64,000 bases of DNA from Pseudomonas sp. N40(2020) (GTDB taxonomy: Bacteria > Pseudomonadota > Gammaproteobacteria > Pseudomonadales > Pseudomonadaceae). Position numbers and translations under genes: made by a program. Of the stretch, positions 1-64,000 are shown piece by piece. A model generated the notes under the pieces. The model had not been told where the DNA came from and did no database searches. It saw only the letters and a list, made by a program, of their open reading frames with translations. The stretch lies in the NCBI RefSeq assembly GCF_014472415.1, contig NZ_JACSZV010000035.1:1-64000 (forward strand). Direction: 5' to 3'. How positions within the stretch are numbered: position 1 is the first letter of the stretch; each line of letters opens with the position of its first letter.

Positions 1-20
1 GAGAGGGCTAGGGTGAGGGC
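1..20. repeat. Partial copy of a GAGAGGG-type intergenic repeat
   Basis: The first 20 bases (gagagggctagggtgaggg) match the right arm of the inverted repeat at 14171-14209. The element is cut by the window edge, so its other arm cannot be seen. Confidence 0.5.
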
Positions 21-118
21 CTCATTTAAAACCGTTCGGTAAATAAGAGCGTGTCCCCAACCCCCATCCCCCCTAAAATACCCGCCATTCCCGATTCGCC
101 CCCCGAGGCCGCTTGTTC

Positions 119-1336
119 ATGTCCGTTACCGCCCCATCCGCCAAATCGGCGCCAGATCACCACGCCCAGTTCATCGAGCTGCTGCAAACCAGCCTCGAGC
201 AGAACGGTTTCATCAAACTGGTGCTGGCCAAATACGTCGGTGAAGAAACGGATCTGCAGCGGGTCATCATCAAACCGGTGACGGTCAAGGCGCAGCCAAA
301 CCTGTCCTTCGTCTATCGCTACAAGACCCGCGACATCACCAAGAATCTGCCACTGGCCGAAGGCGTGGCGATGATTGCCGAGGTGTTGCCGGCCTCGTTT
401 AAAAATGCGCATTTGCTGGCCGTGACTGATGAAGCACAGCTCGAATACAGCAAAAAGGGCAAGAGTTCGCTGTTCAAGAGCAAACCCCAGCAATTGCGTG
501 AAGCGCCGTCCGCCGAGCACAACCGCGAGAAAAACCGCTTTCTGGAGTTGAGCCGACCGTTCCTCAAGGATCTGGGCGTGACCAATGCGCAACAAGAGCT
601 GATCCCGGCGATGTCGCGCAAGTGGAAGCAGATCAACAAGTTCATCGAAGTCTTCAGCCATGCCCTGACCTCGTCCCCGCTGGCGCTGGACAAGCCGGTG
701 CGGGTCGCAGATTTCGGTTCGGGCAAGGGTTATCTGACCTTCGCGATTCACGATTACCTGCGCAACACCTTGAAGGCCGAGGGTGAAGTCACCGGCGTCG
801 AATTGCGCGAAGAGATGGTCAACCTGTGCAACGCTGCGGCGGCGAAGCTGGATCATCCGGGGCTGGTGTTCAAGTGCGGTGACGTGCGCAGCGTGGCGCC
901 GAGCGAGCTGGACGTGATGATCGCCCTGCATGCCTGCGACATCGCCACCGATTACGCGATCCACACCGGCATTCGTTCGGGCGCGTCGATCATCATGTGC
1001 TCGCCGTGCTGCCACAAACAGATCCGCCTGCAAATCCAGAGCCCGGCGCTGCTCAAGCCGATGCTGCAATACGGTCTGCACCTCGGCCAGCAGGCGGAAA
1101 TGGTCACCGACAGCTTGCGTGCGCTGTTCCTCGAGGCCTGTGGTTACGAGACCAAGGTGTTCGAGTTCATTTCACTGGACCACACCAACAAGAACAAGAT
1201 GATTCTGGCGGTGAAACGCGCCGAGCCGGTAGACCCGGCTCAGCTGTTGGTGAAGATTGAGGAATTGAAGGCGTTCTACAACATCAGCGAGCACTGTCTG
1301 GAAACCTTGCTGCGCGCCGATGGTTATCTGAGCTGA
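119..1336 (+). CDS. Class I SAM-dependent methyltransferase (Methyltransf_32-like)
   Basis: A 405-residue cytoplasmic protein. A glycine-rich SAM-binding motif I (VADFGSGKGYLTFA) lies near residue 196, after an N-terminal region of about 190 residues with no recognised fold. A CSPCCHK motif near residue 293 resembles the Cys-Cys-His cluster of the Methyltransf_32 family (eukaryotic GSTCD/METTL25 relatives). The substrate is unknown; an RNA or protein target is inference. I chose the ATG at 119; a TTG two codons upstream is possible, and neither has a strong Shine-Dalgarno sequence. The gene converges on the DMT transporter with only 3 bases between their stop codons. Confidence 0.75.
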   Translation: MSVTAPSAKSAPDHHAQFIELLQTSLEQNGFIKLVLAKYVGEETDLQRVIIKPVTVKAQPNLSFVYRYKTRDITKNLPLAEGVAMIAEVLPASFKNAHLLAVTDEAQLEYSKKGKSSLFKSKPQQLREAPSAEHNREKNRFLELSRPFLKDLGVTNAQQELIPAMSRKWKQINKFIEVFSHALTSSPLALDKPVRVADFGSGKGYLTFAIHDYLRNTLKAEGEVTGVELREEMVNLCNAAAAKLDHPGLVFKCGDVRSVAPSELDVMIALHACDIATDYAIHTGIRSGASIIMCSPCCHKQIRLQIQSPALLKPMLQYGLHLGQQAEMVTDSLRALFLEACGYETKVFEFISLDHTNKNKMILAVKRAEPVDPAQLLVKIEELKAFYNISEHCLETLLRADGYLS

Positions 1337-1339
1337 ATC

Positions 1340-2230
1340 TCACGCAGTGGCAGCCTTTGCTGGCTGCACGGTGGTCTTGCGACCGAGCATGACGGTCGCA
1401 ATCACCCCGCAAGCAAACACCCAGGTGATCGGCTCCACATGTTCCCCAAAGAACAGCGCCGAAAACGCGATGGTGAAGAAGATCTGCAGCAACTGGATCT
1501 GACTGACCCGGGCAATGCCACCCATGGCCAGCCCGGCGTACCAGGCGAAGAAGCCGAGAAACTGCGAAAACAGCGCGACGTAGCCGAACGCCCACCAGGC
1601 CTTGGCCGACACCGTGCCCTGATGTTGCAGCGCCAGGTACAACACCGGGCCGATCAATAGCGGTGTCGACAGCACCAGCGCCCAGCAGATCACCTGCCAG
1701 CCGCCCATCTCCTTGGCCAACCGGCCGCCCTCGGCGTAGCCCAGACCTCCCACGGCAATCGCGCCGAGCATCAATAAATCCCCGGCCTGAATGCTGCCGG
1801 CCCCGGTAAACAACGCATAACCAAGCACCAGCGCACTGCCCAGCGCGGCGCAGGCCCAGAAGGCTTTTGACGGCCGTTCGTGGGACAACCAAGCGGCATA
1901 AAGCGCCACGCACAACGGCTGCAATCCGTTGACCAGTGCACCGTGGGACGCCGGCAACGTCTGCATGGCCCAGGCCGACAACACCGGGAAACCGAGAATC
2001 ACCCCGGCGATCACCATGCTAAGGCCTTTGACCTGTGCCCACGTCGGCCACTTCTCCCGTCGCCATAACAACAGTAACGCTGCCGGAATCGCCGCGAACA
2101 AGGCGCGGCCCAAGCCGTTGAGCAAGGGATGCAGTTCCTGCACGACGATGCGGGTGAAGGGCAGGGTAAGGCTGAAAATCACAACCCCGAGCAGGCCGAG
2201 GGCCATGCCGGTGTTTTCGCGCGAAGACAT
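1340..2230 (-). CDS. EamA/DMT-family inner-membrane exporter
   Basis: A 296-residue, very hydrophobic protein with about ten predicted membrane segments in two homologous halves, the usual drug/metabolite transporter size and layout. EamA-type features include GLGRALFAAIPAALLLL early and VSQIQLLQIFFTIAFSALFFGE in the second half (split here only to show the region, residues about 230-260). DMT proteins export amino acids, purines or drugs; the substrate cannot be read from sequence. It stands alone and is followed on its upstream side by a REP pair at 2341-2407. Confidence 0.8.
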   Translation of the reverse strand: MSSRENTGMALGLLGVVIFSLTLPFTRIVVQELHPLLNGLGRALFAAIPAALLLLWRREKWPTWAQVKGLSMVIAGVILGFPVLSAWAMQTLPASHGALVNGLQPLCVALYAAWLSHERPSKAFWACAALGSALVLGYALFTGAGSIQAGDLLMLGAIAVGGLGYAEGGRLAKEMGGWQVICWALVLSTPLLIGPVLYLALQHQGTVSAKAWWAFGYVALFSQFLGFFAWYAGLAMGGIARVSQIQLLQIFFTIAFSALFFGEHVEPITWVFACGVIATVMLGRKTTVQPAKAATA

Positions 2231-2340
2231 GAGGTTGACCAGAATTGAAGGTGGCAGGGGATTGCCTTCATCAAGCCATAAACCGGGCCATTCGGGCTGG
2301 TACAGCCAGGCGCAGAGTTAGGCGTACAGTTTGCGGGCGC

Positions 2341-2407
2341 CATCGCTAGCAGGCTCACTCCTGCAGGGGAACGCATTTCAACCGTAGGAGTGAGCCTGCT
2401 CGCGATG
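2341..2407. repeat. REP inverted-repeat pair
   Basis: Two facing arms (GCTAGCAGGCTCACTCCTGC and GTAGGAGTGAGCCTGCTCGC) separated by about 22 bases. It is the same family as the elements at 3885, 25466, 27942 and 63363, in an intergenic space between divergent genes. Confidence 0.85.
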
Positions 2408-2499
2408 AACGATAACTCGGTAGTACCCGGTTATTACCTGCCGGCCCGGAATGGGTCTACCTTGAACACTCCCAGGCAATTTCCAGAGGAGTCCTCCCC

Positions 2500-3081
2500 A
2501 TGGCCGCGAAAAAAATCCTGATGCTGGTCGGCGATTACGTCGAAGACTACGAAGTGATGGTGCCGTTCCAGGCCCTGCAAATGGTCGGCCACACCGTCCA
2601 CGCCGTATGCCCGGACAAGGCCGCCGGCAAAACCGTGCGCACCGCCATCCACGACTTTGAAGGCGACCAGACCTACAGCGAAAAACCGGGTCACCTGTTT
2701 GCCCTCAATTTTGATTTCGCCAAGGTCCGCGAGGCGGATTACGACGCACTGGTAATTCCGGGTGGTCGTGCGCCGGAATACCTTCGACTGAATGAAAAAG
2801 TCCTCGAACTGGTACGCGCCTTCGACAAGGCTGGCAAGCCGATCGCAGCGGTGTGTCACGGCGCGCAGTTGCTGGCGGCGGCGGGGGTTCTCGAAGGGCG
2901 CGAATGCAGCGCCTACCCGGCCTGCGCGCCGGAAGTCCGACTGGCGGGCGGCACGTACATCGACATTCCCGTGACCGACGGCCACGTTCAAGGCAATCTG
3001 GTCACCGCCCCGGCATGGCCGGCGCATCCGAACTGGCTGGCCGGTTTCCTCGGTTTGCTCGGCACCAAAATCACCCTGTAA
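2500..3081 (+). CDS. DJ-1/PfpI family protein
   Basis: A 193-residue cytoplasmic protein with the DJ-1/PfpI glutamine-amidotransferase-like fold. The nucleophile elbow is VCHGAQLL, with Cys119 followed by His120, and an acidic residue near Glu17 (VEDYEV) would complete the usual site. Family members are stress chaperones, glyoxalases/deglycases or peptidases; which applies here is open. A strong GAGGAG ribosome site lies before the ATG. The next gene starts 13 bases after the stop, so the two are probably co-transcribed. Confidence 0.85.
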
Positions 3082-3094
3082 CGAGGATTCGCCC

Positions 3095-3400
3095 ATGTGC
3101 GAGCTCTACGTCAAGGCTGACCCGATTCTCTACGAATCGCGCTCGCGTTCGCTGCGCATCTGCGGGGTGGTGACGACGTTGCGCCTGGAAAACCAGTTTT
3201 GGGACATCCTCAGCGAAATCGCCGAGGTCGATGGCATGACCACCAATCAACTGATCGCCAAGCTGTATGAAGAGGTGATGGACTATCGCGGGGAGGTGGT
3301 GAACTTTGCCTCGTTCCTGCGGGTGAGTTGTACGCGGTATCTGTCGCAACGGCGTAGTGCTGCGCCGGAGTTGTCGGTGGTGCGGGCGGTGGTGAAATAG
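3095..3400 (+). CDS. Ribbon-helix-helix domain protein (RHH_4-like)
   Basis: A 101-residue protein. Residues about 18-75 (RSLRICGVVTTLRLENQFW onward, with MTTNQLIAKLYEEV) fit the RHH_4 family: a short beta strand carrying Arg/Thr followed by two helices. Such proteins usually bind DNA as dimers. It begins 13 bases after the DJ-1 gene and may regulate it or be an accessory. A near-perfect palindrome after its stop (3416-3443) could end transcription. Confidence 0.7.
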   Translation: MCELYVKADPILYESRSRSLRICGVVTTLRLENQFWDILSEIAEVDGMTTNQLIAKLYEEVMDYRGEVVNFASFLRVSCTRYLSQRRSAAPELSVVRAVVK

Positions 3401-3415
3401 CCCTGACCGAGTTGA

Positions 3416-3443
3416 CCCCATCGCGGGCTTGCCCGCGATGGGG
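3416..3443. repeat. Palindromic REP half with possible terminator role
   Basis: CCCCATCGCGGGC, a TT spacer and the exact reverse complement give a 13-bp stem immediately after the RHH gene. There is no T-run, so a role in termination or mRNA 3' protection is inferred. Confidence 0.6.
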
Positions 3444-3521
3444 GCGGTATAGGCGACAGATGTTCCGGACTGGTCTTTACTTCGACGCGCGAAACTTCTT
3501 AATCGCCAAGGAGAAACGAGC

Positions 3522-3866
3522 ATGTCCGGATGGTACGAAGTCAGTAAAAGCAGCAACGGCCAGTTCAGATTTGTGCTGAAAGCGGCCAACGCCGAAACCA
3601 TTCTCACCAGTGAGCTCTACACCACTCGCGCGGCAGCCGACGGCGGCATCGCCTCGGTGCAGACCAACAGCCCGCTGGATGAGCGTTACGAGAAGAAAAC
3701 CACCAAGGACGGTCATCCGTACTTCAACCTCAAAGCCGCCAATCACCAGATCATCGGTAGCAGCGAGTCTTACTCCTCCGATGCCGCGTGCGACAAAGGC
3801 ATTGCCAGCGTGAAAGCCAACGGGTCGACCAAAACCATCAAGGACAAGACCCTGCCGGTGCTCTAG
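3522..3866 (+). CDS. YegP-family protein with two DUF1508 repeats
   Basis: A 114-residue protein made of two tandem DUF1508 units. The first covers about residues 2-50 (WYEVSKSSNGQFRFVLKAAN) and the second about 55-100 (YFNLKAANHQIIGSSESYSS). Each has the FxLKAxN ... I/S-E-x-Y pattern. The family is widespread but has no established biochemical role. AAGGAGAAACGAGC precedes the ATG. A single-repeat relative is at 59192-59383. Confidence 0.85.
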   Translation: MSGWYEVSKSSNGQFRFVLKAANAETILTSELYTTRAAADGGIASVQTNSPLDERYEKKTTKDGHPYFNLKAANHQIIGSSESYSSDAACDKGIASVKANGSTKTIKDKTLPVL

Positions 3867-3884
3867 AGAACACTGAAAATCAAA

Positions 3885-3976
3885 CTGTAGGAGTGAGCCT
3901 GCTCGCGATGAAGCCGTCAGATTCAATAGAGATGTTGACTGATCGACCGCTATCGCGAGCAGGCTCACTCCCACAT
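3885..3976. repeat. REP inverted-repeat pair
   Basis: Facing arms CTGTAGGAGTGAGCCTGCTC and GAGCAGGCTCACTCCCACA around a spacer of about 38 bases. It sits between the convergent yegP-like and DapA-like genes and may also block read-through. Confidence 0.85.
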
Positions 3977-3999
3977 TGGTATTCGTGTTTTCAGGAAGA

Positions 4000-4881
4000 T
4001 CAGCGCAGGGTTTTCAGGATCGCTTGTAGCTGACCGCGCCCGGTTTCACTCAGCGGAAACACCGGCAACCGCGGCTCCCCAACCTCAAGCCCCGTCTCTC
4101 GCAACCCGGCCTTGATCGTCGCCGGCAAACCACCCTTGAGGATGAAATCCAGCAACGGCAACTGGCGGTAGAACAGCTCCCGCGCCTTTTTCAGATCACC
4201 GGCAAGTGAAGCCGCGTACAGATCCAGATTCAGCTGCGGGATCAAGTTCGGCGCCGCCGTGCACCAGCCTTTCGCCCCAGCGGCAAATGCTTCCAGTGCC
4301 AGCGGATTGCAGCCGTTGTAGAACGGCACCTGACCTTCGCCGAGCAATTGCAGTTTGTGCATACGCTGGATGTCGCCGGTGCTCTCCTTGACCATGGTCA
4401 CGTTTTCCACCGCGCCGACGATGCGCAGAATCAGGTCGACTGACATGTCGGTGCCGCTGGTGGCCGGGTTGTTGTAGAGCATGATCGGCACGCCGATGCT
4501 GTCACCGATGGCGCGGTAATGGGCGAGGATTTCCGCTTCGCTGAGCTTCCAGTAAGACGCCGGCAGCACCATCACCACATCCGCGCCGTGAGCTTCGGCA
4601 AAACGCGCGCGACGCACGGCTTTGGCGGTGGTCAGGTCGGATACGCTGACGATGGTGGGCACGCGTCTGGCCACATGCTTGATGCTGAATTCGGCAACCT
4701 GATCCCACTCGGAGTCGCTCAGGTACGCGCCTTCGCCGGTACTGCCCAATGGCGCGATGGCGTGGACGCCGCTGTCGATCATTCGATCAATCGATTGGCC
4801 CAGCGCGGGCAGATCCAGCCCTTCGCCGTTGGCGCCGAACGGGGTGATGGTGTAGCCGATGATGCCGTGAATGTTGGACAT
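4000..4881 (-). CDS. DapA/NanA-superfamily aldolase or lyase
   Basis: A 293-residue TIM-barrel enzyme of the dihydrodipicolinate synthase / N-acetylneuraminate lyase superfamily. The Schiff-base lysine is about Lys165 in MVKESTGD, the substrate-loop tyrosine is in LYNNPATSG, and PLGSTGEGAYLS forms the GTGE-like loop. A bona fide dapA is at 54961, so this paralogue is probably catabolic. The ATG at 4881 has GGAGA seven bases before it. It follows the class II aldolase gene by 23 bases in one operon facing the XRE-cupin regulator. The substrate is unknown. Confidence 0.8.
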   Translation of the reverse strand: MSNIHGIIGYTITPFGANGEGLDLPALGQSIDRMIDSGVHAIAPLGSTGEGAYLSDSEWDQVAEFSIKHVARRVPTIVSVSDLTTAKAVRRARFAEAHGADVVMVLPASYWKLSEAEILAHYRAIGDSIGVPIMLYNNPATSGTDMSVDLILRIVGAVENVTMVKESTGDIQRMHKLQLLGEGQVPFYNGCNPLALEAFAAGAKGWCTAAPNLIPQLNLDLYAASLAGDLKKARELFYRQLPLLDFILKGGLPATIKAGLRETGLEVGEPRLPVFPLSETGRGQLQAILKTLR

Positions 4882-4904
4882 GGGAGTGTCTCCGTAAAAA
4901 GGTT

Positions 4905-5687
4905 TCAGTTCAGGCAATCGGCGTGTTGGCGCAGGTTCTGCCGAGCGTAATAGTTGAAAGCGGCGGCGTGGCGTTTTGGCTTGGACACCCAGTCATGCGC
5001 CTCGCGGCCCAGCGCCGGAATGATCGGCTTGATTGTGCCGGCCGCCATCGCCAACAGTTGCAGCCTGGCCGCGCGTTCGATCAATTGGGCGATGACGCAC
5101 GCCTCTTCAATTGTGCTGCCGGTGGACAACTGACCGTGGTGCGAAAGCAGAATCGCCCGTTTGTCGCCCAGCGCGCCGGCAATCAGTTCGCCTTCTTCAT
5201 TGCCCACCGGAACCCCCGGCCAGCCTTCGAGAAACGCGCAGTCGTCATACAGCGGGCACAGGTCCATGTGGGAAATCTCCAGCGGCACCTCCAGCATCGA
5301 CAGCGCGGCAATGTGCGTCGGGTGGGTGTGGATGATGCAGTTCACGTCCGGTCGGGCGCGGTATACCCAGCTGTGGAAACGGTTGGCCGGGTTGGCCATG
5401 CCGTGACCTTCGAGCACTTCCAGATCCTCGTTGACCAGCAGCAGATTGCTCGCGGTGATTTCATCGAAACCCAGGCCCAGTTGCTGAGTGTAATAGGTGC
5501 CCGGCTGCGGGCCACGGGCAGTAATTTGCCCGGCCAGACCAGAGTCATGACCACTCTCGAACAGGATTCGGCAAGTCAGGGCCAGCTTTTGCCGGTCTGT
5601 CCACGTATTATCCGCCAGGGTGTTTTGCATCTGGGTCAGCGCTTGCCTGACCAGTTGCTCTTTGGGTAGTGCTAATGTCTTGGCCAT
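4905..5687 (-). CDS. Class II aldolase/adducin family protein
   Basis: A 260-residue zinc-dependent aldolase/epimerase-fold protein. Metal-ligand histidines are visible in IIHTHPTHIAAL, and a further one in LSHHGQLSTG, as in L-fuculose-phosphate aldolase and L-ribulose-phosphate epimerase. The N-terminal stretch (TDRQKLALTCRILFESGHDS) and AGQITAR are typical of the family. I start it at the ATG at 5687, with AAAGGA upstream; longer readings would include promoter DNA. First gene of a two-gene operon with the DapA-like lyase, which suggests cleavage of a hydroxy-acid or sugar acid, but the substrate cannot be named. Confidence 0.8.
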   Translation of the reverse strand: MAKTLALPKEQLVRQALTQMQNTLADNTWTDRQKLALTCRILFESGHDSGLAGQITARGPQPGTYYTQQLGLGFDEITASNLLLVNEDLEVLEGHGMANPANRFHSWVYRARPDVNCIIHTHPTHIAALSMLEVPLEISHMDLCPLYDDCAFLEGWPGVPVGNEEGELIAGALGDKRAILLSHHGQLSTGSTIEEACVIAQLIERAARLQLLAMAAGTIKPIIPALGREAHDWVSKPKRHAAAFNYYARQNLRQHADCLN

Positions 5688-5713
5688 GTCTGTGTCCTTT
5701 GGGTGAAGGCAAA

Positions 5714-5748
5714 TGACACGAAAGAGGCTATATGACACAAAGTGTCAT
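5714..5748. promoter_or_regulatory. Palindromic operator between aldolase operon and XRE-cupin regulator
   Basis: A perfect 17-bp palindrome ATGACACAAAGTGTCAT lies at 5732-5748. A further half-site TGACAC begins at 5714, 19 bases (about two helical turns) before the same hexamer in the palindrome. It is in the divergent promoter region and upstream of both start codons. Binding by the adjacent XRE-cupin protein is inference from position and symmetry. Confidence 0.6.
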
Positions 5749-5793
5749 TGACAAGCACAAATCGTCGCTTCCTCAATGGAATAACCGCTGCAC

Positions 5794-6336
5794 ATGTCTA
5801 TCCGTTTGAAATTATTGAGAAAAAAACTTGGCGTAACCCTTGAGGCACTGGCCGAAAAATCCGGCATGACCAAGAGTTATCTGTCGAAAGTCGAGCGTGG
5901 GTTGAACACCCCGTCGATTGCTGCCGCTTTGAAACTGGCGAAGGCGTTGAACGTGAAAGTCGAGGAATTGTTCTCCGAAGACACCGTCAGTCTCGACAGC
6001 TACAGCCTGGTGCGCAGTCACGAGCGCCAGTCATTGGCCGCCAATGACCAGAGCCCGGGTTATGCGGTGCTGGCGCATCAGGTCAGCGAGCGCAATCTGC
6101 TGCCGTTCATCATCTACCCGCCGAGCGAATTCACCGACAAGACCTTCAAAGAGCATCTGGGCGAAGAATTTCTGTTCGTCCACGAAGGGCAGGTGGAAGT
6201 GGATTTCATGAACGAAAAAGTGCTGCTTGAGCGCGGCGATGCGCTGCACTTCAATGCGCAGAAACCGCACCGGATTCGATCGGTGGGGGAGGTCCAGGCG
6301 CAGTTGCTGGTGGTGGTGCACAGCTCGGAAGAATGA
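5794..6336 (+). CDS. XRE-family regulator with cupin sensor domain
   Basis: A 180-residue regulator. Residues 1-62 are a helix-turn-helix of Cro/CI type (LGVTLEALAEKSGMTKSYLSKVERG), and residues about 100-178 form a cupin barrel (HLGEEFLFVHEGQVEVDF ... GDALHFNAQKPHRI), the PuuR/SutR-like layout. The cupin usually binds a small-molecule effector. It is transcribed away from the aldolase/DapA-like operon with a perfect palindrome between them, so it probably represses that operon and senses its substrate or product. The ribosome site is weak. Confidence 0.85.
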   Translation: MSIRLKLLRKKLGVTLEALAEKSGMTKSYLSKVERGLNTPSIAAALKLAKALNVKVEELFSEDTVSLDSYSLVRSHERQSLAANDQSPGYAVLAHQVSERNLLPFIIYPPSEFTDKTFKEHLGEEFLFVHEGQVEVDFMNEKVLLERGDALHFNAQKPHRIRSVGEVQAQLLVVVHSSEE

Positions 6337-6398
6337 GCTGAAAATCAAAAAATCGTCCGATCGCGGCCCGAGCCTTCGGACGATCTTTTGATCTTGTC

Positions 6399-7418
6399 TC
6401 AAACCTCGACCGGCACCGACAACTTCGGATTTCCCAACGCATGCGTCTTCGCATCAAAAAACCGCAACGCCACCCCAGTCCCTTCAAACACCTTCGCGTA
6501 ATGCCGCTTCTGATGCTGAATGAACGCCGCACTGCGCGGATAAATCGAGATCGCCACCACCTTCGGTTTCGCCAGGCGCAAGGCCCGCACAATGTGGCTG
6601 TCCTGCTCGGCCAAGGCATGGCCGAAGATGCACAGACTGTCGCCATGGCCCAATAACTGCTCGTAACAGAACGACAGATAATCCGAGCTGCGAATGGTCC
6701 TGAGTTTCTCGGCACTCGGCCCTTCGTTGATGAACAGCGGCACGTCATCCAGCGTCTTCAGCGTGTTGTTGATCGCGAAGCTGCCGAGCAGCGTGCCTTC
6801 GGTCGAGGTCAGTTTGCGCGCGGTGCCATCCTGGTTGCGCACAAGATGCAGACCGCCGTGCAGGTACAGTAAACGCGGTTTTTTCGTGGCGCTTTCGCTC
6901 AGGTCGAAACTCGCATTCGGGCCATTGAACAGATCGTCGATGGCTTCGCTGCGGTGTTGGAGCGCCCAGTAGTTGAGCAAGTCGTAATTGGTGGTGAACA
7001 CCGTGCGATAGCGCGCCAGTTCTTCATTGAGCGTCGCCAGCGTCGAGGCTCGCACCAGGCGCCACGGAATATGGATGGCGTGCACGCTGTTGATCAGCGC
7101 TTCCTTGATTGCGTAGTAGCGATTGCGCGGCGCTGCCGAGCTGACGGCCAGTGCCTTGTTGACCCGGCTGGTGGTTTTCAGCGCGCCGAGCACTTGCTCG
7201 AAGCTGCGCGTCTGCATCGCGTCGAACACCGCCAGTTCCGATGCGCTCAGCGGTTTGTCTTCCACGGTACGGGCGTTTTCGAACAGCGAGTCATAACCGA
7301 AGTCGTCCCACACCGCGCGGCTGGCGCCGTTCCCCACCAGCAAACCCTTGAAATCGGTCGCGGCGCGCAGGCTGCTCCAGTCTTCGAGGGTGGCGTCGAC
7401 ATCCAGAAAATCGCTCAT
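6399..7418 (-). CDS. DUF4917 protein with SIR2-like fold
   Basis: A 339-residue protein of the DUF4917 type. Motifs follow the order of SIR2-like NAD-binding domains: GNGASRAVW near the N-terminus, [13 protein letters not shown] in the middle, [10 protein letters not shown], and a late [12 protein letters not shown]. The role of the family is not established; SIR2-like domains hydrolyse NAD or ADP-ribose bonds and several act in phage defence. No obvious defence partner lies next to it. I used the ATG at 7418; an ATG four codons upstream (7430) is equally possible since no clear ribosome site decides. Confidence 0.7.
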
Positions 7419-7573
7419 TGCTTGGCACATCTCAAAACATAGGGGCTGATGGGCGGCGACTTTATCACGAGCGGGCATTGAGCCAGATCAACATACGCCA
7501 TGACCGATCGGTCGATGCTGTGTGTACCCGTCGGATCGCAGCTGTCGATTTGGCCCCAGTCAGGAGAGACACG

Positions 7574-8722
7574 ATGAGCAGCACCTTTTTCATTCCGGCG
7601 GTCAACATCATGGGCAGCGGCTGCCTCGACGAAGCCATGGTCGCGATCCGCAACTACGGCTTTCGCAAGGCACTGATCGTCACCGACGCGGGGCTGGCCA
7701 AGGCCGGCGTGGCGACCATGGTTGCCGAGAAACTGGCCATGCAGGACATCGACTCGGTGATCTTCGATGGCGCCAAACCGAACCCGAGCATCGCCAACGT
7801 CGAGTCCGGCCTGGGGCTGCTCAAGGAAAGTCGCTGTGATTTCGTGGTGTCGCTGGGCGGCGGTTCGCCCCACGACTGCGCCAAGGGTATTGCGCTGTGC
7901 GCGACCAACGGCGGGCAGATTCGGGATTACGAAGGCGTCGATCAATCAACCAAGCCGCAACTGCCGCTGATCGCGATCAACACCACCGCCGGCACCGCCA
8001 GCGAGATGACCCGGTTCTGCATCATCACCGATGAATCGCGCCACGTAAAAATGGCCATCGTCGACCGTAACGTTACGCCGCTGTTGTCGGTCAACGACCC
8101 GGCACTGATGGTCGCCATGCCGAAAAGCCTGACCGCCGCCACCGGCATGGACGCACTGACCCACGCCATCGAAGCCTATGTTTCGACTGCCGCCAACCCG
8201 ATCACCGACGCCTGTGCGCTGAAGGCCATGACCCTGATCAGCAACAACCTTCGCCTGGCTGTGCGCGACGGCAGCGACCTCGCGGCGCGGGAGAATATGG
8301 CCTACGCGCAGTTCCTTGCCGGCATGGCGTTCAACAATGCGTCCCTTGGCTACGTGCACGCGATGGCGCATCAGTTGGGCGGGTTCTACGACTTGCCGCA
8401 CGGAGTGTGCAACGCCGTATTGCTGCCACATGTGCAGACGTTCAATGCGTTGGTGTGTGCCGATCGCCTGACCGATGTGGCCCACGCGATGGGCGCAGAT
8501 GTTCATGGTTTCAGTCCGGAAGAGGGCGCCCAAACGGCGATCAATGCGATCCGTAGCCTGGCCAAAGATGTCGAGATTCCCGGCGGTTTACGTGAGCTCG
8601 GTGCCAAACTCACCGATATCCCGATGCTCGCCGGCAATGCCCTTAAAGACGCCTGCGGTCTGACCAACCCGCGTGTGGCGGATCAGCGGCAGATCGAAGA
8701 GATTTTCCGCAACGCGTTTTGA
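7574..8722 (+). CDS. yiaY: Iron-containing alcohol dehydrogenase (YiaY type)
   Basis: A 382-residue group III metal-dependent alcohol dehydrogenase. It resembles E. coli YiaY along its length, with the NAD-binding loop [14 protein letters not shown], and the iron ligands expected in [22 protein letters not shown] and [12 protein letters not shown]. coli YiaY was reported to have alcohol and L-threonine dehydrogenase activity; the physiological substrate here is open. The start at 7574 is fixed by GGAGAG eight bases upstream. It diverges from the DUF4917 gene and is followed by a REP pair. Confidence 0.85.
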
Positions 8723-8764
8723 GAGCAGCGTTTGCGGGAAAGATTTCGATGACCGGGCCGGCCC

Positions 8765-8857
8765 TTTCGCGGGCAAGCCCGCTCCCACAGTGTCCGCGGT
8801 GACATACAAATGCTGTGTCCAATGCCGCTCCCTGTGGGAGCGGGCTTGCCCGCGAAA
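8765..8857. repeat. REP inverted-repeat pair (GAGCGGGCTTGCCCGCG family)
   Basis: Arms TTCGCGGGCAAGCCCGCTCC and the matching GGAGCGGGCTTGCCCGCGAA face each other around about 45 bases. It belongs to a different REP sequence family from the GGAGTGAGCCTGCTCGCG elements. Confidence 0.85.
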
Positions 8858-8943
8858 ACTGGCTTCCAGGCACTACAAATCCCCCCGAGTTCTCACATCA
8901 CCCGACAACCGCCACATTTCTCCCAAACAGCCCACCAAACTGA

Positions 8944-9156
8944 ATCAACACCCCCCTCAGCAGTGGCACGGATCTGATTCTCACGGTGTCCTCGCGGAGC
9001 CTGCGGGATATTGATCAGCGCGAATTAATCGTCTTGCCTCCGCCGTTCGAGATACCGCCGTTTTCGTTTGTGCTGGCGTGGCCTAAGCACCGGGGCGGGG
9101 ATCAGGCGTTGAATGGGTTGAATCAGAAGATTGAGGAGGGGATAGTGCGCGGCTGA
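8944..9156 (+). pseudogene. C-terminal remnant of a LysR-family regulator
   Basis: This 70-codon open stretch has no start codon or DNA-binding domain. Its translation fits the end of a LysR effector domain: SSGTDLILTVSSRSLRDID, then LPPPFEIPPFSFVLAWPKH, and a final amphipathic helix ending at the TGA at 9154. The same order (AGTDLIASLP ... FKEPFPF ... LSMVWLSH) occurs at the C-terminus of the intact LysR gene at 59596. The frame is closed by a stop at 8941, just downstream of the REP pair, so about three quarters of the gene has been lost. Confidence 0.65.
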
Positions 9157-9177
9157 AAAGTCATCAAGGAGCGGGAC

Positions 9178-9912
9178 GTGACAGTGAAGTCTGGATTGAT
9201 CGGGTGTGTGGCGCTGTGCGCAGGGTTGATGGCGGGGCAGGTGTTTGCCGAGTGCACGCCGGCGACGGTGACGGGGCAGTGGGACTTTTCTGTCTGCAAG
9301 GATTGGCCTGTCGATCCTGCCCTGACGATCACTGCAGTTTCAAAATTTGTACCGGATCCGGTATACGCCAAGGGCGAAAAAATCGGTTCCTACGATCTCG
9401 ATTTATCGGTGTCGTCAGCAGACGACTCAACGCCGCTCGCTCGTTATCTTCAAACTTCTGCATTCACCACTGATGCGTTCGCGCTGGAGAGTGTGGAACT
9501 CGACACCGCGCGCTACAAACTCACTCCGAAGCTTCGTGCTTTTGGTGTTCGGGCGATTTTCAGAGGCTCCTCCAGCGTCAATCCCTTGAATGAAACCGTG
9601 CTGTCGCTCTATGTGAAAGAGGGCGACAAACTGCGTCCAGTACTGGATCGGTTGGTGGTTTACCGCTTCAGTGGCGAGTGGGATGGCAATTGTGCGGGGG
9701 ATCGTGGAACCACGGTTCGCACGATTGAAATGGGCAAAACCAGCTCTCACGGATATGCCGACCTGATCGTCAAATCGGTGACCACCGGCCTCACTGGAGA
9801 AGGGCCGCCGGACAACTGCGAAATCAAGACGACAAACTACAAGCCTGAGTTGACCACTCTGCGTTACGACGGCAATTCTTACGTTTTACCTAACGGTTTC
9901 CAAGGCCTGTAA
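9178..9912 (+). CDS. Secreted protein of unknown function (paralogue A)
   Basis: A 244-residue protein with a signal peptide (hydrophobic LIGCVALCAGLMAGQVFA, cleavage after AFA/VFA). It starts at GTG 9178 after AAGGAG; a second GTG two codons on is possible. It is a tandem paralogue of the next gene, sharing the pattern YDLDLS ... DTARYKL ... RAFGVR ... [13 protein letters not shown] ... SHGYADLIV. Four cysteines suggest disulfides in the periplasm. No family recognised. The 37-base gap to the next gene suggests one operon. Confidence 0.75.
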   Translation: MTVKSGLIGCVALCAGLMAGQVFAECTPATVTGQWDFSVCKDWPVDPALTITAVSKFVPDPVYAKGEKIGSYDLDLSVSSADDSTPLARYLQTSAFTTDAFALESVELDTARYKLTPKLRAFGVRAIFRGSSSVNPLNETVLSLYVKEGDKLRPVLDRLVVYRFSGEWDGNCAGDRGTTVRTIEMGKTSSHGYADLIVKSVTTGLTGEGPPDNCEIKTTNYKPELTTLRYDGNSYVLPNGFQGL

Positions 9913-9949
9913 CCGACCAGCCAAACACGACTTATATCAAGGAAGAACC

Positions 9950-10666
9950 ATGCTCAGCCCAACCAGACTCCTTATCGCCCTCGGTTTTCTGGCCATCGCT
10001 GCCCAGGCCCAGGCCGCCTGCACCACCAAGACCTTCGACGGCCAATCACTGTCACGCTGCATCGTCTGGCCAGCCTTCCCGGCGCAGGCGATCGCGGTCA
10101 AATCCACGTACCTGGCCGACCCCGGCGACGACGAGGCCGGGGTGTTCGATCTGGATCTGGCGCTCGTCAATGCCAGCAACGCCAACCCCATCGCCACTTA
10201 CCGTAAACCGGGCGCCTACAACTCCGATGCCGTGCGGTTTGACGATTTGCGCGTCGACACCGGCCGCTACCGACTGGCGTCGGACGTGCGGGCTTTCGGC
10301 CTGCGTTCGAAGTTCACCCACAGTTCCCACGCCATTCCCTACGAGAAAACCGATCTGGCGCTGTATGTTCGCGAAGGCGATAAGCTGCGCCCGGTGCTGG
10401 AAGGGTTGGTGATCTACAAGAACAACGGTGAGTTCATGAATGACTGCGAAGGCTACATGAAGAAAATTCGCCGGACAGTCGACATCGGCACCACGAGTCA
10501 CAACGGTCTCGCCGATTTGATCATCACCACCAGCGGCACCAAGATGAAAAATACCCAGTCGGGAAAACAGTGCGTTTCGAAAGATACCGTGCTGAAAAAG
10601 ACCCAAATCACCCTGACCTACGACGGCCAGCAATACACCGTCCCCGAAGACCTGCGAGGCTACTGA
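9950..10666 (+). CDS. Secreted protein of unknown function (paralogue B)
   Basis: A 238-residue protein with a clear signal peptide ([17 protein letters not shown]). It matches the preceding gene over its length: [58 protein letters not shown] and [11 protein letters not shown]. The repeated EGDKLRPVL motif and conserved Cys positions show a duplication. I do not recognise the family. fosA begins 4 bases after its stop, so co-transcription is likely, but a functional link to fosfomycin is not implied. Confidence 0.75.
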
Positions 10667-10670
10667 TCAG

Positions 10671-11087
10671 ATGCTCACCGGCCTCAACCACCTGACCCTC
10701 GCCGTCAGCGATCTCAACCGCAGCCTCGGGTTCTATCGCGATGTGTTGGGTCTGCGCGTCGAAGCCACGTGGGACGCTGGCGCCTATCTGTCGTTGCCGG
10801 GGCTGTGGTTGTGCCTGTCGTTTGATCCACAGCGCGCGGCCGAGGTGTCTGCCGACTACACCCATTACGCCTTCAGCCTCGGTGTGGCGGATTTCCCGCT
10901 GTTCGTCGAACAGCTAAAAGCGGCCAGCGTGCGGGAATGGCGGGACAACCGCAGCGAAGGTGCGTCGTTCTACTTCCTTGACCCCGACGGCCACAAGCTC
11001 GAAGCCCACCTCGGCGATCTCGCCTCGCGGCTGGCGGCGTGTCGGCTGAAACCGTATGCCGGCATGCGTTTTTACGACGAGCCGTGA
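10671..11087 (+). CDS. fosA: FosA-type fosfomycin glutathione transferase
   Basis: A 138-residue vicinal-oxygen-chelate enzyme that opens the epoxide of fosfomycin with glutathione, using Mn2+ and K+. Metal ligands fit His7 in [11 protein letters not shown], a His in DYTHYAFS and a Glu in [11 protein letters not shown]. The K+-loop [15 protein letters not shown] is present, and the length matches FosA of P. aeruginosa (135 aa). Chromosomal fosA genes are common in Pseudomonas and give intrinsic resistance. No mobile element flanks it. Confidence 0.9.
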
Positions 11088-11147
11088 ACTCGCTCAATCG
11101 GCTGATATAGACTGGCCGCCACGTATTCTGGCGCTTGCAGGTTTTCC

Positions 11148-11786
11148 ATGACTCCATCGTTGCTAATGGCCGTGCTGGCCTCGGGTTTCATTTACGGCAT
11201 CACTCCCGGGCCGGGCGTGCTGGCGGTGTTCGGCATTGGCGCAGCGCATGGGCGACGGGCCGGGGCGGGGTTTCTTTGCGGGCATCTGCTTGGCGATGTG
11301 GTCTGGTGCAGCATCGCGCTGATCGCGATTGTCGGGGCACGGGAAATCGGCAGCACCGCGTTTGATGTGCTCGGCGTACTCAGCGGTTTGTACCTGTTCT
11401 GGCTCGGCTGGCGTGCGGTGCGTGCGCAGCGTCGCAGCGCTGATGAACCGCAGGGCGCAGCACGCAATCCGTTCTGGCACGGCATCCTGTTCGGCCTGAC
11501 CAACCCCAAGGCCTATCCGGTAGCGGTGGCGACCTTTACCGCGCTGTTGTCGAGCCGCGCCGAACTGCTCAACTGGTCGATGCTGCCGGCGCTGATCGCC
11601 CTGAGTTTCCTCGGCGGATTAATTGCCTACGCGATTCTCATCGGCGTGGTCGGCGCGCAGCGGGTACGCACGGTCTATCAACGGCACGAACTGCTCATCA
11701 CGCGGTTGTGTGGCGTGATGTTCATTGGTTTCGCCATCAATGCGCTGATGCATGCGCTGCCGGGATTGCTGCCGAACAAGGCTTGA
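11148..11786 (+). CDS. LysE/RhtB-family amino acid exporter
   Basis: A 212-residue inner-membrane protein with about six hydrophobic segments. The N-terminal GFIYGITPGPGVLAVFGIG carries the typical ...PGPG... signature of LysE/RhtB exporters, and GLTNPKAYPVAVA matches the conserved NPK region. The substrate (amino acid or homoserine lactone-like) cannot be told. It starts 60 bases after fosA, with a modest GCAGG ribosome site. Confidence 0.85.
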   Translation: MTPSLLMAVLASGFIYGITPGPGVLAVFGIGAAHGRRAGAGFLCGHLLGDVVWCSIALIAIVGAREIGSTAFDVLGVLSGLYLFWLGWRAVRAQRRSADEPQGAARNPFWHGILFGLTNPKAYPVAVATFTALLSSRAELLNWSMLPALIALSFLGGLIAYAILIGVVGAQRVRTVYQRHELLITRLCGVMFIGFAINALMHALPGLLPNKA

Positions 11787-11912
11787 TTTTCGCGACTCGG
11801 GTTTCACCGTTCGTCGCGCAGGCGGCAATTTTTCTAAACCTTTGCCTGGCAGAAAATTCTCAATCTAGGCGGGCACCTGCTCGCCGCGATCAATACCAAG
11901 AGGTAGAGAATC

Positions 11913-12071
11913 ATGCCTAATTCAAGAAACTCGAACTCGGGAAACTTCGCCAACGATCGAACGAAGGCGTCTGAAGCCGGTCGCAAAGGTGGGAAAACCA
12001 CCACAACGACGGTCGATAAAGAGCCTGCGAAAACAGAAACGGGCCGCAAGCCTGCTCAGAAATCGAAGTAG
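11913..12071 (+). CDS. Small KGG-motif stress protein
   Basis: A 52-residue, highly hydrophilic protein. A GRKGGKTTTT segment with the KGG motif matches the KGG repeat of GsiB/YciG-like general stress proteins, here in a single copy; the N-terminus is Asn/Ser-rich and the C-terminus Lys/Thr-rich, so it is probably unstructured. AGAGGTAGAG precedes the ATG. It would be missed by gene callers with a 60-codon limit. The periplasmic DUF4142 gene follows 75 bases downstream. Confidence 0.7.
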   Translation: MPNSRNSNSGNFANDRTKASEAGRKGGKTTTTTVDKEPAKTETGRKPAQKSK

Positions 12072-12146
12072 TCGGTGAAGGTAGTTTTGATTGAGAGGCG
12101 GGGGCGCAAGCTCCCGCTTGAATTCAGCAAGAAGGAGGGCGCGACC

Positions 12147-12650
12147 ATGAGCCGGATGGCCACCCACGTACGTCGTTTAAGTTTTGTCACCGTTTTAGGG
12201 TTATTCGCCAGCAGCGCCTTTGCCCAGTCGCCTGCCGAATTCATCAATGATGCTTCAGCCAAAGGCATGGCCGACATCGAAGCCAGCCGCTTGGCGCACC
12301 AGAAGTCCGAATCCAAAGAGGTCAAGGACTACATCATCGTCGTCATCAACGACCGCACCACGGCCAATCAGCACCTGGCGAAAATCGCCAAGAAGCTCGA
12401 CCTGCCCGTCGCGCCGCGTGACGAAATGGCCGACAAGGCCAAGGAAATGATTCCAGAAGTCAAAGACGGCGCGACCTTCGATCAGGCCTATGCCGCCAGT
12501 CAGGTCAAAGCCACGGAAGAAGCCATTCAGCAGATTCAGCAGCAAGCGCAGACCACCGACGTGCCGGAGATCAAAGCCTTCGCCGATGAGACCTTGCCCA
12601 AGCTGCAAAACCATCTGCAAATGGCCCGGGCGCTGCAAGCCAGCCGTTAA
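12147..12650 (+). CDS. DUF4142 periplasmic protein
   Basis: A 167-residue protein with a signal peptide (SFVTVLGLFASSAFAQ) and an all-helical, ferritin-like DUF4142 domain (FINDASAKGMADIEASRLA ... NQHLAKIAKKLDLP ... ALQASR). DUF4142 proteins have no proven function; some bind metals or are induced by stress. The ATG at 12147 has AAGGAGG upstream; longer readings would include non-conserved sequence. A strong terminator follows. Confidence 0.85.
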   Translation: MSRMATHVRRLSFVTVLGLFASSAFAQSPAEFINDASAKGMADIEASRLAHQKSESKEVKDYIIVVINDRTTANQHLAKIAKKLDLPVAPRDEMADKAKEMIPEVKDGATFDQAYAASQVKATEEAIQQIQQQAQTTDVPEIKAFADETLPKLQNHLQMARALQASR

Positions 12651-12665
12651 TCTCAAACTTCAAAT

Positions 12666-12691
12666 AAAAACGGCGCCTTGGCGCCGTTTTT
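12666..12691. terminator. Bidirectional intrinsic terminator
   Basis: AAAAACGGCGCC, a TT loop and GGCGCCGTTTTT form a perfect stem with T-runs on both strands. It serves the DUF4142 gene and the convergent gene ending at 12697. Confidence 0.9.
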
Positions 12692-12696
12692 GTTGT

Positions 12697-13107
12697 TCAA
12701 CACTCATTCAAATCCTGCTTCGGCTTGCTCTTTTCCCCCAGCCCCTCAAGATTGAAAACCTCTCCCTCACCCATCGTCCGGTAGTGCTTGCGCAACGCTT
12801 CCAGCTGCTTCAGATCCAGCGCTTCCAGGCCCAGCATGGCGTTCTGTGCCTCTTTGGTTACCCGCAGCAATTCATCAATCTTCAAATGCAGGATGTCGGT
12901 GTCACGGTTCTGCGTGTTCTGGATCAGGAACACCATCAGGAACGTGATGATCGTCGTCGAGGTATTGATGACCAGTTGCCAGGTGTCGTTGAACTGAAAA
13001 ACCGGCCCGCTCATCCCCCATATCGCAATCAGGATCAACGCCCCCATGAAGGTCGAGGGGCTACCGGCCCAGAGAGCGAGTTTCTGCGAGATCTTGGCGA
13101 ATTTCAT
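12697..13107 (-). CDS. Low-affinity iron permease family protein
   Basis: A 136-residue inner-membrane protein of the Iron_permease (PF04120) type. Two hydrophobic segments (FMGALILIAIWGMSG and LVINTSTTIITFLMVFLIQ) are followed by the conserved NTQNRDTDILHLKIDELL and a polar tail. The family name comes from yeast FET4-like similarity; iron transport by bacterial members is not established. It is convergent with the DUF4142 gene. Confidence 0.8.
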   Translation of the reverse strand: MKFAKISQKLALWAGSPSTFMGALILIAIWGMSGPVFQFNDTWQLVINTSTTIITFLMVFLIQNTQNRDTDILHLKIDELLRVTKEAQNAMLGLEALDLKQLEALRKHYRTMGEGEVFNLEGLGEKSKPKQDLNEC

Positions 13108-13272
13108 GGCTGTATTCCTTATTGGTAAGCGCTTGAAATACAGACCTCTGCTGAGGTGTGAAAATTCTAATTACAACTCCGCGAACGTTGCTCGACGTTG
13201 GTAAGGAGGCCAGGTTTGTCCGTTAGCTGTATCGTGGCGGCACTCGCTTTTCGCCCCCGACAGGAGAACGCA

Positions 13273-14043
13273 ATGAGTTGGTCCGCCAAACAATACGTCG
13301 CTTTCGAAGATGAACGCACCCGCCCGGCCCGCGATCTGCTCGCGGCGATTCCCACGGCTGACGCCCGGTCGGTGGTCGATATCGGTTGCGGGCCCGGTAA
13401 CTCGACGGAGTTGCTGGTGCAGCGTTTTTCAGGGGCAAAAGTCAGTGGGTTGGACAGTTCGCCCGACATGATCGACGCCGCGCGCAAGCGCCTGCCGCAG
13501 TTGCAGTTTGATGTCGCCGAGATTGATCAATGGGCCGATGAAGGACCGTTCGATGTGATCTTTGCCAATGCGGTGTTGCAGTGGGTGCCGGATCACGCGT
13601 CTTTGCTGCCGGCGCTGGCGGGCAAGTTGTCGGCGGGGGGCAGTCTGGCGATCCAGATGCCGGACAACCTCAACGAGCCATCCCACCGGCTGATGCGCGA
13701 AGTCGCCGCGAACGGCCCGTGGGCCGGCAAACTCGCCGGTGCGGCGGGGCAGCGTACCGAGATGGCCAGTGCCAGCGAATACTTCTCGATGCTGCGACCG
13801 TGCTGCGCGCGGGTCGATGTGTGGCGCACCACCTATCACCACCAGTTGCCCAGCGGGGCGGCGGGGGTGGTGGAGTGGTTCAAGGGCAGTGGGTTGATTC
13901 CGTTTTTGAGTCCGCTGAGGGAAGACGAGCAGGCGCAATATCTGGAACAGTATCTGGCTGAGGTTGCGCGAGCTTATCCGGCGTTGGCCGATGGTTCGGT
14001 GCTGTTGCCGTTTCCGCGATTGTTTATCGTCGCGACGCGCTGA
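13273..14043 (+). CDS. tam: Trans-aconitate 2-methyltransferase
   Basis: A 256-residue SAM-dependent methyltransferase. It starts MSWSAKQYVAFEDERTRPA, the typical Tam N-terminus, with motif I VVDIGCGPGNSTELL near residue 35. NAVLQWVPDH, IQMPDNLNEPSH and the C-terminal FPRLFIVATR are also Tam-like. The enzyme monomethylates trans-aconitate, a spontaneous by-product that inhibits aconitase. GGAGAA precedes the ATG at 13273. Single-gene unit followed by the repeat pair at 14058-14209. Confidence 0.9.
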   Translation: MSWSAKQYVAFEDERTRPARDLLAAIPTADARSVVDIGCGPGNSTELLVQRFSGAKVSGLDSSPDMIDAARKRLPQLQFDVAEIDQWADEGPFDVIFANAVLQWVPDHASLLPALAGKLSAGGSLAIQMPDNLNEPSHRLMREVAANGPWAGKLAGAAGQRTEMASASEYFSMLRPCCARVDVWRTTYHHQLPSGAAGVVEWFKGSGLIPFLSPLREDEQAQYLEQYLAEVARAYPALADGSVLLPFPRLFIVATR

Positions 14044-14057
14044 ATTCGACTCTGGAG

Positions 14058-14209
14058 ACCCTCACCCCAGCCCTCTCCCAGAGGGAGAGGGAGCCGATTT
14101 GAGGGCCGTTCAAATTCTGAGTTCGACTCGATGTCGCAAGTCGGCGTAGCTCGAACGAGCACATCGGTCAGTCCCCTCTCCCTCCGGGAGAGGGTTAGGG
14201 TGAGGGGCT
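14058..14209. repeat. Long-spaced inverted repeat of GAGAGGG type
   Basis: The left arm at 14058-14094 (CCCTCACCCCAGCCCTCTCC) and the right arm at 14171-14209 (GGAGAGGGTTAGGGTGAGGG) are inverted copies. Each also holds a small internal hairpin. The spacer is about 76 bases. The right-arm sequence recurs at the left edge of the window. Confidence 0.8.
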
Positions 14210-14229
14210 TTTCCGAGACAGGCACCCAC

Positions 14230-14958
14230 TCAGCGCTGCACCGCCACCAACATCATCATCGGCCGCTCCCGCTCTTCAGCCAGCGCCGGTTGCGCCGCCA
14301 CTTCCGCATCGCTCGGCCCCCATTCGTTGACGTGGCGAATGGTAAATCCAGCGCCAATCAGTGAATTCAGTAACGTGCCGACAGTACGGTGCTGCTTGAT
14401 CACACCGTCCGCCAGCCAATTGGTCACCCGCTCGCCCTCCCTCTGATAACTGTCCAGCGGCCAGCGCTTGCGGCCTTCGCTGTCGACCAGCCAACCGGGA
14501 TTGCGCGGCGCCATGAAGATCGGGTGTTCGATGGAAAACACAAAGTGTGACCCCGGTTTCAGCGCCGCATAGAGGTGAGCAAACAGCCCCGGCAGATCCT
14601 TGATGTAGTGCAGCGCCAGAGAGCTGTAAGCCAGGTCGAAACTGCAGGCGGGCAAGTCGAGTTGTTCCAGGTCGGCGCGTTCATAACGGATGTTCGCCGC
14701 CGTAGTGGTTTCGCGTGCCCGTTCCAGCATCTTCTCCGAAACGTCCAGGGCCAGGACGCTCGCGGCGCCGTGCTCACTGGCCCAGCGGCTGAACCAGCCG
14801 TAACCGCAACCCAGATCCACCACGTTCAAGCCGTGCATGGAGGGCAACAAGGCTTTGAGCGCCGGCCATTCCGGCGCGGCATCGAGGCCGCCGATGGAGC
14901 GGTTCATCTGGCTGTAGCCCTGGAAAAATTCGGGATCGTCGTAGATGTTTTGAGTCAT
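14230..14958 (-). CDS. Class I SAM-dependent methyltransferase
   Basis: A 242-residue methyltransferase. Motif I is VVDLGCGYGWFSRWA near residue 45, followed by VLALDVSEKMLERAR and a post-II motif FDLAYSSLALHYIKDL; the second half is of the methyltransferase-11/UbiE-like type. The substrate is unknown. The ribosome site is weak, but the N-terminus MTQNIYDDPEFFQGYSQM is typical of this group. It converges on tam with the repeat pair between them. Confidence 0.8.
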   Translation of the reverse strand: MTQNIYDDPEFFQGYSQMNRSIGGLDAAPEWPALKALLPSMHGLNVVDLGCGYGWFSRWASEHGAASVLALDVSEKMLERARETTTAANIRYERADLEQLDLPACSFDLAYSSLALHYIKDLPGLFAHLYAALKPGSHFVFSIEHPIFMAPRNPGWLVDSEGRKRWPLDSYQREGERVTNWLADGVIKQHRTVGTLLNSLIGAGFTIRHVNEWGPSDAEVAAQPALAEERERPMMMLVAVQR

Positions 14959-15392
14959 GGGGAAGTGCTCTTTTGAGTTCGTTCGTCAGCGGCACAGCGG
15001 CCGCGATTGGGATTCCCTCGAAAGTGATGACGCGTATTCGTCGATGGCCGCGCAGGGGGAGGGTGGTGGTTGATGGGGAGATGCTAGCGGGTCGGTTGGA
15101 AAGTGAGAACCGGGGGAGTGTTGTTGATCTGTAATGTCGGACGATTCGCCGGGTTTTCTGGATGTGTAAACGCTTTCTGCTGGCTGCGTTTAAAGGCGTT
15201 CGATGTTACGTCCTGAAGCCTACAAATCCTTGCGCCGTTGCCTACCGCTACGCCAGAATCCGCCGGCTTGTGCGCCTTGGGGGCGGTCGGTAACTTGGTT
15301 CGCGTCACTGATTTCCAGTGAACGGGTTTAGCAGCCAGGCGTTTCCACCACATCGTACGAGCGTCATTCAGCCAGTTTTTGCTGTGCTTAAT
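14959..15392. other. 434-base gap without a convincing gene
   Basis: No coding frame here has a ribosome site and a recognisable protein. The part from about 15220 leads directly into the structured RNA at 15393-15475 and may be its promoter and leader. A small hairpin (CACTG ... CAGTG, near 15305-15319) is visible. Confidence 0.4.
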
Positions 15393-15475
15393 GGTGGCTG
15401 TGCGCATGGCACCTTCGGGTGCGCCGGGATTTTGGTGGATTCGCCCGGTCTGCTAACTTGCGTACAGCCGCCACC
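15393..15475 (+). ncRNA. Candidate three-way-junction structured RNA upstream of DUF6124 gene
   Basis: An outer stem pairs GGTGGCTGTGCGCA (15393-15406) with TGCGTACAGCCGCCACC (15459-15475): 14 pairs including one G-U, with a 3-base bulge. Inside lie two hairpins: GCACC-TTCG-GGTGC (15409-15422), a stable C(UUCG)G tetraloop, and CCGGG/CCCGG (15424-15428 with 15444-15448). It ends 48 bases before the DUF6124 start codon. A cis-regulatory leader or a small RNA are both possible. Strand is assigned from the UUCG loop and the downstream gene. Confidence 0.55.
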
Positions 15476-15523
15476 CTTTCGTGTAGCAGCGGGATGGTTG
15501 TGGCCCTATTCGGAATACACCAT

Positions 15524-15886
15524 ATGTTCAAAGTTACGCCAAACCCGCCAGACACCGATCCGGCATCCCCCTACGAATCGCCCGGTTCGAAGAAATTCCA
15601 CGAAGCCGCTGAACGCGCCCTCGACCACTACCTCAGCCCCGCCGCCCAAATCATGGGCTCAACCAACGAACCCGAACCGATGTTCCTCGCCAACCCGAAG
15701 TACGACACCGAGTCCCTGCTGGCCAACGCCAGCGAAACCCTCGGCTCGGCCACCACCCTGCTCAACAACTTTGCCGCGATGCTCGACACCTCACACCGCA
15801 AGACCGCGCTTGGCATTGCGCAGATTGTGATGTTGAGTGAGTTGGCGGTGAATAAGGCGCTGGATAACGTGGTGCCGGCGGCTTAA
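15524..15886 (+). CDS. DUF6124 family small protein
   Basis: A 120-residue protein of the DUF6124 type, common in Pseudomonas. It has a Pro-rich N-terminus (TPNPPDTDPASPYES), a central FHEAAERALDHYL helix, and ANASETLGSATTLLNNFAAM leading into a final helix. No function is established and there is no signal peptide. The ATG at 15524 is chosen because conserved protein sequence begins there. The structured leader at 15393-15475 suggests post-transcriptional control. Confidence 0.75.
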   Translation: MFKVTPNPPDTDPASPYESPGSKKFHEAAERALDHYLSPAAQIMGSTNEPEPMFLANPKYDTESLLANASETLGSATTLLNNFAAMLDTSHRKTALGIAQIVMLSELAVNKALDNVVPAA

Positions 15887-15957
15887 CCACAACGTTGAAA
15901 GCCAAAGAAACCGGCCAATTAGAGCCGGTTTCTCGAGGCTGCTGACTGGCAGCAACT

Positions 15958-17217
15958 TCAAACAAGTAGCGCGATGTTTTGATCGATTCGATGTTGAATG
16001 GTGCGAAGGGTTTCTCGGGTGATCACCCCCGGATACGAGCTTTCGGCGATGGCTGAAAATCGGCTTGCCACCTCGCAGAATCGGTCAATGATGTCTGCGG
16101 CAGTTGCCGCTGCCACCTCAGCTTCCACTGCAAGGTTGAGCAGGTTTTCTCGTCCAATTTCCAAAGCTTCGCCCATCACGTCCATCTGATGATAACCACC
16201 GGGCCCCTCGCAGAAGGTCACGTCGTAGGCGGGCGCTAATTTCCAATCTCCGCCAGGCGACATGATGTAAGCAAAGTTCTTCGGATGGTCGTCTCGGTTG
16301 TTGAACGCGACATTGAAGACGATTCGCTCAAACGCGCTCGCTTTCTCTCGGACGTGGTTGGTGCACTTTTGAGTCGCCCGCAAGAAGTTGACGTAATCCA
16401 AAGAGCCTGGGGATCTGAAATCTGCACCGGTAAAGGCTGCGAGACTTTGCATCGGCACCCGCAGATTGTTTTTTCGATCAAAGCGTTTAGTGGCGAAAGC
16501 GGCCATTCCCTCAGACAGGCTGAAATAACGAGTGTCAGGAGTCTGGATACCGCACAAGCGTAAGCATTCGGCATAGACCATTTCGATGGCACATACCTCG
16601 GGATGTTCTTGCTGCGCTGGAAACTTCACCAGCCAGGCTTCGAAATCAGGAGTGGCTGCCGTGGTAAAGGTATCGTTTTCTGGATCGCGATAGACCAGCG
16701 CTTTTGGTCGTGCCCCTTGGGGAGAGCCTCCCACCAGTAGCAGCTTCTGAAGAAGCTCTCCACCTTCACCTTTGAGCACTTCCTGCACTTCGGCCGCGAG
16801 CAGTTCGATGGGAACATGCATTTGCGGTTCCAGTGCCTCGGGTGCAACAGGTTCGAACGACATGGCGCCCATGGCATTGTTGCCAATGTAGGCCAAGCGC
16901 TCCAAAGGACCAACGCGTGCGGGGTTGAGGCCGCGACGTTTGAACAATCGGTCCATCAGCAACAGGCCCCAGCCGTCGGGCAGGGAGTCATAAACGGGTC
17001 CGGGCAGTCCCATCTGATGTGACGGGAAATCCCTGTTCAATTTGGCCCCCTGTAAAGGAAGCCTCAGGGAGGACAGCTCCAGCCCTTTTTTTTTCGCCTC
17101 GTTGCTGAACTCAAACACAATCAGCGGGCGACCGGTCAGAGCTTTCGTGGAAGCAAGCGTGCCCCACCGCCAACGTTCACCCCAGCCCTCGTAGTAGACG
17201 TCAACTTGCTCAAGCAT
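15958..17217 (-). CDS. hipA: HipA-family serine/threonine kinase toxin
   Basis: A 419-residue type II toxin kinase. HipA_N-like and HipA_C regions are present: a GGSPQGARPKALV nucleotide-binding loop near residue 163, VKFPA, the catalytic motif NNRDDHPKN near residue 309, and APAYDVTF as the metal-binding DFG equivalent. HipA of E. coli phosphorylates glutamyl-tRNA synthetase and causes persistence; other HipA proteins have other aminoacyl-tRNA synthetase targets. It overlaps the 3' end of hipB by 8 bases, with AAAGGAAAG before its ATG. All catalytic residues appear intact. Confidence 0.88.
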   Translation of the reverse strand: MLEQVDVYYEGWGERWRWGTLASTKALTGRPLIVFEFSNEAKKKGLELSSLRLPLQGAKLNRDFPSHQMGLPGPVYDSLPDGWGLLLMDRLFKRRGLNPARVGPLERLAYIGNNAMGAMSFEPVAPEALEPQMHVPIELLAAEVQEVLKGEGGELLQKLLLVGGSPQGARPKALVYRDPENDTFTTAATPDFEAWLVKFPAQQEHPEVCAIEMVYAECLRLCGIQTPDTRYFSLSEGMAAFATKRFDRKNNLRVPMQSLAAFTGADFRSPGSLDYVNFLRATQKCTNHVREKASAFERIVFNVAFNNRDDHPKNFAYIMSPGGDWKLAPAYDVTFCEGPGGYHQMDVMGEALEIGRENLLNLAVEAEVAAATAADIIDRFCEVASRFSAIAESSYPGVITRETLRTIQHRIDQNIALLV

Positions 17218-17527
17218 TGTCGGCTTTCCTTTTGATGCGATGACGCTTGGCAGTGTTTTCGTAGCGAATGAGGTCGTCCAGGGTTTCAAGTTTAGGCAAA
17301 AACAGATCTTCGAGTTCCTTGCCGCGTCCAAGAACCATGGCGACTCGCACCAGATTGTCGAAACCCACATTACGCCCGGCTTCGAGGTTTGACACCGTGT
17401 TCGTCCCGATACCGGCTCGTGCGGCTACGTCCGCCTGTGTCATCTCCAGAGCCAATCGTTCTGTGCGCAAGCGTTGGCAAATCCGTTTGACGATCTCGCT
17501 TGCGGTGCTGAGGCTTAAATCCATCAT
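17210..17527 (-). CDS. hipB: HipB-like XRE antitoxin and repressor
   Basis: A 105-residue helix-turn-helix protein (ALEMTQADVAARAGIGTNTV then SNLEAGRNVGFDNLVRVA) placed upstream of and overlapping hipA, as in hipBA operons. It should neutralise HipA and repress the operon. A C-terminal basic tail (RHRIKRKADNA) is present. Two adjacent ATG codons (17527 and 17524) can serve as start. A 7-bp inverted repeat lies 50 bases upstream. Confidence 0.85.
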   Translation of the reverse strand: MMDLSLSTASEIVKRICQRLRTERLALEMTQADVAARAGIGTNTVSNLEAGRNVGFDNLVRVAMVLGRGKELEDLFLPKLETLDDLIRYENTAKRHRIKRKADNA

Positions 17528-17577
17528 GTCGTATTTACCGTAGGCGTAAGTGCTATGACACCAGGAGTTCTGAGTTG

Positions 17578-17603
17578 ACTGACATTCAGGCTTGGTTGTC
17601 AGT
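17578..17603. promoter_or_regulatory. Candidate hipBA operator
   Basis: ACTGACA and TGTCAGT form a 7-bp inverted repeat with a 12-base spacer, upstream of hipB. HipB proteins bind such palindromes near the promoter. Binding is inferred only from symmetry and position. Confidence 0.4.
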
Positions 17604-17710
17604 GCACAATATACTGTGGCTTAAACGACAAAATCTTATTTAACTCACGTAAAAATGGAATTAGGCATGCTTGGATAGGGTAGGGTCAGCGCAGATTTAA
17701 GCGACAAAAT

Positions 17711-18118
17711 TCAACCTTGCTGCAAAACTTTCAAAGCCGCCGAAGCCAGAAATCCCGAACGACTCTTCTCTTCCGGGTGGTGCAACACGTATTCATCAAT
17801 GCGATTAAGCAAATGCCCCGGCAGGGTGATGTTGAGCTTCTGGGCTTTGCCCAAGTACTTCACGACATCAATATCCACCACTGCCCATGCACATCCAGCG
17901 TACTTCGGATTGGCCACGTTCACGCCAAGTTTGCTGGCCGCCGGGATCGGCGCACCGTCCTCAGCCAAAATCTCGAAATGCCCCTCAATGGCCTCCCGAG
18001 CCATGGCAACGGCATCATCCAGATCATCGCCCGCTGAAAAACATCCGGGAATGTCCGGCACTTCCACGCCCCAGGCGTGTTCCTCATCACCTATTGAAAT
18101 CGCAATCGGGTAGAGCAT
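17711..18118 (-). CDS. hicB: HicB-family antitoxin with C-terminal RHH domain
   Basis: A 135-residue antitoxin. The N-terminal partial RNase-H-like domain is visible (YPIAISIGDEEHAWGVEVPD then IPGCFSAGDDLDDAV and AIEGHFEILAEDG). The C-terminal part (GKAQKLNITLPGHLLNRIDE) is a ribbon-helix-helix DNA-binding domain, so this HicB can also act as the autorepressor. It lies 36 bases after hicA in the usual toxin-first order. Confidence 0.9.
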   Translation of the reverse strand: MLYPIAISIGDEEHAWGVEVPDIPGCFSAGDDLDDAVAMAREAIEGHFEILAEDGAPIPAASKLGVNVANPKYAGCAWAVVDIDVVKYLGKAQKLNITLPGHLLNRIDEYVLHHPEEKSRSGFLASAALKVLQQG

Positions 18119-18154
18119 ATTCGTTGACCTCCATGGTGCTACTGACTGAGCAAG

Positions 18155-18334
18155 TCAAAGCAGCGCCTGTTGCAAAATACTGATGGCCGTTTTCTTCAGC
18201 AGATCCTTCTTCGGATGCGGCACCGTGACCAGCCCGGGCTTGCTGGGATGCTTGAAGTGATGGTGACTGCCTCTGACTCTCACTAAATACCAACCGTCTG
18301 CGACGAGCTGGCCGATTAAAAAACGGCTGTTCAC
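18155..18334 (-). CDS. hicA: HicA-family mRNA interferase toxin
   Basis: A 59-residue toxin with a double-stranded-RNA-binding-like fold. It carries the catalytic histidine (His24) in RGSHHHFKHPSKPG, then VTVPHPKKDLLKKTAISIL, all standard for HicA. It starts at GTG 18334, with a strong GGAGGT site 3 bases before it. HicA cleaves mRNA and is held by HicB. It is easily missed because of its length and GTG start. The palindrome at 18357-18375 overlaps the promoter. Confidence 0.88.
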   Translation of the reverse strand: MNSRFLIGQLVADGWYLVRVRGSHHHFKHPSKPGLVTVPHPKKDLLKKTAISILQQALL

Positions 18335-18356
18335 AACACCTCCATGTGGCGTGCTT

Positions 18357-18391
18357 GGTGGGTACTATACCTACCGATTTTCTATGATCAA
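18357..18391 (-). promoter_or_regulatory. hicAB promoter with overlapping operator
   Basis: On the minus strand a -35 TTGATC (18391-18386), a 16-base spacer and a -10 TATAGT (18369-18364) form a sigma70-type promoter. The near-perfect palindrome GGTGGGTACTATACCTACC (18357-18375) covers the -10, where a HicB RHH dimer could block RNA polymerase. Confidence 0.55.
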
Positions 18392-18572
18392 CACTATAAC
18401 CACCGAGTGGTCATCGTCCATTACTCGGCTCAGTGGTTTGAAGCAGTCTAGATAGGGAAACAGCGAAGGAATGATGGGTGTGTTGCAGGCTTTTTCGTTG
18501 TTTCGGCAGGCGGGAATGACGCGAATTTTTGTAGTGGTCACAAAGAGTGAAAATAAGATGAACGACAAAATG

Positions 18573-18601
18573 AAAAAGCCCGGCACTCGGCCGGGCTTTT
18601 T
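18573..18601. terminator. Bidirectional intrinsic terminator
   Basis: AAAAAGCCCGGC, a 5-base loop and GCCGGGCTTTTT. It lies 18 bases beyond the stop of the small gene at 18620 and closes the zeta-toxin operon. Confidence 0.88.
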
Positions 18602-18619
18602 GGGCATCCAGTAACGTAA

Positions 18620-18778
18620 TCAGGCCTGCTTTTCACGCGCTGCCAGCATTACTTCATTCTGCTTCTTGGTAGCTTCGATCAGCACTTCACTGTAAACACG
18701 CTTTTTTTCTTCCGATTTCGCATTCCGAATGAAGTCTGCGAATGGACTCGTGGACTCCTTTGTGGATCCGAATTTCAT
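18620..18778 (-). CDS. 52-aa protein overlapping the zeta-toxin gene; possible antitoxin
   Basis: A 52-residue, charged, helix-forming protein (SPFADFIRNAKSEEKKRVYS, then ATKKQNEVMLAAREKQA). Its ATG overlaps the TGA of the zeta-like kinase by 4 bases (ATGA), with GGAG seven bases upstream inside the kinase gene, so translation is coupled. A terminator follows at once. I do not recognise the family. A role as partner or antitoxin is inferred from the overlap; known epsilon and PezA antitoxins are encoded upstream and are larger. Confidence 0.6.
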   Translation of the reverse strand: MKFGSTKESTSPFADFIRNAKSEEKKRVYSEVLIEATKKQNEVMLAAREKQA

Positions 18779-19524
18779 GGGGTTGCTCCGTCATTGATCC
18801 CAAGCATGGCCATCAGGTCGTATCTCGTATGCCTCTCGGGGATATGGTAGTCGATCTTGTCGACGCCGGCCTTGTAGAGGCGTCCAGAATTATCAATATG
18901 CTTCACGAGCAGATCGACATGAATGTCCTTGCCAAACTCTAGCTTAAGGGTGTTTACCACGTCACGCGCTGAAAAGTATTGGTCGACGAAATGCTCCGGT
19001 CGAATCCTGCGTCCTTCGGCTTCCTCACGGGCTCTGACAAAGGACCATGCAAGGCTAGGGTCTTGATAGACGTAGAGAATTTGCACAAACCTCCCCTTGT
19101 CGAGGCAGCGCTGCACATTTTTCCTCGCTATCTCTATATTTGAAAGCGTCCCGTCCAACAGGAAAGACTGCTTTCGCTCCAAGGCAAGGTCAATCAGCTT
19201 TCCAACGAGAATTGAAACTGCACCTTGGAAAAGCCAGGCATTGCCACCTTGATAGGCTTCAAATTCGTTCCTGAGTTCGTCTGGATCAATTCGCAGGATG
19301 GGGGTATCGGAGAAAAGATTCAGCAGGGCTAATGATGCCTCTGTTTTACCTGCTCCTGGCGAACCTGCCATGAATACCGAAACAGGCTCTTTTTCGGGAG
19401 GATAGGTGGTCTGATCGGTGAGCCGCTTACCGATAGCCTTCTTGTTTGATCGAGCAAACTTTATCGCATCATCCCAGATGGCTTGCTCTTCTCTCGTCAT
19501 TCCAAGCCTTTTGTCTTCTGGCAC
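18775..19524 (-). CDS. Zeta-toxin family kinase
   Basis: A 249-residue P-loop kinase. Walker A is GSPGAGKTEASLAL near residues 54-62, followed by ILRIDPDELRNEF, which carries the Asp of the zeta/PezT substrate site, then SFLLDGTLSN. A C-terminal segment runs to RYDLMAMLG. Zeta toxins phosphorylate UDP-N-acetylglucosamine and block wall synthesis; others have different targets. The start used is GTG 19524 with AAGGA 10 bases before it; ATG 19500 with AAAGG is an alternative. No upstream antitoxin gene is seen. Confidence 0.75.
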   Translation of the reverse strand: MPEDKRLGMTREEQAIWDDAIKFARSNKKAIGKRLTDQTTYPPEKEPVSVFMAGSPGAGKTEASLALLNLFSDTPILRIDPDELRNEFEAYQGGNAWLFQGAVSILVGKLIDLALERKQSFLLDGTLSNIEIARKNVQRCLDKGRFVQILYVYQDPSLAWSFVRAREEAEGRRIRPEHFVDQYFSARDVVNTLKLEFGKDIHVDLLVKHIDNSGRLYKAGVDKIDYHIPERHTRYDLMAMLGINDGATP

Positions 19525-19792
19525 TTAATTGGAGTCCTTTTCGAGTGAGCGGCGATCTGTCGCTTTTACTCTGCATTTACCGTACTGCGGCGTCTTCCAA
19601 CCGCACGAGGTTTTATAGCGACTTTGAGCATAGCGATGGGTAGCCCGTGCATGTGGATTATTCCATTGGGCAGGCTACGTTTCTTGTCGCTAGAGCGACC
19701 GAAGCTTAAAGAGGACTGGCATATCGACAATCAACGGTGTGTTTCTGGATAGTTCTGCGCTGCCCAAATGACCAACCCCAAATCCCAGCCAC
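19525..19792. other. Gap between zeta-toxin gene and tRNA-Gly terminator
   Basis: No convincing gene. It should hold the promoter of the zeta operon (minus strand), but no clear -35/-10 pair or operator stands out. There is no integrase and no repeat of the tRNA 3' end. Confidence 0.4.
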
Positions 19793-19822
19793 AAAAAAAC
19801 CGGCCATCAAGGCCGGTTTTTT
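19793..19822 (-). terminator. Intrinsic terminator of tRNA-Gly
   Basis: AAAAAAACCGGCC, a 5-base loop and GGCCGGTTTTTT, 48 bases downstream of the tRNA 3' end on the minus strand. Confidence 0.85.
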
Positions 19823-19870
19823 CTGTTCCTGCATCCCCCGTCAAAAAACAACGTGAGACAAAAATTCGAT

Positions 19871-19944
19871 TGGAGCGGGTGAAGGGAATCGAACCCTCGT
19901 TATCAGCTTGGGAAGCTGGAGTAATGCCATTATACGACACCCGC
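19871..19944 (-). tRNA. tRNA-Gly (anticodon CCC)
   Basis: A 74-base tRNA. The acceptor stem is GCGGGTG/CACCCGC, the discriminator T and an encoded CCA at 19873-19871. The anticodon loop TTCCCAA gives anticodon CCC, and the T arm contains GGTTCGATTCC. A cloverleaf is easily drawn. Confidence 0.95.
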
Positions 19945-20103
19945 TCAGAGCGGCTGACTTTGTACCAGACTCGGCCACGGATTTGAAGTTTTCTTTTGCT
20001 CGCCTGGCGTTGCAACGTTGAAAACGGTCAATCGCGGGCAAGCCCGACGCGTGCACAGATGCACACATCTCATACCGGCAGACTTGCTCGCGACGACGCT
20101 TTT

Positions 20104-20988
20104 TCAAATGGCCAGTGCATGGTGATCCTGAACAAACGAGTAACGCGTTCGGCTAGCCTGCGGCGCCGGTTTCAGAAAGCCGAGCAGGGCGTTCTGGCTA
20201 TCGCGGCACGCAGCCTTGTGCTCCATGTCGAGAAAGTGCCCGGTGGCTTGCAGGGTGGTGAAGGTGCTTTGCGCCACGTGGTTGCCGAACAGGCGCGCAT
20301 CGTCGGCGGCGGTGTATTCGTCCCATTCGCCGTTGAGAAACAGCACTGGCACGTTGATCTTTTGCGCCGCGTTCAGGTAGCACTGACGATCGCTGTGCAG
20401 TACGTCGCTGATGTGGAAGTGCATCTGCCCGTATTCGTGCTCGGCCAGGCTGCTGACGTGGCGGTAGTTGAAGCGTTTGAACAGCGACGGCAGGTGTTTG
20501 CCGATGGTGCTGTTGACCAGTTCGCCGACCCGGTCGCCGTCGCGTTGGCCGAGGTAATCGACGCCGCGCTCCAGGTAATCGAGCATGTGCGCGTTGATCA
20601 CCGGTGAGAACGAGCTGATCACGGCTTTTTCGATGCGCCGTGGCTGGTGCGAGAGGGCAACCAGCGTCGCGGCGCCGCCCCATGAGAACGACAGGACGTG
20701 CTCGGCGGCGAAGTGGTCGATCAGCTCCAGCAGAATCTGGCCTTCGACGTCCTTCGTCAGATGTTTCTCGTGGCGGTTGTGGGCTTTTGACCGGCCCGCG
20801 TAGGGTTGGTCGTAGCAGACCACGTTGAATTGCGGGTGCAGGTTTTTCACAGTCTGTGCAAACGACGCAGTCGTGGCCATCGAGCCGTTGACCAGGATGA
20901 TGGTCTTTTCTGCGGCGTCTGCGCGATAGAACTCCGTGTAAACCCGATACTGACCCTGTATATCCAGCACAGCGATTTCTGGCCTCAT
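20104..20988 (-). CDS. phaG: PhaG, 3-hydroxyacyl-ACP thioesterase/transacylase
   Basis: A 294-residue alpha/beta hydrolase-fold enzyme matching P. putida PhaG (295 aa) from its first residues (MRPEIAVLDIQGQYRVYTEF) onward. Landmarks are ILVNGSMATTASFAQT, SFSWGGAATLVAL (nucleophile elbow), FKRFNYRHVSSL and GHFLDMEHK with the late His. PhaG links fatty acid synthesis to medium-chain polyhydroxyalkanoate by releasing or transferring (R)-3-hydroxyacyl groups from ACP; RhlA is a relative. AGGAG precedes the ATG at 20988. Confidence 0.9.
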   Translation of the reverse strand: MRPEIAVLDIQGQYRVYTEFYRADAAEKTIILVNGSMATTASFAQTVKNLHPQFNVVCYDQPYAGRSKAHNRHEKHLTKDVEGQILLELIDHFAAEHVLSFSWGGAATLVALSHQPRRIEKAVISSFSPVINAHMLDYLERGVDYLGQRDGDRVGELVNSTIGKHLPSLFKRFNYRHVSSLAEHEYGQMHFHISDVLHSDRQCYLNAAQKINVPVLFLNGEWDEYTAADDARLFGNHVAQSTFTTLQATGHFLDMEHKAACRDSQNALLGFLKPAPQASRTRYSFVQDHHALAI

Positions 20989-21303
20989 GTCATAAGACTC
21001 CTGGCAAGCAAGCGGGTATGCGCGCAAATAGAGATTGCACGAGCTTTGTGACAGGTAGGCATACGCCTGGAATTTGCTGGCCCATGTCGATCCATGACAA
21101 CGGTCGACGGGTATTGTTATTGGCGGGCAGTTTGCCGGGGGAAGGCGGAACCTGAGGGTTCTCTACCGGCAAAAAGTTTCTTGGATGTATGTTGTGACTC
21201 ATCGGTCACAATCTGGCCGACGTCCTGATTCAAGCAGGGGTGGGGGGATCGCGCAAGTGCCGTCGGTAGATTGTTCGACAACTTCTGCTGAGCGGTCGCC
21301 TGC
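20989..21303. other. 315-base gap upstream of phaG
   Basis: No gene seen. It contains the phaG promoter region and the 3' side of rsuA. The only symmetric element noted is TTGTGAC-N6-GTCACAA at 21192-21211, a 7-bp inverted repeat that could be an operator or part of an rsuA 3' structure. Confidence 0.4.
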
Positions 21304-21996
21304 TTAGAACAAATGAATCTCTTCGGTGCGCAAAGCACGGTACTCGCCCGGTTTTAGCGCGTTATCAAGCAGCAACGGGCCCATGGATTCGCGGTGCAGG
21401 CGCAGGACTTTGTTGTTGAAGTGACCAAACATGCGCTTCACCTGGTGGTAACGACCCTCAACGATGCTAAGTCGCGCCGACCTCGGGCCGAGCAGCTCCA
21501 GTTGCGCAGGTTGCGTGGTCAGATCCTCGAAAGCGAAGTAGATCCCTTCGGCAAACTTAAGCGCATATTCCGCGCTGATGTCCTGCTCGGTTTCGACGTA
21601 ATAGACCTTCGGCAGTTTGGTTTGCGGCTGGGTCAGACGCCGCGACCAGGTGCCGTCGTTGGTGATCAACATCAATCCGGTGGTGTTGAAATCCAGGCGT
21701 CCGGCGATGTGCAGGTCGTCCCTGTCCGGTTCATTGATCAGGTCGAGTACGGTTGGGTGTTGCGGGTCGCGAGTGGCGCTGACGCAGCCGGGCGGTTTGT
21801 GCAGCATGAAGTAGCGCGCCGGTTTGCCGAGTTGCAGCACGTCGTCATCGACTTCGACGCGGCTGAATTCCAGCACTTCGCTGTGCGGGTCGCTGACGAT
21901 TTTTCCGTCAATCCGCACGCGCTTTTCCACCAGCAACAGGCGAACCTGCTGACGGTTATAGCGGGGCAGGTTGCTGAGGAAACGGTCGACGCGCAT
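21304..21996 (-). CDS. rsuA: 16S rRNA pseudouridine(516) synthase
   Basis: A 230-residue RsuA-family enzyme. An S4 RNA-binding domain lies at about residues 1-55 (RVDRFLSNLPRYNRQQVRLL), and the catalytic aspartate is in AGRLDFNTTGLMLIT. VEGRYHQVKRMFGHFNNKVL is the conserved late motif, where RsuA proteins have the MxG end. Target U516 of 16S rRNA is assigned by family. It lies 33 bases after the CWC gene and may share its transcript. Confidence 0.85.
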   Translation of the reverse strand: MRVDRFLSNLPRYNRQQVRLLLVEKRVRIDGKIVSDPHSEVLEFSRVEVDDDVLQLGKPARYFMLHKPPGCVSATRDPQHPTVLDLINEPDRDDLHIAGRLDFNTTGLMLITNDGTWSRRLTQPQTKLPKVYYVETEQDISAEYALKFAEGIYFAFEDLTTQPAQLELLGPRSARLSIVEGRYHQVKRMFGHFNNKVLRLHRESMGPLLLDNALKPGEYRALRTEEIHLF

Positions 21997-22029
21997 GTTC
22001 AGAATTCGAGGAATGAAGGGGCGCGCATC

Positions 22030-22260
22030 TTACGGGATCGCCGGTTTGGCCGCTTGCAGTTGCGCCTCAACCTGCGCGCAACGCGGGCACAGGCAGGATT
22101 TGTCGCGCAGTGCTGGCGGCAAGGCCTCGAGCACCGCCGGGTCGATGCTCACGCCGTAGCACCAGCAGGCGCGGTCGGCAGTGCGCGGGTCGGCCAGTGT
22201 GCAGTCGTTGCGGGCGCCGCAGGCCGGGCAGAGGTCGGGTTTAACGTCGGATTCAGGCAT
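22030..22260 (-). CDS. Cysteine-rich CWC family protein
   Basis: A 76-residue small protein with ten cysteines in paired motifs: CPACGARNDC, ACWCYGVSID (the CWC signature) and CLCPRC. It probably binds zinc; no function is established. The start at 22260 is set by the family N-terminus. The ATG overlaps the stop of the GGDEF remnant, so in the ancestor it was translationally coupled to a diguanylate cyclase gene. Confidence 0.8.
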   Translation of the reverse strand: MPESDVKPDLCPACGARNDCTLADPRTADRACWCYGVSIDPAVLEALPPALRDKSCLCPRCAQVEAQLQAAKPAIP

Positions 22261-22369
22261 AAGTCGAGTGAGGCATTTCCACGCAGGTGCGGTTACGGCC
22301 GGATTGCTTGGCCCGGTACACCGCATGATCGGCCCGTGACAGTGGACTGTGCAAGGTGTCATCGCCGGA
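22253..22369 (-). pseudogene. C-terminal remnant of a GGDEF diguanylate cyclase
   Basis: A 38-codon frame ending at 22253 translates to the end of a GGDEF domain: LSRADHAVYRAKQSGRNR, then TCVEMPHSTYA. The ADxAVYRAKxxGRNR signature is diagnostic for the last helix and strand of GGDEF domains. The frame is closed by an in-frame stop at 22370-22372, and half a REP element lies just upstream at 22391-22409. The rest of the gene is missing; allophanate hydrolase now occupies the next position. Confidence 0.75.
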
Positions 22370-22390
22370 TCACCGGCTAAATGGCATCCT

Positions 22391-22409
22391 TGCAGGCTCA
22401 CTCCTACAG
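22391..22409. repeat. Single REP half
   Basis: GCAGGCTCACTCCTACAGG is one arm of the 3885-type REP; the partner arm is absent. It sits between the GGDEF remnant and the atzF stop codon and may mark the deletion endpoint. Confidence 0.6.
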
Positions 22410-22411
22410 GA

Positions 22412-24184
22412 TCAGTTCAGGGTTTTCAGATACGCCCGCCACCCGCCCAGATGACTGATATCCACGGCGCCTTCCAAACCATAGGGCTCGCAGATAAACC
22501 CGCTCTCCCAACGGCCATCCGCCAGTTGCACCTTGCCCAGCCCGAGCGGGGCCGGAATACCGGTGAGGAACGATCCCAACTCGCTGCTCGGCAACTCCCA
22601 GACTTCCACGGCAATCGCCACGCCGCCGTCCTTGACGCGAACCATGCCCGGACGCAACGGCGGACCGCCCGCCAGGGCATGCAACTGGTAATCCGGTGAG
22701 CTGTGGGTTGCTTCGATCAGTTGTCCGCCGCGCTGTGTCAGTTGCCAGTTCAATGCCAGCCCTTGCAGATGCGCGCCGCACACCACCAGTCGTGCCCGGT
22801 CGTGGCGCGCCACGGTTGCAGGCGTTGGCAGGCTGGCGTCTTGCTGGCGCTGCAATGCATCCGCCACGCTCAACAGATACTGATCGGTGAAGGCTCGGCC
22901 AAACAACGTCACGCCCCACGGCAAGCCGTTGGCCATGAACGCGCTCGGCACGGCGACGGCGGCGTAATCGAGCAGGTTCATGAAGTTGGTGTAGTAACCC
23001 AGTTCGGAATTGCGCAGCACCGGTTCGGCGTTCAGTTCGGCCCGTGTCACGGGGCGGCCGATGGTCGGGGTCAGCACGCAATCGAGGCCTTCGAGTGCCT
23101 CATCGCACAGGGCTTTGAGGGCTTGCAGTCGATACTGCGCACGGAACGTCTGCACGCCGCTCACCGCCGGGGCCTTGGCCAGTACCGCACGGATCACCGG
23201 CAACACCGCTTCGGGATTTTCCTCCATCAGTTCCCCAGCCACGCTGTAACGCTCGGCGACCCACGGCCCGTCATACAGCAAACGCGCGGCTTCGAGGAAG
23301 GGTGACAAGTCCAGTTCGACCGCTTCACCCCCCAACGCTTTCAGCCGTTCGATGGCATCGCCGAACAGCAGCGGGCCTTCGACGCAGCCGAAAAATTCAA
23401 GGTCCTGCGCGCGCGGTACGCCAAAGCGAAACGGCCTTGGCGCGCCGAACGCCGAGCCGTCGTTCCATGCCGGATTGCGGCGGCTGTATTCGTCGCGCGG
23501 ATCGAGTGTCGCCGTCAACGCCAGCAACTGACTGGCCTCGCGCGCAGTCGCGGTAAACGTAGTGACGCAATCCAGCGTGCGGCACGCCGGCAGCACTCCC
23601 GCCGTGGAAATCAGGCCTTTGCTGGCCTTCAATCCGACCAGATTATTCAGCGCCGCCGGCACCCGGCCGGAACCGGCGGTGTCGGTGCCCAAGGCAAAAC
23701 TCGCGACGCCCAACGCCACTGCCAGTGACGAACCGGCGCTGGAGCCGCCGGACGGATACTCCGACAACACGCTGTTGGGGCACGCGCCATACGGTGAGCG
23801 GCTGCCGTTGAGGCCGGTGGCGAACTGGTCGAGGTTGGTCTTGCCCAGCGGAATCGCCCCCAGCACCAACAACTGCTCGACGATGGTCGCCGAGCGCTCC
23901 GCTACATAGGCGAACGCCGGGCATGCGGCGGTGGTGGTAATGCCGGCCAGATCGATGTTGTCCTTGATCGCGAACGGCACGCCGTACAGCGGCAGGCTGT
24001 CCGGTTCGCGACCGTCGAGGGCAGCGAGGTAGGGTTCCAGTTCTTCTACGCTGAGCAGGTGGATGAACAGGTGATAGTCAGGATTCAGCGCGGCGGCTTT
24101 GTCGCGCAGCATCGCCAGCAGTTGGCGCGGTGTGGTGTCGCCGTTGCGGTAGGCCTGGCGCAGCGCATCGAGTTGCAGATTCAT
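22412..24184 (-). CDS. atzF: Allophanate hydrolase
   Basis: A 590-residue amidase-signature enzyme that hydrolyses allophanate to ammonia and CO2. The Ser-cisSer-Lys triad lies in the regions GLKASKGLIST (usual serine) and GGSSAGSSLAVALG, with the Lys in PFAIKDNIDLAG. A C-terminal domain from about residue 460 (RLVVCGAHLQGLALNWQL) matches the AtzF/DUR1 C-terminal domain. The ATG at 24184 has AAAGGA upstream. It is the last gene of the guanidine operon, 24 bases after the carboxylase. Confidence 0.9.
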   Translation of the reverse strand: MNLQLDALRQAYRNGDTTPRQLLAMLRDKAAALNPDYHLFIHLLSVEELEPYLAALDGREPDSLPLYGVPFAIKDNIDLAGITTTAACPAFAYVAERSATIVEQLLVLGAIPLGKTNLDQFATGLNGSRSPYGACPNSVLSEYPSGGSSAGSSLAVALGVASFALGTDTAGSGRVPAALNNLVGLKASKGLISTAGVLPACRTLDCVTTFTATAREASQLLALTATLDPRDEYSRRNPAWNDGSAFGAPRPFRFGVPRAQDLEFFGCVEGPLLFGDAIERLKALGGEAVELDLSPFLEAARLLYDGPWVAERYSVAGELMEENPEAVLPVIRAVLAKAPAVSGVQTFRAQYRLQALKALCDEALEGLDCVLTPTIGRPVTRAELNAEPVLRNSELGYYTNFMNLLDYAAVAVPSAFMANGLPWGVTLFGRAFTDQYLLSVADALQRQQDASLPTPATVARHDRARLVVCGAHLQGLALNWQLTQRGGQLIEATHSSPDYQLHALAGGPPLRPGMVRVKDGGVAIAVEVWELPSSELGSFLTGIPAPLGLGKVQLADGRWESGFICEPYGLEGAVDISHLGGWRAYLKTLN

Positions 24185-24208
24185 CAGTTGATCCTTTTCC
24201 AAATGGGT

Positions 24209-27200
24209 TCAGTCGAGTTCCAGCACCACGACCCGTTGTCCGGCGCGTACCGCCGAACCCGGCTGCACGCGAATCTCGCGCACCACGCCGGCCATCGGTG
24301 CGAGCAGCGGAATTTCCATCTTCATCGACTCCAGAATCACCAGCACATCGCCGGCCGCGACACGGCTGCCGGCCTCGACCTGCACCTGCCAGAGGTTGCC
24401 GGCGATGTGGCTGTCGACGCTCTGCTGACCGTCGGCCAAAGGTGCGTCTTCGGTTGATTCGGGCACGGCTTCTTCACTGTCGAAATGTGCCTGGCCGCTG
24501 GCGATCCAGCGTTCGCGCTCGGCGTTGAATGCGCTCTGTTGTTGGCTACGAAACGCGCTGATGCCTTCGGCTTCACGATTGAGAAAGGCCTGGTAATCGG
24601 CGAGGTTGAGCTGGCTGTGTTCGATGTTCAGATCGAAGCGGCCGAGGGGGAAATCCCGGCGGATGCGCAGCAGTTCTTCGGCGCTGACCGGGTAAAAACG
24701 GATCTGATCGAAAAAGCGCAGCAGCCATGGTTTGCCGTCGAATGCCGCGACGTCGCGGTAGCGATTCCACATCTGCAACGTGCGCCCGACGAACTGGTAG
24801 CCGCCGGGGCCTTCCATGCCGTACACGCACATATAAGCGCCGCCGATGCCCACCGAGTTCTCGGCGGTCCAGGTGCGCGCCGGGTTGTATTTGGTGGTGA
24901 CCAATCGGTGCCGCGGATCAAGCGGCGTGGCCACTGGCGCGCCGAGATAAACGTCGCCAAGGCCCATCACCAGATAGCTGGCGTCGAACACCGTGCGCTG
25001 GACTTCGTCGAGGTTGGGCAGGTCGTTGATACGGCGGATGAACTCCAGATTGCTCGGGCACCAAGGCGCGTCCTTGCGCACGGTGGTCATGTATTTTTCG
25101 ATGGCCAACTGGCAGGCCGGATCATCCCAGGACAGCGGCAAATGGACGATCCGTGACGGCACCTGCAAGTCTTTGGCGGCGCACACCGCGTCCCATTCTC
25201 CGGCGACGATGCCGAGCAGATCCGCCAACGGCAGTTGTTCAGGGTGGTAGTGCACTTGCAGCGAGCGGATGCCCGGCGTGAGGTCGATCACGCCGTGCAG
25301 GGCTTTGCTTTCCAGAGCCTGCATAAGGGCGTGGGCGCGGAAGCGCAGAACCAGATCGAGCTCGGGTGCGCCGATTTCCAGCAGCAGGTGGGTATCGCCT
25401 GACAATCTCGCAACTAGCCGCTGATCGCCCTGACCCAACTCCAGAACCACAGGCGACAAAAGCCCCTGTAGGAGTGAGCCTGCTCGCGATGAAGTTGATG
25501 CGGTGTCTGATCTGGCCTCATCGCGAGCAGGCTCACTCCTACATTGATCCCAATAGCTGGCGAGATCGCGGGCGGTTGTGAGGTCGACCGGGATGAACTG
25601 GATCTTGTCCCCGGCCTTGAGCTGGCCGAGCTGCCACAGATCCGCTTCGATCACCGTCACCGGGCAGACGAAACCACCCAGGCTGGGGCCATCCGGGCCG
25701 AGGATCACGGGCATGTCGCCGGTGAAATCCACCGCGCCGATGGCGTAGGGATTGTCGTGGATATTCGAAGGGTGCAGGCCGGCCTCGCCGCCGTCGGCAC
25801 GAACCCACTCGGGTTTGGGCCCGATCAGGCGCACGCCGGTGCGGCTGGAGTTGAAATGCACCTCCCACTGAGTGGCGAAGAAGGTGCCGATGTAGTTTTC
25901 GGTGAAGTATTCAGGCGCCGCGTGCGGGCCGTAGATCACACGAATCTGCCGCACTGCTGGCAACGCAGTCACATGTTGTTCGGCCAGTTGCTGCCCGGCG
26001 CTGTGATCGATCAACGCAGGCACATGCAACACGTCACCAGCGCGCAACGCGCGACCGCCATGCCCGCCAAACTGGCCGAGGGTGAAGGTGCTTTTGCTGC
26101 CCAGGTAATCCGGCACCTGCAAGCCGCCACGCAGGCACAGATAACTGCGCGCTCCGGCGCCGCTGATGCTGCCAAGGTTCAAGGTCGCGCCGGCCGGGAT
26201 CAGCAGCGCGGTGTTCATCGAAACGGCTTCACCGTCGAGGGTCAGGGCAATTGGCGCGCCCGTCACCGCCACCACCGCCGCGCAGTTGAAGCGCAGCAAC
26301 GGGCCACTCATGGTTATTTCCAGCGCCGCTGCACCGTCGGCATTACCGAGCAGGCGATTGCCCAGACGCAGCGCGCGGCTGTCCATCGGCCCCGAGGGTG
26401 GTACGCCGACGGCCCAGTAACCGAGACGACCGGGATAGTCCTGCACACTGGTTTGCGTGCCGGCGCTGAGCACTTCGAACGTGTTGGCGCGGTACACCAG
26501 CGCCTCCAGGCAACGGGTCCACGGCTGACCGCTGGCGAACGGTGTGTCGAGCAGAATCTGGCGCAGATAATCGCGGTTGGTTTCGACGCCGTACAACACG
26601 CTGTCACCGAGTGCCTGATGCAATTCGGCACGGGCCTGCTCACGGTTGGGGGCCCATGTGATGACTTTGGCGATCATCGGATCGAAGTACGGCGGGATCT
26701 CGCAGCCCGCCTCGACCCAGGTGTCGATGCGCAACTGAATGCCGTTGGCCGGTGGAAATTCCACGGCGGTCAGCAGGCCCGGGCTCGGCTGAAAATCACG
26801 CCCCGGATCTTCCGCATACAGGCGCGCCTGGATCGCATGCCCTTCAGGTTTCAGCCCCTGATACAACGCGCTCAGCGCAGGCAAATCACCCGCCGCCAGT
26901 TCAACCATCCAGCGCACCAGATCCACGCCCCACACCTGTTCGGTGACGCCGTGTTCGACCTGCAAACGGGTATTCACTTCGAGAAAGTAGAAGCGCTGCG
27001 CATCGCTGTCGAAGACGAACTCAACGGTGCCGGCGCTGCGGTAATTCACCGCTTTGGCCAGTTTGATCGCCGCCACGCACAACGCGTCGGCCATGCCGTC
27101 CGGCAGGTTCGGCGCCGGGGTTTCTTCGAGGACTTTCTGGTTGCGCCGCTGGACCGAGCAGTCGCGCACGCCGAGGGCGATGACTTCACCCTGGCCGTCG

Positions 27201-27841
27201 CCGAACACCTGCACTTCCAGGTGCCGGGCGCGCTGAATGTACTTCTCGATGAACACTCCGGCGTCACTGAAGTTGTTCTGGCCGAGGCGTTTCACCGCTT
27301 CGAACGATTCGCTCAGTTCGCTGGCGCTGCGGCACACGCGCATGCCGATGCCGCCCCCGCCGGCGGTGCTCTTGAGCATCACCGGGTAACCGACCTGTTC
27401 GCCGGCGATCAGTGCGGCGTCGAGGCTGTCGAGCAGTTCGGTGCCTTCAAGCATCGGCACGCCGTGTTGTTTGGCCAGCGCGCGGGCGGTGTGTTTGAGA
27501 CCGAACACCCGCAGTTGCTCGGGTGTCGGGCCGATGAAGGCGATGCCCTGAGCTTCGCAGGCTTCGGCGAATGCAGCGTTTTCCGAGAGGAAGCCGTAGC
27601 CGGGGTGAATCGCCGTAGCGCCACTGGCTTTGGCGATGGCGAGGATTTTATCGACCGCCAGATAGGTACCGGCGGCGGCACCCTCGCCGAGGCTATGGGC
27701 TTCATCGGCCTGCATCAGGTGCAGGCTGGCGGCGTCGGCTTCGGAGTACACGGCCACGCCTTTGACCTGCAACTCGCGCAGCGTGCGCAGAATCCGACAG
27801 GCAATGGCGCCACGGTTGGCGATGAGGATTTTTTCGAACAT
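24209..27841 (-). CDS. Biotin-dependent guanidine carboxylase (annotated type: urea carboxylase)
   Basis: A 1210-residue multidomain enzyme. Domains in order: biotin carboxylase (1 to about 450, KILIANRGAIACRIL, KSTAGGGGIGMRV), KipA/KipI-like carboxyltransferase halves (about 460-1000), and a biotinyl domain with the biotin Lys1174 in LESMKMEIPL. Riboswitch control and the adjacent DUF1989 pair point to guanidine as substrate, giving carboxyguanidine; enzymes of this group also accept urea weakly. Residues about 766-792 (RSEPARDEARSDTASTSSRA) are translated from an inserted REP element. The residue separating guanidine from urea enzymes could not be located without an alignment. Confidence 0.85.
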   Translation of the reverse strand: MFEKILIANRGAIACRILRTLRELQVKGVAVYSEADAASLHLMQADEAHSLGEGAAAGTYLAVDKILAIAKASGATAIHPGYGFLSENAAFAEACEAQGIAFIGPTPEQLRVFGLKHTARALAKQHGVPMLEGTELLDSLDAALIAGEQVGYPVMLKSTAGGGGIGMRVCRSASELSESFEAVKRLGQNNFSDAGVFIEKYIQRARHLEVQVFGDGQGEVIALGVRDCSVQRRNQKVLEETPAPNLPDGMADALCVAAIKLAKAVNYRSAGTVEFVFDSDAQRFYFLEVNTRLQVEHGVTEQVWGVDLVRWMVELAAGDLPALSALYQGLKPEGHAIQARLYAEDPGRDFQPSPGLLTAVEFPPANGIQLRIDTWVEAGCEIPPYFDPMIAKVITWAPNREQARAELHQALGDSVLYGVETNRDYLRQILLDTPFASGQPWTRCLEALVYRANTFEVLSAGTQTSVQDYPGRLGYWAVGVPPSGPMDSRALRLGNRLLGNADGAAALEITMSGPLLRFNCAAVVAVTGAPIALTLDGEAVSMNTALLIPAGATLNLGSISGAGARSYLCLRGGLQVPDYLGSKSTFTLGQFGGHGGRALRAGDVLHVPALIDHSAGQQLAEQHVTALPAVRQIRVIYGPHAAPEYFTENYIGTFFATQWEVHFNSSRTGVRLIGPKPEWVRADGGEAGLHPSNIHDNPYAIGAVDFTGDMPVILGPDGPSLGGFVCPVTVIEADLWQLGQLKAGDKIQFIPVDLTTARDLASYWDQCRSEPARDEARSDTASTSSRAGSLLQGLLSPVVLELGQGDQRLVARLSGDTHLLLEIGAPELDLVLRFRAHALMQALESKALHGVIDLTPGIRSLQVHYHPEQLPLADLLGIVAGEWDAVCAAKDLQVPSRIVHLPLSWDDPACQLAIEKYMTTVRKDAPWCPSNLEFIRRINDLPNLDEVQRTVFDASYLVMGLGDVYLGAPVATPLDPRHRLVTTKYNPARTWTAENSVGIGGAYMCVYGMEGPGGYQFVGRTLQMWNRYRDVAAFDGKPWLLRFFDQIRFYPVSAEELLRIRRDFPLGRFDLNIEHSQLNLADYQAFLNREAEGISAFRSQQQSAFNAERERWIASGQAHFDSEEAVPESTEDAPLADGQQSVDSHIAGNLWQVQVEAGSRVAAGDVLVILESMKMEIPLLAPMAGVVREIRVQPGSAVRAGQRVVVLELD
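25466..25543. repeat. REP element inserted in frame inside the carboxylase gene
   Basis: Facing arms CCTGTAGGAGTGAGCCTGCT and AGCAGGCTCACTCCTACA lie inside the coding sequence. The 78-base element adds about 26 codons with no stop and keeps the frame, at the junction between the two carboxyltransferase halves. Confidence 0.85.
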
Positions 27842-27862
27842 GGCATAACCCCTGAAGGGGAT

Positions 27863-28032
27863 GCGGGCCGTCCCGCAGTTTTTCGAAAGGCATCCGGGCC
27901 GTCCCGGATGAAAAAAACACAGTTCAGAACACCACTGGCCCCTGTAGGAGTGAGCCTGCTCGCGATAGCGTTGGATCAGTCAAAACCAATGCGTCTGACC
28001 TACCGCTATCGCGAGCAGGCTCACTCCTACAG
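27863..28032. repeat. Twin hairpins and REP pair inside the operon
   Basis: GCGGGCCGTCCCGC (27863-27876) and CATCCGGG-CCGT-CCCGGATG (27891-27910) are two short hairpins sharing GGGCCGTCCC. They are followed by a full REP pair at 27942-28032. Together they fill the 279 bases between the DUF1989 gene and the carboxylase, where they could tune expression of the downstream genes. Confidence 0.75.
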
Positions 28033-28120
28033 TTGGGTTAGTGGTGTTCCCGTGATTTCAGGCACTGCCCGGACCGGGCCTGGCACAAGGCAAACAACCA
28101 GCGGCGCAAACGGCTGAATT

Positions 28121-28771
28121 TCAGTTCCATACCAGCAGCTCCGCAGGGGTCGGGTTGTAGGCGTTGCACGGGTTGTTCAGTTGCGGGCAGTTGGAGATCA
28201 ACACGATCACGTCCATCTCGGCACGCAGGTCGACGTACTTGCCCGGTGCGGAAATCCCGTCTTCGAAGGTCAGCCCACCGTCAGCCGTGACCGGCACGTT
28301 CATGAAGAAATTGATGTTCGGGCCGATGTCGCTTTTGCCCAGTCGCCCGTCGTGGACGCAGGCGCGCAGGTAGTTGTCGCGGCAGCTGTGCATGTAGCGT
28401 TTTTCCAGGGCGTAACGCACGGTGTTGCTCTCTTGCGCGCAGGCGCCGCCGAGGGTGTCGTGGCGGCCGCAGGTGTCGGAGACGATGGTCAGCATCGGTT
28501 TGCCGAGGTTGGAATAGAGCACGCTGCCGGTGCTCAGGTAGACGCTGTTCTGTCGGCGCAACGTGCGCTGCACGTCGTAGCGTTCCTTGGGGTTGGCAAC
28601 GCTGTAGAACAGGGTATCGACGGCTTGATTGCCTTCCAGATCGAGAATGCGCAGGGTCTGGCCGGCCTTGACCTCCATCAGCCAGGGTTCGCCGGCGGGG
28701 ATGGTCGCGCGGTAGACCGCATGCTCGGGCAGTCTGTCGGTGGTAGCAGCGTTAGCGATGGCGAGTGACAT
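28121..28771 (-). CDS. DUF1989 protein, carboxyguanidine deiminase subunit
   Basis: A 216-residue protein of the urea-carboxylase-associated (DUF1989) family. Cysteine-containing motif [17 protein letters not shown] and a [12 protein letters not shown] segment are typical. Paired DUF1989 proteins next to such carboxylases (CgdA and CgdB) have been shown to form carboxyguanidine deiminase, which makes allophanate and ammonia. I did not decide which subunit this is. It lies 11 bases after its paralogue. Confidence 0.85.
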
Positions 28772-28782
28772 GGCAGCGATCC

Positions 28783-29508
28783 TCAGGCGAACAGACGGTC
28801 GGTGTTGATGAAGCCGCGCTCGTTTTCCGGGCGCGAGGTGCGGCAGTGTTCAGCGACGCTGGCGTCGGCGTTCATCCAGCTCAGCTTCAGGGGTTTGGGG
28901 GCGTATTCGGTGGACGGGTCCATCGGGTGTTGCAGGGCGGTGAGGACGACGAGGGTGTCCATCGGCGCGTACAACTCGATGTAGTCGCCAGCCTTCGAAT
29001 TGCCCTCAACGAAATGAAAACGCCCGGCCTCATCGACGTTGACCCGACTGAACAGATTGAGGGTCATCAGCAGGTCGGACAGGCCCAGGCCCCACTTGCC
29101 CAGCTCCACCAGCAGGTTGTCGGTGCCGTTGCGGAAGAAGCCGTTGCGCAATTCCTGATAGCGGCCCTGGCCGTACTTCTGCACGACTTCCTCGGCGCAG
29201 AGCACGCCGCCGAGGCTGTCGCTCCAGCCGCAGGTGTCGGCAGTGATGGCGGCCAGCACGCGGCCCATGTCCGAGTACAGGCAATGGCCGGTGGTGAGCT
29301 TGGCGGTGTGTTGGCATTTGAGGCTGTCAGGCAGGTTCAGCCGTTCGGTTTTTTCATTGGCGTTGAGCAGGGTCAGGCTGACGTTGGCACCGCCGCGCAG
29401 ATCGGTCAGGCGCAGCAATTGGCCGCGCTTGAGAACGAAGGAACGGTGGCCGCCGCCGGGCAGCATTTCTTCGGCGAAGGGTGGAAACAATTGGGTTGAA
29501 TCAGTCAT
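28783..29508 (-). CDS. DUF1989 protein, second carboxyguanidine deiminase subunit
   Basis: A 241-residue paralogue of the next gene. [20 protein letters not shown] matches the cysteine motif of its partner, and [20 protein letters not shown] matches the GPNINFF region. Both are needed in the characterised CgdAB enzymes. It starts 13 bases after the ABC ATPase stop. Cytoplasmic. Confidence 0.85.
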
Positions 29509-29521
29509 TGGAGCAATCCTC

Positions 29522-30310
29522 TCAAGCGGTTCGAAGTGAGCCCGCCAGGTTCACCGGCAAGGCTTCGACGGCGGCGCGCTGGGCGCGGCGGTCGGTGTTC
29601 AAAGGGATGTCGTAGGTGATGCGCGCGCCATAGGCGCCGGGGGCGTGCGGGTCGAGACGAACCTTGTCGAACACCAGCAATCGCGTGCCGAGGCTAAAGC
29701 CTTCGGACAGGTCATGAGTGACCATGAACACCGTCAGCTGCGTCTCGCGCCACAGCTCCAGCAGCAGGGCATGCATGTCTTTGCGGATGCCGGGATCAAG
29801 TGCGCCGAACGGCTCGTCGAGCAGCAACACGCGCGGCTTCATGATCAGCGCCTGGGCAATCGCCAGTCGCTGTTGCATGCCGCCGGAGAGCTGCACCGGG
29901 TACTTGTCCAGCGCATGGCCGAGGCCGACTTTGTGCAGCAGTGCCGAAGCCTGCTCACGGGCGTCTTTTTTGGCCGTGCCGAACAACCGCCCGAGCAACG
30001 GTGCGCGTGGCAATTCGAGGCCGATCGCGACGTTGTCCAGAACGCTCAAGTGCGGGAACACCGAGTAGCGCTGGAACACCACGCCACGGCTGGCGTCCGG
30101 CTCGCAGGCCAGTGGCTGACCATCGAGCAGGATGTCGCCACGGCTGGCGGTTTCCTGGCCGAGCAACAGGCGCAGAAAGGTCGATTTGCCGCAACCGGAC
30201 GCGCCGACCAGCGTGCAGAACTCGCCCTCGTTGACCTGCAGATTCAAGCCTTCGAGCACCACTTGATCGGCGTATTGCTGCCAGACGTTTTTTACCGTGA
30301 TGAAGCTCAT
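29522..30310 (-). CDS. ABC transporter ATP-binding protein (guanidine uptake)
   Basis: A 262-residue ATPase. Walker A GASGCGKSTFLRLL, signature LSGGMQQRLAIAQAL and Walker B VLLLDEPFGALDP, followed by the H-loop MVTHDLSEG, are all present. Of the nitrate/sulfonate/taurine importer type by sequence, but its place under the guanidine riboswitch suggests guanidine uptake. It overlaps the permease stop by 4 bases. Confidence 0.88.
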   Translation of the reverse strand: MSFITVKNVWQQYADQVVLEGLNLQVNEGEFCTLVGASGCGKSTFLRLLLGQETASRGDILLDGQPLACEPDASRGVVFQRYSVFPHLSVLDNVAIGLELPRAPLLGRLFGTAKKDAREQASALLHKVGLGHALDKYPVQLSGGMQQRLAIAQALIMKPRVLLLDEPFGALDPGIRKDMHALLLELWRETQLTVFMVTHDLSEGFSLGTRLLVFDKVRLDPHAPGAYGARITYDIPLNTDRRAQRAAVEALPVNLAGSLRTA

Positions 30311-31122
30311 TTGGCGGCCCCCTCATACCAGGGGAATGCCCGGCGGGTCAGGGATTTCAAACCCCAGTCCATCAGCCAGGCGAGGAGGGTGATCCACGCC
30401 ACGTAGGGCAGGATCACGTCCATCGCCAGATAGCGCCGTACCAGAAAGATCCGGTAGCCGAGGCCGTCGGTGGCGGCGATGGCTTCGGCGGCAATCAGGA
30501 ACAACCACGCCGAGCCGAGCATCAGGCGCAGCGAAATCAGCAGGCGCGGCAACAGTTGTGGCAACACCACGCGCAACATCAGCGTCCAGGTCGAGGCACC
30601 GAGGGTCTGCGCCTTGATCAGCAGTTCGACGGGAATGTCCCGCGCACGCTGTTCCAGATCCCGAGCGAGGGCCGGGGTGATGCCGATCACGATCAGCATC
30701 ACTTTCGACAATTCACCGAGGCCGAAGACGATGAACAGAATCGGCAGAATCGCCAGCGGCGGCACCATCGACAGCACCGTCAGCAGCGGCGACAACGGCG
30801 CGCCAAACAGCGGCAGGGTGCCGGCGGCGATGCCCAGGCACAACCCGGCCAGCGCGGCGATGCCAAGGCCGATGGCCAGACGCCCCAGACTCGCCGCGGT
30901 GTCTTGCCACAGCAGGTATTCGCCAGTGCGACTGTCGGCATTGAAGGCCAGGCGTTTTACCGCGTCGGTCATCTGCACGGCGCTGGGCAACAGTTTGTCG
31001 TTGGGGTTGTCCGCCAGGCGTTCGGCTGAGCCCATGAAGTAGGCGAACAGCAGCAGAGCGAACGGCAGGATCACCAACAGCAGGCGACTCGGGCGATCCG
31101 GGTGGCGATTGATCAGGCGCAT
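30307..31122 (-). CDS. ABC transporter permease (guanidine uptake)
   Basis: A 271-residue inner-membrane permease of the BPD_transp_1 fold with about six hydrophobic segments. The conserved EAA loop is visible near ELLIKAQTLGASTWTLMLRV. GGAGG lies 8 bases before the ATG at 31122; a TTG at 31128 is too close to it. It belongs to the same importer as the flanking genes. Confidence 0.88.
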   Translation of the reverse strand: MRLINRHPDRPSRLLLVILPFALLLFAYFMGSAERLADNPNDKLLPSAVQMTDAVKRLAFNADSRTGEYLLWQDTAASLGRLAIGLGIAALAGLCLGIAAGTLPLFGAPLSPLLTVLSMVPPLAILPILFIVFGLGELSKVMLIVIGITPALARDLEQRARDIPVELLIKAQTLGASTWTLMLRVVLPQLLPRLLISLRLMLGSAWLFLIAAEAIAATDGLGYRIFLVRRYLAMDVILPYVAWITLLAWLMDWGLKSLTRRAFPWYEGAAK

Positions 31123-31140
31123 GGCCAAATCCTCCGTGGC

Positions 31141-32208
31141 TTACAGCTTGGCGTCGGCGGCCATCTGCACGTAGGTCGGATCGAAACGCAGCTTGAGGTT
31201 GCTGGAGTCGCCGCTGGTCACGCCGTTGGCGAAAGCCATGCCGACCGCACTGGTGTCTTTGGCGCCTTCACCGAGCAAGCCGTGCTGGAACGAGAACTCG
31301 GCGACTTTGCGCATGGTTTCCGGCAGTTGTTTGCTGGTGGCAAAGGTCAGGGCTTCCTTCGGCGTGGCGAACAGTTTGGTGGTGTCCAGTTGCGCCTGGA
31401 ATCCGGCCAGATCAGTGCCCGAGGCTTTGGCCATGTGTTCCAGCGCGGCTTTGCTCGCGGCGTTTTTTGCATTCATCAGTTCGACCACTTCGAACCAGGC
31501 GCCGGTCAGCGCTTTGCCCAGCGCCGGGTTGTCTTTGAGGGTGGCGCTGTTGACCACCATCATGTCCATGATCTCGCCGGGGATCTGGCTGGAGTTGAAC
31601 ACTTCGGTCACGCCGGGCTTGGCCTTGATGTCCGAAAGCATCGGGTTCCAGGTGGTCACGGCGTTGACCTGGTCGGTGTTGAAGGCGGCGGAGATATCGG
31701 CGTCGGAAGTGTTGACCACTTTCAGATCTTTCTCGGTCAGGTCGACCGAATCCAGCGCGCGGGCCAGCAGGTAGTGAGAGACAGAGAGCTCGACCAGATT
31801 GACGTCCATGCCCTTGAGATCGGCGACTTTCTTGCCTTCACCCTTGAGGACGACGCCGTCGTTGCCGTTGGAGAAGTCGCTGACGATCAGCGCCGTGCTG
31901 TCGACGCCGCCGGCGGCAGGGATGGTCAGCGCATCCATGTTGGTCATGGTGCAGCCGTCGAACTGGCCGGCGGTGTACTGGTTGATCGATTCGACGTAGT
32001 CATTGAGTTGCACGACGTCGATCTTGATGCCGTACTTCTTCGCCCATTTGTCGACGATGCCTTGGCTGCCGGCGTATTCCCATGGCATCCAGCCGGCGTA
32101 AATCGTCCAGCAGACACTGAAGTGGTCTTTCTGCGCGGCGGGGGATTGGGTGCTGACCAGTGCGGCGAAAGCGGCGGCGAGCAGGGCGGGCAAACGTAGT
32201 CGGGACAT
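31141..32208 (-). CDS. ABC transporter periplasmic substrate-binding protein
   Basis: A 355-residue binding protein with a signal peptide (LPALLAAAFAALVSTQSPAA, cleavage near residue 25). It has the NMT1/SsuA-like periplasmic fold (CWTIYAGWMPWEYAGSQGI, then IVDKWAKKYGIKI). It is the first gene of the operon and the direct target of the riboswitch: its GGAG site lies in a segment complementary to the aptamer. Guanidine is the likely ligand by context. Confidence 0.88.
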   Translation of the reverse strand: MSRLRLPALLAAAFAALVSTQSPAAQKDHFSVCWTIYAGWMPWEYAGSQGIVDKWAKKYGIKIDVVQLNDYVESINQYTAGQFDGCTMTNMDALTIPAAGGVDSTALIVSDFSNGNDGVVLKGEGKKVADLKGMDVNLVELSVSHYLLARALDSVDLTEKDLKVVNTSDADISAAFNTDQVNAVTTWNPMLSDIKAKPGVTEVFNSSQIPGEIMDMMVVNSATLKDNPALGKALTGAWFEVVELMNAKNAASKAALEHMAKASGTDLAGFQAQLDTTKLFATPKEALTFATSKQLPETMRKVAEFSFQHGLLGEGAKDTSAVGMAFANGVTSGDSSNLKLRFDPTYVQMAADAKL

Positions 32209-32215
32209 GGTGGGT

Positions 32216-32226
32216 TCTCCAGTTGA
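32216..32226 (-). promoter_or_regulatory. Ribosome-binding segment complementary to the riboswitch
   Basis: The RNA TCAACTGGAG containing the GGAG Shine-Dalgarno is the exact complement of CTCCAGTTGA in the aptamer hairpin at 32303-32312. Pairing would hide the ribosome site in the absence of ligand. Confidence 0.6.
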
Positions 32227-32251
32227 TCAAGGGCGGACAGGAAGGCAACGC

Positions 32252-32364
32252 GGCACCGCGAACGGTGGCTTGTCTCCCGGGCTTTTGTCCCGCCGTGTAA
32301 CCTCAACTGGAGGTCGCCAACTCTCGGACCAGCCACTCGCGATTGCGAGCCGGAACCCTAGTCA
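32252..32364 (-). ncRNA. Guanidine-I (ykkC) riboswitch
   Basis: Read on the minus strand, all conserved blocks occur in order: CTAGGGTTCCG (32361-32351), a variable hairpin, CTGGTCCGAGAG, a CCTC/GAGG hairpin, then ACACGGCGGGACAAAAGCC and CGGGAGA ending near 32272. A CACCG-TTCG-CGGTG hairpin follows (32252-32269). The position directly before the transporter gene fits a guanidine-induced leader. The class recognises guanidinium and normally turns genes on. Confidence 0.95.
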
Positions 32365-32792
32365 GCCATTGCAAATTGTGGTGCCGCGAACCTGTGATGA
32401 CTCCTGCACGGGTTTGCTAAAGCGAGAGGCGTGCCAAGTCGCGTCGAGCCCTCTGGCACGGGCCTGCCGGTTCAATCCGGTTGTGTTTGCGAGCGAGGCG
32501 GCGCTTTGTGTTGGTGCGCGGCTGCACCGTGATGCAGCGTGTGGGCCACGGGGCCATTGTTGTCCCGGTGAGTAGGGTTATCACGGCCGCGTATATCCCG
32601 GCGGGCCCCATTAATCAGCGGGTGAATGACCGCGTTGGCGGATGAACAAGGTTTCATAAATCACTTGTTTCAACTTGTTGCAGGAACGCACCAGATTCCG
32701 AAAACGCTGTCAGATAATTCGTCAGTCACCGAATAAACGACTGACGCCTGCCAGCGTCGCTGGTGTGGCTACCCGCGGTCCAGGAGGCCGCC
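32365..32792. other. 428-base gap between riboswitch and lipoprotein gene
   Basis: No gene seen. On the minus side it should carry the promoter of the guanidine operon just before 32364; a GG-N11-GC sequence at 32369-32385 resembles a sigma54 site but has the wrong spacing. A 6-bp inverted repeat GCTGCA/TGCAGC lies near 32521-32538. Confidence 0.4.
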
Positions 32793-33176
32793 ATGTATCG
32801 CCGAATCCTACTGCTTGCCGTGATGTTTTTTTCCATTGGCGGATGTGTCCCTTATTCATACGGAGACAGCTATTACAGGTCAGAGGTCTACTCATCACCC
32901 GCGCCGGCGTACTACAGCGGCGGCACGTACTACACGCAGCCGCGCTACTACCAACCCGCACCGCGTTACTATCAGCAGCCGCGCTATTACCAGGCAGCGC
33001 CACGCCACTATCAGCCGGCACCGCGTTACTACGAGAGCCGTCGCTGGCACGGCAATGACCGCGGACGCTGGGATGGCCACCGTCGCGGCGGTTGGGACAA
33101 CGATCACCGCGGTCGCGGCAACTACGACCGCCACAGCGGACGCGGCGACCACAACGGACGTGGCAACCGCTGGTAA
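32793..33176 (+). CDS. Tyr/Pro-rich repeat lipoprotein
   Basis: A 127-residue lipoprotein. The signal sequence ends in a lipobox (MFFSIGGC, lipidated Cys about residue 18). The middle, residues about 45-85, is a run of YYQPAPRYY-like 7- to 9-residue repeats; the C-terminal 40 residues are rich in Arg, Gly, His and Asp (RRGGWDNDHRGRGNYDRH). No family recognised beyond YXPAPXYY-type surface repeats. AGGAGG precedes the ATG at 32793, and a terminator follows. Confidence 0.75.
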   Translation: MYRRILLLAVMFFSIGGCVPYSYGDSYYRSEVYSSPAPAYYSGGTYYTQPRYYQPAPRYYQQPRYYQAAPRHYQPAPRYYESRRWHGNDRGRWDGHRRGGWDNDHRGRGNYDRHSGRGDHNGRGNRW

Positions 33177-33188
33177 CTGACCGCAAAC

Positions 33189-33219
33189 AAAAAGCGGCGC
33201 ATTGAGCGCCGCTTTTTTT
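33189..33219. terminator. Bidirectional intrinsic terminator
   Basis: AAAAAGCGGCGC, a short loop and GCGCCGCTTTTTTT between the convergent lipoprotein and HIBCH-like genes. Confidence 0.9.
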
Positions 33220-33244
33220 GTGCCTGTTTTTTTACACGAGAAGG

Positions 33245-34357
33245 TTAGTACTGCGTCAGATCCGCCAACGGATGCCGCCCCTCCCAAACCTTATGAAAAT
33301 GCGCCTCCACCACGGCATCCGGCACGCTGTTGACGTCTGGCCAATGCCAGTGCGGCTTCTGGTCCTTGTCGATCAATCGCGCGCGCACTCCTTCGCTGAA
33401 CTCCGGATGCCGGCAGCAATTGAGGCTCAGGGTGTATTCCATCTGAAAGACTTCAGCCAGTGACATATAGCGCGCGCGGATGATCTGTTCCCAAACCAGA
33501 TGAGCGGTCACCGGTGAGCCTTCGCTCAGGGTCTTGGCGGCGCGGGCGAGCAACGGGTCGCTGCTGTCGCGTTGCAGACTGATGGCTTTCCAGGCGCACG
33601 CCACATCGCTGACGTCGAGCAGTTCGTCGATTTGCTGACGACGCGGCAACCACTGCGCCTCGGGCAACTGCGCGACCGCTTCTTGCTGCAACGCCTTGAG
33701 CAGGCTGTTGAGTTGCATCGCGGTTTGTTCCTGCCAGTTCAGTTGCAGCAGGCCTTCGATCAGATCCGGTTGTTGTTCGTCGAGCAGGAAGCGGTCGGCC
33801 AGTCCCAGATCGATCGCATCACGCCCGTTCATGTGCGCGCCGGTCAGGCCCAGAAACAAACCGAGCTTGCCGGGCAGTCGTGACAGAAACCAACTGGCGC
33901 CCACATCCGGATACAGGCCAATGGTGATTTCCGGCATGGCCAAACGGCTGCTCGGCGTGACGATGCGTGTGCTCGCGCCTTGCAACAGACCCATGCCGCC
34001 GCCCAGCACATAACCGTGGCCCCAGCAGATCAACGGTTTCGGGTAGGTGTGCAGGCTGTAGTCCAGGCGATATTCCGCGGCGAAAAACTGCGCGGCCAGT
34101 GGCGGTACTTCGCCGGGATGGGCGCGACAGGCTTCCACCAGGCTGCGCACTTCGCCGCCAGCGCAAAATGCCTTGGCGCCGTTGCCGCGCAGTAAGACGC
34201 AGACGATTTGTGGGTCTTTTGCCCAGGCATTCAGTTTGTCGCTCAGCGCATTGATCATCGGCAAGGACAACGCGTTGAGCGATTTTTCAGCGTCCAGGCT
34301 GGCGATACCGAGGCGGGCGCCGTCGGTGCCGGTGAGTTCTTCGAAGTGCAGATTCAT
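33245..34357 (-). CDS. 3-hydroxyisobutyryl-CoA hydrolase-like enoyl-CoA hydratase family protein
   Basis: A 370-residue crotonase-fold enzyme of the ECH_2 (HIBCH) type, longer than simple hydratases. Oxyanion-hole regions are AFCAGGEVRSL and GYVLGGGMGLLQ, with the catalytic region MPEITIGLYPDVGASWFLSR. HIBCH works in valine degradation, but a number of ECH_2 paralogues have no assigned substrate, and no valine-pathway genes are adjacent. Single gene, divergent from ung. Confidence 0.82.
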   Translation of the reverse strand: MNLHFEELTGTDGARLGIASLDAEKSLNALSLPMINALSDKLNAWAKDPQIVCVLLRGNGAKAFCAGGEVRSLVEACRAHPGEVPPLAAQFFAAEYRLDYSLHTYPKPLICWGHGYVLGGGMGLLQGASTRIVTPSSRLAMPEITIGLYPDVGASWFLSRLPGKLGLFLGLTGAHMNGRDAIDLGLADRFLLDEQQPDLIEGLLQLNWQEQTAMQLNSLLKALQQEAVAQLPEAQWLPRRQQIDELLDVSDVACAWKAISLQRDSSDPLLARAAKTLSEGSPVTAHLVWEQIIRARYMSLAEVFQMEYTLSLNCCRHPEFSEGVRARLIDKDQKPHWHWPDVNSVPDAVVEAHFHKVWEGRHPLADLTQY

Positions 34358-34489
34358 CGTGACCTCGATCGGGAATTTGAACGATCAGTATGATCGTTGT
34401 GTGGGAAAGTGCCGGATCTGCGTCAGATCAATTGACAAGCGTGGTCGGCTTTCCTAGGGTTCGCCCCATTGTTTTTGCCGGGTATGACC

Positions 34490-35182
34490 ATGACTGCTGA
34501 CGACCGTATCAAACTCGAACCGAGCTGGAAGGAGGCACTGCGTGCTGAATTCGACCAGCCTTACATGACAGAGTTGCGCAATTTTCTGCAGCAGGAGCGG
34601 GCGGCCGGCAAGGAAATCTATCCGCCGGGGCCGCTGATTTTCAATGCGCTGAATTCGACGCCGCTGGATAAAGTCAAAGTGGTGATCCTCGGCCAGGACC
34701 CGTATCACGGCCCGGGCCAGGCCCATGGCTTGTGCTTCTCGGTGCAACCGGGCGTGCCGGCGCCGCCGTCGCTGGTCAACATCTATAAAGAGTTGAAACG
34801 CGACCTGAACATCGATATTCCCAGCCACGGTTATTTGCAGAGCTGGGCCGATCAGGGCGTGTTGATGCTCAACACCACAATGACCGTCGAGCGCGCCAAC
34901 GCCAACGCACACAAGGACAAGGGCTGGCAGTTCTTCACTGACCGGATCATTGAACTGGTCAGCGAACAGCAGCCGCATCTGGTGTTCATGCTGTGGGGCG
35001 CTCATGCGCAGAGTAAGCAGAAGCTGATCGATGCGACCAAACACTTGGTGCTGACCTCGGTGCATCCGTCGCCGTTGTCGGCTTATCGCGGGTTCTTGGG
35101 ATGCGGGCATTTCAGCCGGACCAACAAGTTTCTTGAGCAGAATGGCGAGTCGCCGATCGAGTGGCGTCTACCGCCGGTTTGA
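34490..35182 (+). CDS. ung: Uracil-DNA glycosylase
   Basis: A 230-residue family-1 UDG that removes uracil from DNA. The water-activating Asp70 is in [13 protein letters not shown], and the late loop [13 protein letters not shown] holds His192. [15 protein letters not shown] is the conserved insertion region. The ATG at 34490 starts the conserved [13 protein letters not shown]; an ATG two codons earlier (34484) is possible. Monocistronic. Confidence 0.95.
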
Positions 35183-35198
35183 CGGGTTGACCGGGTTG

Positions 35199-35230
35199 GC
35201 CCCTTCGCGAGCTTGCTCGTGGAGAAGGCA
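35199..35230. repeat. REP-like palindrome
   Basis: CCCCTTCGCGAGC and GCTCGTGGAGAAGG form an imperfect hairpin between ung and the convergent AbrB-family gene. It may act as a weak terminator. Confidence 0.5.
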
Positions 35231-35247
35231 ACTCGGTCTGTCAGTTG

Positions 35248-36279
35248 TTACTCGGGATTGCGATTCCAATACTTGAACAACGGCTCCGCCAGAAACAGCA
35301 CAAAAAGAAGCCGCATCACCTGCATCGCCGTCACCAGCGGCACCGACAGTTGCAGGGTTTCCGCCGTCAGGCTCATCTCGGCAATCCCGCCGGGCATCAT
35401 GCCTAACGTCAGTGAACGCAGATCCAGATGGGTCAACGTGCTCAACCCCAATGCCGCCAGTGTCGCGATCAACATGGTCAATACCGTGCCGATCAGTGTG
35501 CGGCCCATGAACGACGGCGCACGCCGGAAAAACTGTCGATTGAAGTGACAGCCCAGACCGCTGCCGATCAGCCACTGGCCAATCTGACTGCCGCCATTGG
35601 GCAAACCGATGTGCAGATCCCAACTGATGCTCACCGCCGCACTCACCAGCAACGGCCCGAACAGCCACGGATTGGGCTGGCGCAGTCGCTCCCAGGTCCA
35701 GGCGGCCAGGGCGCCCGCCGGAAACAAAATCGCCAGCCAACGCCAATCGACGCTACCGGCATGAGAAATCGGTGTGCCGTCGCCGAGCAGATACTTGAAC
35801 GCCGCCGGCACACACAGCACCACCACCAACACCCGCAAACTTTGCCCAGCCGCTACATGGCTGAGCAGCGCGCCATTGCGCGCGCCGAGGTTGACCATCT
35901 CCCCGGAGCCACCGGGCATGCTGGAGAAAAACGCCGTGGCGCGATCTTCACCGGTGCGGCGCATCAACCACACGCCGACCACCGCCGACAGGCTGGTGAC
36001 CAGCGCGCCGAAGAAGATCAGACCGAAGTGACTCAGCACCTGCTCCATCACCACCGGGGTGAAGTGCAGACCGATGCCGATCCCGACAATCCACTGGCCG
36101 CATTTGCGGCCACCAGGGATTTCGGTTAATTGCCACGGGGTCAGGCAGCGCACGAGGATGATCGCCAGCAACGAGCCGACCATCCACGGCAACGGCCAGC
36201 CGATCTGACTGGCGACAAAGCCGCCAAGCAGACCGACCAGCGGGGTTCCCCACCAGGTTTTGAAGGACCGATCAGACAT
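35248..36279 (-). CDS. AbrB-family membrane protein
   Basis: A 343-residue inner-membrane protein with about ten hydrophobic segments in two repeats, matching the AbrB-duplication family (PF05145, formerly called ammonia monooxygenase-like). The proteins are membrane-embedded and not the same as the small AbrB transition regulators. Function not established; transport or regulation is possible. It overlaps tctA by 8 bases, so it belongs to the tct operon as its last gene. Confidence 0.78.
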   Translation of the reverse strand: MSDRSFKTWWGTPLVGLLGGFVASQIGWPLPWMVGSLLAIILVRCLTPWQLTEIPGGRKCGQWIVGIGIGLHFTPVVMEQVLSHFGLIFFGALVTSLSAVVGVWLMRRTGEDRATAFFSSMPGGSGEMVNLGARNGALLSHVAAGQSLRVLVVVLCVPAAFKYLLGDGTPISHAGSVDWRWLAILFPAGALAAWTWERLRQPNPWLFGPLLVSAAVSISWDLHIGLPNGGSQIGQWLIGSGLGCHFNRQFFRRAPSFMGRTLIGTVLTMLIATLAALGLSTLTHLDLRSLTLGMMPGGIAEMSLTAETLQLSVPLVTAMQVMRLLFVLFLAEPLFKYWNRNPE

Positions 36280-37786
36280 CGGCAACGGCGCGCCGCGCGA
36301 CCGAGCGTTTGCGCCAGATGCGCAGGATCGGCACCAGCAACATCAGCACGATCAGGCCCCACACGCCAAGCGTGATCCCGCTCGACCACAGAATCTCCAG
36401 CGAACCGTTAGAGATCGACAGCGCACGCCGCAGGTTTTGCTCCATCAAACCGCCGAGGATGAAACCGAGCAGTACCGGCGACAACGGGAAATCCAGCTTG
36501 CGCAGGATGTAGCCGAAGATGCCGATGCCGATCATCAGGAACAGGTCGAAGGTGGTTGCATGCACCGCGTACACGCCGATGGCGGTGATGATTGCGATCA
36601 TCGGGACGAGCGCCCAGTTCGGCACGGCGAGGATTCGGGTGAAGATACGGATCATCGGAATGTTGAGGATCACCAGCATGATGTTGGCGATGAACAGGGA
36701 GGCGATCAGGCCCCAGACGATGTCCGGTTGCTGCTGAAACAGCAGCGGACCCGGGGTGATGTTGTACAGCGACAAGGCGCCGATCATCACCGCCGTGGTG
36801 CCCGAACCGGGTACGCCGAGGGTCAGCATTGGCACCAGTGCGCCGCAGGCCTCGGCACCGATGGCGGTTTCCGGTGCGGCCAGACCACGCTTGTCGCCCT
36901 GACCGAATTTGCCGTTCGGCCCGGCAATGCGCTTCTCGGTCATGTACGCCACGGCACTGGCCAGCGTCGCGCCGGCACCCGGCAACACGCCCATGATGAA
37001 ACCCAGAACGCCGCAGCGCAGGTTCACCGCGAACACCGACGCCGCTTCCTTGAAGTTGAACATCATGCGTCCGGTGGCCTTGAACGCCTCTTGCCCGCGG
37101 TGGGTTTTTTCCAGCAGCAGGAGGATTTCGCTGATGGAAAACAGACCCAGCACCAGCACAACGAATTGAATGCCGTCGGTCAGGTGGATGTTGTCTCCGG
37201 TGAATCGGTAAACCCCACTGTTGGCGTCAATGCCGACCGTGGAAAGGAACAGGCCGATCAGCGCCGCTATAAAGGTTTTCAGCGGTCGGTCACCGGCCAT
37301 GCCACCGAGACAGACAATCGCAAACACCATCAGCACGAAGTATTCCGCAGGCCCGAAAGCAATCGCCCACTTCGCCAGGATCGGCGCGAACACCACCATG
37401 CCGCAGGTGGCGATGAATGCGCCGATGAACGAACTCCATGCCGACAGTGACAGCGCCACACCGGCCAGACCCTGACGGGCCATCGGGTAACCGTCGAGGG
37501 TGGTCATGACGGTGGAGGCTTCGCCGGGAATGTTCAGCAGGATCGAGCTGATCCGGCCGCCGTATTCGCAGCCCAGATACACCGCCGCCAGCAGGATGAG
37601 TGCCGACTCCGGCGGCAGACCAAGGGCGAATGCAATCGGGATCAACAGTGCCACGCCGTTGATGGGGCCAAGGCCCGGTAGCAGGCCGACGATGGTGCCG
37701 ATCAGCGTGCCGCTCAATGCGGTGATGAGGTTGTAAGGGGTGAGTGCCACCCCGAAACCGTGGCTCAAATATCCAAGGGTATCCAT
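36272..37786 (-). CDS. tctA: Tripartite tricarboxylate transporter large permease TctA
   Basis: A 504-residue inner-membrane protein with about 12 segments. It has the TctA signatures GLLPGLGPINGVALLIP near the start and GVLPGAGATLASAVAYM in the middle, plus LTLGVPGSGTTAVMIGAL. TctA forms the main channel with TctB and takes substrate from TctC. The stop of tctB is directly upstream (1 base). Confidence 0.92.
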   Translation of the reverse strand: MDTLGYLSHGFGVALTPYNLITALSGTLIGTIVGLLPGLGPINGVALLIPIAFALGLPPESALILLAAVYLGCEYGGRISSILLNIPGEASTVMTTLDGYPMARQGLAGVALSLSAWSSFIGAFIATCGMVVFAPILAKWAIAFGPAEYFVLMVFAIVCLGGMAGDRPLKTFIAALIGLFLSTVGIDANSGVYRFTGDNIHLTDGIQFVVLVLGLFSISEILLLLEKTHRGQEAFKATGRMMFNFKEAASVFAVNLRCGVLGFIMGVLPGAGATLASAVAYMTEKRIAGPNGKFGQGDKRGLAAPETAIGAEACGALVPMLTLGVPGSGTTAVMIGALSLYNITPGPLLFQQQPDIVWGLIASLFIANIMLVILNIPMIRIFTRILAVPNWALVPMIAIITAIGVYAVHATTFDLFLMIGIGIFGYILRKLDFPLSPVLLGFILGGLMEQNLRRALSISNGSLEILWSSGITLGVWGLIVLMLLVPILRIWRKRSVARRAVADV

Positions 37787-37787
37787 A

Positions 37788-38246
37788 TCAGTTCTCCAGA
37801 ACGTCGAGCAGGCCCAAGGGCAGTGGCACGTCCATGACTTTGTCGAACAGCAGATACAGGCCGATGCTCAACAAACTGATGATGATTGCGCCGGGCAACC
37901 AGCGGCCGCCATACAGACGGGCCATCGGAATGCCGACGAGCATGCTGCTGAGAATGAAACCGAGCGGTTCGAACAGGCCGGCAAACATCAAGAGCAGCAA
38001 CACGCACAGCGCGATTTTCTTCAGGGTGTCGCGATCCAGTGGCGGGTCATCTTCACTGTGTTTGATCGGGGAAGGGCGGTAGATCATGTACACCAGACCC
38101 AGGCCCATCAGTCCGAGCATCAGGAGCGGGAAGGCGCGAGGGCCGATTGGTTCGTAGGAAAAAGGTGCCTGGTAAGGCCAGGCCATCGCTATCAGACTGA
38201 CGCAGGCCAGCAGCAGTACCGACGCAAAAATGCGTTGAACGAGCAT
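37788..38246 (-). CDS. tctB: Tripartite tricarboxylate transporter small subunit TctB
   Basis: A 152-residue protein with four hydrophobic segments and the conserved PRAFPLLMLGLMGLGL region. The ATG at 38246 has AGGAG 6 bases upstream; an upstream GTG is less likely. It completes the membrane part of the TctABC system. Confidence 0.88.
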   Translation of the reverse strand: MLVQRIFASVLLLACVSLIAMAWPYQAPFSYEPIGPRAFPLLMLGLMGLGLVYMIYRPSPIKHSEDDPPLDRDTLKKIALCVLLLLMFAGLFEPLGFILSSMLVGIPMARLYGGRWLPGAIIISLLSIGLYLLFDKVMDVPLPLGLLDVLEN

Positions 38247-38304
38247 GGGAAACTCCTGGGCCACGACCTCGCAGTGGGAGGTCGCGACCGCTAGACAGAG
38301 ACGA

Positions 38305-39282
38305 TCACTGAATCAGGCCGAACTCTTTGGCCAGCACTTTGTAGTCCGCGACCTGCTTCTTCACGTAGGTGTCCAGTTCCGGCCCGGTCATGGCGAACGG
38401 GAAGAGTTCACGCTGATCGCGCAGCTTGGCGAATTCCTCGGAGGCCAACAGTTTGTCGAACGCGTCTTTCCACCAGGCGTAGTCTTCATCGCTGACTTTT
38501 GGCCCGAGGTAGAAGCCGCGCACCACCGGCCAGACGATGTCGTAGCCTTGCTCCTTGGCGGTCGGAATGCCTTTCATTTCCGGCTCGTCGAGACGCTTCT
38601 CGGAGAACACCGCCAACAAGCGCATATCACCGCTCTGAATGTGCGGCATGGAGTCGGAGATGTCGGTGCTGCCGACCTGGATGTGACCGCCGAGCAGGGC
38701 GGTGGCGATCTCGCCGCCACCTTCGAGGGCGACGTAACGCAGGTCACGCGGGTTGATCCCGGCAGCCTTGGCGATCAGCGCGGTCTGCATCCAGTCCTGG
38801 CTGCCGACGGTGCCGCCGGAACCGATCACCACGGAGCCTGGATCTTTCTTCAATGCCTGAACGAGATCGTCGAGGGTCTTGTAGGGCGAATCGCTTTTCA
38901 CCGCGATGGCGCCGTAGCTGGTGCCGACCGCTGCGAGCCAGCGCACATTGGTTTCATCGAAACGCCCGAACTTGCCTTGGGCCAGGTTCAGCAACGAACC
39001 GCTGGACCACGCCACTAACGTGCCGGCATCCGCCGGGCGCTGTGCGACCACTGCGTTGTACGCCACCGCGCCGACGCCGCCGGGCATGTAGGTGACGCGC
39101 ATCGGTTTGCTCAGCAGTTTTTCGTTGACCAGCGCGCTCTGCGCCAGTTTGCAGGTCAGGTCGAAACCGCCGCCCGGCGAGGCCGGGGCGATGCATTCAG
39201 GACGTTTCGGTTCGGCCATGAGTTGGCCGGCGAACAGGACACAACTGGCGGCGAGTGCCACTTTACGCAGTGATAGGTTCAT
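38305..39282 (-). CDS. tctC: Tricarboxylate-binding protein TctC
   Basis: A 325-residue periplasmic binding protein with a signal peptide (VALAASCVLFAGQLMAEP). Its ligand loop ECIAPASPGGGFDLTCK is typical of the TctC/Bug family, followed by RVTYMPGGVGAVAYNAV. It captures citrate or other tricarboxylates. Transcribed divergently from tctDE with a porin remnant in between. Confidence 0.9.
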   Translation of the reverse strand: MNLSLRKVALAASCVLFAGQLMAEPKRPECIAPASPGGGFDLTCKLAQSALVNEKLLSKPMRVTYMPGGVGAVAYNAVVAQRPADAGTLVAWSSGSLLNLAQGKFGRFDETNVRWLAAVGTSYGAIAVKSDSPYKTLDDLVQALKKDPGSVVIGSGGTVGSQDWMQTALIAKAAGINPRDLRYVALEGGGEIATALLGGHIQVGSTDISDSMPHIQSGDMRLLAVFSEKRLDEPEMKGIPTAKEQGYDIVWPVVRGFYLGPKVSDEDYAWWKDAFDKLLASEEFAKLRDQRELFPFAMTGPELDTYVKKQVADYKVLAKEFGLIQ

Positions 39283-39335
39283 TCAAGTCTCCACGGGCAT
39301 TGTTGTTATTCGACGTGTTTTTCAGCAACGGACAT

Positions 39336-39612
39336 TTACCAAAGGGCAACGCTATAGCTCATCAGCAAACGCACTTCGTCTGCATCGCGAGCGGAGTAGC
39401 TGGAACGGTAAGTGGCATTACGCAGGCGCACGGCGACATCCTTCAGCGCGCCGCTTTGTACTACATATTTGATCTCGGTTTTGCGCTCCCACTCTTTGCC
39501 TGGCAAAACGCTGCGGCGAAAAAGCGGCGAGGGCGGCGGCACTGGCGAAGGTGGCGTGGCTGAAGCGGCAGGGGCGAAGAGGCGTTAGAGCCTTGGTCTG
39601 CAAGGACGGCAT
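39336..39612 (-). pseudogene. OprD/OpdH-type porin gene with large internal deletion
   Basis: The start region is intact: GGAG, then ATG at 39612 and a leader-like MPSLQTKALTPLRPCRFSHA. About 30 codons later, after a frame change near 39520-39535, the sequence becomes the very end of an OprD-family porin (GKEWERKTEIKYVVQSGALK, ending LLMSYSVALW with the terminal aromatic residue). Over 1 kb of the usual gene of about 1.25 kb is missing. In P. aeruginosa opdH lies at this place beside tctCBA and tctDE. Confidence 0.72.
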
Positions 39613-39849
39613 GCGCGGGGTGCTCCGTTTATTGTTCTTATTGGTCGAAAACGCTTCGTGGCGTTTTTCGTAACGCTGTGTGGCAGCAGCGACGGCAGTC
39701 GGAACTGTCCGTGGCTCGACTCTAACCAGCTAACCTTTCGCTAACCTTTCAACTGGCTTTCACGGTTTTCGGGCTTCACAGCGGCGGTTGCGGCTGTAAA
39801 CTCCGCGACAAAGAGTGGCGTCGGCCATCCCTGAACGAGGTAAAAATCC

Positions 39850-40521
39850 ATGCGTGTCCTGCTCGTCGAAGACCATCTGCAACTGGCCGAAAGTGTCGCC
39901 CAGGCGCTCAAGAGCACCGGTCTGACCGTGGATGTGTTGCACGATGGCGTGGCCGCCGACCTGGCGCTCGGCAGTGAGGAATACGCTGTGGCGATCCTTG
40001 ATGTCGGCCTGCCGCGCATGGATGGTTTTGAAGTGCTGGCGCGGTTGCGTGCGCGCGGAAAAAATTTGCCGGTGCTGATGCTGACCGCGCGCAGTGACGT
40101 GAAAGATCGGGTGCACGGCCTCAATCTTGGCGCTGACGATTATCTGGCCAAGCCTTTCGAGCTGACTGAACTGGAAGCGCGGGTCAAAGCCCTGTTGCGC
40201 CGCAGTGTGCTCGGCGGCGAACGCCAACAGCGCTGCGGCGTGCTGGCCTATGACCTCGACACCCGGCGCTTCACCCTCGGTGAGGAATTGCTGACCTTGA
40301 CCTCTCGTGAGCAAGCGGTGCTCGAAGCGCTGATTGCCCGTCCTGGGCGGGTGATGAGCAAGGAGCAATTGGCATCGCAAGTGTTCGGCCTCGACGAAGA
40401 GGCCAGCCCCGACGCGATCGAAATCTACGTGCACCGTTTGCGCAAGAAACTCGACGGTCACCCGGTGGCGATCGTGACCTTCCGTGGCCTTGGCTATCTG
40501 CTGGAAAGCCGCGATGCATAA
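39850..40521 (+). CDS. tctD: TctD response regulator
   Basis: A 223-residue OmpR/PhoB-type regulator. The phosphoacceptor Asp is in AILDVGLPRMDGFEVL (near residue 51), and the receiver ends with the LAKPFEL Lys. The C-terminal winged helix covers about residues 125-220 (SREQAVLEALIARPGRVM, VHRLRKKLDG). Next to tctE and divergent from tctCBA, so it likely activates tricarboxylate uptake. Confidence 0.9.
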   Translation: MRVLLVEDHLQLAESVAQALKSTGLTVDVLHDGVAADLALGSEEYAVAILDVGLPRMDGFEVLARLRARGKNLPVLMLTARSDVKDRVHGLNLGADDYLAKPFELTELEARVKALLRRSVLGGERQQRCGVLAYDLDTRRFTLGEELLTLTSREQAVLEALIARPGRVMSKEQLASQVFGLDEEASPDAIEIYVHRLRKKLDGHPVAIVTFRGLGYLLESRDA

Positions 40522-41899
40522 GCCCAGCAGCCTGCGCTGGCGGTTGCTGTGGAACCTTGCGCTGCTGTTGGTGGTGCTGATGCTCGCCAGTGGCTTGAGT
40601 GCTTACTGGAATGGTCGCGAAGCGGCCGATACCGCGTATGACCGCACGTTGCTGGCCTCGGCGCGAACCATCGCTGCCGGCCTGTCGCAACGAGACGGCA
40701 CCCTCAGTGCCGACGTGCCTTACGTGGCCCTCGATACGTTCGCCTACGACAGTGCCGGGCGGATTTATTATCAGGTCAACGACATCCATCAGAAGCTGAT
40801 TTCCGGCTACGAAAACCTCCCCGGTCCGCCGTCCGGCACGCCAAGAACTGACGACTATCCGGCGCTGGCGCGTTTCTACAACGCCACCTACAAGGGCCAG
40901 AATGTTCGGGTGGTCAGTCTGCTTAAAGCGGTAACCGAGCCGAACATGAACGGCATGGCGGAAATCCGTGTCGCCGAAACTGACGAAGCCCGGGTCAGCA
41001 TGGCCCGCAGTCTGGCCGCCGACACCTTATTGCGTTTGGGCATGCTGGCGATTGGCGCGTTGCTGTTGGTCTGGTTTGCCGTCAGTGCGGCGTTGCGACC
41101 GCTGGAGCGTTTGCGCACGGCGGTGGAAGAGCGTCAGCCCGACGACTTGCGGCCCTTGCCGTTGGTGGAAGTGCAGCATGAACTATGGCCGCTGGTGCGT
41201 GGGCTTAACCATTTCACCGAGCGCCTGCGTGGGCAGTTCGAGCGACAGGCGCAGTTCATCGCCGATGCGGCGCATGAGTTGCGTACGCCATTGGCAGCGT
41301 TGAAGGCGCGGCTGGAATTGGGCCTGCGCTCGAATGAACCCGAAACCTGGCGCACGACCCTGGAATCGTCAGCGCAAAGCACGGATCGCCTGACCCATTT
41401 GGCCAATCAGCTGCTGTCGCTGGCGCGGGTTGAAAACGGCGCCCGGGCTATTGCGGAGGGCGGCGCACAGTTGCTCGATCTGAGCCAATTGGCGCGTGAA
41501 CTGGGCATGGCCATGGCGCCGCTGGCGCACAAACGCGGCGTGGCGCTGGCGCTTGAGGCGGACGAGCCGGTGTGGCTGCGGGGTGAGCCGACGCTGCTCA
41601 ATGAGTTACTGAGCAATCTGGTGGATAACGCGCTGGCGCATACGCCGCCAGGCGGCAATGTGATTTTGCGTGTGACGGCGCCAGCGGTGCTTGAAGTTGA
41701 AGACGACGGGCCGGGGATTCCGCTGGAGGAGCGTGAGCGGGTGTTTGAGCGGTTCTACCGGCGTAATCAGCAGGTGGCGGGTTCGGGGTTGGGGTTGGCG
41801 ATTGTTGGCGAGATTTGCCGGGCGCATCTGGCGCAGATCAGCTTGCATGATGGTGAGCAGGCGGGGCTTAAAGTGCGGGTGAGCTTTATTGCGGGCTGA
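40514..41899 (+). CDS. tctE: TctE sensor histidine kinase
   Basis: A 461-residue membrane kinase. Two membrane segments (LLWNLALLLVVLMLASGLSA and LGMLAIGALLLVWFAVSAAL) flank a periplasmic sensor domain of about 130 residues (2CSK-N type). The H-box ADAAHELRTPLAALK holds His254, followed by N, G1 (VEDDGPGIP) and G2 (GSGLGLAIVGEI) boxes. It overlaps tctD by 8 bases. It should sense extracellular citrate or related acids. Confidence 0.9.
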   Translation: MHKPSSLRWRLLWNLALLLVVLMLASGLSAYWNGREAADTAYDRTLLASARTIAAGLSQRDGTLSADVPYVALDTFAYDSAGRIYYQVNDIHQKLISGYENLPGPPSGTPRTDDYPALARFYNATYKGQNVRVVSLLKAVTEPNMNGMAEIRVAETDEARVSMARSLAADTLLRLGMLAIGALLLVWFAVSAALRPLERLRTAVEERQPDDLRPLPLVEVQHELWPLVRGLNHFTERLRGQFERQAQFIADAAHELRTPLAALKARLELGLRSNEPETWRTTLESSAQSTDRLTHLANQLLSLARVENGARAIAEGGAQLLDLSQLARELGMAMAPLAHKRGVALALEADEPVWLRGEPTLLNELLSNLVDNALAHTPPGGNVILRVTAPAVLEVEDDGPGIPLEERERVFERFYRRNQQVAGSGLGLAIVGEICRAHLAQISLHDGEQAGLKVRVSFIAG

Positions 41900-41915
41900 A
41901 TGGGCGAGCGCTTTT

Positions 41916-41943
41916 GTGGCGAGGGAGCAAGCTCCCTCGCCAC
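41916..41943. repeat. Perfect palindrome after tctE
   Basis: GTGGCGAGGGAGC, an AA spacer and its exact reverse complement. It lies between the convergent tctE and HDOD genes and is a REP family seen often in this genus; it may limit read-through. Confidence 0.7.
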
Positions 41944-41946
41944 AGA

Positions 41947-42768
41947 TCAGTAGAACATCGACCGCGATTCTTCCAGATCTTCGCACAGCGCCTTGTTTTC
42001 CGGATCGATCCCAAGCTTTCTGAACGCGGGCACACTGAGCGGATCAATGCGCCCAAATGGATGATCGGTGCCCTTGTGGCAATACAGACTCGCTACCTGC
42101 ACCAGATCGACGTAATCGATCTCTTTCGAGTCGCGTTTGAAGTCCTGATAGCGCCCCGGCAACTCCACCAACCGCTCCGGAAACTCCCAGACCCGCAACA
42201 GTTTGTCGCCCAGCAGCGGATGAATATGGTCGATCACATGGTTGAGGCTGACCGGATCGGACAGTAGTTCGTAGTGGTCTTCGGCGTAGGTCAGAATCGG
42301 CAGCACGCCGATCTGATGCACCAGCCCGCCCAATGCCGCCTGGTCAGGTTTGAGCTGTGTGTAGCGGCGGCACAACGCATAACTGACCCCGGCGATTTCC
42401 AGGCTCTTGCGCCAGACTTCGCGCATTTTCTGTTCTACCACTTCGGAACGCGCGTGGAAAATCTGTTCCATCACCAGGCCGATCGCCAGATTGCTGCTGT
42501 AATTGATGCCCAGGCGGGTGATGGCGGTGTGCAGGTCAGTGACTTCCTGGGCTGCACGCAGCAGGGGGCTGTTGACCACTTTGATCAGGCGCGCCGAAAG
42601 CGCCGTGTCGCGGCCGATCACTTTGCTCAGGTCGCTGACGCTGATTTCCGGATCTTCAGCGGCCTTGCGAATTTGCAGGGCCACTTCCGGCAACGTGGGC
42701 AGAACCAGGTCATCGTTATCGATGGCCTCAACCAAATCCTGTTGGACCTTATCCGCCAGTTCGCTCAT
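41947..42768 (-). CDS. HDOD-domain protein
   Basis: A 273-residue protein whose residues about 20-215 form a HDOD domain (LPTLPEVALQIRKAAEDPEI then SVSDLSKVIGRDTALSARLI). HDOD proteins are catalytically silent relatives of HD phosphohydrolases and act in signalling. There is no attached GGDEF or EAL domain. It is upstream of tctE's 3' end and downstream of ygfZ by 35 bases, same strand. Confidence 0.82.
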   Translation of the reverse strand: MSELADKVQQDLVEAIDNDDLVLPTLPEVALQIRKAAEDPEISVSDLSKVIGRDTALSARLIKVVNSPLLRAAQEVTDLHTAITRLGINYSSNLAIGLVMEQIFHARSEVVEQKMREVWRKSLEIAGVSYALCRRYTQLKPDQAALGGLVHQIGVLPILTYAEDHYELLSDPVSLNHVIDHIHPLLGDKLLRVWEFPERLVELPGRYQDFKRDSKEIDYVDLVQVASLYCHKGTDHPFGRIDPLSVPAFRKLGIDPENKALCEDLEESRSMFY

Positions 42769-42803
42769 TTAGACTCTCTAGGGTGTTGCAACAAAGGCTG
42801 CGA

Positions 42804-43745
42804 TCAGCGCTGGATTTCGCGGTCGCGATCCAGTTCGTAGGGCAAATCGAGCAAATGCAGTGCAGGCCCTTCAAGGGTACCCAGATGCAGATCGCCCGCT
42901 TCAGCAGCTTCGGCCTGCAACACCGCCAGCAGTTCAATATTTTGTCCGGCGTTGGCGGCCAGTACGACTTCGCCGATGGAACTGTTGTGGCTCGGCGCGA
43001 ACAACGGGGTGCCCGGCTCCGGTAATTGCGTGGCATCCAGGCCCAAGCGATACAGACGGCGCTTGAGTTTGCCCAGATACTGCATGCGCGCGACGATTTC
43101 CTGGCCGGTGTAGCAGCCTTTCTTGAAGCTCACGCCGCCAACGGCCTGCAGATTGAGCATCTGCGGGATGAACAGCTCGCGGGTGCTTGGCATGACCTGG
43201 CCGATACCGGCGCGGATCTGGCCCAGCAGCCATTGATTCAGTTCAGCTTCAGGCAGGACGGCGGACAGCTTGGCTTTGATGGTTTCGGCTTGATCGGCCG
43301 GCACCCAGAGTTCGGCGCGATCCGGCGAGACGCGAATCGCGATCAGACCTTCGTTGCGTACAACACTGTCGGTTGCGGCCGGCAGATCCAGGCCGAGGCA
43401 GCTCGGTGCTGCATCGCCCGACCTCAGACCAAAGCGCACCCAGGCGGCGCTTTCGTCGGTGAGTTTGGATTTGGAGAACACTGCGTACTTTTTCAGATCC
43501 GTCAGTTGTGGTTCGAGCAGTTCGCTGGCCATCGCCAGCAGCACACCGTCACCTTCCAGCAGAATGCGGAAACTCGACTGCATCCGGCCTTTCTGCGTGC
43601 AGCGCGCGCCAAGGCTGGCAGCGGTGTCGCTCAGGTAATTGATATTGCAGGTCAACTGGCCTTGCAGGAATTTTCCGGCATCCGCGCCGCGAACCGCGAG
43701 AACGCCTTCATGAGACAGGGTGCAGAAAAAAGCAGAATCGGCCAT
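42804..43745 (-). CDS. ygfZ: YgfZ folate-binding iron-sulfur cluster repair protein
   Basis: A 313-residue GcvT-like protein that binds folate and helps assemble or repair Fe-S enzymes such as MiaB. The diagnostic motif KGCYTGQEIVARMQYLGKLK with its essential Cys is present near residue 210. It diverges from sdhE, as in many proteobacteria. Cytoplasmic. Confidence 0.92.
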   Translation of the reverse strand: MADSAFFCTLSHEGVLAVRGADAGKFLQGQLTCNINYLSDTAASLGARCTQKGRMQSSFRILLEGDGVLLAMASELLEPQLTDLKKYAVFSKSKLTDESAAWVRFGLRSGDAAPSCLGLDLPAATDSVVRNEGLIAIRVSPDRAELWVPADQAETIKAKLSAVLPEAELNQWLLGQIRAGIGQVMPSTRELFIPQMLNLQAVGGVSFKKGCYTGQEIVARMQYLGKLKRRLYRLGLDATQLPEPGTPLFAPSHNSSIGEVVLAANAGQNIELLAVLQAEAAEAGDLHLGTLEGPALHLLDLPYELDRDREIQR

Positions 43746-43895
43746 GGGTCATCGCAGGGTAAATAGACTGGGGCACATCATAAGGGTGCGCTGTTGAAAT
43801 GGGTAGTTGATAAAGGATCGGTGGTGCCCGACCAAAGCCGACTGTGCGACCCGCCTCGGGGCTGTATACTTGCCGCCAAATTTGAGGAGGGCTCC

Positions 43896-44150
43896 ATGGT
43901 CGAACAAGTTGAACTCAATCGCCTCTTTTGGCACAGCCGTCGCGGCATGCTTGAACTTGACGTGCTGCTGGTGCCGTTCGTGAAAGAGGTTTACGCAGGC
44001 CTGAATAAGGTGGATCGCGATTTGTACGTGCGCCTGCTGGAGTGCGAGGATCAGGACATGTTCGGCTGGTTCATGGAGCGCAGCGAGTCCGAAGATCCGG
44101 AGCTGCAGCGCATGGTTCGCATGATCCTGGATCGTGTCCAGCCCAAGTAA
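43896..44150 (+). CDS. sdhE: SdhE flavinylation factor
   Basis: An 84-residue protein that attaches FAD to succinate dehydrogenase SdhA. The conserved RGMLELD motif is at residues about 16-22 ([16 protein letters not shown]), and the length fits the family (about 88). GAGGAGG precedes the ATG at 43896. It is followed by ygfX with a 17-base overlap. Confidence 0.93.
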
Positions 44151-44586
44151 TACGTTCGAATGCCGCTGGCATGCCTCACGGCAGTTGCTGGCGGCGTATC
44201 TGTTGGCCCAGACGTTCGCGCTGGGCTCTCTGTTTCTGCTTTCAATTCCACTCTGGGCCAGTCTGACAGGGGCTTTCGCTTGCCTGCTTCACGGTTTTTA
44301 CGTGATCCCACGGCAAATTCTATTGAGTCATCCCAAAGCATTTTGTGGCTTGCGTCGAGATGCCGATGGTTGGCAGTTGTGGAGTCGGGCGGATGGCTGG
44401 CAGGCGGTGCAACTACGACCGGACAGCCTGGCGCTGCCATTGATCGTGGTGCTGCGCTTTCGTTTGCGCGGGGAATGGCGGGTCAGATCGATCTGCGTGC
44501 CACGCGACGCGCAGGCGGCGGATTTGCACCGACGCCTGCGTGTGCGGCTCAAGTTCAGCCGGCGTAGGTGGGCGGCACCAGAATAG
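44134..44586 (+). CDS. ygfX: YgfX inner-membrane protein
   Basis: A 150-residue protein with two close hydrophobic segments ([20 protein letters not shown], then [13 protein letters not shown]) and a basic C-terminus, matching YgfX/CptA, the gene partner of sdhE. It starts at GTG 44134 inside sdhE. YgfX was described as a toxin in E. coli but other work assigns it an SdhE-linked role; I take neither as settled. Its 3' end overlaps that of nadB by 32 bases. Confidence 0.8.
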
Positions 44587-46171
44587 TGTCGAGCGCCTCG
44601 GGTAGCAGGTCCGGATAGTCGAGGGTGTAATGCAGGCCGCGACTTTCCTTGCGCTCCATGGCTGAGCAAATCATTAGCTCGGCGACCTGGGCGAGATTGC
44701 GCAGCTCGATCAGGTCGCGACTGACTTTATAGTTGCTGTAGAACTCGTCGATCTCGTCCAGCAACAGGCGCACGCGGTGCTGGGCCCGTTGCAGGCGCTT
44801 GTTGGTGCGCACGATGCCGACGTAGTCCCACATGAACCGGCGCAGTTCATCCCAGTTGTGCGCAATGATCACGTCTTCGTCGGAGTCGGTCACCTGGCTG
44901 GCGTCCCAGACGGGCAGGGCGTTCGGCGCTGTCACATCATCAAGTTGCGCCAGAATGTCCGCCGCCGCCGAGCGGGCGTAGACGAAACATTCCAGCAACG
45001 AGTTGCTGGCCATGCGGTTGGCGCCGTGCAGGCCGGTGAAGCTGGTTTCGCCGATGGCGTACAAGCCTGGCACATCGGTGCGGCCGTTTTGGTCGACCAT
45101 CACGCCACCACAGGTGTAATGCGCCGCCGGTACAACCGGAATCGGTTGTTTGGTGATATCGATGCCGAAGCCGAGGCAGCGCTCATAAACAGTCGGGAAG
45201 TGACTTTTAATGAAGGCCTTGGGTTTGTGGCTGATGTCGAGATAGACGCAATCGACGCCCAAACGCTTCATTTCATGGTCGATGGCTCGGGCAACGATGT
45301 CGCGTGGTGCCAGTTCGGCGCGCTTGTCGAAGCGATACATGAAGCGTTCGCCATTCGGCAGCTTCAAATGCGCGCCTTCGCCACGCAGGGCTTCGGTGAT
45401 GAGGAAGCTTTTGGCCTGTGGATGATAGAGGCAGGTGGGATGGAACTGGTTGAACTCCAGATTCGCCACCCGGCAGCCCGAGCGCCAGGCCATGGCGATG
45501 CCATCACCACAGGCGCCGTCGGGGTTACTGGTATAGAGGTAGACCTTGGCCGCGCCACCCGAGGCCAGAATCACGAAGCGTGCGCCGTAGGTATCGACTT
45601 CACCGGTGGCGCGGTTCAGCACGTAGGCGCCAAGGCAGCGCTCGCCGTCCAGGCCGAGACGTCGCTCGGTAATCAGATCGACGGCTACTCGCTGTTCCAG
45701 CAATTCGATGTTTGAACGCTCTTTCGCTTGGGCCAGCAGGGTTTTGAAGATCGCGGCGCCGGTAGCATCGGCGGCATGGATGATTCGGCGATGACTGTGG
45801 CCGCCTTCGCGGGTCAGGTGAAATTCGAAACCGCCGTCTTCAGTGCCGGATTGCTCATCACGGGTGAACGGAACGCCTTGGTCGATAAGCCACTGGATGG
45901 CTTCACGGCTGTGCTCGACGGTGAAGCGAACGGCGTCTTCATGGCACAGACCGCCGCCGGCGTTCAGGGTGTCATCGACGTGGGATTCGACAGTATCGGT
46001 GTCGTCCAGCACGGCAGCGACGCCGCCCTGAGCCCAGAACGTCGAACCATTGGCGAGATCGCCCTTACTCAAAACGGCAATGCGCAAGTGACCTGGCAGG
46101 GTCAGCGCGAGACTCAAACCGGCAGCACCGCTGCCAATGACCAGAACATCGTGTTGGAACTGTTGGCTCAT
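44555..46171 (-). CDS. nadB: L-aspartate oxidase
   Basis: A 538-residue flavoprotein that oxidises L-aspartate to iminoaspartate, the first step of NAD synthesis. FAD-binding residues are in [16 protein letters not shown] at the N-terminus. The conserved [15 protein letters not shown] and [18 protein letters not shown] regions follow, with a helical C-terminal domain. The ATG at 46171 is used since a longer reading would include promoter sequence. Divergent from algU, as elsewhere in Pseudomonas. Confidence 0.95.
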
Positions 46172-46448
46172 TTCAGGATTCCGCTCAAAGCGACCCGGGT
46201 CGGGGTTGGCGCAAGACAGCTGGATCGGCGAGTCAAGACAGCCACACAGCCCACTAGTATATAGAGGGGTGGGGCGGCACAATAGCCGGGCCTATATGGC
46301 ATTGTGAAACTACCGGGATGGGGAAACCGGGCGCTTCGTCGGAAGAATTTTCCGCAGGTTTTGGGAAAAGGCGACTGTATCGGCGCTGAAACAGGTTTTT
46401 TCCTCCCAGTGTTGCCCAATGTCGGGTGGGGCCGGCTATAAATAATTG

Positions 46449-46477
46449 GAACTTTTGCCAGAGGCCCAAGATCAATA
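46449..46477 (+). promoter_or_regulatory. Candidate AlgU-type promoter (distal)
   Basis: GAACTT at 46449, a 17-base spacer, then TCAATA. It resembles the sigma-22/AlgU consensus (GAACTT-N16-17-TCtga) but has a poorer -10. It may correspond to the more distant of two autoregulated algU promoters known in P. aeruginosa. Confidence 0.4.
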
Positions 46478-46642
46478 GTCGGTGCCAGAAACAAGGGACA
46501 GTGTCGGCTTCAGTGCGGAACCTGCGATTGGGTTCCTGCCGGCGAAACCGATGACAAGATTATTCGCGCAGCCGGTTTATCCCGCGCTGCGTTTTTCGTG
46601 CGTGCCAAATCAGAGCCCGCAGGAAACTTGCTTGGAGGGGGA

Positions 46643-46670
46643 GAACTTTTGCGAAAAGCCCGAGTCTATG
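46643..46670 (+). promoter_or_regulatory. AlgU-dependent algU promoter (proximal)
   Basis: GAACTT at 46643, a 16-base spacer and TCTATG at 46665, about 60 bases before the algU start. This fits the AlgU consensus and its position, so the operon is probably autoregulated. Confidence 0.65.
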
Positions 46671-46728
46671 TTTGCAAGTCTGGTCGTTTAGTTGTGCAAG
46701 TCTCCTCCGGGCTTATCGAGGAGTGTTC

Positions 46729-47310
46729 ATGCTAACCCAGGAAGAGGATCAGCAGCTGGTCGAGCGCGTTCAGCGTGGCGACAAGCGAGCTTTCGATCTG
46801 CTGGTGCTGAAATATCAGCACAAAATTCTCGGGTTGATCGTGCGTTTTGTGCACGACACCCATGAAGCCCAGGACGTAGCTCAGGAAGCCTTTATCAAGG
46901 CGTATCGAGCACTTGGAAATTTTCGCGGTGACAGTGCGTTTTATACGTGGCTGTACCGTATTGCCATTAACACGGCAAAGAATTATCTGGTTTCACGCGG
47001 CCGTCGGCCGCCGGATAGTGATGTAAGTTCCGAAGATGCAGAGTTCTACGATGGCGATCACGGCCTCAAGGATCTCGAGTCACCAGAACGGGCATTGCTG
47101 CGGGATGAGATCGAAGGCACCGTCCATCGAACCATTCAGCAACTGCCAGAGGATTTGCGTACGGCTTTAACTTTACGTGAATTCGATGGTCTGAGTTACG
47201 AGGACATTGCGAGCGTCATGCAATGTCCGGTGGGTACCGTGCGCTCCCGGATTTTCCGCGCTCGGGAGGCCATCGATAAAGCCCTGCAACCGTTGTTGCA
47301 GGAAAACTGA
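46729..47310 (+). CDS. algU: RNA polymerase sigma-E factor AlgU
   Basis: A 193-residue ECF sigma factor controlling envelope stress and alginate genes. Region 2 (VRFVHDTHEAQDVAQEAFIK, AFYTWLYRIAINTAKNYL) and region 4 (LTLREFDGLSYEDIASVMQC, VGTVRSRIFRAREA) are complete. GAGGAG precedes the ATG at 46729. It is followed by mucA after 30 bases; an AlgU-type promoter lies upstream. Confidence 0.97.
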   Translation: MLTQEEDQQLVERVQRGDKRAFDLLVLKYQHKILGLIVRFVHDTHEAQDVAQEAFIKAYRALGNFRGDSAFYTWLYRIAINTAKNYLVSRGRRPPDSDVSSEDAEFYDGDHGLKDLESPERALLRDEIEGTVHRTIQQLPEDLRTALTLREFDGLSYEDIASVMQCPVGTVRSRIFRAREAIDKALQPLLQEN

Positions 47311-47340
47311 GACAGCGGCGACAGCCAAGAGAGGAACGCC

Positions 47341-47928
47341 ATGAGTCGTGAAGCCCTGCAGGAATCGCTGTCCGCAGTGATGGATAACGAAGCGGACGAA
47401 CTGGAATTGCGTCGAGTAATCAATGCACTGGACGACGTAGAAACCCGTGAGACCTGGGCTCGTTACCAGATCGCTCGGGCAGCCATGCACAAGGATTTGC
47501 TGCTGCCACGTCTGGATATCGCTGCGGCAGTGTCTGCTGCGCTGGAAGACGAAACGGCTCCGGCCAAAGTATCCCGTAGCCCATGGCGAAACCTTGGCCG
47601 TCTGGCTGTTGCAGCCTCGGTTACGGTTGCCGTTCTGGCCGGTGTGCGCCTTTACAACCAGGACGAGATCGCTGGCGTTGAACTGGCACAGCAATCCAAT
47701 CAGCCAACCCTGGCCACTCCACAGGTCAAAGGTCCGGCTGTTCTGGCAGGCTATAGTGAAAGTTCGGAAGCCACTGGCCCTATGGCCAACGGCGTACTGC
47801 AAGGTCAACCAGGCTGGCATGATCAGCGCCTGCCAGGCTATCTGCGTCAGCACGCTCAACAGGCTGCGCTGAAAGGTACTGAAAGCGCGCTGCCGTATGC
47901 ACGTGCAGCAAGCCTGGAAAACCGTTAA
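47341..47928 (+). CDS. mucA: Anti-sigma factor MucA
   Basis: A 195-residue inner-membrane protein that holds AlgU. The cytosolic RseA_N-type domain is at residues 1-80 (ALQESLSAVMDNEADELELR), one membrane helix near 84-106 (LAVAASVTVAVLAGVRLYN), and a periplasmic tail follows. The gene is full length with no frameshift, so the strain should be non-mucoid in this respect. The tail ends LPYARAASLENR; it lacks the exact P. aeruginosa end. Confidence 0.93.
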   Translation: MSREALQESLSAVMDNEADELELRRVINALDDVETRETWARYQIARAAMHKDLLLPRLDIAAAVSAALEDETAPAKVSRSPWRNLGRLAVAASVTVAVLAGVRLYNQDEIAGVELAQQSNQPTLATPQVKGPAVLAGYSESSEATGPMANGVLQGQPGWHDQRLPGYLRQHAQQAALKGTESALPYARAASLENR

Positions 47929-47936
47929 GGAGGATC

Positions 47937-48902
47937 ATGCGCGCCATACCTCTACTTTCGCTTCTGCTGAGTGGCTGGTTCATTGTTCCAGCCCACGCTG
48001 ATGAGGCCCAGGACTGGTTGACCCGTCTGGGCCAGGCCGAGCAGCAGCAAAGCTTCCACGGTACTTTCGTTTACGAGCGTAATGGTAGTTTTTCTACCCA
48101 CAACATCTGGCATCGCGTCCAGAATGGCCAGGTCCGCGAGCGTTTACTCCAACTCGACGGTTCGGCACAGGAAGTCGTGCGCATTGATGGACATACTCAA
48201 TGCGTAAGCGGCACCCTGATTGCCGGGTTGGGAGATTCTCCCAACTCTGCCGCTCGTCCTCTCGATCCGCAAAAGCTGAAAAACTGGTATGACCTTGCTG
48301 TCATCGGCAAGTCGCGCGTAGCTGGAAGAGACGCAGTGATCGTATCGCTGACGCCTCGGGACCAGCATCGTTACGGTTTTGAGTTGCATCTGGACAAGAA
48401 GACCGGTCTGCCTCTGAAGTCGCTGCTGTTGAACGACAAAGGGCAGTTGCTCGAGCGATTCCAGTTCACCAGTCTTGATACTGATGATGTTCCGACGGAC
48501 AAAGACTTATTGGCTGACGCCGACTGCAAGCCGATTACTATCGATAGTGACAAGGCTTCTGCGGTGAAGACAGCTCAGGCTTGGCACTCTGACTGGCTAC
48601 CGCCAGGTTTCGAGCTGACCAGCAGCACCTCGCACAAAGATCCGGAAACCAAAATTCAGGTCAGCAGCCTGCTTTATGACGACGGCCTGGCGCGGTTCTC
48701 GGTGTTTCTCGAGCCGCTTAACGGTGCCACTGTCACCGATACGCGCACTCAGCTCGGCCCAACCGTTGCCGTCTCCCGTCGCCTGACCACACCGCAAGGT
48801 GAAATGATGGTCACGGTGGTCGGTGAGATCCCGATTGGTACCGCCGAACGAATTGCTCTATCAATGCGCAATACCGATGGCGCTGCGACCAGCAAGCAGT
48901 GA
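47937..48902 (+). CDS. mucB: Sigma-factor regulatory protein MucB
   Basis: A 321-residue periplasmic protein with a signal peptide (LLSLLLSGWFIVPAHADEAQ). The two-domain RseB/MucB fold begins FHGTFVYERNGSFSTHNIWH. MucB binds the periplasmic part of MucA and protects it from AlgW cleavage. It starts 8 bases after mucA and is co-transcribed with it. A hairpin follows. Confidence 0.93.
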   Translation: MRAIPLLSLLLSGWFIVPAHADEAQDWLTRLGQAEQQQSFHGTFVYERNGSFSTHNIWHRVQNGQVRERLLQLDGSAQEVVRIDGHTQCVSGTLIAGLGDSPNSAARPLDPQKLKNWYDLAVIGKSRVAGRDAVIVSLTPRDQHRYGFELHLDKKTGLPLKSLLLNDKGQLLERFQFTSLDTDDVPTDKDLLADADCKPITIDSDKASAVKTAQAWHSDWLPPGFELTSSTSHKDPETKIQVSSLLYDDGLARFSVFLEPLNGATVTDTRTQLGPTVAVSRRLTTPQGEMMVTVVGEIPIGTAERIALSMRNTDGAATSKQ

Positions 48903-48991
48903 GCTGATTTCAGTCATACCCACTTCGTCGTCGAGACGTAGAAATGTTTGCTGAGCATTTTCATTTGCAAATCACCTGAAAATTTTTTATA

Positions 48992-49020
48992 GGTCAGAGC
49001 CTAACGGCTCTGGCCTTGTT
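48992..49020 (+). terminator. Hairpin between mucB and mucD
   Basis: GGTCAGAGCC, a TAAC loop and GGCTCTGGCC (one G-U pair) followed by TTGTTTGTTGTT. It could end or attenuate the algU-mucAB transcript before mucD. The T-run is interrupted, so it may be partial. Confidence 0.6.
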
Positions 49021-49109
49021 TGTTGTTCCTGGAATAAAAGTACCGGCCTGTAGTGTCCGGTGGTCCTTGTTCCATATCGCTTAAACCTGCTCGTCGTAAC
49101 GGGAGCTGT

Positions 49110-50540
49110 ATGTCGATACCTAGCTTGAAATCTTATCTCTCCATCTTCGCTACTGTGCTGCTGCTCGGCCAGGCGGTTCCTGCTGCGCAAGCGGCTGATC
49201 TGCCTGACTTCACCCAACTGGTCGAACAAGCTTCGCCTGCCGTGGTGAACATCAGTACCACGCAGAAACTGCCTGATCGCAAAGTGAACCAGCAGATGCC
49301 TGATCTGGAAGGCCTGCCGCCAATGCTGCGCGAGTTTTTCGAGCGCGGCATGCCGCCTCAACAGCGTTCGCCGGGGGGGGGGCGCCAGCGTGAAGCGCAA
49401 TCGCTGGGTTCGGGCTTCATCATCTCTCCCGATGGCTACATTCTGACCAACAACCACGTGATTGCCGATGCTGACGAAATCCTCGTTCGCCTGGCTGATC
49501 GCAGCGAAATGAAAGCCAAGCTGGTAGGCACCGACCCGCGTTCCGACGTGGCCCTGCTGAAAATCGAGGGCAAGGACTTGCCGGTGCTCAAGCTCGGCAA
49601 ATCCCAGGATCTGAAGGCCGGCCAATGGGTCGTGGCAATCGGTTCGCCTTTCGGCTTTGACCACACCGTGACCCAAGGCATCGTCAGCGCCGTTGGCCGT
49701 AGCCTGCCCAACGAAAACTATGTGCCGTTCATCCAGACCGACGTGCCGATCAACCCGGGCAACTCCGGTGGTCCGCTGTTCAACCTGAATGGGGAGGTGG
49801 TCGGGATCAACTCGCAGATCTACACCCGTTCCGGCGGCTTCATGGGCGTGTCGTTCGCTATTCCTATCGATGTGGCGATGGATGTTTCCAACCAACTGAA
49901 GAGTGGCGGCAAAGTCAGCCGTGGCTGGCTGGGCGTGGTTATTCAGGAAGTGAACAAGGATCTGGCCGAGTCGTTCGGTCTTGAGAAGCCGGCCGGTGCG
50001 CTGGTTGCGCAGATCCAGGACGACGGTCCGGCAGCCAAGGGCGGCCTGCAAGTCGGCGACGTGATCCTGAGCATGAACGGCCAGCCGATCGTTATGTCTG
50101 CTGATCTGCCACATCTGGTCGGCGCACTGAAGGCCGGTGCGAAAGCCAATCTGGAAGTGATTCGTGAAGGCAAACGCAAAAACGTCGAGTTAACTGTTGG
50201 CGCGATTCCGGACGAAGACAAAGAGCTGGGTGCGTTGCCGAAGTCCGGTGCTGAAACCAACAGCAACCGTCTCGGTGTTTCGGTGCGCGAGCTGACCGCC
50301 GAGCAGAAGAAAACCTACGACCTCAAAGGTGGCGTGGTCATCAAGGAAGTGCAGGACGGTCCTGCGGCCCTGATCGGTCTGCAGCCGGGTGATGTCATCA
50401 CCCACCTGAACAACCAGGCCATCGGTTCCGCCAAGGAGTTCGCCGAGATCGCCAAGGCACTGCCGAAGAACCGTTCGGTGTCGATGCGGGTTCTGCGTCA
50501 AGGTCGTGCGAGCTTCATCACCTTCAAACTGGCCGAATAA
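49110..50540 (+). CDS. mucD: Periplasmic serine protease MucD
   Basis: A 476-residue HtrA/DegP-type protease with a signal peptide (FATVLLLGQAVPAAQAADLP). The triad is His116 (TNNHVI), Asp146 (DPRSDVALLK) and Ser219 (NPGNSGGPLFN), followed by two PDZ domains (GWLGVVIQEV, LGVSVRELTA). It removes misfolded envelope proteins and lowers AlgU activity. A run of ten G bases at 49373-49382 encodes part of the loop before the protease core. The start is the ATG at 49110 with GGGAG upstream. Confidence 0.95.
   Translation: MSIPSLKSYLSIFATVLLLGQAVPAAQAADLPDFTQLVEQASPAVVNISTTQKLPDRKVNQQMPDLEGLPPMLREFFERGMPPQQRSPGGGRQREAQSLGSGFIISPDGYILTNNHVIADADEILVRLADRSEMKAKLVGTDPRSDVALLKIEGKDLPVLKLGKSQDLKAGQWVVAIGSPFGFDHTVTQGIVSAVGRSLPNENYVPFIQTDVPINPGNSGGPLFNLNGEVVGINSQIYTRSGGFMGVSFAIPIDVAMDVSNQLKSGGKVSRGWLGVVIQEVNKDLAESFGLEKPAGALVAQIQDDGPAAKGGLQVGDVILSMNGQPIVMSADLPHLVGALKAGAKANLEVIREGKRKNVELTVGAIPDEDKELGALPKSGAETNSNRLGVSVRELTAEQKKTYDLKGGVVIKEVQDGPAALIGLQPGDVITHLNNQAIGSAKEFAEIAKALPKNRSVSMRVLRQGRASFITFKLAE
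49373..49382 (+). repeat. G10 homopolymer in mucD
   Basis: Ten consecutive G bases inside the coding sequence (codons 88-91, encoding PGGGR). A slip by one base would truncate MucD before its catalytic residues. Confidence 0.9.
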
Positions 50541-50557
50541 AAGCTAGTGATAAAAAG

Positions 50558-50585
50558 AAGCCGCCTCGGAAGAGGCGGCTTTTTT
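50558..50585 (+). terminator. Intrinsic terminator of mucD
   Basis: AAGCCGCCTC, GGAA loop, GAGGCGGCTT followed by T5, 17 bases after the mucD stop. Confidence 0.92.
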
Positions 50586-50619
50586 ATGCCTGGAGTTTTT
50601 ATGTCGCGAACAAAGATGC

Positions 50620-52053
50620 TTAGCCCATCATGTCCTTGACCATGCGCTCCTGCTCCATCAACTCGCGCTGGCGGGCGTCAATCCGCGAGGACAGCGGGAA
50701 GTTGCTGCCGGCCTTGCGCTTGGCAAAGTCGAGCTGCTGGATCGCCTGACGATAATCGCCAACCAGGGCGAAGTATTCCGCGCGAGCCTGGTGCAAGCCA
50801 ATGATGTTGCCAGACAAACCACGGGTTTCGGCAACCTGATACCAGACGTCCGGATCATCCGGACGTGATTTGAGCAGGCTTTCCAGTGCCTTCTCGGCGT
50901 CGGCGGCGCGGTTCTGCTTGAGCAGAAGATCGACACGAACCTGATTCAGCGGATAGTTGCCGGGATACTGGGTGAGCATCCGGTCAACCCGCGACTGCGC
51001 ATCGGGCAGGCGATTGTTGGTGATGTCCAGATCAACCTGGGCGAGGTTGTAGATGATCTCGTTCGGCGCGGTGACCAACAGTTGTTTGAGGTTCTCTCGC
51101 GCTTCATTCAACTGACCGCCCTTGATCTGCGCGATGGCCAGACCATAGCGCGCGACATCGTTTTTCGGATTCTCGTCCAACTGTGCACGAAAGCGCTTGG
51201 CGCCTAGTCCCGGGGTTTCTTCGTAGATCAGTTGTACGCGTGCGCGAATCAGTTGATAGCGCTTGGTGTCTTCGATGCCGCCCGACTTGGCCTGTTCGGC
51301 GCGGTTGCGGGTGTCGGCGATCCGCGATTCCGTGACCGGGTGAGTCAGGAGGAATTCCGGTGGCTTGGCGTCGAAGCGATACTGGCGCATCAAGCGTTCG
51401 AACATGGTTGGCATAGAGCGCGGGTCGTACCCGGCTTTTTCAAGATTGAGGATGCCGATGCGGTCGGCTTCCTGTTCATTCTGGCGGGAGAAGGTCCGCT
51501 GCGCCTGAATCGCTGCGGCCTGAGTGCCAGCGATGGTCGCGATGCCGGCGTCACCGCCACCGGCTGCAGCAATCACGATCCCTGCCAGCAGGGCAGCCAT
51601 CATCGGAACTTGCATGCGCTGCGAAGCTTCGACGCCGCGGGCGAAGTGGCGTTGCGACAAGTGCGCCAGTTCGTGTGCCAGTACCGACGCGTATTCGCCC
51701 TCGGTCTGCGCATTGAGAAACAGACCACCGTTGACCCCGACCACGCCGCCCGGTGCCGCGAAGGCGTTGAGCTGCGGGCTGTTGATCAGAATGAATTCGA
51801 GGCGTCGGTCAGTTACCTGGCTGGTTTCCACCAGCTTGTAAACGCTGGATTCGACGTAGTCCTTGAGTTGCGGATCGTTGAGCTGTGAAACCTGGCTGCG
51901 CAACATGGCCAGCCACGCCCGGCCGAGCTGGTATTCCTGTTGCGGCGAGACAATGGCAGAACTGGCGTCGCCGAGTGACGGCAGATCGTCGGCAAAGCCT
52001 GGTGAGGCGAGCAGGCAAGCGAGCGTCAGCAGGGTAGGGCGCAGAAAAGTCAT
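50620..52053 (-). CDS. M48 family metalloprotease with TPR domain (BepA-like)
   Basis: A 477-residue periplasmic protein with a signal peptide (LLTLACLLASPGFADDLPSL). The zinc-protease motif HELAH is in VLAHELAHLSQRHFA, and the third ligand is likely in EQEADRIGI. The C-terminal half is made of TPR-like helices (ARENLKQLLVTAPNEIIYN onward). In E. coli BepA degrades stalled LptD and BamA precursors. The start at 52053 has AAGG upstream. It converges on mucD. Confidence 0.88.
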   Translation of the reverse strand: MTFLRPTLLTLACLLASPGFADDLPSLGDASSAIVSPQQEYQLGRAWLAMLRSQVSQLNDPQLKDYVESSVYKLVETSQVTDRRLEFILINSPQLNAFAAPGGVVGVNGGLFLNAQTEGEYASVLAHELAHLSQRHFARGVEASQRMQVPMMAALLAGIVIAAAGGGDAGIATIAGTQAAAIQAQRTFSRQNEQEADRIGILNLEKAGYDPRSMPTMFERLMRQYRFDAKPPEFLLTHPVTESRIADTRNRAEQAKSGGIEDTKRYQLIRARVQLIYEETPGLGAKRFRAQLDENPKNDVARYGLAIAQIKGGQLNEARENLKQLLVTAPNEIIYNLAQVDLDITNNRLPDAQSRVDRMLTQYPGNYPLNQVRVDLLLKQNRAADAEKALESLLKSRPDDPDVWYQVAETRGLSGNIIGLHQARAEYFALVGDYRQAIQQLDFAKRKAGSNFPLSSRIDARQRELMEQERMVKDMMG

Positions 52054-52151
52054 GCACAAAGCCTTAGAAGACAAAGACCTTACTGTAGCCGGACACCAAG
52101 CCTGCGACCAGATATTCTAGGCAGCTCGACGACTTGAACCGGAGTGACGCA

Positions 52152-52391
52152 ATGACTGACGCTGTAGCCCATGAGGTAGAACTGGACGCCAGTGGTCTTA
52201 ACTGTCCGTTGCCGTTACTCAAGGCAAAAATGGAGCTCAACAAGCTTCAAAGCGGCGACGTGCTCAAGGTGATCGCCACGGATGCCGGCTCGCAGCGCGA
52301 CTTCCGCACCTTTGCCAAGTTGGCCGGTCATACGCTGCTGCGCGAAGAAGGCGAAGCGGGCGTCTACCGTTACTGGTTGAAAAAAGCCTGA
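52152..52391 (+). CDS. tusA: Sulfurtransferase TusA
   Basis: A 79-residue TusA/SirA-family protein that passes sulfur for tRNA 2-thiolation. The catalytic Cys18 is in the CPxP motif (GLNCPLPLLKAK). Divergent from the M48 gene; perM-like gene follows 32 bases downstream. The ATG at 52152 starts the conserved domain. Confidence 0.93.
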   Translation: MTDAVAHEVELDASGLNCPLPLLKAKMELNKLQSGDVLKVIATDAGSQRDFRTFAKLAGHTLLREEGEAGVYRYWLKKA

Positions 52392-52423
52392 AACCGACAG
52401 CGTACAAGACCTAAGGATTATTG

Positions 52424-53494
52424 ATGTTCAAAGTGTTACGCGACTGGATTCAGCGCTACTTCTCCGACGAAGAAGCCGTGGTGCTGGCCGTTCTGCTGGT
52501 GCTGGCCTTTACTGCGGTGCTGACCCTCGGTGGCATGCTTGCGCCAGTGTTGGCCGGGATGGTGCTGGCGTATCTGATGCAGGGGCTTGTGGTCACACTG
52601 GAGCGTCTGCGCATGCCGGGTGGTGCGGCGGTGGGGCTGGTGTTTGCGTTGTTCATGGGCGTATTACTGGTGTTCATCGTCGTGGTGGTGCCGCTGCTCT
52701 GGCATCAATTGATCACGCTGTTCAATGAACTGCCGGGCATGCTCGCAAAATGGCAGTCGCTGCTCTTGCTGTTGCCCGAACGCTATCCGCATCTGGTCTC
52801 CGACGAGCAAGTGTTGCAGGCGATTGAGGCAGCGCGCGGCGAGATCGGCAAGTTCGGTCAATGGGCGCTGACCTTTTCGCTGTCGAGTCTGCCACTGCTG
52901 GTGAACATCATGATCTATCTGGTGCTGGTGCCGATCCTGGTGTTCTTCTTCCTCAAGGATCGGGCGATGATCGGCGAGTGGGTGCGTGGCTATCTGCCGC
53001 GTGAACGGGCGCTAATCACGCGGGTGGCGCAGGAAATGAACCGGCAGATCGCCAACTACATTCGCGGCAAAGTCATCGAGATCGTGATTTGCGGCGGCGT
53101 GACCTACATCGCCTTCGTCGCACTTGGCCTCAACTATGCAGCGCTGCTGGCGTTGCTGGTCGGTGTTTCGGTGGTTGTGCCCTATGTCGGCGCGGTGGTG
53201 GTGACCGTGCCGGTGCTGCTGATTGCGCTATTTCAGTGGGGCTGGAGCGATCAGTTCATCTATCTGATGGCGGTCTACGGGATTATCCAGACGCTGGATG
53301 GCAACGTGCTGGTGCCGCTGCTGTTTTCCGAGGCGGTCAACCTGCACCCGGTGGCAATCATCTGCGCTGTGCTGTTGTTTGGCGGGCTGTGGGGGTTCTG
53401 GGGAGTGTTCTTTGCGATTCCCCTGGCGACGCTGTTCAAGGCTGTGCTGGACGCGTGGCCGCGCAAGGAACCGGCGGTAGCGCCACTTCTTTAA
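52424..53494 (+). CDS. AI-2E family transporter (PerM-like)
   Basis: A 356-residue inner-membrane protein of the AI-2 exporter/PerM family, with about eight hydrophobic segments. Family features include PILVFFFLKDRAMIGEWV in the middle, YLPRERALITRVAQEMNRQI, and GVSVVVPYVGAVVVTVPVLL late. Whether it exports AI-2, peptides or ions is unknown; PerM-type proteins also act as sodium antiporters. AAGGATTATTG precedes the ATG. Confidence 0.85.
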   Translation: MFKVLRDWIQRYFSDEEAVVLAVLLVLAFTAVLTLGGMLAPVLAGMVLAYLMQGLVVTLERLRMPGGAAVGLVFALFMGVLLVFIVVVVPLLWHQLITLFNELPGMLAKWQSLLLLLPERYPHLVSDEQVLQAIEAARGEIGKFGQWALTFSLSSLPLLVNIMIYLVLVPILVFFFLKDRAMIGEWVRGYLPRERALITRVAQEMNRQIANYIRGKVIEIVICGGVTYIAFVALGLNYAALLALLVGVSVVVPYVGAVVVTVPVLLIALFQWGWSDQFIYLMAVYGIIQTLDGNVLVPLLFSEAVNLHPVAIICAVLLFGGLWGFWGVFFAIPLATLFKAVLDAWPRKEPAVAPLL

Positions 53495-53497
53495 CGC

Positions 53498-53574
53498 AAA
53501 AAGATCGCAGCCTTCGGCAGCTCCTACAGGAAACGTATTCCAAATGCAGGAGCTGTCGAAGGCTGCGATCTTTT
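53498..53574. repeat. Inverted repeat (AAGATCGCAGCCTTCG family)
   Basis: AAAAGATCGCAGCCTTCG (left, with CAGCTCCT) and CGAAGGCTGCGATCTTTT (right, with AGGAGCTG) are inverted copies around about 22 bases. It lies between the convergent perM-like and bcp genes and has T-runs on both strands, so it can also terminate both. Confidence 0.8.
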
Positions 53575-53578
53575 GATC

Positions 53579-54052
53579 TTAGGCTTTGTTTAGCGCTTCG
53601 GCAGCGGCCAAAACTGCATCCACATGCCCCGGCACCTTCACACCACGCCATTCCTGACGCAGCACACCGTCCTTGTCGATCAGGAAAGTGCTGCGATCAA
53701 CACCCAGGTATTCCTTGCCGTACAGCTTCTTCAGCTTGATCACGTCGAACAGTTGGCAGACCGCTTCGTCCTTGTCGCTGATCAGCTCGAACGGAAACTC
53801 CTGCTTGCACTTGAAGTTCTCGTGGGACTTCAGGCTGTCGCGCGAGATGCCGAAGATTTCAGTGTTGGCAGCCTTGAACGCCGCGTAATGATCACGAAAG
53901 CCCTGGCCTTCGGTGGTGCAGCCGGGGGTGCTGTCCTTCGGATAGAAGTAAATCACCACTTGCTTGCCCTTCAGGGCTGACAGGCTGACGGTTTGCCCGC
54001 TGGTGGCAGGTGCTTCGAAATCCGCAACCGGTTGGTCGATGATAACGGCCAT
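53579..54052 (-). CDS. bcp: Thiol peroxidase Bcp/PrxQ
   Basis: A 157-residue thiol peroxidase reducing H2O2 and organic hydroperoxides. Peroxidatic Cys45 is in DSTPGCTTEGQGF. The resolving Cys at +5 found in E. coli Bcp is missing (Gln here), but Cys82 in NFKCKQEF fits the alternative alpha3-type PrxQ arrangement. It lies 10 bases after gcvR in the same direction. Confidence 0.92.
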   Translation of the reverse strand: MAVIIDQPVADFEAPATSGQTVSLSALKGKQVVIYFYPKDSTPGCTTEGQGFRDHYAAFKAANTEIFGISRDSLKSHENFKCKQEFPFELISDKDEAVCQLFDVIKLKKLYGKEYLGVDRSTFLIDKDGVLRQEWRGVKVPGHVDAVLAAAEALNKA

Positions 54053-54062
54053 GAAAGCTTCC

Positions 54063-54623
54063 TTACATTGGGTTTTGTGGGCGCCAAGGCTCGATCAGTG
54101 CGTCCAGATTCATCGCGTCGGCGAAATCCAGGAACTGGTCGCGCAGCCAACTGATCTGGGTGCCGGCCGGCAACGTCACGGTGAACGTGGCGTTAAGCAT
54201 GGTGCCGCCGGTCTGTGGTGCCTGATAAGTATCGCAGGTCAGGTTTTCCAGCTCGACGTTGTGATCCATGAAGAACTGGCAGAGTTCATTGATGATGTCC
54301 GGGCGATACGCCGAGCTGACGTAAGCCACGTACGGCAGCGCCTGCGGACGATTTTCCAGCGCTGCGCTTCGGACCACGTTGACGGTGAAGGCGTGTTTCT
54401 TGGCGAGGCCTGACAGGCTGCCTTCCAGACGCGCGAGGGCGTCCCAGCTGCCAGAGATCTCGAGGATCAGCGCACTGCACTCGCCGTGGCGGGTCAGGCG
54501 AGAAGTAACCACGGCGCAGCGATTTTCATGGCTGGCGCGGCACAGGACGTTAGTCAGCTCCATGGGGTTGGCGCCGAGGGCACTGATGACAAGGAATTGT
54601 TCGCGAACTGTGGGGGTGGACAT
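54063..54623 (-). CDS. gcvR: Glycine cleavage system transcriptional repressor GcvR
   Basis: A 186-residue protein made of two ACT domains (REQFLVISALGANPMELTNV at the start, RPDIINELCQFFMDHNVELE in the second). GcvR senses glycine and blocks GcvA activation in E. coli. Upstream of bcp and divergent from dapA. Confidence 0.88.
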   Translation of the reverse strand: MSTPTVREQFLVISALGANPMELTNVLCRASHENRCAVVTSRLTRHGECSALILEISGSWDALARLEGSLSGLAKKHAFTVNVVRSAALENRPQALPYVAYVSSAYRPDIINELCQFFMDHNVELENLTCDTYQAPQTGGTMLNATFTVTLPAGTQISWLRDQFLDFADAMNLDALIEPWRPQNPM

Positions 54624-54960
54624 GCAGCATTCCTAAAGCGATGAGCGGTCGGTAGGTTGACGGGCGTTTGACGCCGAGGGAGGGCCTCTGCCCATTCAGG
54701 CTGTCCGTTCAAAGAACCCCGACAAGCGCTCGTGGCTCGCTCCACAAAAGCGGGAGCGCGTCGATGCGACGCAGGAACGGGGTCTGGGAGGCCGAAAAGG
54801 GAGGCTGGAACCCGGCATACAAGCTGATCAGTACCGATCAAAGTCTGAAGGGTAGCGAAAAGCGACGCCAAGGGGAATGGCGGCTACGCAGTACTTTGCT
54901 TGTGCAAGCATCTTGGCGCCAGTACCATTACCGCTCTCTTTTTCCGGCAGGAGCGGTTTC
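54624..54960. other. 337-base gap between gcvR and dapA
   Basis: No gene seen. The region should carry divergent promoters of gcvR-bcp and dapA-bamC. No clear consensus promoter or operator could be fixed by eye; a few short GC-rich hairpins occur. Confidence 0.4.
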
Positions 54961-55839
54961 ATGATTGCGGGCAGTATGGTGGCACTGGTCACTCCCATGG
55001 ATGCACAAGGGCGTCTTGACTGGGACAGCCTCAGCAAACTCGTGGACTTCCACCTCAAGAACGGCACCCATGCCATTGTCGCGGTCGGCACCACCGGCGA
55101 GTCGGCAACCCTTGATGTAGAAGAACACATCGCCGTCATCAAAGCCGTGGTCAAACAGGTTGCCGGGCGCATTCCGGTCATCGCCGGCACTGGCGCCAAC
55201 TCGACCCGCGAAGCCGTCGAACTGACCCGCAATGCCAAAGAAGCCGGTGCCGATGCCTGCCTGCTGGTGGTTCCGTACTACAACAAGCCGACTCAGGAAG
55301 GCCTGTACCAGCACTTCAAACACATCGCCGAAGCGGTCGATATCCCACAGATTCTCTATAACGTTCCTGGCCGCACCTCTTGCGACATGCAGGCCGAGAC
55401 CGTGATTCGGCTATCCACCGTGCCGAACATCATCGGCATCAAGGAAGCCACTGGCGACCTGAAGCGTGCCAAAGCGATTATCGACGGCGTGAGCAAGGAC
55501 TTCATCGTGCTGTCCGGCGATGATCCGACCGCGGTCGAGCTGATCCTGCTGGGCGGCAAAGGTAACATCTCTGTGACTGCCAACGTCGCTCCGCGCGAAA
55601 TGGCTGATCTGTGCGAGGCCGCGCTCAAGGGCGACGCTGACACCGCACGGGCCATTAACGAAAAACTGATGCCGCTGCACAAAGACCTGTTCATCGAAGC
55701 CAACCCGATTCCGGTGAAGTGGGCTTTGGTTGAAATGGGCCTGATGCACGAAGGCATCCGCCTGCCGCTGACCTGGCTGAGCGCACCTTGTCATGAAACG
55801 CTTCGCTCGGCCCTGCGCCAGTGCAGCGTCCTGGTTTAA
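54961..55839 (+). CDS. dapA: 4-hydroxy-tetrahydrodipicolinate synthase
   Basis: A 292-residue TIM-barrel enzyme that condenses pyruvate and aspartate semialdehyde for lysine and cell wall synthesis. The catalytic Tyr is in [12 protein letters not shown] and the Schiff-base Lys in [11 protein letters not shown], with [10 protein letters not shown] at the entrance. AGGAG precedes ATG 54961. bamC follows after 17 bases, a conserved pairing. Confidence 0.96.
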
Positions 55840-55856
55840 TTGAGGAAGTACAACGC

Positions 55857-56972
55857 ATGAAGCGAATGGCCGGACTTTCCGCACTTGCCTTGATTATCTC
55901 CAGCACCAGTGGCTGCGGATGGGTCTGGGGCCCGGAAGGTTATTTCCGTGACCGTGGTAGCGATTACCTGGAAGCGCAACAGACTGCACCGATGCAACTA
56001 CCACCGGATGTCAGCACCTCCAAGCGTCTGGATCCGCTGCTGCCGATCCCGCGCAACGTTGCTGACGATACCGCCAAGGGCGAGTACGTGGTTCCACGTC
56101 CTCAACCGCTGTCGGCGATCGCCGATGCCACCGACTACTCGCTGCAGAAGAGTGGCGATTCTCGTTGGGTAATGGCCCAACACCCACCGGCCGAAGTCTG
56201 GCCAGTGGCTGTGCAGTTCTTTCAGGACAACGGTTTCCGTCTGGATGAACAGCGTCCGCAAACTGGCGAATTCACCACCACCTGGCAGCGTTCCGACGAA
56301 CTGTCCGCCGCCATGGCCAAACGCCTGAGCGCTGCCGGTATCGCCAGTGACAGCGAAACCCGCGTTCGCGTGCGTATCGAGCCGGGCGTGCAGCGCAACA
56401 CCAGTGAAATCTACGTGGTCAGCGCCGAGCGTCCTGCCGGCAGCACTGCCGACGTGGCCTTCACCAATCGTTCGGTCAACACTGGCCTGGACGCAGCGCT
56501 GGTCGACGACATGCTCGCGAGCATGAGCCGTATCGCCGAGAAGGGCGGTTCGGTGTCGATGCTGGCTTCGCGTGATTTCGATACCCCGAGCCGCGTCAGC
56601 CTCAGCGAAGACGGCAGCGGTAACCCGGTGTTGAACGTCGGTACCGATCTGGACCGTGCCTGGTCGAGTGTTGGCCGTGCGCTGGAGCAGGGCGAATGGC
56701 GCGTTGAAGACATCAACCGCAGTCTGGGCCTGTACTACATCAACCTGGCCGAAAAAGCCGAGAAGAAAGACGACAAGCCTGGTTTCTTCAGCAGCCTGTT
56801 CGGCAGTGCGCCGAGCAAGGAAGAAGTTGAAGCCCGTGCCGAGCGTTATCAGGTTCGCCTGAGCAAGGTTGGCGAGAACATTCAGGTGACCGTCGAGAAA
56901 AACATCAACACCGTCGCGCCGGCTGAAGTGGCGCGCAAAGTGTTGAGCGTCATTCAGGACAACCTGGGCTGA
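55857..56972 (+). CDS. bamC: Outer-membrane assembly lipoprotein BamC
   Basis: A 371-residue lipoprotein of the Bam complex, which inserts beta-barrel proteins in the outer membrane. A lipobox (SSTSGC) gives lipidated Cys about 20, followed by a long unstructured stretch that binds BamD (PPDVSTSKRLDPLLPIPRN), then two helix-grip domains. The ATG at 55857 is used since GAGGAAG precedes it. Confidence 0.93.
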   Translation: MKRMAGLSALALIISSTSGCGWVWGPEGYFRDRGSDYLEAQQTAPMQLPPDVSTSKRLDPLLPIPRNVADDTAKGEYVVPRPQPLSAIADATDYSLQKSGDSRWVMAQHPPAEVWPVAVQFFQDNGFRLDEQRPQTGEFTTTWQRSDELSAAMAKRLSAAGIASDSETRVRVRIEPGVQRNTSEIYVVSAERPAGSTADVAFTNRSVNTGLDAALVDDMLASMSRIAEKGGSVSMLASRDFDTPSRVSLSEDGSGNPVLNVGTDLDRAWSSVGRALEQGEWRVEDINRSLGLYYINLAEKAEKKDDKPGFFSSLFGSAPSKEEVEARAERYQVRLSKVGENIQVTVEKNINTVAPAEVARKVLSVIQDNLG

Positions 56973-56976
56973 TCCA

Positions 56977-57738
56977 ATGCGTTTTGCCGTTCTCGGCAGC
57001 GGTAGCCAAGGGAACGGCACGCTGATCGCCAGTGCTGATACGTATGTGCTGGTGGATTGTGGTTTTTCCCTGCGGGAAACCGAAAAACGCCTGTTGCGTC
57101 TGGGTGTGAACCCGGCGCAACTGAGCGCGATACTCGTAACCCACGAACATGCCGACCACGTGCATGGCGTGGGTTTGCTGTCTCGGCGCTACAATCTGCC
57201 GGTCTACCTCAGTCGCGGCACACTGCGCGGGATGCGCAAACCGATTGAACCCGCAGGCTTTCTAGCTGGCGGCGAGCAACTGCAGATCGGTGCACTGAAC
57301 ATCGGGGTCATTGCCGTGGCCCATGATGCGCAGGAGCCGACCCAGTATGTATTCAGTGACAACGAACAGCGGCGCTTCGGCCTGCTGACCGACCTGGGTT
57401 CCTACTGCGAGCGGGTGCTGGACGGTTACCGGGATCTCGATGCATTGATGATCGAATCCAATCATTGTCGTGACATGCTGGCCCGTGGTCACTACCCGTA
57501 CTTTCTCAAGCAGCGGGTGGGCGGCGAGCTGGGACATTTGAACAACCATCAGGCGGCATTCCTGGTGTCCGAGTTGGGTTGGCAGGGTCTCCAACACCTG
57601 GTCCTGGCCCATCTGAGCAGCAAGAACAACATGCCGCAGCTGGCCCGGCAATGTTTTGTCGACACCCTCGGGTGCGACCCGGACTGGCTGCAACTGGCCG
57701 ATCAAGATTCAGGGCTCGACTGGCGCCACATCGCCTAG
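56977..57738 (+). CDS. MBL-fold metallohydrolase (YycJ/WalJ-like)
   Basis: A 253-residue metallo-beta-lactamase-fold protein. Zinc ligands are in LVTHEHADHVHG (HxHxDH) with further His/Asp in VAHDAQEPTQY and LTDLGSYCERV. Sequence layout (GSGSQGNGTLIASADTYVLV at the start) matches YycJ/WalJ-type 5' exonuclease-like proteins. It lies 4 bases after bamC and 28 bases before purC, probably one operon. Confidence 0.85.
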   Translation: MRFAVLGSGSQGNGTLIASADTYVLVDCGFSLRETEKRLLRLGVNPAQLSAILVTHEHADHVHGVGLLSRRYNLPVYLSRGTLRGMRKPIEPAGFLAGGEQLQIGALNIGVIAVAHDAQEPTQYVFSDNEQRRFGLLTDLGSYCERVLDGYRDLDALMIESNHCRDMLARGHYPYFLKQRVGGELGHLNNHQAAFLVSELGWQGLQHLVLAHLSSKNNMPQLARQCFVDTLGCDPDWLQLADQDSGLDWRHIA

Positions 57739-57766
57739 CCCACCTACTTAGCAAGCGGAGCCCATC

Positions 57767-58480
57767 ATGGAAAAACGTGAAGAACTCTACCGCGGCAAAG
57801 CCAAATCGGTTTACAAGACCGACGACGCTGACCGTTTGATTCTGCTGTTTCGCAACGACACCTCGGCGTTCGACGGCAAGCGCATCGAGCAGCTCGACCG
57901 CAAAGGCATGGTGAACAACAAGTTCAACGCCTTCATCATGCAGAAACTCGAAGCGGCCGGCATTCCGACCCAATTCGACAAGCTGCTGGGCGACAACGAG
58001 TGCCTGGTGAAGAAGCTCGACATGATCCCGGTCGAGTGCGTCGTGCGTAACTACGCCGCTGGCAGCCTGGTAAAACGCCTGGGCGTCGAAGAAGGCCTGA
58101 AGCTCAACCCGTACACCTTCGAGTTGTTCCTGAAGGACGACGCCAAGGGCGACCCGTTCATCAACGAATCCCACGTCGTGGCATTCGGCTGGGGCACCGC
58201 CGAGCAGTTGGTTCGCATGAAAGAACTGTCGCTCAAGGTCAACGAAGTGCTGACCAAGCTGTTCGACGACGCAGGCCTGCTGCTGGTCGACTTCAAGCTT
58301 GAATTCGGCGTGTTCAGCGACGGCTCCATCGTCCTGGGCGACGAGTTCAGCCCGGACGGCTGCCGTCTGTGGGACAAGGACACCAAGAAGAAGATGGACA
58401 AAGACCGCTTCCGCCAGGGCCTCGGTGACGTTATCGAAGCCTACGAAGAAGTTGCCAATCGTCTGGGCGTACCGCTTTAA
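57767..58480 (+). CDS. purC: SAICAR synthetase
   Basis: A 237-residue enzyme of purine synthesis that joins CAIR and aspartate with ATP. It starts [17 protein letters not shown], typical of PurC, and has [14 protein letters not shown], the conserved [15 protein letters not shown] and [20 protein letters not shown]. It ends the dapA-bamC-MBL-purC group, just before tRNA-Ser. Confidence 0.96.
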
Positions 58481-58525
58481 TCGACGCAAGCATCTGATAG
58501 CACGGAAAAAATTTGCGAAAGGGGG

Positions 58526-58554
58526 TTCGCTTTCGGCAAAAGTGTTGTTATGAT
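58526..58554 (+). promoter_or_regulatory. tRNA-Ser promoter
   Basis: TTCGCT, a 17-base spacer and TATGAT ending at 58554, followed by the GC-rich stretch GCGCGCC before the tRNA. The GC discriminator is typical of stringently controlled stable-RNA promoters. Confidence 0.5.
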
Positions 58555-58564
58555 GCGCGCCGTT

Positions 58565-58654
58565 GGAGAGATGCCAGAGTGGCCGAATGGGACGGATTCG
58601 AAATCCGTTGTACCTTCACCGGTACCTAGGGTTCGAATCCCTATCTCTCCGCCA
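58565..58654 (+). tRNA. tRNA-Ser (anticodon CGA)
   Basis: A 90-base class II tRNA. Acceptor stem GGAGAGA/TCTCTCC, discriminator G, encoded CCA. Anticodon loop TTCGAAA gives anticodon CGA, and the long variable arm and GGTTCGAATCC T arm are clear. Confidence 0.96.
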
Positions 58655-58662
58655 TTACATAG

Positions 58663-58699
58663 AAAAAGCCCCGTAGCTGAGAAGCTACGGGGCTTTTTT
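58663..58699 (+). terminator. Intrinsic terminator of tRNA-Ser
   Basis: AAAAAGCCCCGTAGCT and AGCTACGGGGCTTTTTT with a short loop, right after the tRNA. Confidence 0.92.
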
Positions 58700-58756
58700 G
58701 TTTCTGGGCGAAGTGCAGGTCGACCAACCGCTATTTTCCTTTCGGTCGCATCGACC

Positions 58757-58795
58757 ACAAAAAAAGCCCCACAAATTCAAACTTGTGGGGCTTTC
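58757..58795 (-). terminator. Intrinsic terminator of the small gene at 58834
   Basis: AAAAAAAGCCCCACAA, a loop and TTGTGGGGCTTT; on the minus strand it ends in T7, 39 bases after the stop codon. Confidence 0.85.
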
Positions 58796-58833
58796 CACTT
58801 CTGCAGAACCTGGAAAATCCCGCAATCAACCAC

Positions 58834-59040
58834 TTAAGGCTGTGAGTGTCCCAGCTTGCGCTTGATCAGCTCATAAACTTCCTTGTGCGTTGAGTTACGC
58901 AGCGAATTGTCCTTGCACGCCGAGGCGAGGAAGGTTTTGACTTCGTCCTTGGCGTGCGGATAGAGGCTGGCGACGTAATCGGCTTCATGTGCTTGCGTGC
59001 AGTTGAAGTGCTTGTCGTCTTTCGCTTTGTCTCTAGCCAT
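58834..59040 (-). CDS. Small conserved protein of unknown function (68 aa)
   Basis: A 68-residue, charged, soluble protein (MARDKAKDDKHFNCTQAHEA ... HKEVYELIKRKLGHS). It has two cysteines and predicted helices. No family recognised. A GGAG site before the ATG at 59040 and a terminator after it support a real gene. Confidence 0.65.
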   Translation of the reverse strand: MARDKAKDDKHFNCTQAHEADYVASLYPHAKDEVKTFLASACKDNSLRNSTHKEVYELIKRKLGHSQP

Positions 59041-59191
59041 TGTGCGGCTCCTTTTGATTTCGAGTGATGGAATGAAACAGGGCCGGATTGCCCCTTACGC
59101 CGGTGAGCGTAGAGGTGGAAAGCAGGCGTGCCAGTCATTCGACTAAAAAAGGAAAGTGCTGTAGGACACAGTCGCGCTTTCACTCTCGTGG

Positions 59192-59383
59192 TCAAATCTC
59201 CCTAACCGGCGTCTCCCCCGTAGCACCCTTGATCAACTCGATCACGTGTAAACAATCCGCCTTGTTCACGTACGACTCGCCACTGGCGATGGTCTCGTGA
59301 TTGCCTGCGCGCAGCCTCCAGCGCCATTGGCCTTTGCCGGTGCTTGGGGTGCCTCTGGATTGCCTGTAAATCTCGAAATACAT
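59192..59383 (-). CDS. Single DUF1508 (YegP-like) protein
   Basis: A 63-residue protein with one DUF1508 unit (FEIYRQSRG, GQWRWRLRAGNHETIASGES, then a C-terminal helix). It has the W/F-R-L-x-A-x-N...I...S-E/G-x-Y pattern of the family, as in the two-repeat protein at 3522. Function unknown. Confidence 0.72.
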   Translation of the reverse strand: MYFEIYRQSRGTPSTGKGQWRWRLRAGNHETIASGESYVNKADCLHVIELIKGATGETPVREI

Positions 59384-59595
59384 TCAGTTCGCTCCATGCG
59401 ATTTAATCGTGCGACAACCTGTGTGGCGCATCGACGCAAGCCTAGCGCAGGCGGTTATTTTGGCTATCGGACATTTGTTTCCAATCGTTCGCGGATGTTT
59501 CTGTGTTCATCTAAACCTCTCCTGCTGCGCATGTTGATGGACGGCAGCCCAGTAGACTTTCTACACTGCGGGCAGTCTGGGGATGGGGGCAATGG

Positions 59596-60516
59596 ATGAA
59601 CCGCAATGAACTACGCAAGGCCGATATCAACCTGATGGTGGTGTTCGAGACCTTGATGCTCGAACGCAACGTGACCCGGGCGGCAGAGAAGCTGTTTCTC
59701 GGCCAGCCGACCATCAGCTCGGCGCTCAACCGTCTACGCACGATGCTCAACGATCCGTTGTTTATCCGCGTCGGCCACCGCATGGAGCCAACGGCCCGCG
59801 CCGAAGATATTTTCCGCCACCTCAAGCCTGCGCTGGATTCGTTGTCGGTGGCGCTGAGCCTGACCCGCGATTTCGATCCGGCGATCAGCACCATGACTTT
59901 CCGCATCGGTCTGTCCGATGATGTCGAGTTCGGCCTGCTGCCGCCGCTGTTGCGTGCACTGCGCCAGGAAGCGCCGAATGTGGTGTTTGTCGTGCAACAC
60001 GTCGACTACTGGCGGATTCCCGATCTGCTGGCCGCCGGCGACATCACCGTCGGTATCAGCCAGACCCGCGGTCTGCCGGCCAATGCCAAGCGCAAACTGC
60101 TGCGGCACATCCAGCCAAGCATCCTGCGTGCCGACGCCTCCGCTACACCGCTGACCCTTGATGAATATTGCGCACGCCCGCACGTGCTGGTGTCCCACAC
60201 GGCCAACGTCAGCGGTTTCGCCGACGAGTGGCTGGCAGAGCTGGGACGTACCCGTCAGGTCGTGCTGTCGGTGCCGCAATACAGCGCATTGCCGGCATTG
60301 CTGGCCGGCACGGACCTGATCGCCAGCCTGCCGGACTACACCGCCGCAGCCATGGCTACCTCCGGATTGCTGTTCAAGGAGCCGTTCCCATTCAAGACGC
60401 CGACGCTGGATCTGTCGATGGTCTGGCTCAGCCACGTCGACAGCGACCCGGCCGAGCGCTGGTTGCGCTCACGGCTTGAAGCGTTCATGAGCGAGCGGCC
60501 GATCACACCGCCCTGA
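59596..60516 (+). CDS. LysR-family transcriptional regulator
   Basis: A 306-residue LysR regulator. The winged helix is at residues 5-65 (LMLERNVTRAAEKLFLGQPT, ISSALNRLRTMLNDPLFIRV) and the effector domain follows (MTFRIGLSDDVEFGLLPPLL). It is of the type with 'PLFIRVGHRMEPTARA', near NodD/SyrM-like regulators. The target is unknown; the CHM isomerase gene starts 54 bases downstream. The ribosome site is weak. Confidence 0.85.
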   Translation: MNRNELRKADINLMVVFETLMLERNVTRAAEKLFLGQPTISSALNRLRTMLNDPLFIRVGHRMEPTARAEDIFRHLKPALDSLSVALSLTRDFDPAISTMTFRIGLSDDVEFGLLPPLLRALRQEAPNVVFVVQHVDYWRIPDLLAAGDITVGISQTRGLPANAKRKLLRHIQPSILRADASATPLTLDEYCARPHVLVSHTANVSGFADEWLAELGRTRQVVLSVPQYSALPALLAGTDLIASLPDYTAAAMATSGLLFKEPFPFKTPTLDLSMVWLSHVDSDPAERWLRSRLEAFMSERPITPP

Positions 60517-60569
60517 GCCGGCGCTGTGTTATATGTACGCCCATTCTGCCGACTGACTGGAGCATCCCA

Positions 60570-60935
60570 ATGCCACACCTGCACATGGAATACACCGCCA
60601 ACCTGCCGCAGTTGAACGCCGACGTCGCGTTGATCCGGCTCAACAACACGTTGGTGGGGTCCGGTCAGTTCGCGGCAGAGTTCGATATCAAGAGCCGCGC
60701 AGTCAAGGTGGAAACCTTCAAAGTGGGCACCGCCATGGGCGAGCGCGCTTTCGTGCATGTGAAGCTGGCACTGCTCAGTGGCCGTTCGCCGGGGATAAAG
60801 AAGCAGCTTTCGCAAAGCCTGCTGGCGGTGTTGCAGGATCTTTGCGAATGGCCCGCCGGCGTCGAGGTGCAGTTGTGTGTGGAACTGCTGGATATCGACC
60901 GTGAGTCCTACAGCAAAACCGCCATTGGCGTGTAA
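60570..60935 (+). CDS. 5-carboxymethyl-2-hydroxymuconate delta-isomerase
   Basis: A 121-residue CHMI/tautomerase-superfamily protein. The catalytic Pro follows the initiator Met (MPHLHMEYTANLPQ), and the middle contains RAFVHVKLALLSGRS and ends IDRESYSKTAIG, matching CHMI. In homoprotocatechuate degradation the isomerase lies with hpa/hpc genes; none is nearby here. It converges on the next LysR gene with 3 bases between stops. Confidence 0.85.
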   Translation: MPHLHMEYTANLPQLNADVALIRLNNTLVGSGQFAAEFDIKSRAVKVETFKVGTAMGERAFVHVKLALLSGRSPGIKKQLSQSLLAVLQDLCEWPAGVEVQLCVELLDIDRESYSKTAIGV

Positions 60936-60938
60936 GAC

Positions 60939-61874
60939 TCAGGCCGCTTCCAGTTCGCTGCACACCTTGATCACCTGCTCGCGCAGCCAGACGTTGGCGC
61001 TGTCCTGATCGACGCTCTGGCTCCATTGCATGTCGAGGGTGAACCCCGGCAAGCCATTAGGCGCCTCACAGTGATTAAACACCGCTTCGCTGGTCAGTAA
61101 ACGCTGAATGCGCCGGGGTAGGGTGAGGATGAAGTCGGTGCCGGTGATCATCTTCAACGCAGCGCTGTAGCTGTTCGATCGCGCCACGATCTGACGCTTC
61201 TGCGCCTGCCGTGCCAGCCAGCCATCAACCATGTTGGTGGTGGAGGTCCACGGAGTCGGAAACACATGCCGACGCTCGGTGAAAGCTTGCAGGCTCAGGC
61301 GTGGTTCCAGTGGCGTGGCGCGCTTGTCGAAGACGCAGACCAGATCATCTTCCAGCAGCATCTGGGACTTCAGGTCAGTGTGGTTGCGGTGAAAATTGGG
61401 GCCGAAACTGATCACCAGGTCGAGGCTGCCGTCGCGTAACTCATCGGCCGGCACGTCGGTTTCGAACTTATGCATGTTGACTACCACCGGCAAGTCATCG
61501 AAGTCGAAGCGCTTCAACAGACGCGGCAGGATCAGTTGCTCGAAGTATTCCGGGGCGCAGATGTTGAATGTGACGGCTTGTCGGGTCGGATCAAACACCG
61601 GGGCGCCGGCGTGGCACAGGTTGATGCTTTCGAGAATTTTCTGCACATGGCCGTACATGCTGCTGGCCTTGTAGGTCGGGCGCATGCCGGTGCGGGTGTT
61701 GATGAACAGTTCGTCTTCGAAACTGGTGCGCAGTTTTTTCAGGCAGTAACTGACGGTGGACTGGCTGACAAACAGCGTTTCCGAAACATCGGTGACGCTG
61801 CTCTGCTCATACACGGCGATAAACACCATGAGATCCTGCATGTCGAGCTTTCGAAGCAAGTTACTGTTCAGCAT
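60939..61874 (-). CDS. LysR-family transcriptional regulator
   Basis: A 311-residue LysR protein. The helix-turn-helix is at residues 10-70 (LMVFIAVYEQSSVTDVSETL, FVSQSTVSYCLKKLRTSFED), then an effector domain (VTFNICAPEYFEQLILPRLL). It is in the same direction as the MFS gene (gap 197 bases) and may regulate it. Confidence 0.85.
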   Translation of the reverse strand: MLNSNLLRKLDMQDLMVFIAVYEQSSVTDVSETLFVSQSTVSYCLKKLRTSFEDELFINTRTGMRPTYKASSMYGHVQKILESINLCHAGAPVFDPTRQAVTFNICAPEYFEQLILPRLLKRFDFDDLPVVVNMHKFETDVPADELRDGSLDLVISFGPNFHRNHTDLKSQMLLEDDLVCVFDKRATPLEPRLSLQAFTERRHVFPTPWTSTTNMVDGWLARQAQKRQIVARSNSYSAALKMITGTDFILTLPRRIQRLLTSEAVFNHCEAPNGLPGFTLDMQWSQSVDQDSANVWLREQVIKVCSELEAA

Positions 61875-62071
61875 CCGTTCTGTCTCGCTGTGCTCCTTGC
61901 GCTGAATCCGCGCAAACGTGTGCGAATGATCCTAACGGAACGATGGTGCCAGGAGAACGCCCTGTAGGACATTTCACGGATACATGTGGGACAGAAAGTT
62001 TTAGGAACACGACGTCATTGATCAATGTGCGCAAAGATGGCCAGAGGCCTCTAGCTCGCGCGCCTCTGCAA

Positions 62072-63256
62072 TCATTGAATATGCCGCGCGTACTGCCGGG
62101 GATCGAAGCGCAACACCATCAGGAGCATGGCCACCATCACTGCAGTCAGTGCCCACCAAGCCCATTCGAAGCTGCCCAGTTGATCGCGAGCCATCCCGGC
62201 GAGTAGCGGCGAGAGACCGGCAATCAGATACCCAATGCCCTGCACGAATGCAGTCAGGTGCCCGGCGCGCTGAGGATTGTCTAGGTGGTCGAGCGAGACG
62301 ATCAGGCTCATCGGGAATAACCCGCCGATGCCCAGGCCCAGCAAGCAGGGCCACAGCAGACTGAGGTGTTGGGGGCTGAGGGTCAGGCCACAGAAACCGG
62401 TGATGATCAGGCCGAGCAGCGCCATCAGCACCACGCGCCGGTCTCGGCTACGGTTGGCGATGGCCGGCACTATCAGTCCGGAAATTACCTCCATGGCTGT
62501 CAGAAAACCCAACAACAGACCGGCGCTTTGTTCGCTCCAGCCTTTTTCAACGTAGTACGGCGCCAGCCAGGCGAGCACACAGGTGTAGGACGCTGTCCCC
62601 AGACCGAAGAAGATTGCGAGTAACCAGGCGCGGGAATTAGCGAAAAATGATTCTTTCTTCGCCACACCGGTCATGGCGTTTGGCAATTGCCAACGTTGCA
62701 ACCACCAGAACACCAACGCCAGCAGCGCCAGTGCTGCCCAAATGGCTAAGCCGAGGCGCCAGCTACCGGTTTGCACCATCACCTGTGGGGCGAACGAGGC
62801 CGCAAGCGCCGCGCCGCCCATGATCGACGTCACGTACAAGCCCATGCACAGCGCTACATTATTGGGGAAGTGCGACTTGATCAGCGCAGGCATCAACGCC
62901 TGAATCAAGGCAATGCCAATCCCCGCCAGCACGGCGCTGACAATCAACTCTGCCGCCGAATCGACAAACAGCCGCGACAGTGTCGCCAATGCAATGATCA
63001 GCAGCGACAGCAACACCGTGCGCTGTTCACCCAGTCGTTGGCTGATGCCGATGCCGAAGAACATCGCCAGACCCATGGCCATCACTGGCAGCATGGTCAG
63101 CAACGAAGCGACGCTGAAGCTCAACGCAATGTCGCCGCGAATTGCCGACAGCAGCGGCCCGATGGCCGCCATCGACGGGCGCAGATTGAGCGCGACTAGA
63201 ATGATTGAAAGCATTAGCCAAGTAGCGGGGCGGGAAGTGGTGCGGGCGTTTTCCAT
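62072..63256 (-). CDS. MFS transporter (CynX/NimT family)
   Basis: A 394-residue major facilitator with 12 hydrophobic segments. The start LNLRPSMAAIGPLLSAI is typical of the CynX/NimT (cyanate, nitroimidazole) group, and ALMPALIKSHFPNNVALCMG and GLGIGGLFPMSLIVSLDHL are conserved. The substrate cannot be told from sequence. Confidence 0.85.
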   Translation of the reverse strand: MENARTTSRPATWLMLSIILVALNLRPSMAAIGPLLSAIRGDIALSFSVASLLTMLPVMAMGLAMFFGIGISQRLGEQRTVLLSLLIIALATLSRLFVDSAAELIVSAVLAGIGIALIQALMPALIKSHFPNNVALCMGLYVTSIMGGAALAASFAPQVMVQTGSWRLGLAIWAALALLALVFWWLQRWQLPNAMTGVAKKESFFANSRAWLLAIFFGLGTASYTCVLAWLAPYYVEKGWSEQSAGLLLGFLTAMEVISGLIVPAIANRSRDRRVVLMALLGLIITGFCGLTLSPQHLSLLWPCLLGLGIGGLFPMSLIVSLDHLDNPQRAGHLTAFVQGIGYLIAGLSPLLAGMARDQLGSFEWAWWALTAVMVAMLLMVLRFDPRQYARHIQ

Positions 63257-63362
63257 CGTCAGACCTTTGATGCTGGGGATTGAGGATTAGGCGCGTCACT
63301 GCCTGACTCGGGCAAACCAGAAAATCCGCAGCAGTATTTGAAAACTCGATATCACCCGATCA

Positions 63363-63455
63363 CTTGTAGGCGTGAGCCTGCTCGCGAAAGCGGGCTGCCT
63401 GTCTATGCAGTAGTGGCTGTCACACCGCAATCGCGAGCAGGCTCACTCCCACAGG
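63363..63455. repeat. REP inverted-repeat pair
   Basis: ACTTGTAGGCGTGAGCCTGC and GCAGGCTCACTCCCACAGGT around about 45 bases, the 3885-type family. It is in the 400-base gap between the MFS and transferase genes; nothing else was seen in that gap. Confidence 0.85.
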
Positions 63456-63656
63456 TAAAGCCGTGCTGTTTTTCTGAACGAGAACTGAATCATTCTCAAA
63501 TACTTCACAAGTTTGGATGTAATGCCCAGGGCTAACTAATTGTTGGCGTCTTTTTCACAAAAAATTGATGGTTGCGCGCCTAAAGTTTGTCATGCCCTGG
63601 TTAATGAATTTTTCACAGTTAGCCACAGCTCTTCTTTTCAGGAATTGCCAACCTCT

Positions 63657-64000
63657 ATGTTGAAGTTAAAAGCCGTGCGCCCGGAATGGGTGACGTTGAT
63701 TGCCAGCGCCTTTCTTTTGCTCGGCTTCAACTTTGTGCTCTGGCAGCACCTCTTCGAGATCACCGCCGCAGACGGCAAGGGCATCGCCATGCGCGTGGCT
63801 TTCGGGGTGATGATCTTCGCGGCGTTCAACATCGTGCTGACGTTTCTGGCCTTCCGCCCGCTGCTTAAACCGGTACTGACGTTGATGTTTTTGATCAGCG
63901 CCGGTGTGGCTTATTTCATGAGCCAATATGGCGTGATGATTGATGCGGGTATGTTGCGTAACTTTGCTGAAACCAATGTTACGGAAGTGCGTGATCTGCT
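63657..64000 (+). CDS. Phosphoethanolamine-lipid A transferase, N-terminal part
   Basis: The first 114 codons of a gene cut by the window end. The membrane part has at least three hydrophobic segments (TLIASAFLLLGFNFVLWQH, VMIFAAFNIVLTFLAF, LMFLISAGVAYFMSQYG), followed by GVMIDAGMLRNFAETNVTEV, which matches the EptA/MCR membrane-to-catalytic linker. These enzymes add phosphoethanolamine to lipid A and reduce polymyxin binding. The catalytic domain lies outside the window, so the exact subtype cannot be told. Confidence 0.8.
   Translation, partial: MLKLKAVRPEWVTLIASAFLLLGFNFVLWQHLFEITAADGKGIAMRVAFGVMIFAAFNIVLTFLAFRPLLKPVLTLMFLISAGVAYFMSQYGVMIDAGMLRNFAETNVTEVRDL

Follow-up and report, generated by a model that had tools for sequence, protein, structure and literature searches.

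What is the structured RNA that lies just 5' of a DUF6124 gene in Pseudomonas sp. N40(2020), and what might it do there? The locus is part of a 64,000-nt stretch of contig NZ_JACSZV010000035.1 (hereafter the window), and the original prediction, made from the letters of that stretch, placed at 15393-15475 a three-way junction of no recognised RNA family, offering two roles for it: a cis-regulatory leader or an independent small RNA. Here we identify it as a C4 antisense RNA, one of tens of copies in the genome. C4 has been studied in two phages; P7 shares the C4 arrangement with P1, and P1 and P7 are heteroimmune.

Passages of PMC5320573 describe the prototype C4 as excised from a leader and acting thereafter as an antisense RNA (Hartmann 1995 is cited there), give a GGW processing motif for C4-like RNAs and report 21 C4-like sRNAs (Group 1) in Acinetobacter baumannii, the targets of which those passages leave open while proposing phage or other bacterial transcripts. 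Excerpts of Weinberg 2010 (PMC2864571) list both C4 and c4-a1b1, an excerpt of PMC12197685 summarises the C4 of P1/P7, and an excerpt of PMC9630843 connects DUF6124/DUF3077 with a furfural-tolerance mutation. Our literature search, outside which lay subscription papers and supplements (Weinberg's included), found no paper tying C4 to DUF6124.

Identity, fold and layout of the RNA in the window

The Rfam covariance model RF01695 (C4 antisense RNA) matches the locus over its full length (model positions 1-87) with a score of 74.6 bits, the cut-off being 45 (E 1e-12 for the 64-kb scan). The original prediction had itself named an existing Rfam match as grounds for giving up its claim of an unknown family, and hence that claim fails; an unknown riboswitch or leader is ruled out by the same match. 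What had been delimited is the C4 RNA counted from the GG at which the annotated C4 of P1 starts, and its geometry had been read correctly, with an outer stem of 14 pairs (15393-15406 with 15459-15472) and an end at 15475, 48 nt 5' of the ATG at 15524.

The observation of a structured RNA is confirmed: the folding energy of 15380-15490 is -54.6 kcal/mol, whereas shuffled sequences average -40.2 (z = -4.41) and none of 200 goes as low. For the matched sequence alone, ViennaRNA prefers an alternative interior (-49.4 kcal/mol) to the three-way junction (-45.8 kcal/mol) and gives both inner hairpins pair probabilities of only 0.02-0.03. Covariation had been proposed as a check of the fold, and it is found in a MAFFT alignment of 45 C4 RNAs of the host genome (two remnants of 47 excluded). 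Here 93.2% of the cells in the three-helix fold pair, as against 84.3% in shuffles, two-sided changes occur in 127 cells as against 31.4, and none of 500 shuffles equals the observed pairing or the observed two-sided changes. The UUCG hairpin has two-sided changes at 5 of 5 pairs. Support for the CCGGG/CCCGG hairpin is lower, with 82.7% of its cells paired and two-sided change at 1 of 5 pairs, in our reading partly because MAFFT shifted some rows near the variable loop. Despite the different interior of the single-sequence minimum, the comparative data support the predicted junction.

The layout of the locus (Table 1) follows that of P1, in whose record the annotation runs P1c4 promoter, a1, b1, C4, a2, b2, icd, and we name the sites accordingly, a sites first and b sites at the ribosome-binding region. 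The four P1 sites each fit the P1 C4 by 7-8 nt, and when 30 kb were searched with a model built from the 45 host paralogs, the P1 C4 (50.6 bits) was the sole match at E 0.01. The window locus and P1 c4-icd-ant are alike in fold, site order, position of b2 at the ribosome-binding region and GG 5' end, and the distance from the end of the -10 element to a1 is 32 nt in both, whereas that to C4 is 120 nt in P1 and 97 nt here. They differ in that the locked gene is DUF6124 instead of icd/ant, so by its target the locus is no P1-type c4-icd-ant immunity operon, and in that tens of copies per genome occur here, with different loops.

Table 1 Features of the C4-DUF6124 locus, in window positions
Feature	Position	Strand	Remarks
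Whole functional unit, promoter to gene end	about 15268-15886		
Putative promoter	15268-15296	+	-35 TTGTGC (15268-15273), 17-nt spacer, -10 TAACTT (15291-15296); proposed from a regex match
5' hairpin of the a1b1 region	15304-15321	+	GTCACTG...CAGTGA; predicted transcript start
a1 site	15328-15334	+	TTAGCAG, complementary to a' of C4
b1 site	15344-15350	+	TCCACCA, complementary to b' of C4
C4 antisense RNA (RF01695)	15387-15478	+	Expected processed 5' end is the GG at 15393
b' recognition loop of C4	15433-15442	+	TGGTGGATTC, in the second hairpin loop
a' recognition sequence of C4	15450-15456	+	CTGCTAA
a2 target	15484-15489	+	TAGCAG, in the leader
b2 target	15513-15522	+	GAATACACCA; beside GGAA, one base 5' of the start codon
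DUF6124 gene	15524-15886	+	PF19619, E 3.7e-20; 120 aa, N-terminus M.K..PNPP

The window locus is weaker than the family as a whole. Its a2 is 6 nt long, and b2, although complementary to b' at 9 of 10 positions by inspection (predicted duplex -10.9 kcal/mol), carries a mismatch that leaves a longest exact match of 5 nt; its overlap with a Shine-Dalgarno (SD) motif is scored false. By duplex energy with the window C4, its own leader comes 4th and 16th of 47. The upstream region resembles c4-a1b1 (RF03163) in being a target region 5' of C4, and differs in that the window copy (15301-15342) is weak, at 14.9 bits under a cut-off of 46.7; in a scan of 40 loci, which hold 45 C4 RNAs, c4-a1b1 reaches that cut-off for only 15 of the 45. 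A strict sigma-70 scan found no promoter at the locus. A regex search of the 47 loci found a promoter-like TTG/TA-type pair in 27 of the 41 in which the hairpin was found, and in 26 of these 27 the pair has a 17-nt spacer and ends 3-7 nt 5' of the hairpin. From this arrangement we infer the promoter listed in Table 1 and a common transcript for a1/b1 and C4.

On the opposite strand (15958-18118), a HipA-like gene, an HTH gene (HipB-like by position) and a HicB-like antitoxin gene adjoin the C4-DUF6124 locus, a toxin-antitoxin neighbourhood. The window also holds two guanidine riboswitches less than 5 kb apart, Guanidine-I at 32272-32372 (-) and Guanidine-II at 27863-27910 (-).

Copies in the host genome, the genus and viral contigs

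C4 matches above the cut-off number 47 in the host genome, where they lie on 31 contigs, and 0 in 14 control genomes. The host genome also has 43 DUF6124 and 3 DUF3077 matches at 45 places. The original prediction had proposed looking for recurrence before such genes, and this is what we see: 40 of the 47 C4 RNAs precede a DUF6124/DUF3077 gene on the same strand, 39 of them at a C4-to-domain distance of 72-236 nt and one before a truncated remnant that overlaps its C4. Two more (C10_82428 and C58_12594) stand before BRO-N/anti-repressor-like genes, and the C58 protein starts with the DUF6124-type N-terminus MFKATPNPPE. Four (C60, C84, C24_83767 and C18) precede small ORFs, the first three of which have no Pfam match at E 1. 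The C4 at C24_38237 we treat as a remnant, which brings the remnants to 2 of 47. Conversely, 5 of the 45 DUF places lack their own C4; one (C43:11448) is the second gene of a tandem, and a search with the C4 model around the remaining four gave no match at E 1. At C41:211 and C20:18942 an a1b1-like stretch lies directly before the gene with no C4, and to us these look as though C4 had been deleted. DUF6124 genes arranged in this way (L296 and L295) lack the PNPP N-terminus. At locus L002, a tRNA gene (1201-1274) ends about 230 nt upstream of the C4 of a DUF3077 module.

The proteins share a start. Of 45 putatively C4-controlled ORFs, 38 begin with M.K..P[NDH]PP (37 DUF6124 plus the C58 BRO-N protein), and C84 comes close (MKTLTPDPP). 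This N-terminus is absent from three full-length ORFs at DUF6124 places that have no C4; of the other such genes, one is a fragment and the tandem gene C43:11448 has a similar start, MSKTPEPP; the numbers in this comparison are small and the pattern was seen after the fact. Ribosome stalling at the conserved PNPP start is conceivable and no more than that. An AlphaFold2 model of the window protein (60 sequences, mean pLDDT 73.9) combines a low-confidence N-terminal half with a helical hairpin, and Foldseek found nothing in the PDB at E 0.001 or below, so no function can be inferred from the fold. In annotated records the protein was found on 0 plasmids and 1 phage at E 1e-5.

Within the genus, C4 is present in 54 of 59 genomes, the host included, and over the cut-off in 53. 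The total is at least 1033 copies (median 17, maximum 54 per genome), with at least 10 in 37 of the 59 genomes; these counts, like the phylum-wide ones below, are lower bounds, up to 61 candidates having been scored per genome in the genus and up to 20 phylum-wide. The same 59 genomes have 722 DUF6124 and 220 DUF3077 matches. The C4 count follows the sum of both (Spearman 0.935), which may count one place twice, and DUF6124 alone (Spearman 0.886). The five genomes without C4 are also without a DUF match, and six have 1-3 C4 and no DUF match. In a phylum-wide draw of 200 genomes, at least 30 have C4, 23 of these 30 with 1-3 copies.

Position before the gene is conserved as well. Among the best 80 of at least 516 DUF6124 relatives at named Pseudomonas loci in genome_contigs, 78 have C4 44-56 nt before the gene; of the two misses, we read one as a C4 truncated where the contig ends and the other as a C4-like stretch shortened internally. 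In viral contigs, C4 is upstream in 74 of the best 80 of 123 matches, at 45-55 nt in 66 and at 523-546 nt in 8, one of which (L169) has another DUF6124-like gene in between. The six viral misses comprise two at a contig end, three with a different upstream sequence and one behind the end of another such gene. Viral contigs often end soon after the gene, so that some may be host flanks. At the viral-contig locus L184, Mu-like phage genes lie downstream and large cargo ORFs upstream by eye; those upstream of the module (339-5173) resemble SIR2-type and restriction-endonuclease-like cargo.

One genome, G009, shows further gene contexts: 14 of the 30 C4 loci read there are followed by small ORFs that have MKK[LI]VPDPP at their start or close to it (19 if M.K.VPDPP is allowed), and some of its C4 RNAs form arrays with no gene directly after them. 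Three tandem C4 RNAs lie at L246 (1389-1687) and two at L242 (1412-1588), with different loops and again no gene directly after.

Complementarity of C4 RNAs to their own leaders

We measured complementarity as the longest exact match between a C4 RNA and a leader or upstream region, at 45 loci and for four site types, with loops cut at fixed offsets from the C4 ends and therefore with rough borders. The remnants C52_13939 and C24_38237 are excluded from the host-genome complementarity, swap, precursor-fold and orthogonality tests. At every site type the match is longer with the C4's own region than with those of other loci: 7.09 vs 4.80 nt at b2, 7.27 vs 4.74 nt at a2, 6.29 vs 4.52 nt at b1 and 7.40 vs 4.82 nt at a1 (0 of 20,000 permutations each). 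With the four sites summed, 39 of 45 loci match their own region better than any of the other 44. The 45 loci have 45 different b' strings and 30 types of a', and a match of at least 7 nt at both downstream sites occurs in 27 of 45 own pairs and in 1 of 1980 non-own pairs. The start-side site (b2) overlaps an SD-like motif in 32 of 45 loci and ends a median of 8 nt before the start.

The same excess is found in 74 deduplicated named Pseudomonas loci and in 61 deduplicated viral-contig loci (0 of 20,000 permutations at each of the four sites in both sets). Here only 18 of 74 named and 27 of 61 viral loci have their own region as the single best match, which we attribute to many of these loci being near-copies. 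Outside the genus, the two downstream sites at 29 loci from six genomes give 0 of 20,000 permutations each; these are the 29 of 42 matches that were over the cut-off and had a locus, and some that are out of register near contig ends are still counted. With duplex energy as the measure, none of 10,000 permutations at any site type has a mean as low as the own one, but the own region ranks best in only 4-14 of 47 loci; as this ranking is noisier, we prefer exact-match length.

Near-identical genes provide natural swaps. In 14 pairs with protein identity of at least 0.85 and different loops, the own b2 beats the swapped one in 12, ties in 2 and is worse in none; with loci shared between pairs, these are not independent observations. 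Two C32 loci have identical proteins and C4 RNAs that are 95% identical, yet their b' sequences differ and each fits its own b2 by 8 nt. Lock and key change together between near-identical genes, which is hard to explain without selection for pairing.

Upstream sites also fit, and predicted folds of the precursor, taken from about 110 nt before C4 to 85 nt after it, place b' on them in 25 of 45 loci and a' in 23 of 45, the window locus included, with 10 bases of b' and 12 of a' so held. The downstream sites hold b' in 4 and a' in 2 of the 45 folds, and in 20 of 45 b' is not on the upstream site. Our prediction is that the uncut precursor would be inactive and the released C4 active.

Proposed mechanism, rival readings and significance

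The C4 RNA is very probably an antisense lock on the DUF6124 gene. Transcription, processing and translational repression are modelled here on P1/P7 and A. baumannii. A single transcript would begin just before a1/b1 and carry, in order, a1-b1, C4, a2-b2 and DUF6124. RNase P and other host enzymes would excise C4 (about 77 nt expected), and the freed RNA would pair through a'/b' with a2/b2 of the same kind of leader, on the same or other copies of the transcript, covering the ribosome-binding region and turning DUF6124 translation off. The a1/b1 sites would be competing partners that hold a'/b' in the uncut precursor, such that C4 becomes active only on release. The lineage has multiplied this module and diversified its a/b sequences, such that each C4 would recognise its own leader and hardly any other. 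On this model both roles first offered hold in part, given that the prototype C4 is cut from a leader and then acts as an antisense RNA; as a whole, the original interpretation is partly supported.

The present system would resemble type I toxin-antitoxin systems in that the translation of a small multi-copy protein is under antisense RNA control. It differs in that the antisense RNA would share transcript and strand with its target, and the protein has 120 aa. To the A. baumannii Group 1 RNAs, as described in passages of PMC5320573, it is similar in the many C4-like RNAs per genome (21 there), the variable target loop and the GGW processing suggested there by reads. It differs from that description in the matching target directly downstream of each C4; unlike for the large C4-like group in those passages, the target of each C4 can be read from the sequence. 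The RNA family is ordinary; the system is unusual in its scale and specificity. With dozens of natural lock-and-key variants, a single genome supplies a data set on the evolution of antisense specificity and on orthogonality. DUF6124 and DUF3077, families of unassigned function, gain a likely mode of control and a link to phage immunity, and with a likely control mode in hand their function becomes testable by unlocking.

Two readings concern the purpose of the lock. One, which we put forward tentatively and would not rely on, is that C4 has been domesticated for condition-dependent control of a host protein family, the loop diversity merely preventing cross-talk between paralogs. The 47 C4 RNAs on 31 contigs, the C4 counts that follow the DUF counts and the recurrent promoter-like element speak for such a role, whereas a range of 0 to 54 copies between species is unusual for housekeeping control and the modules occur in viral contigs too.

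The other reading, which we regard as rather doubtful, is that the modules are typed selfish or addiction cassettes, DUF6124 acting on the cell or on other elements like an antirepressor or a toxin. DUF6124 would be made briefly on entry into a cell without a matching C4, and a resident C4 would give immunity to cassettes of the same type, the loops being immunity types comparable to those of P1/P7. This is compatible with the lock and adds a purpose to it. It would account for 45 different loops in 45 loci with almost no cross-match, near-identical proteins of different type, modules in viral contigs (that at L184 beside Mu-like phage genes), the two host C4 RNAs before BRO-N antirepressor-like genes, one with MFKATPNPPE, and the gene-less C4 arrays of G009. 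Against it, none of the 239 C4 loci compared offered a convincing target for the orphan C4 loops; the comparison included 86 of 87 named loci, 72 of 91 viral loci (repeats and weak rows excluded) and 34 of 48 further C4 rows, overlapping loci having shown the same C4 more than once. A pattern search of G009 with one site type gave 16 matches vs 2 in the reversed control; the one inspected (L253) has no related gene, and the other 15 are known as matched strings alone. The window DUF6124 protein has no PHROG and no PADLOC match, and many of the copies are perhaps just inherited duplicates. In its widest form, which we think improbable, Pseudomonas would have barcode-typed, C4-locked effector cassettes common to bacterial genomes and phages, silent where a matching C4 resides and expressed on entry elsewhere, with gene-less C4 arrays as immunity banks and DUF6124, DUF3077 and BRO-N as interchangeable effectors under one antisense lock and often one N-terminal tag.

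That the hairpin is a functionless, decayed phage remnant would fit the b2 mismatch and low a1b1 score of the window locus and the two remnants among 47 copies, but is extremely unlikely in view of the strong covariation, own-leader complementarity far above chance in four sets of loci, the constant spacing to the start codon and the intact ORF.
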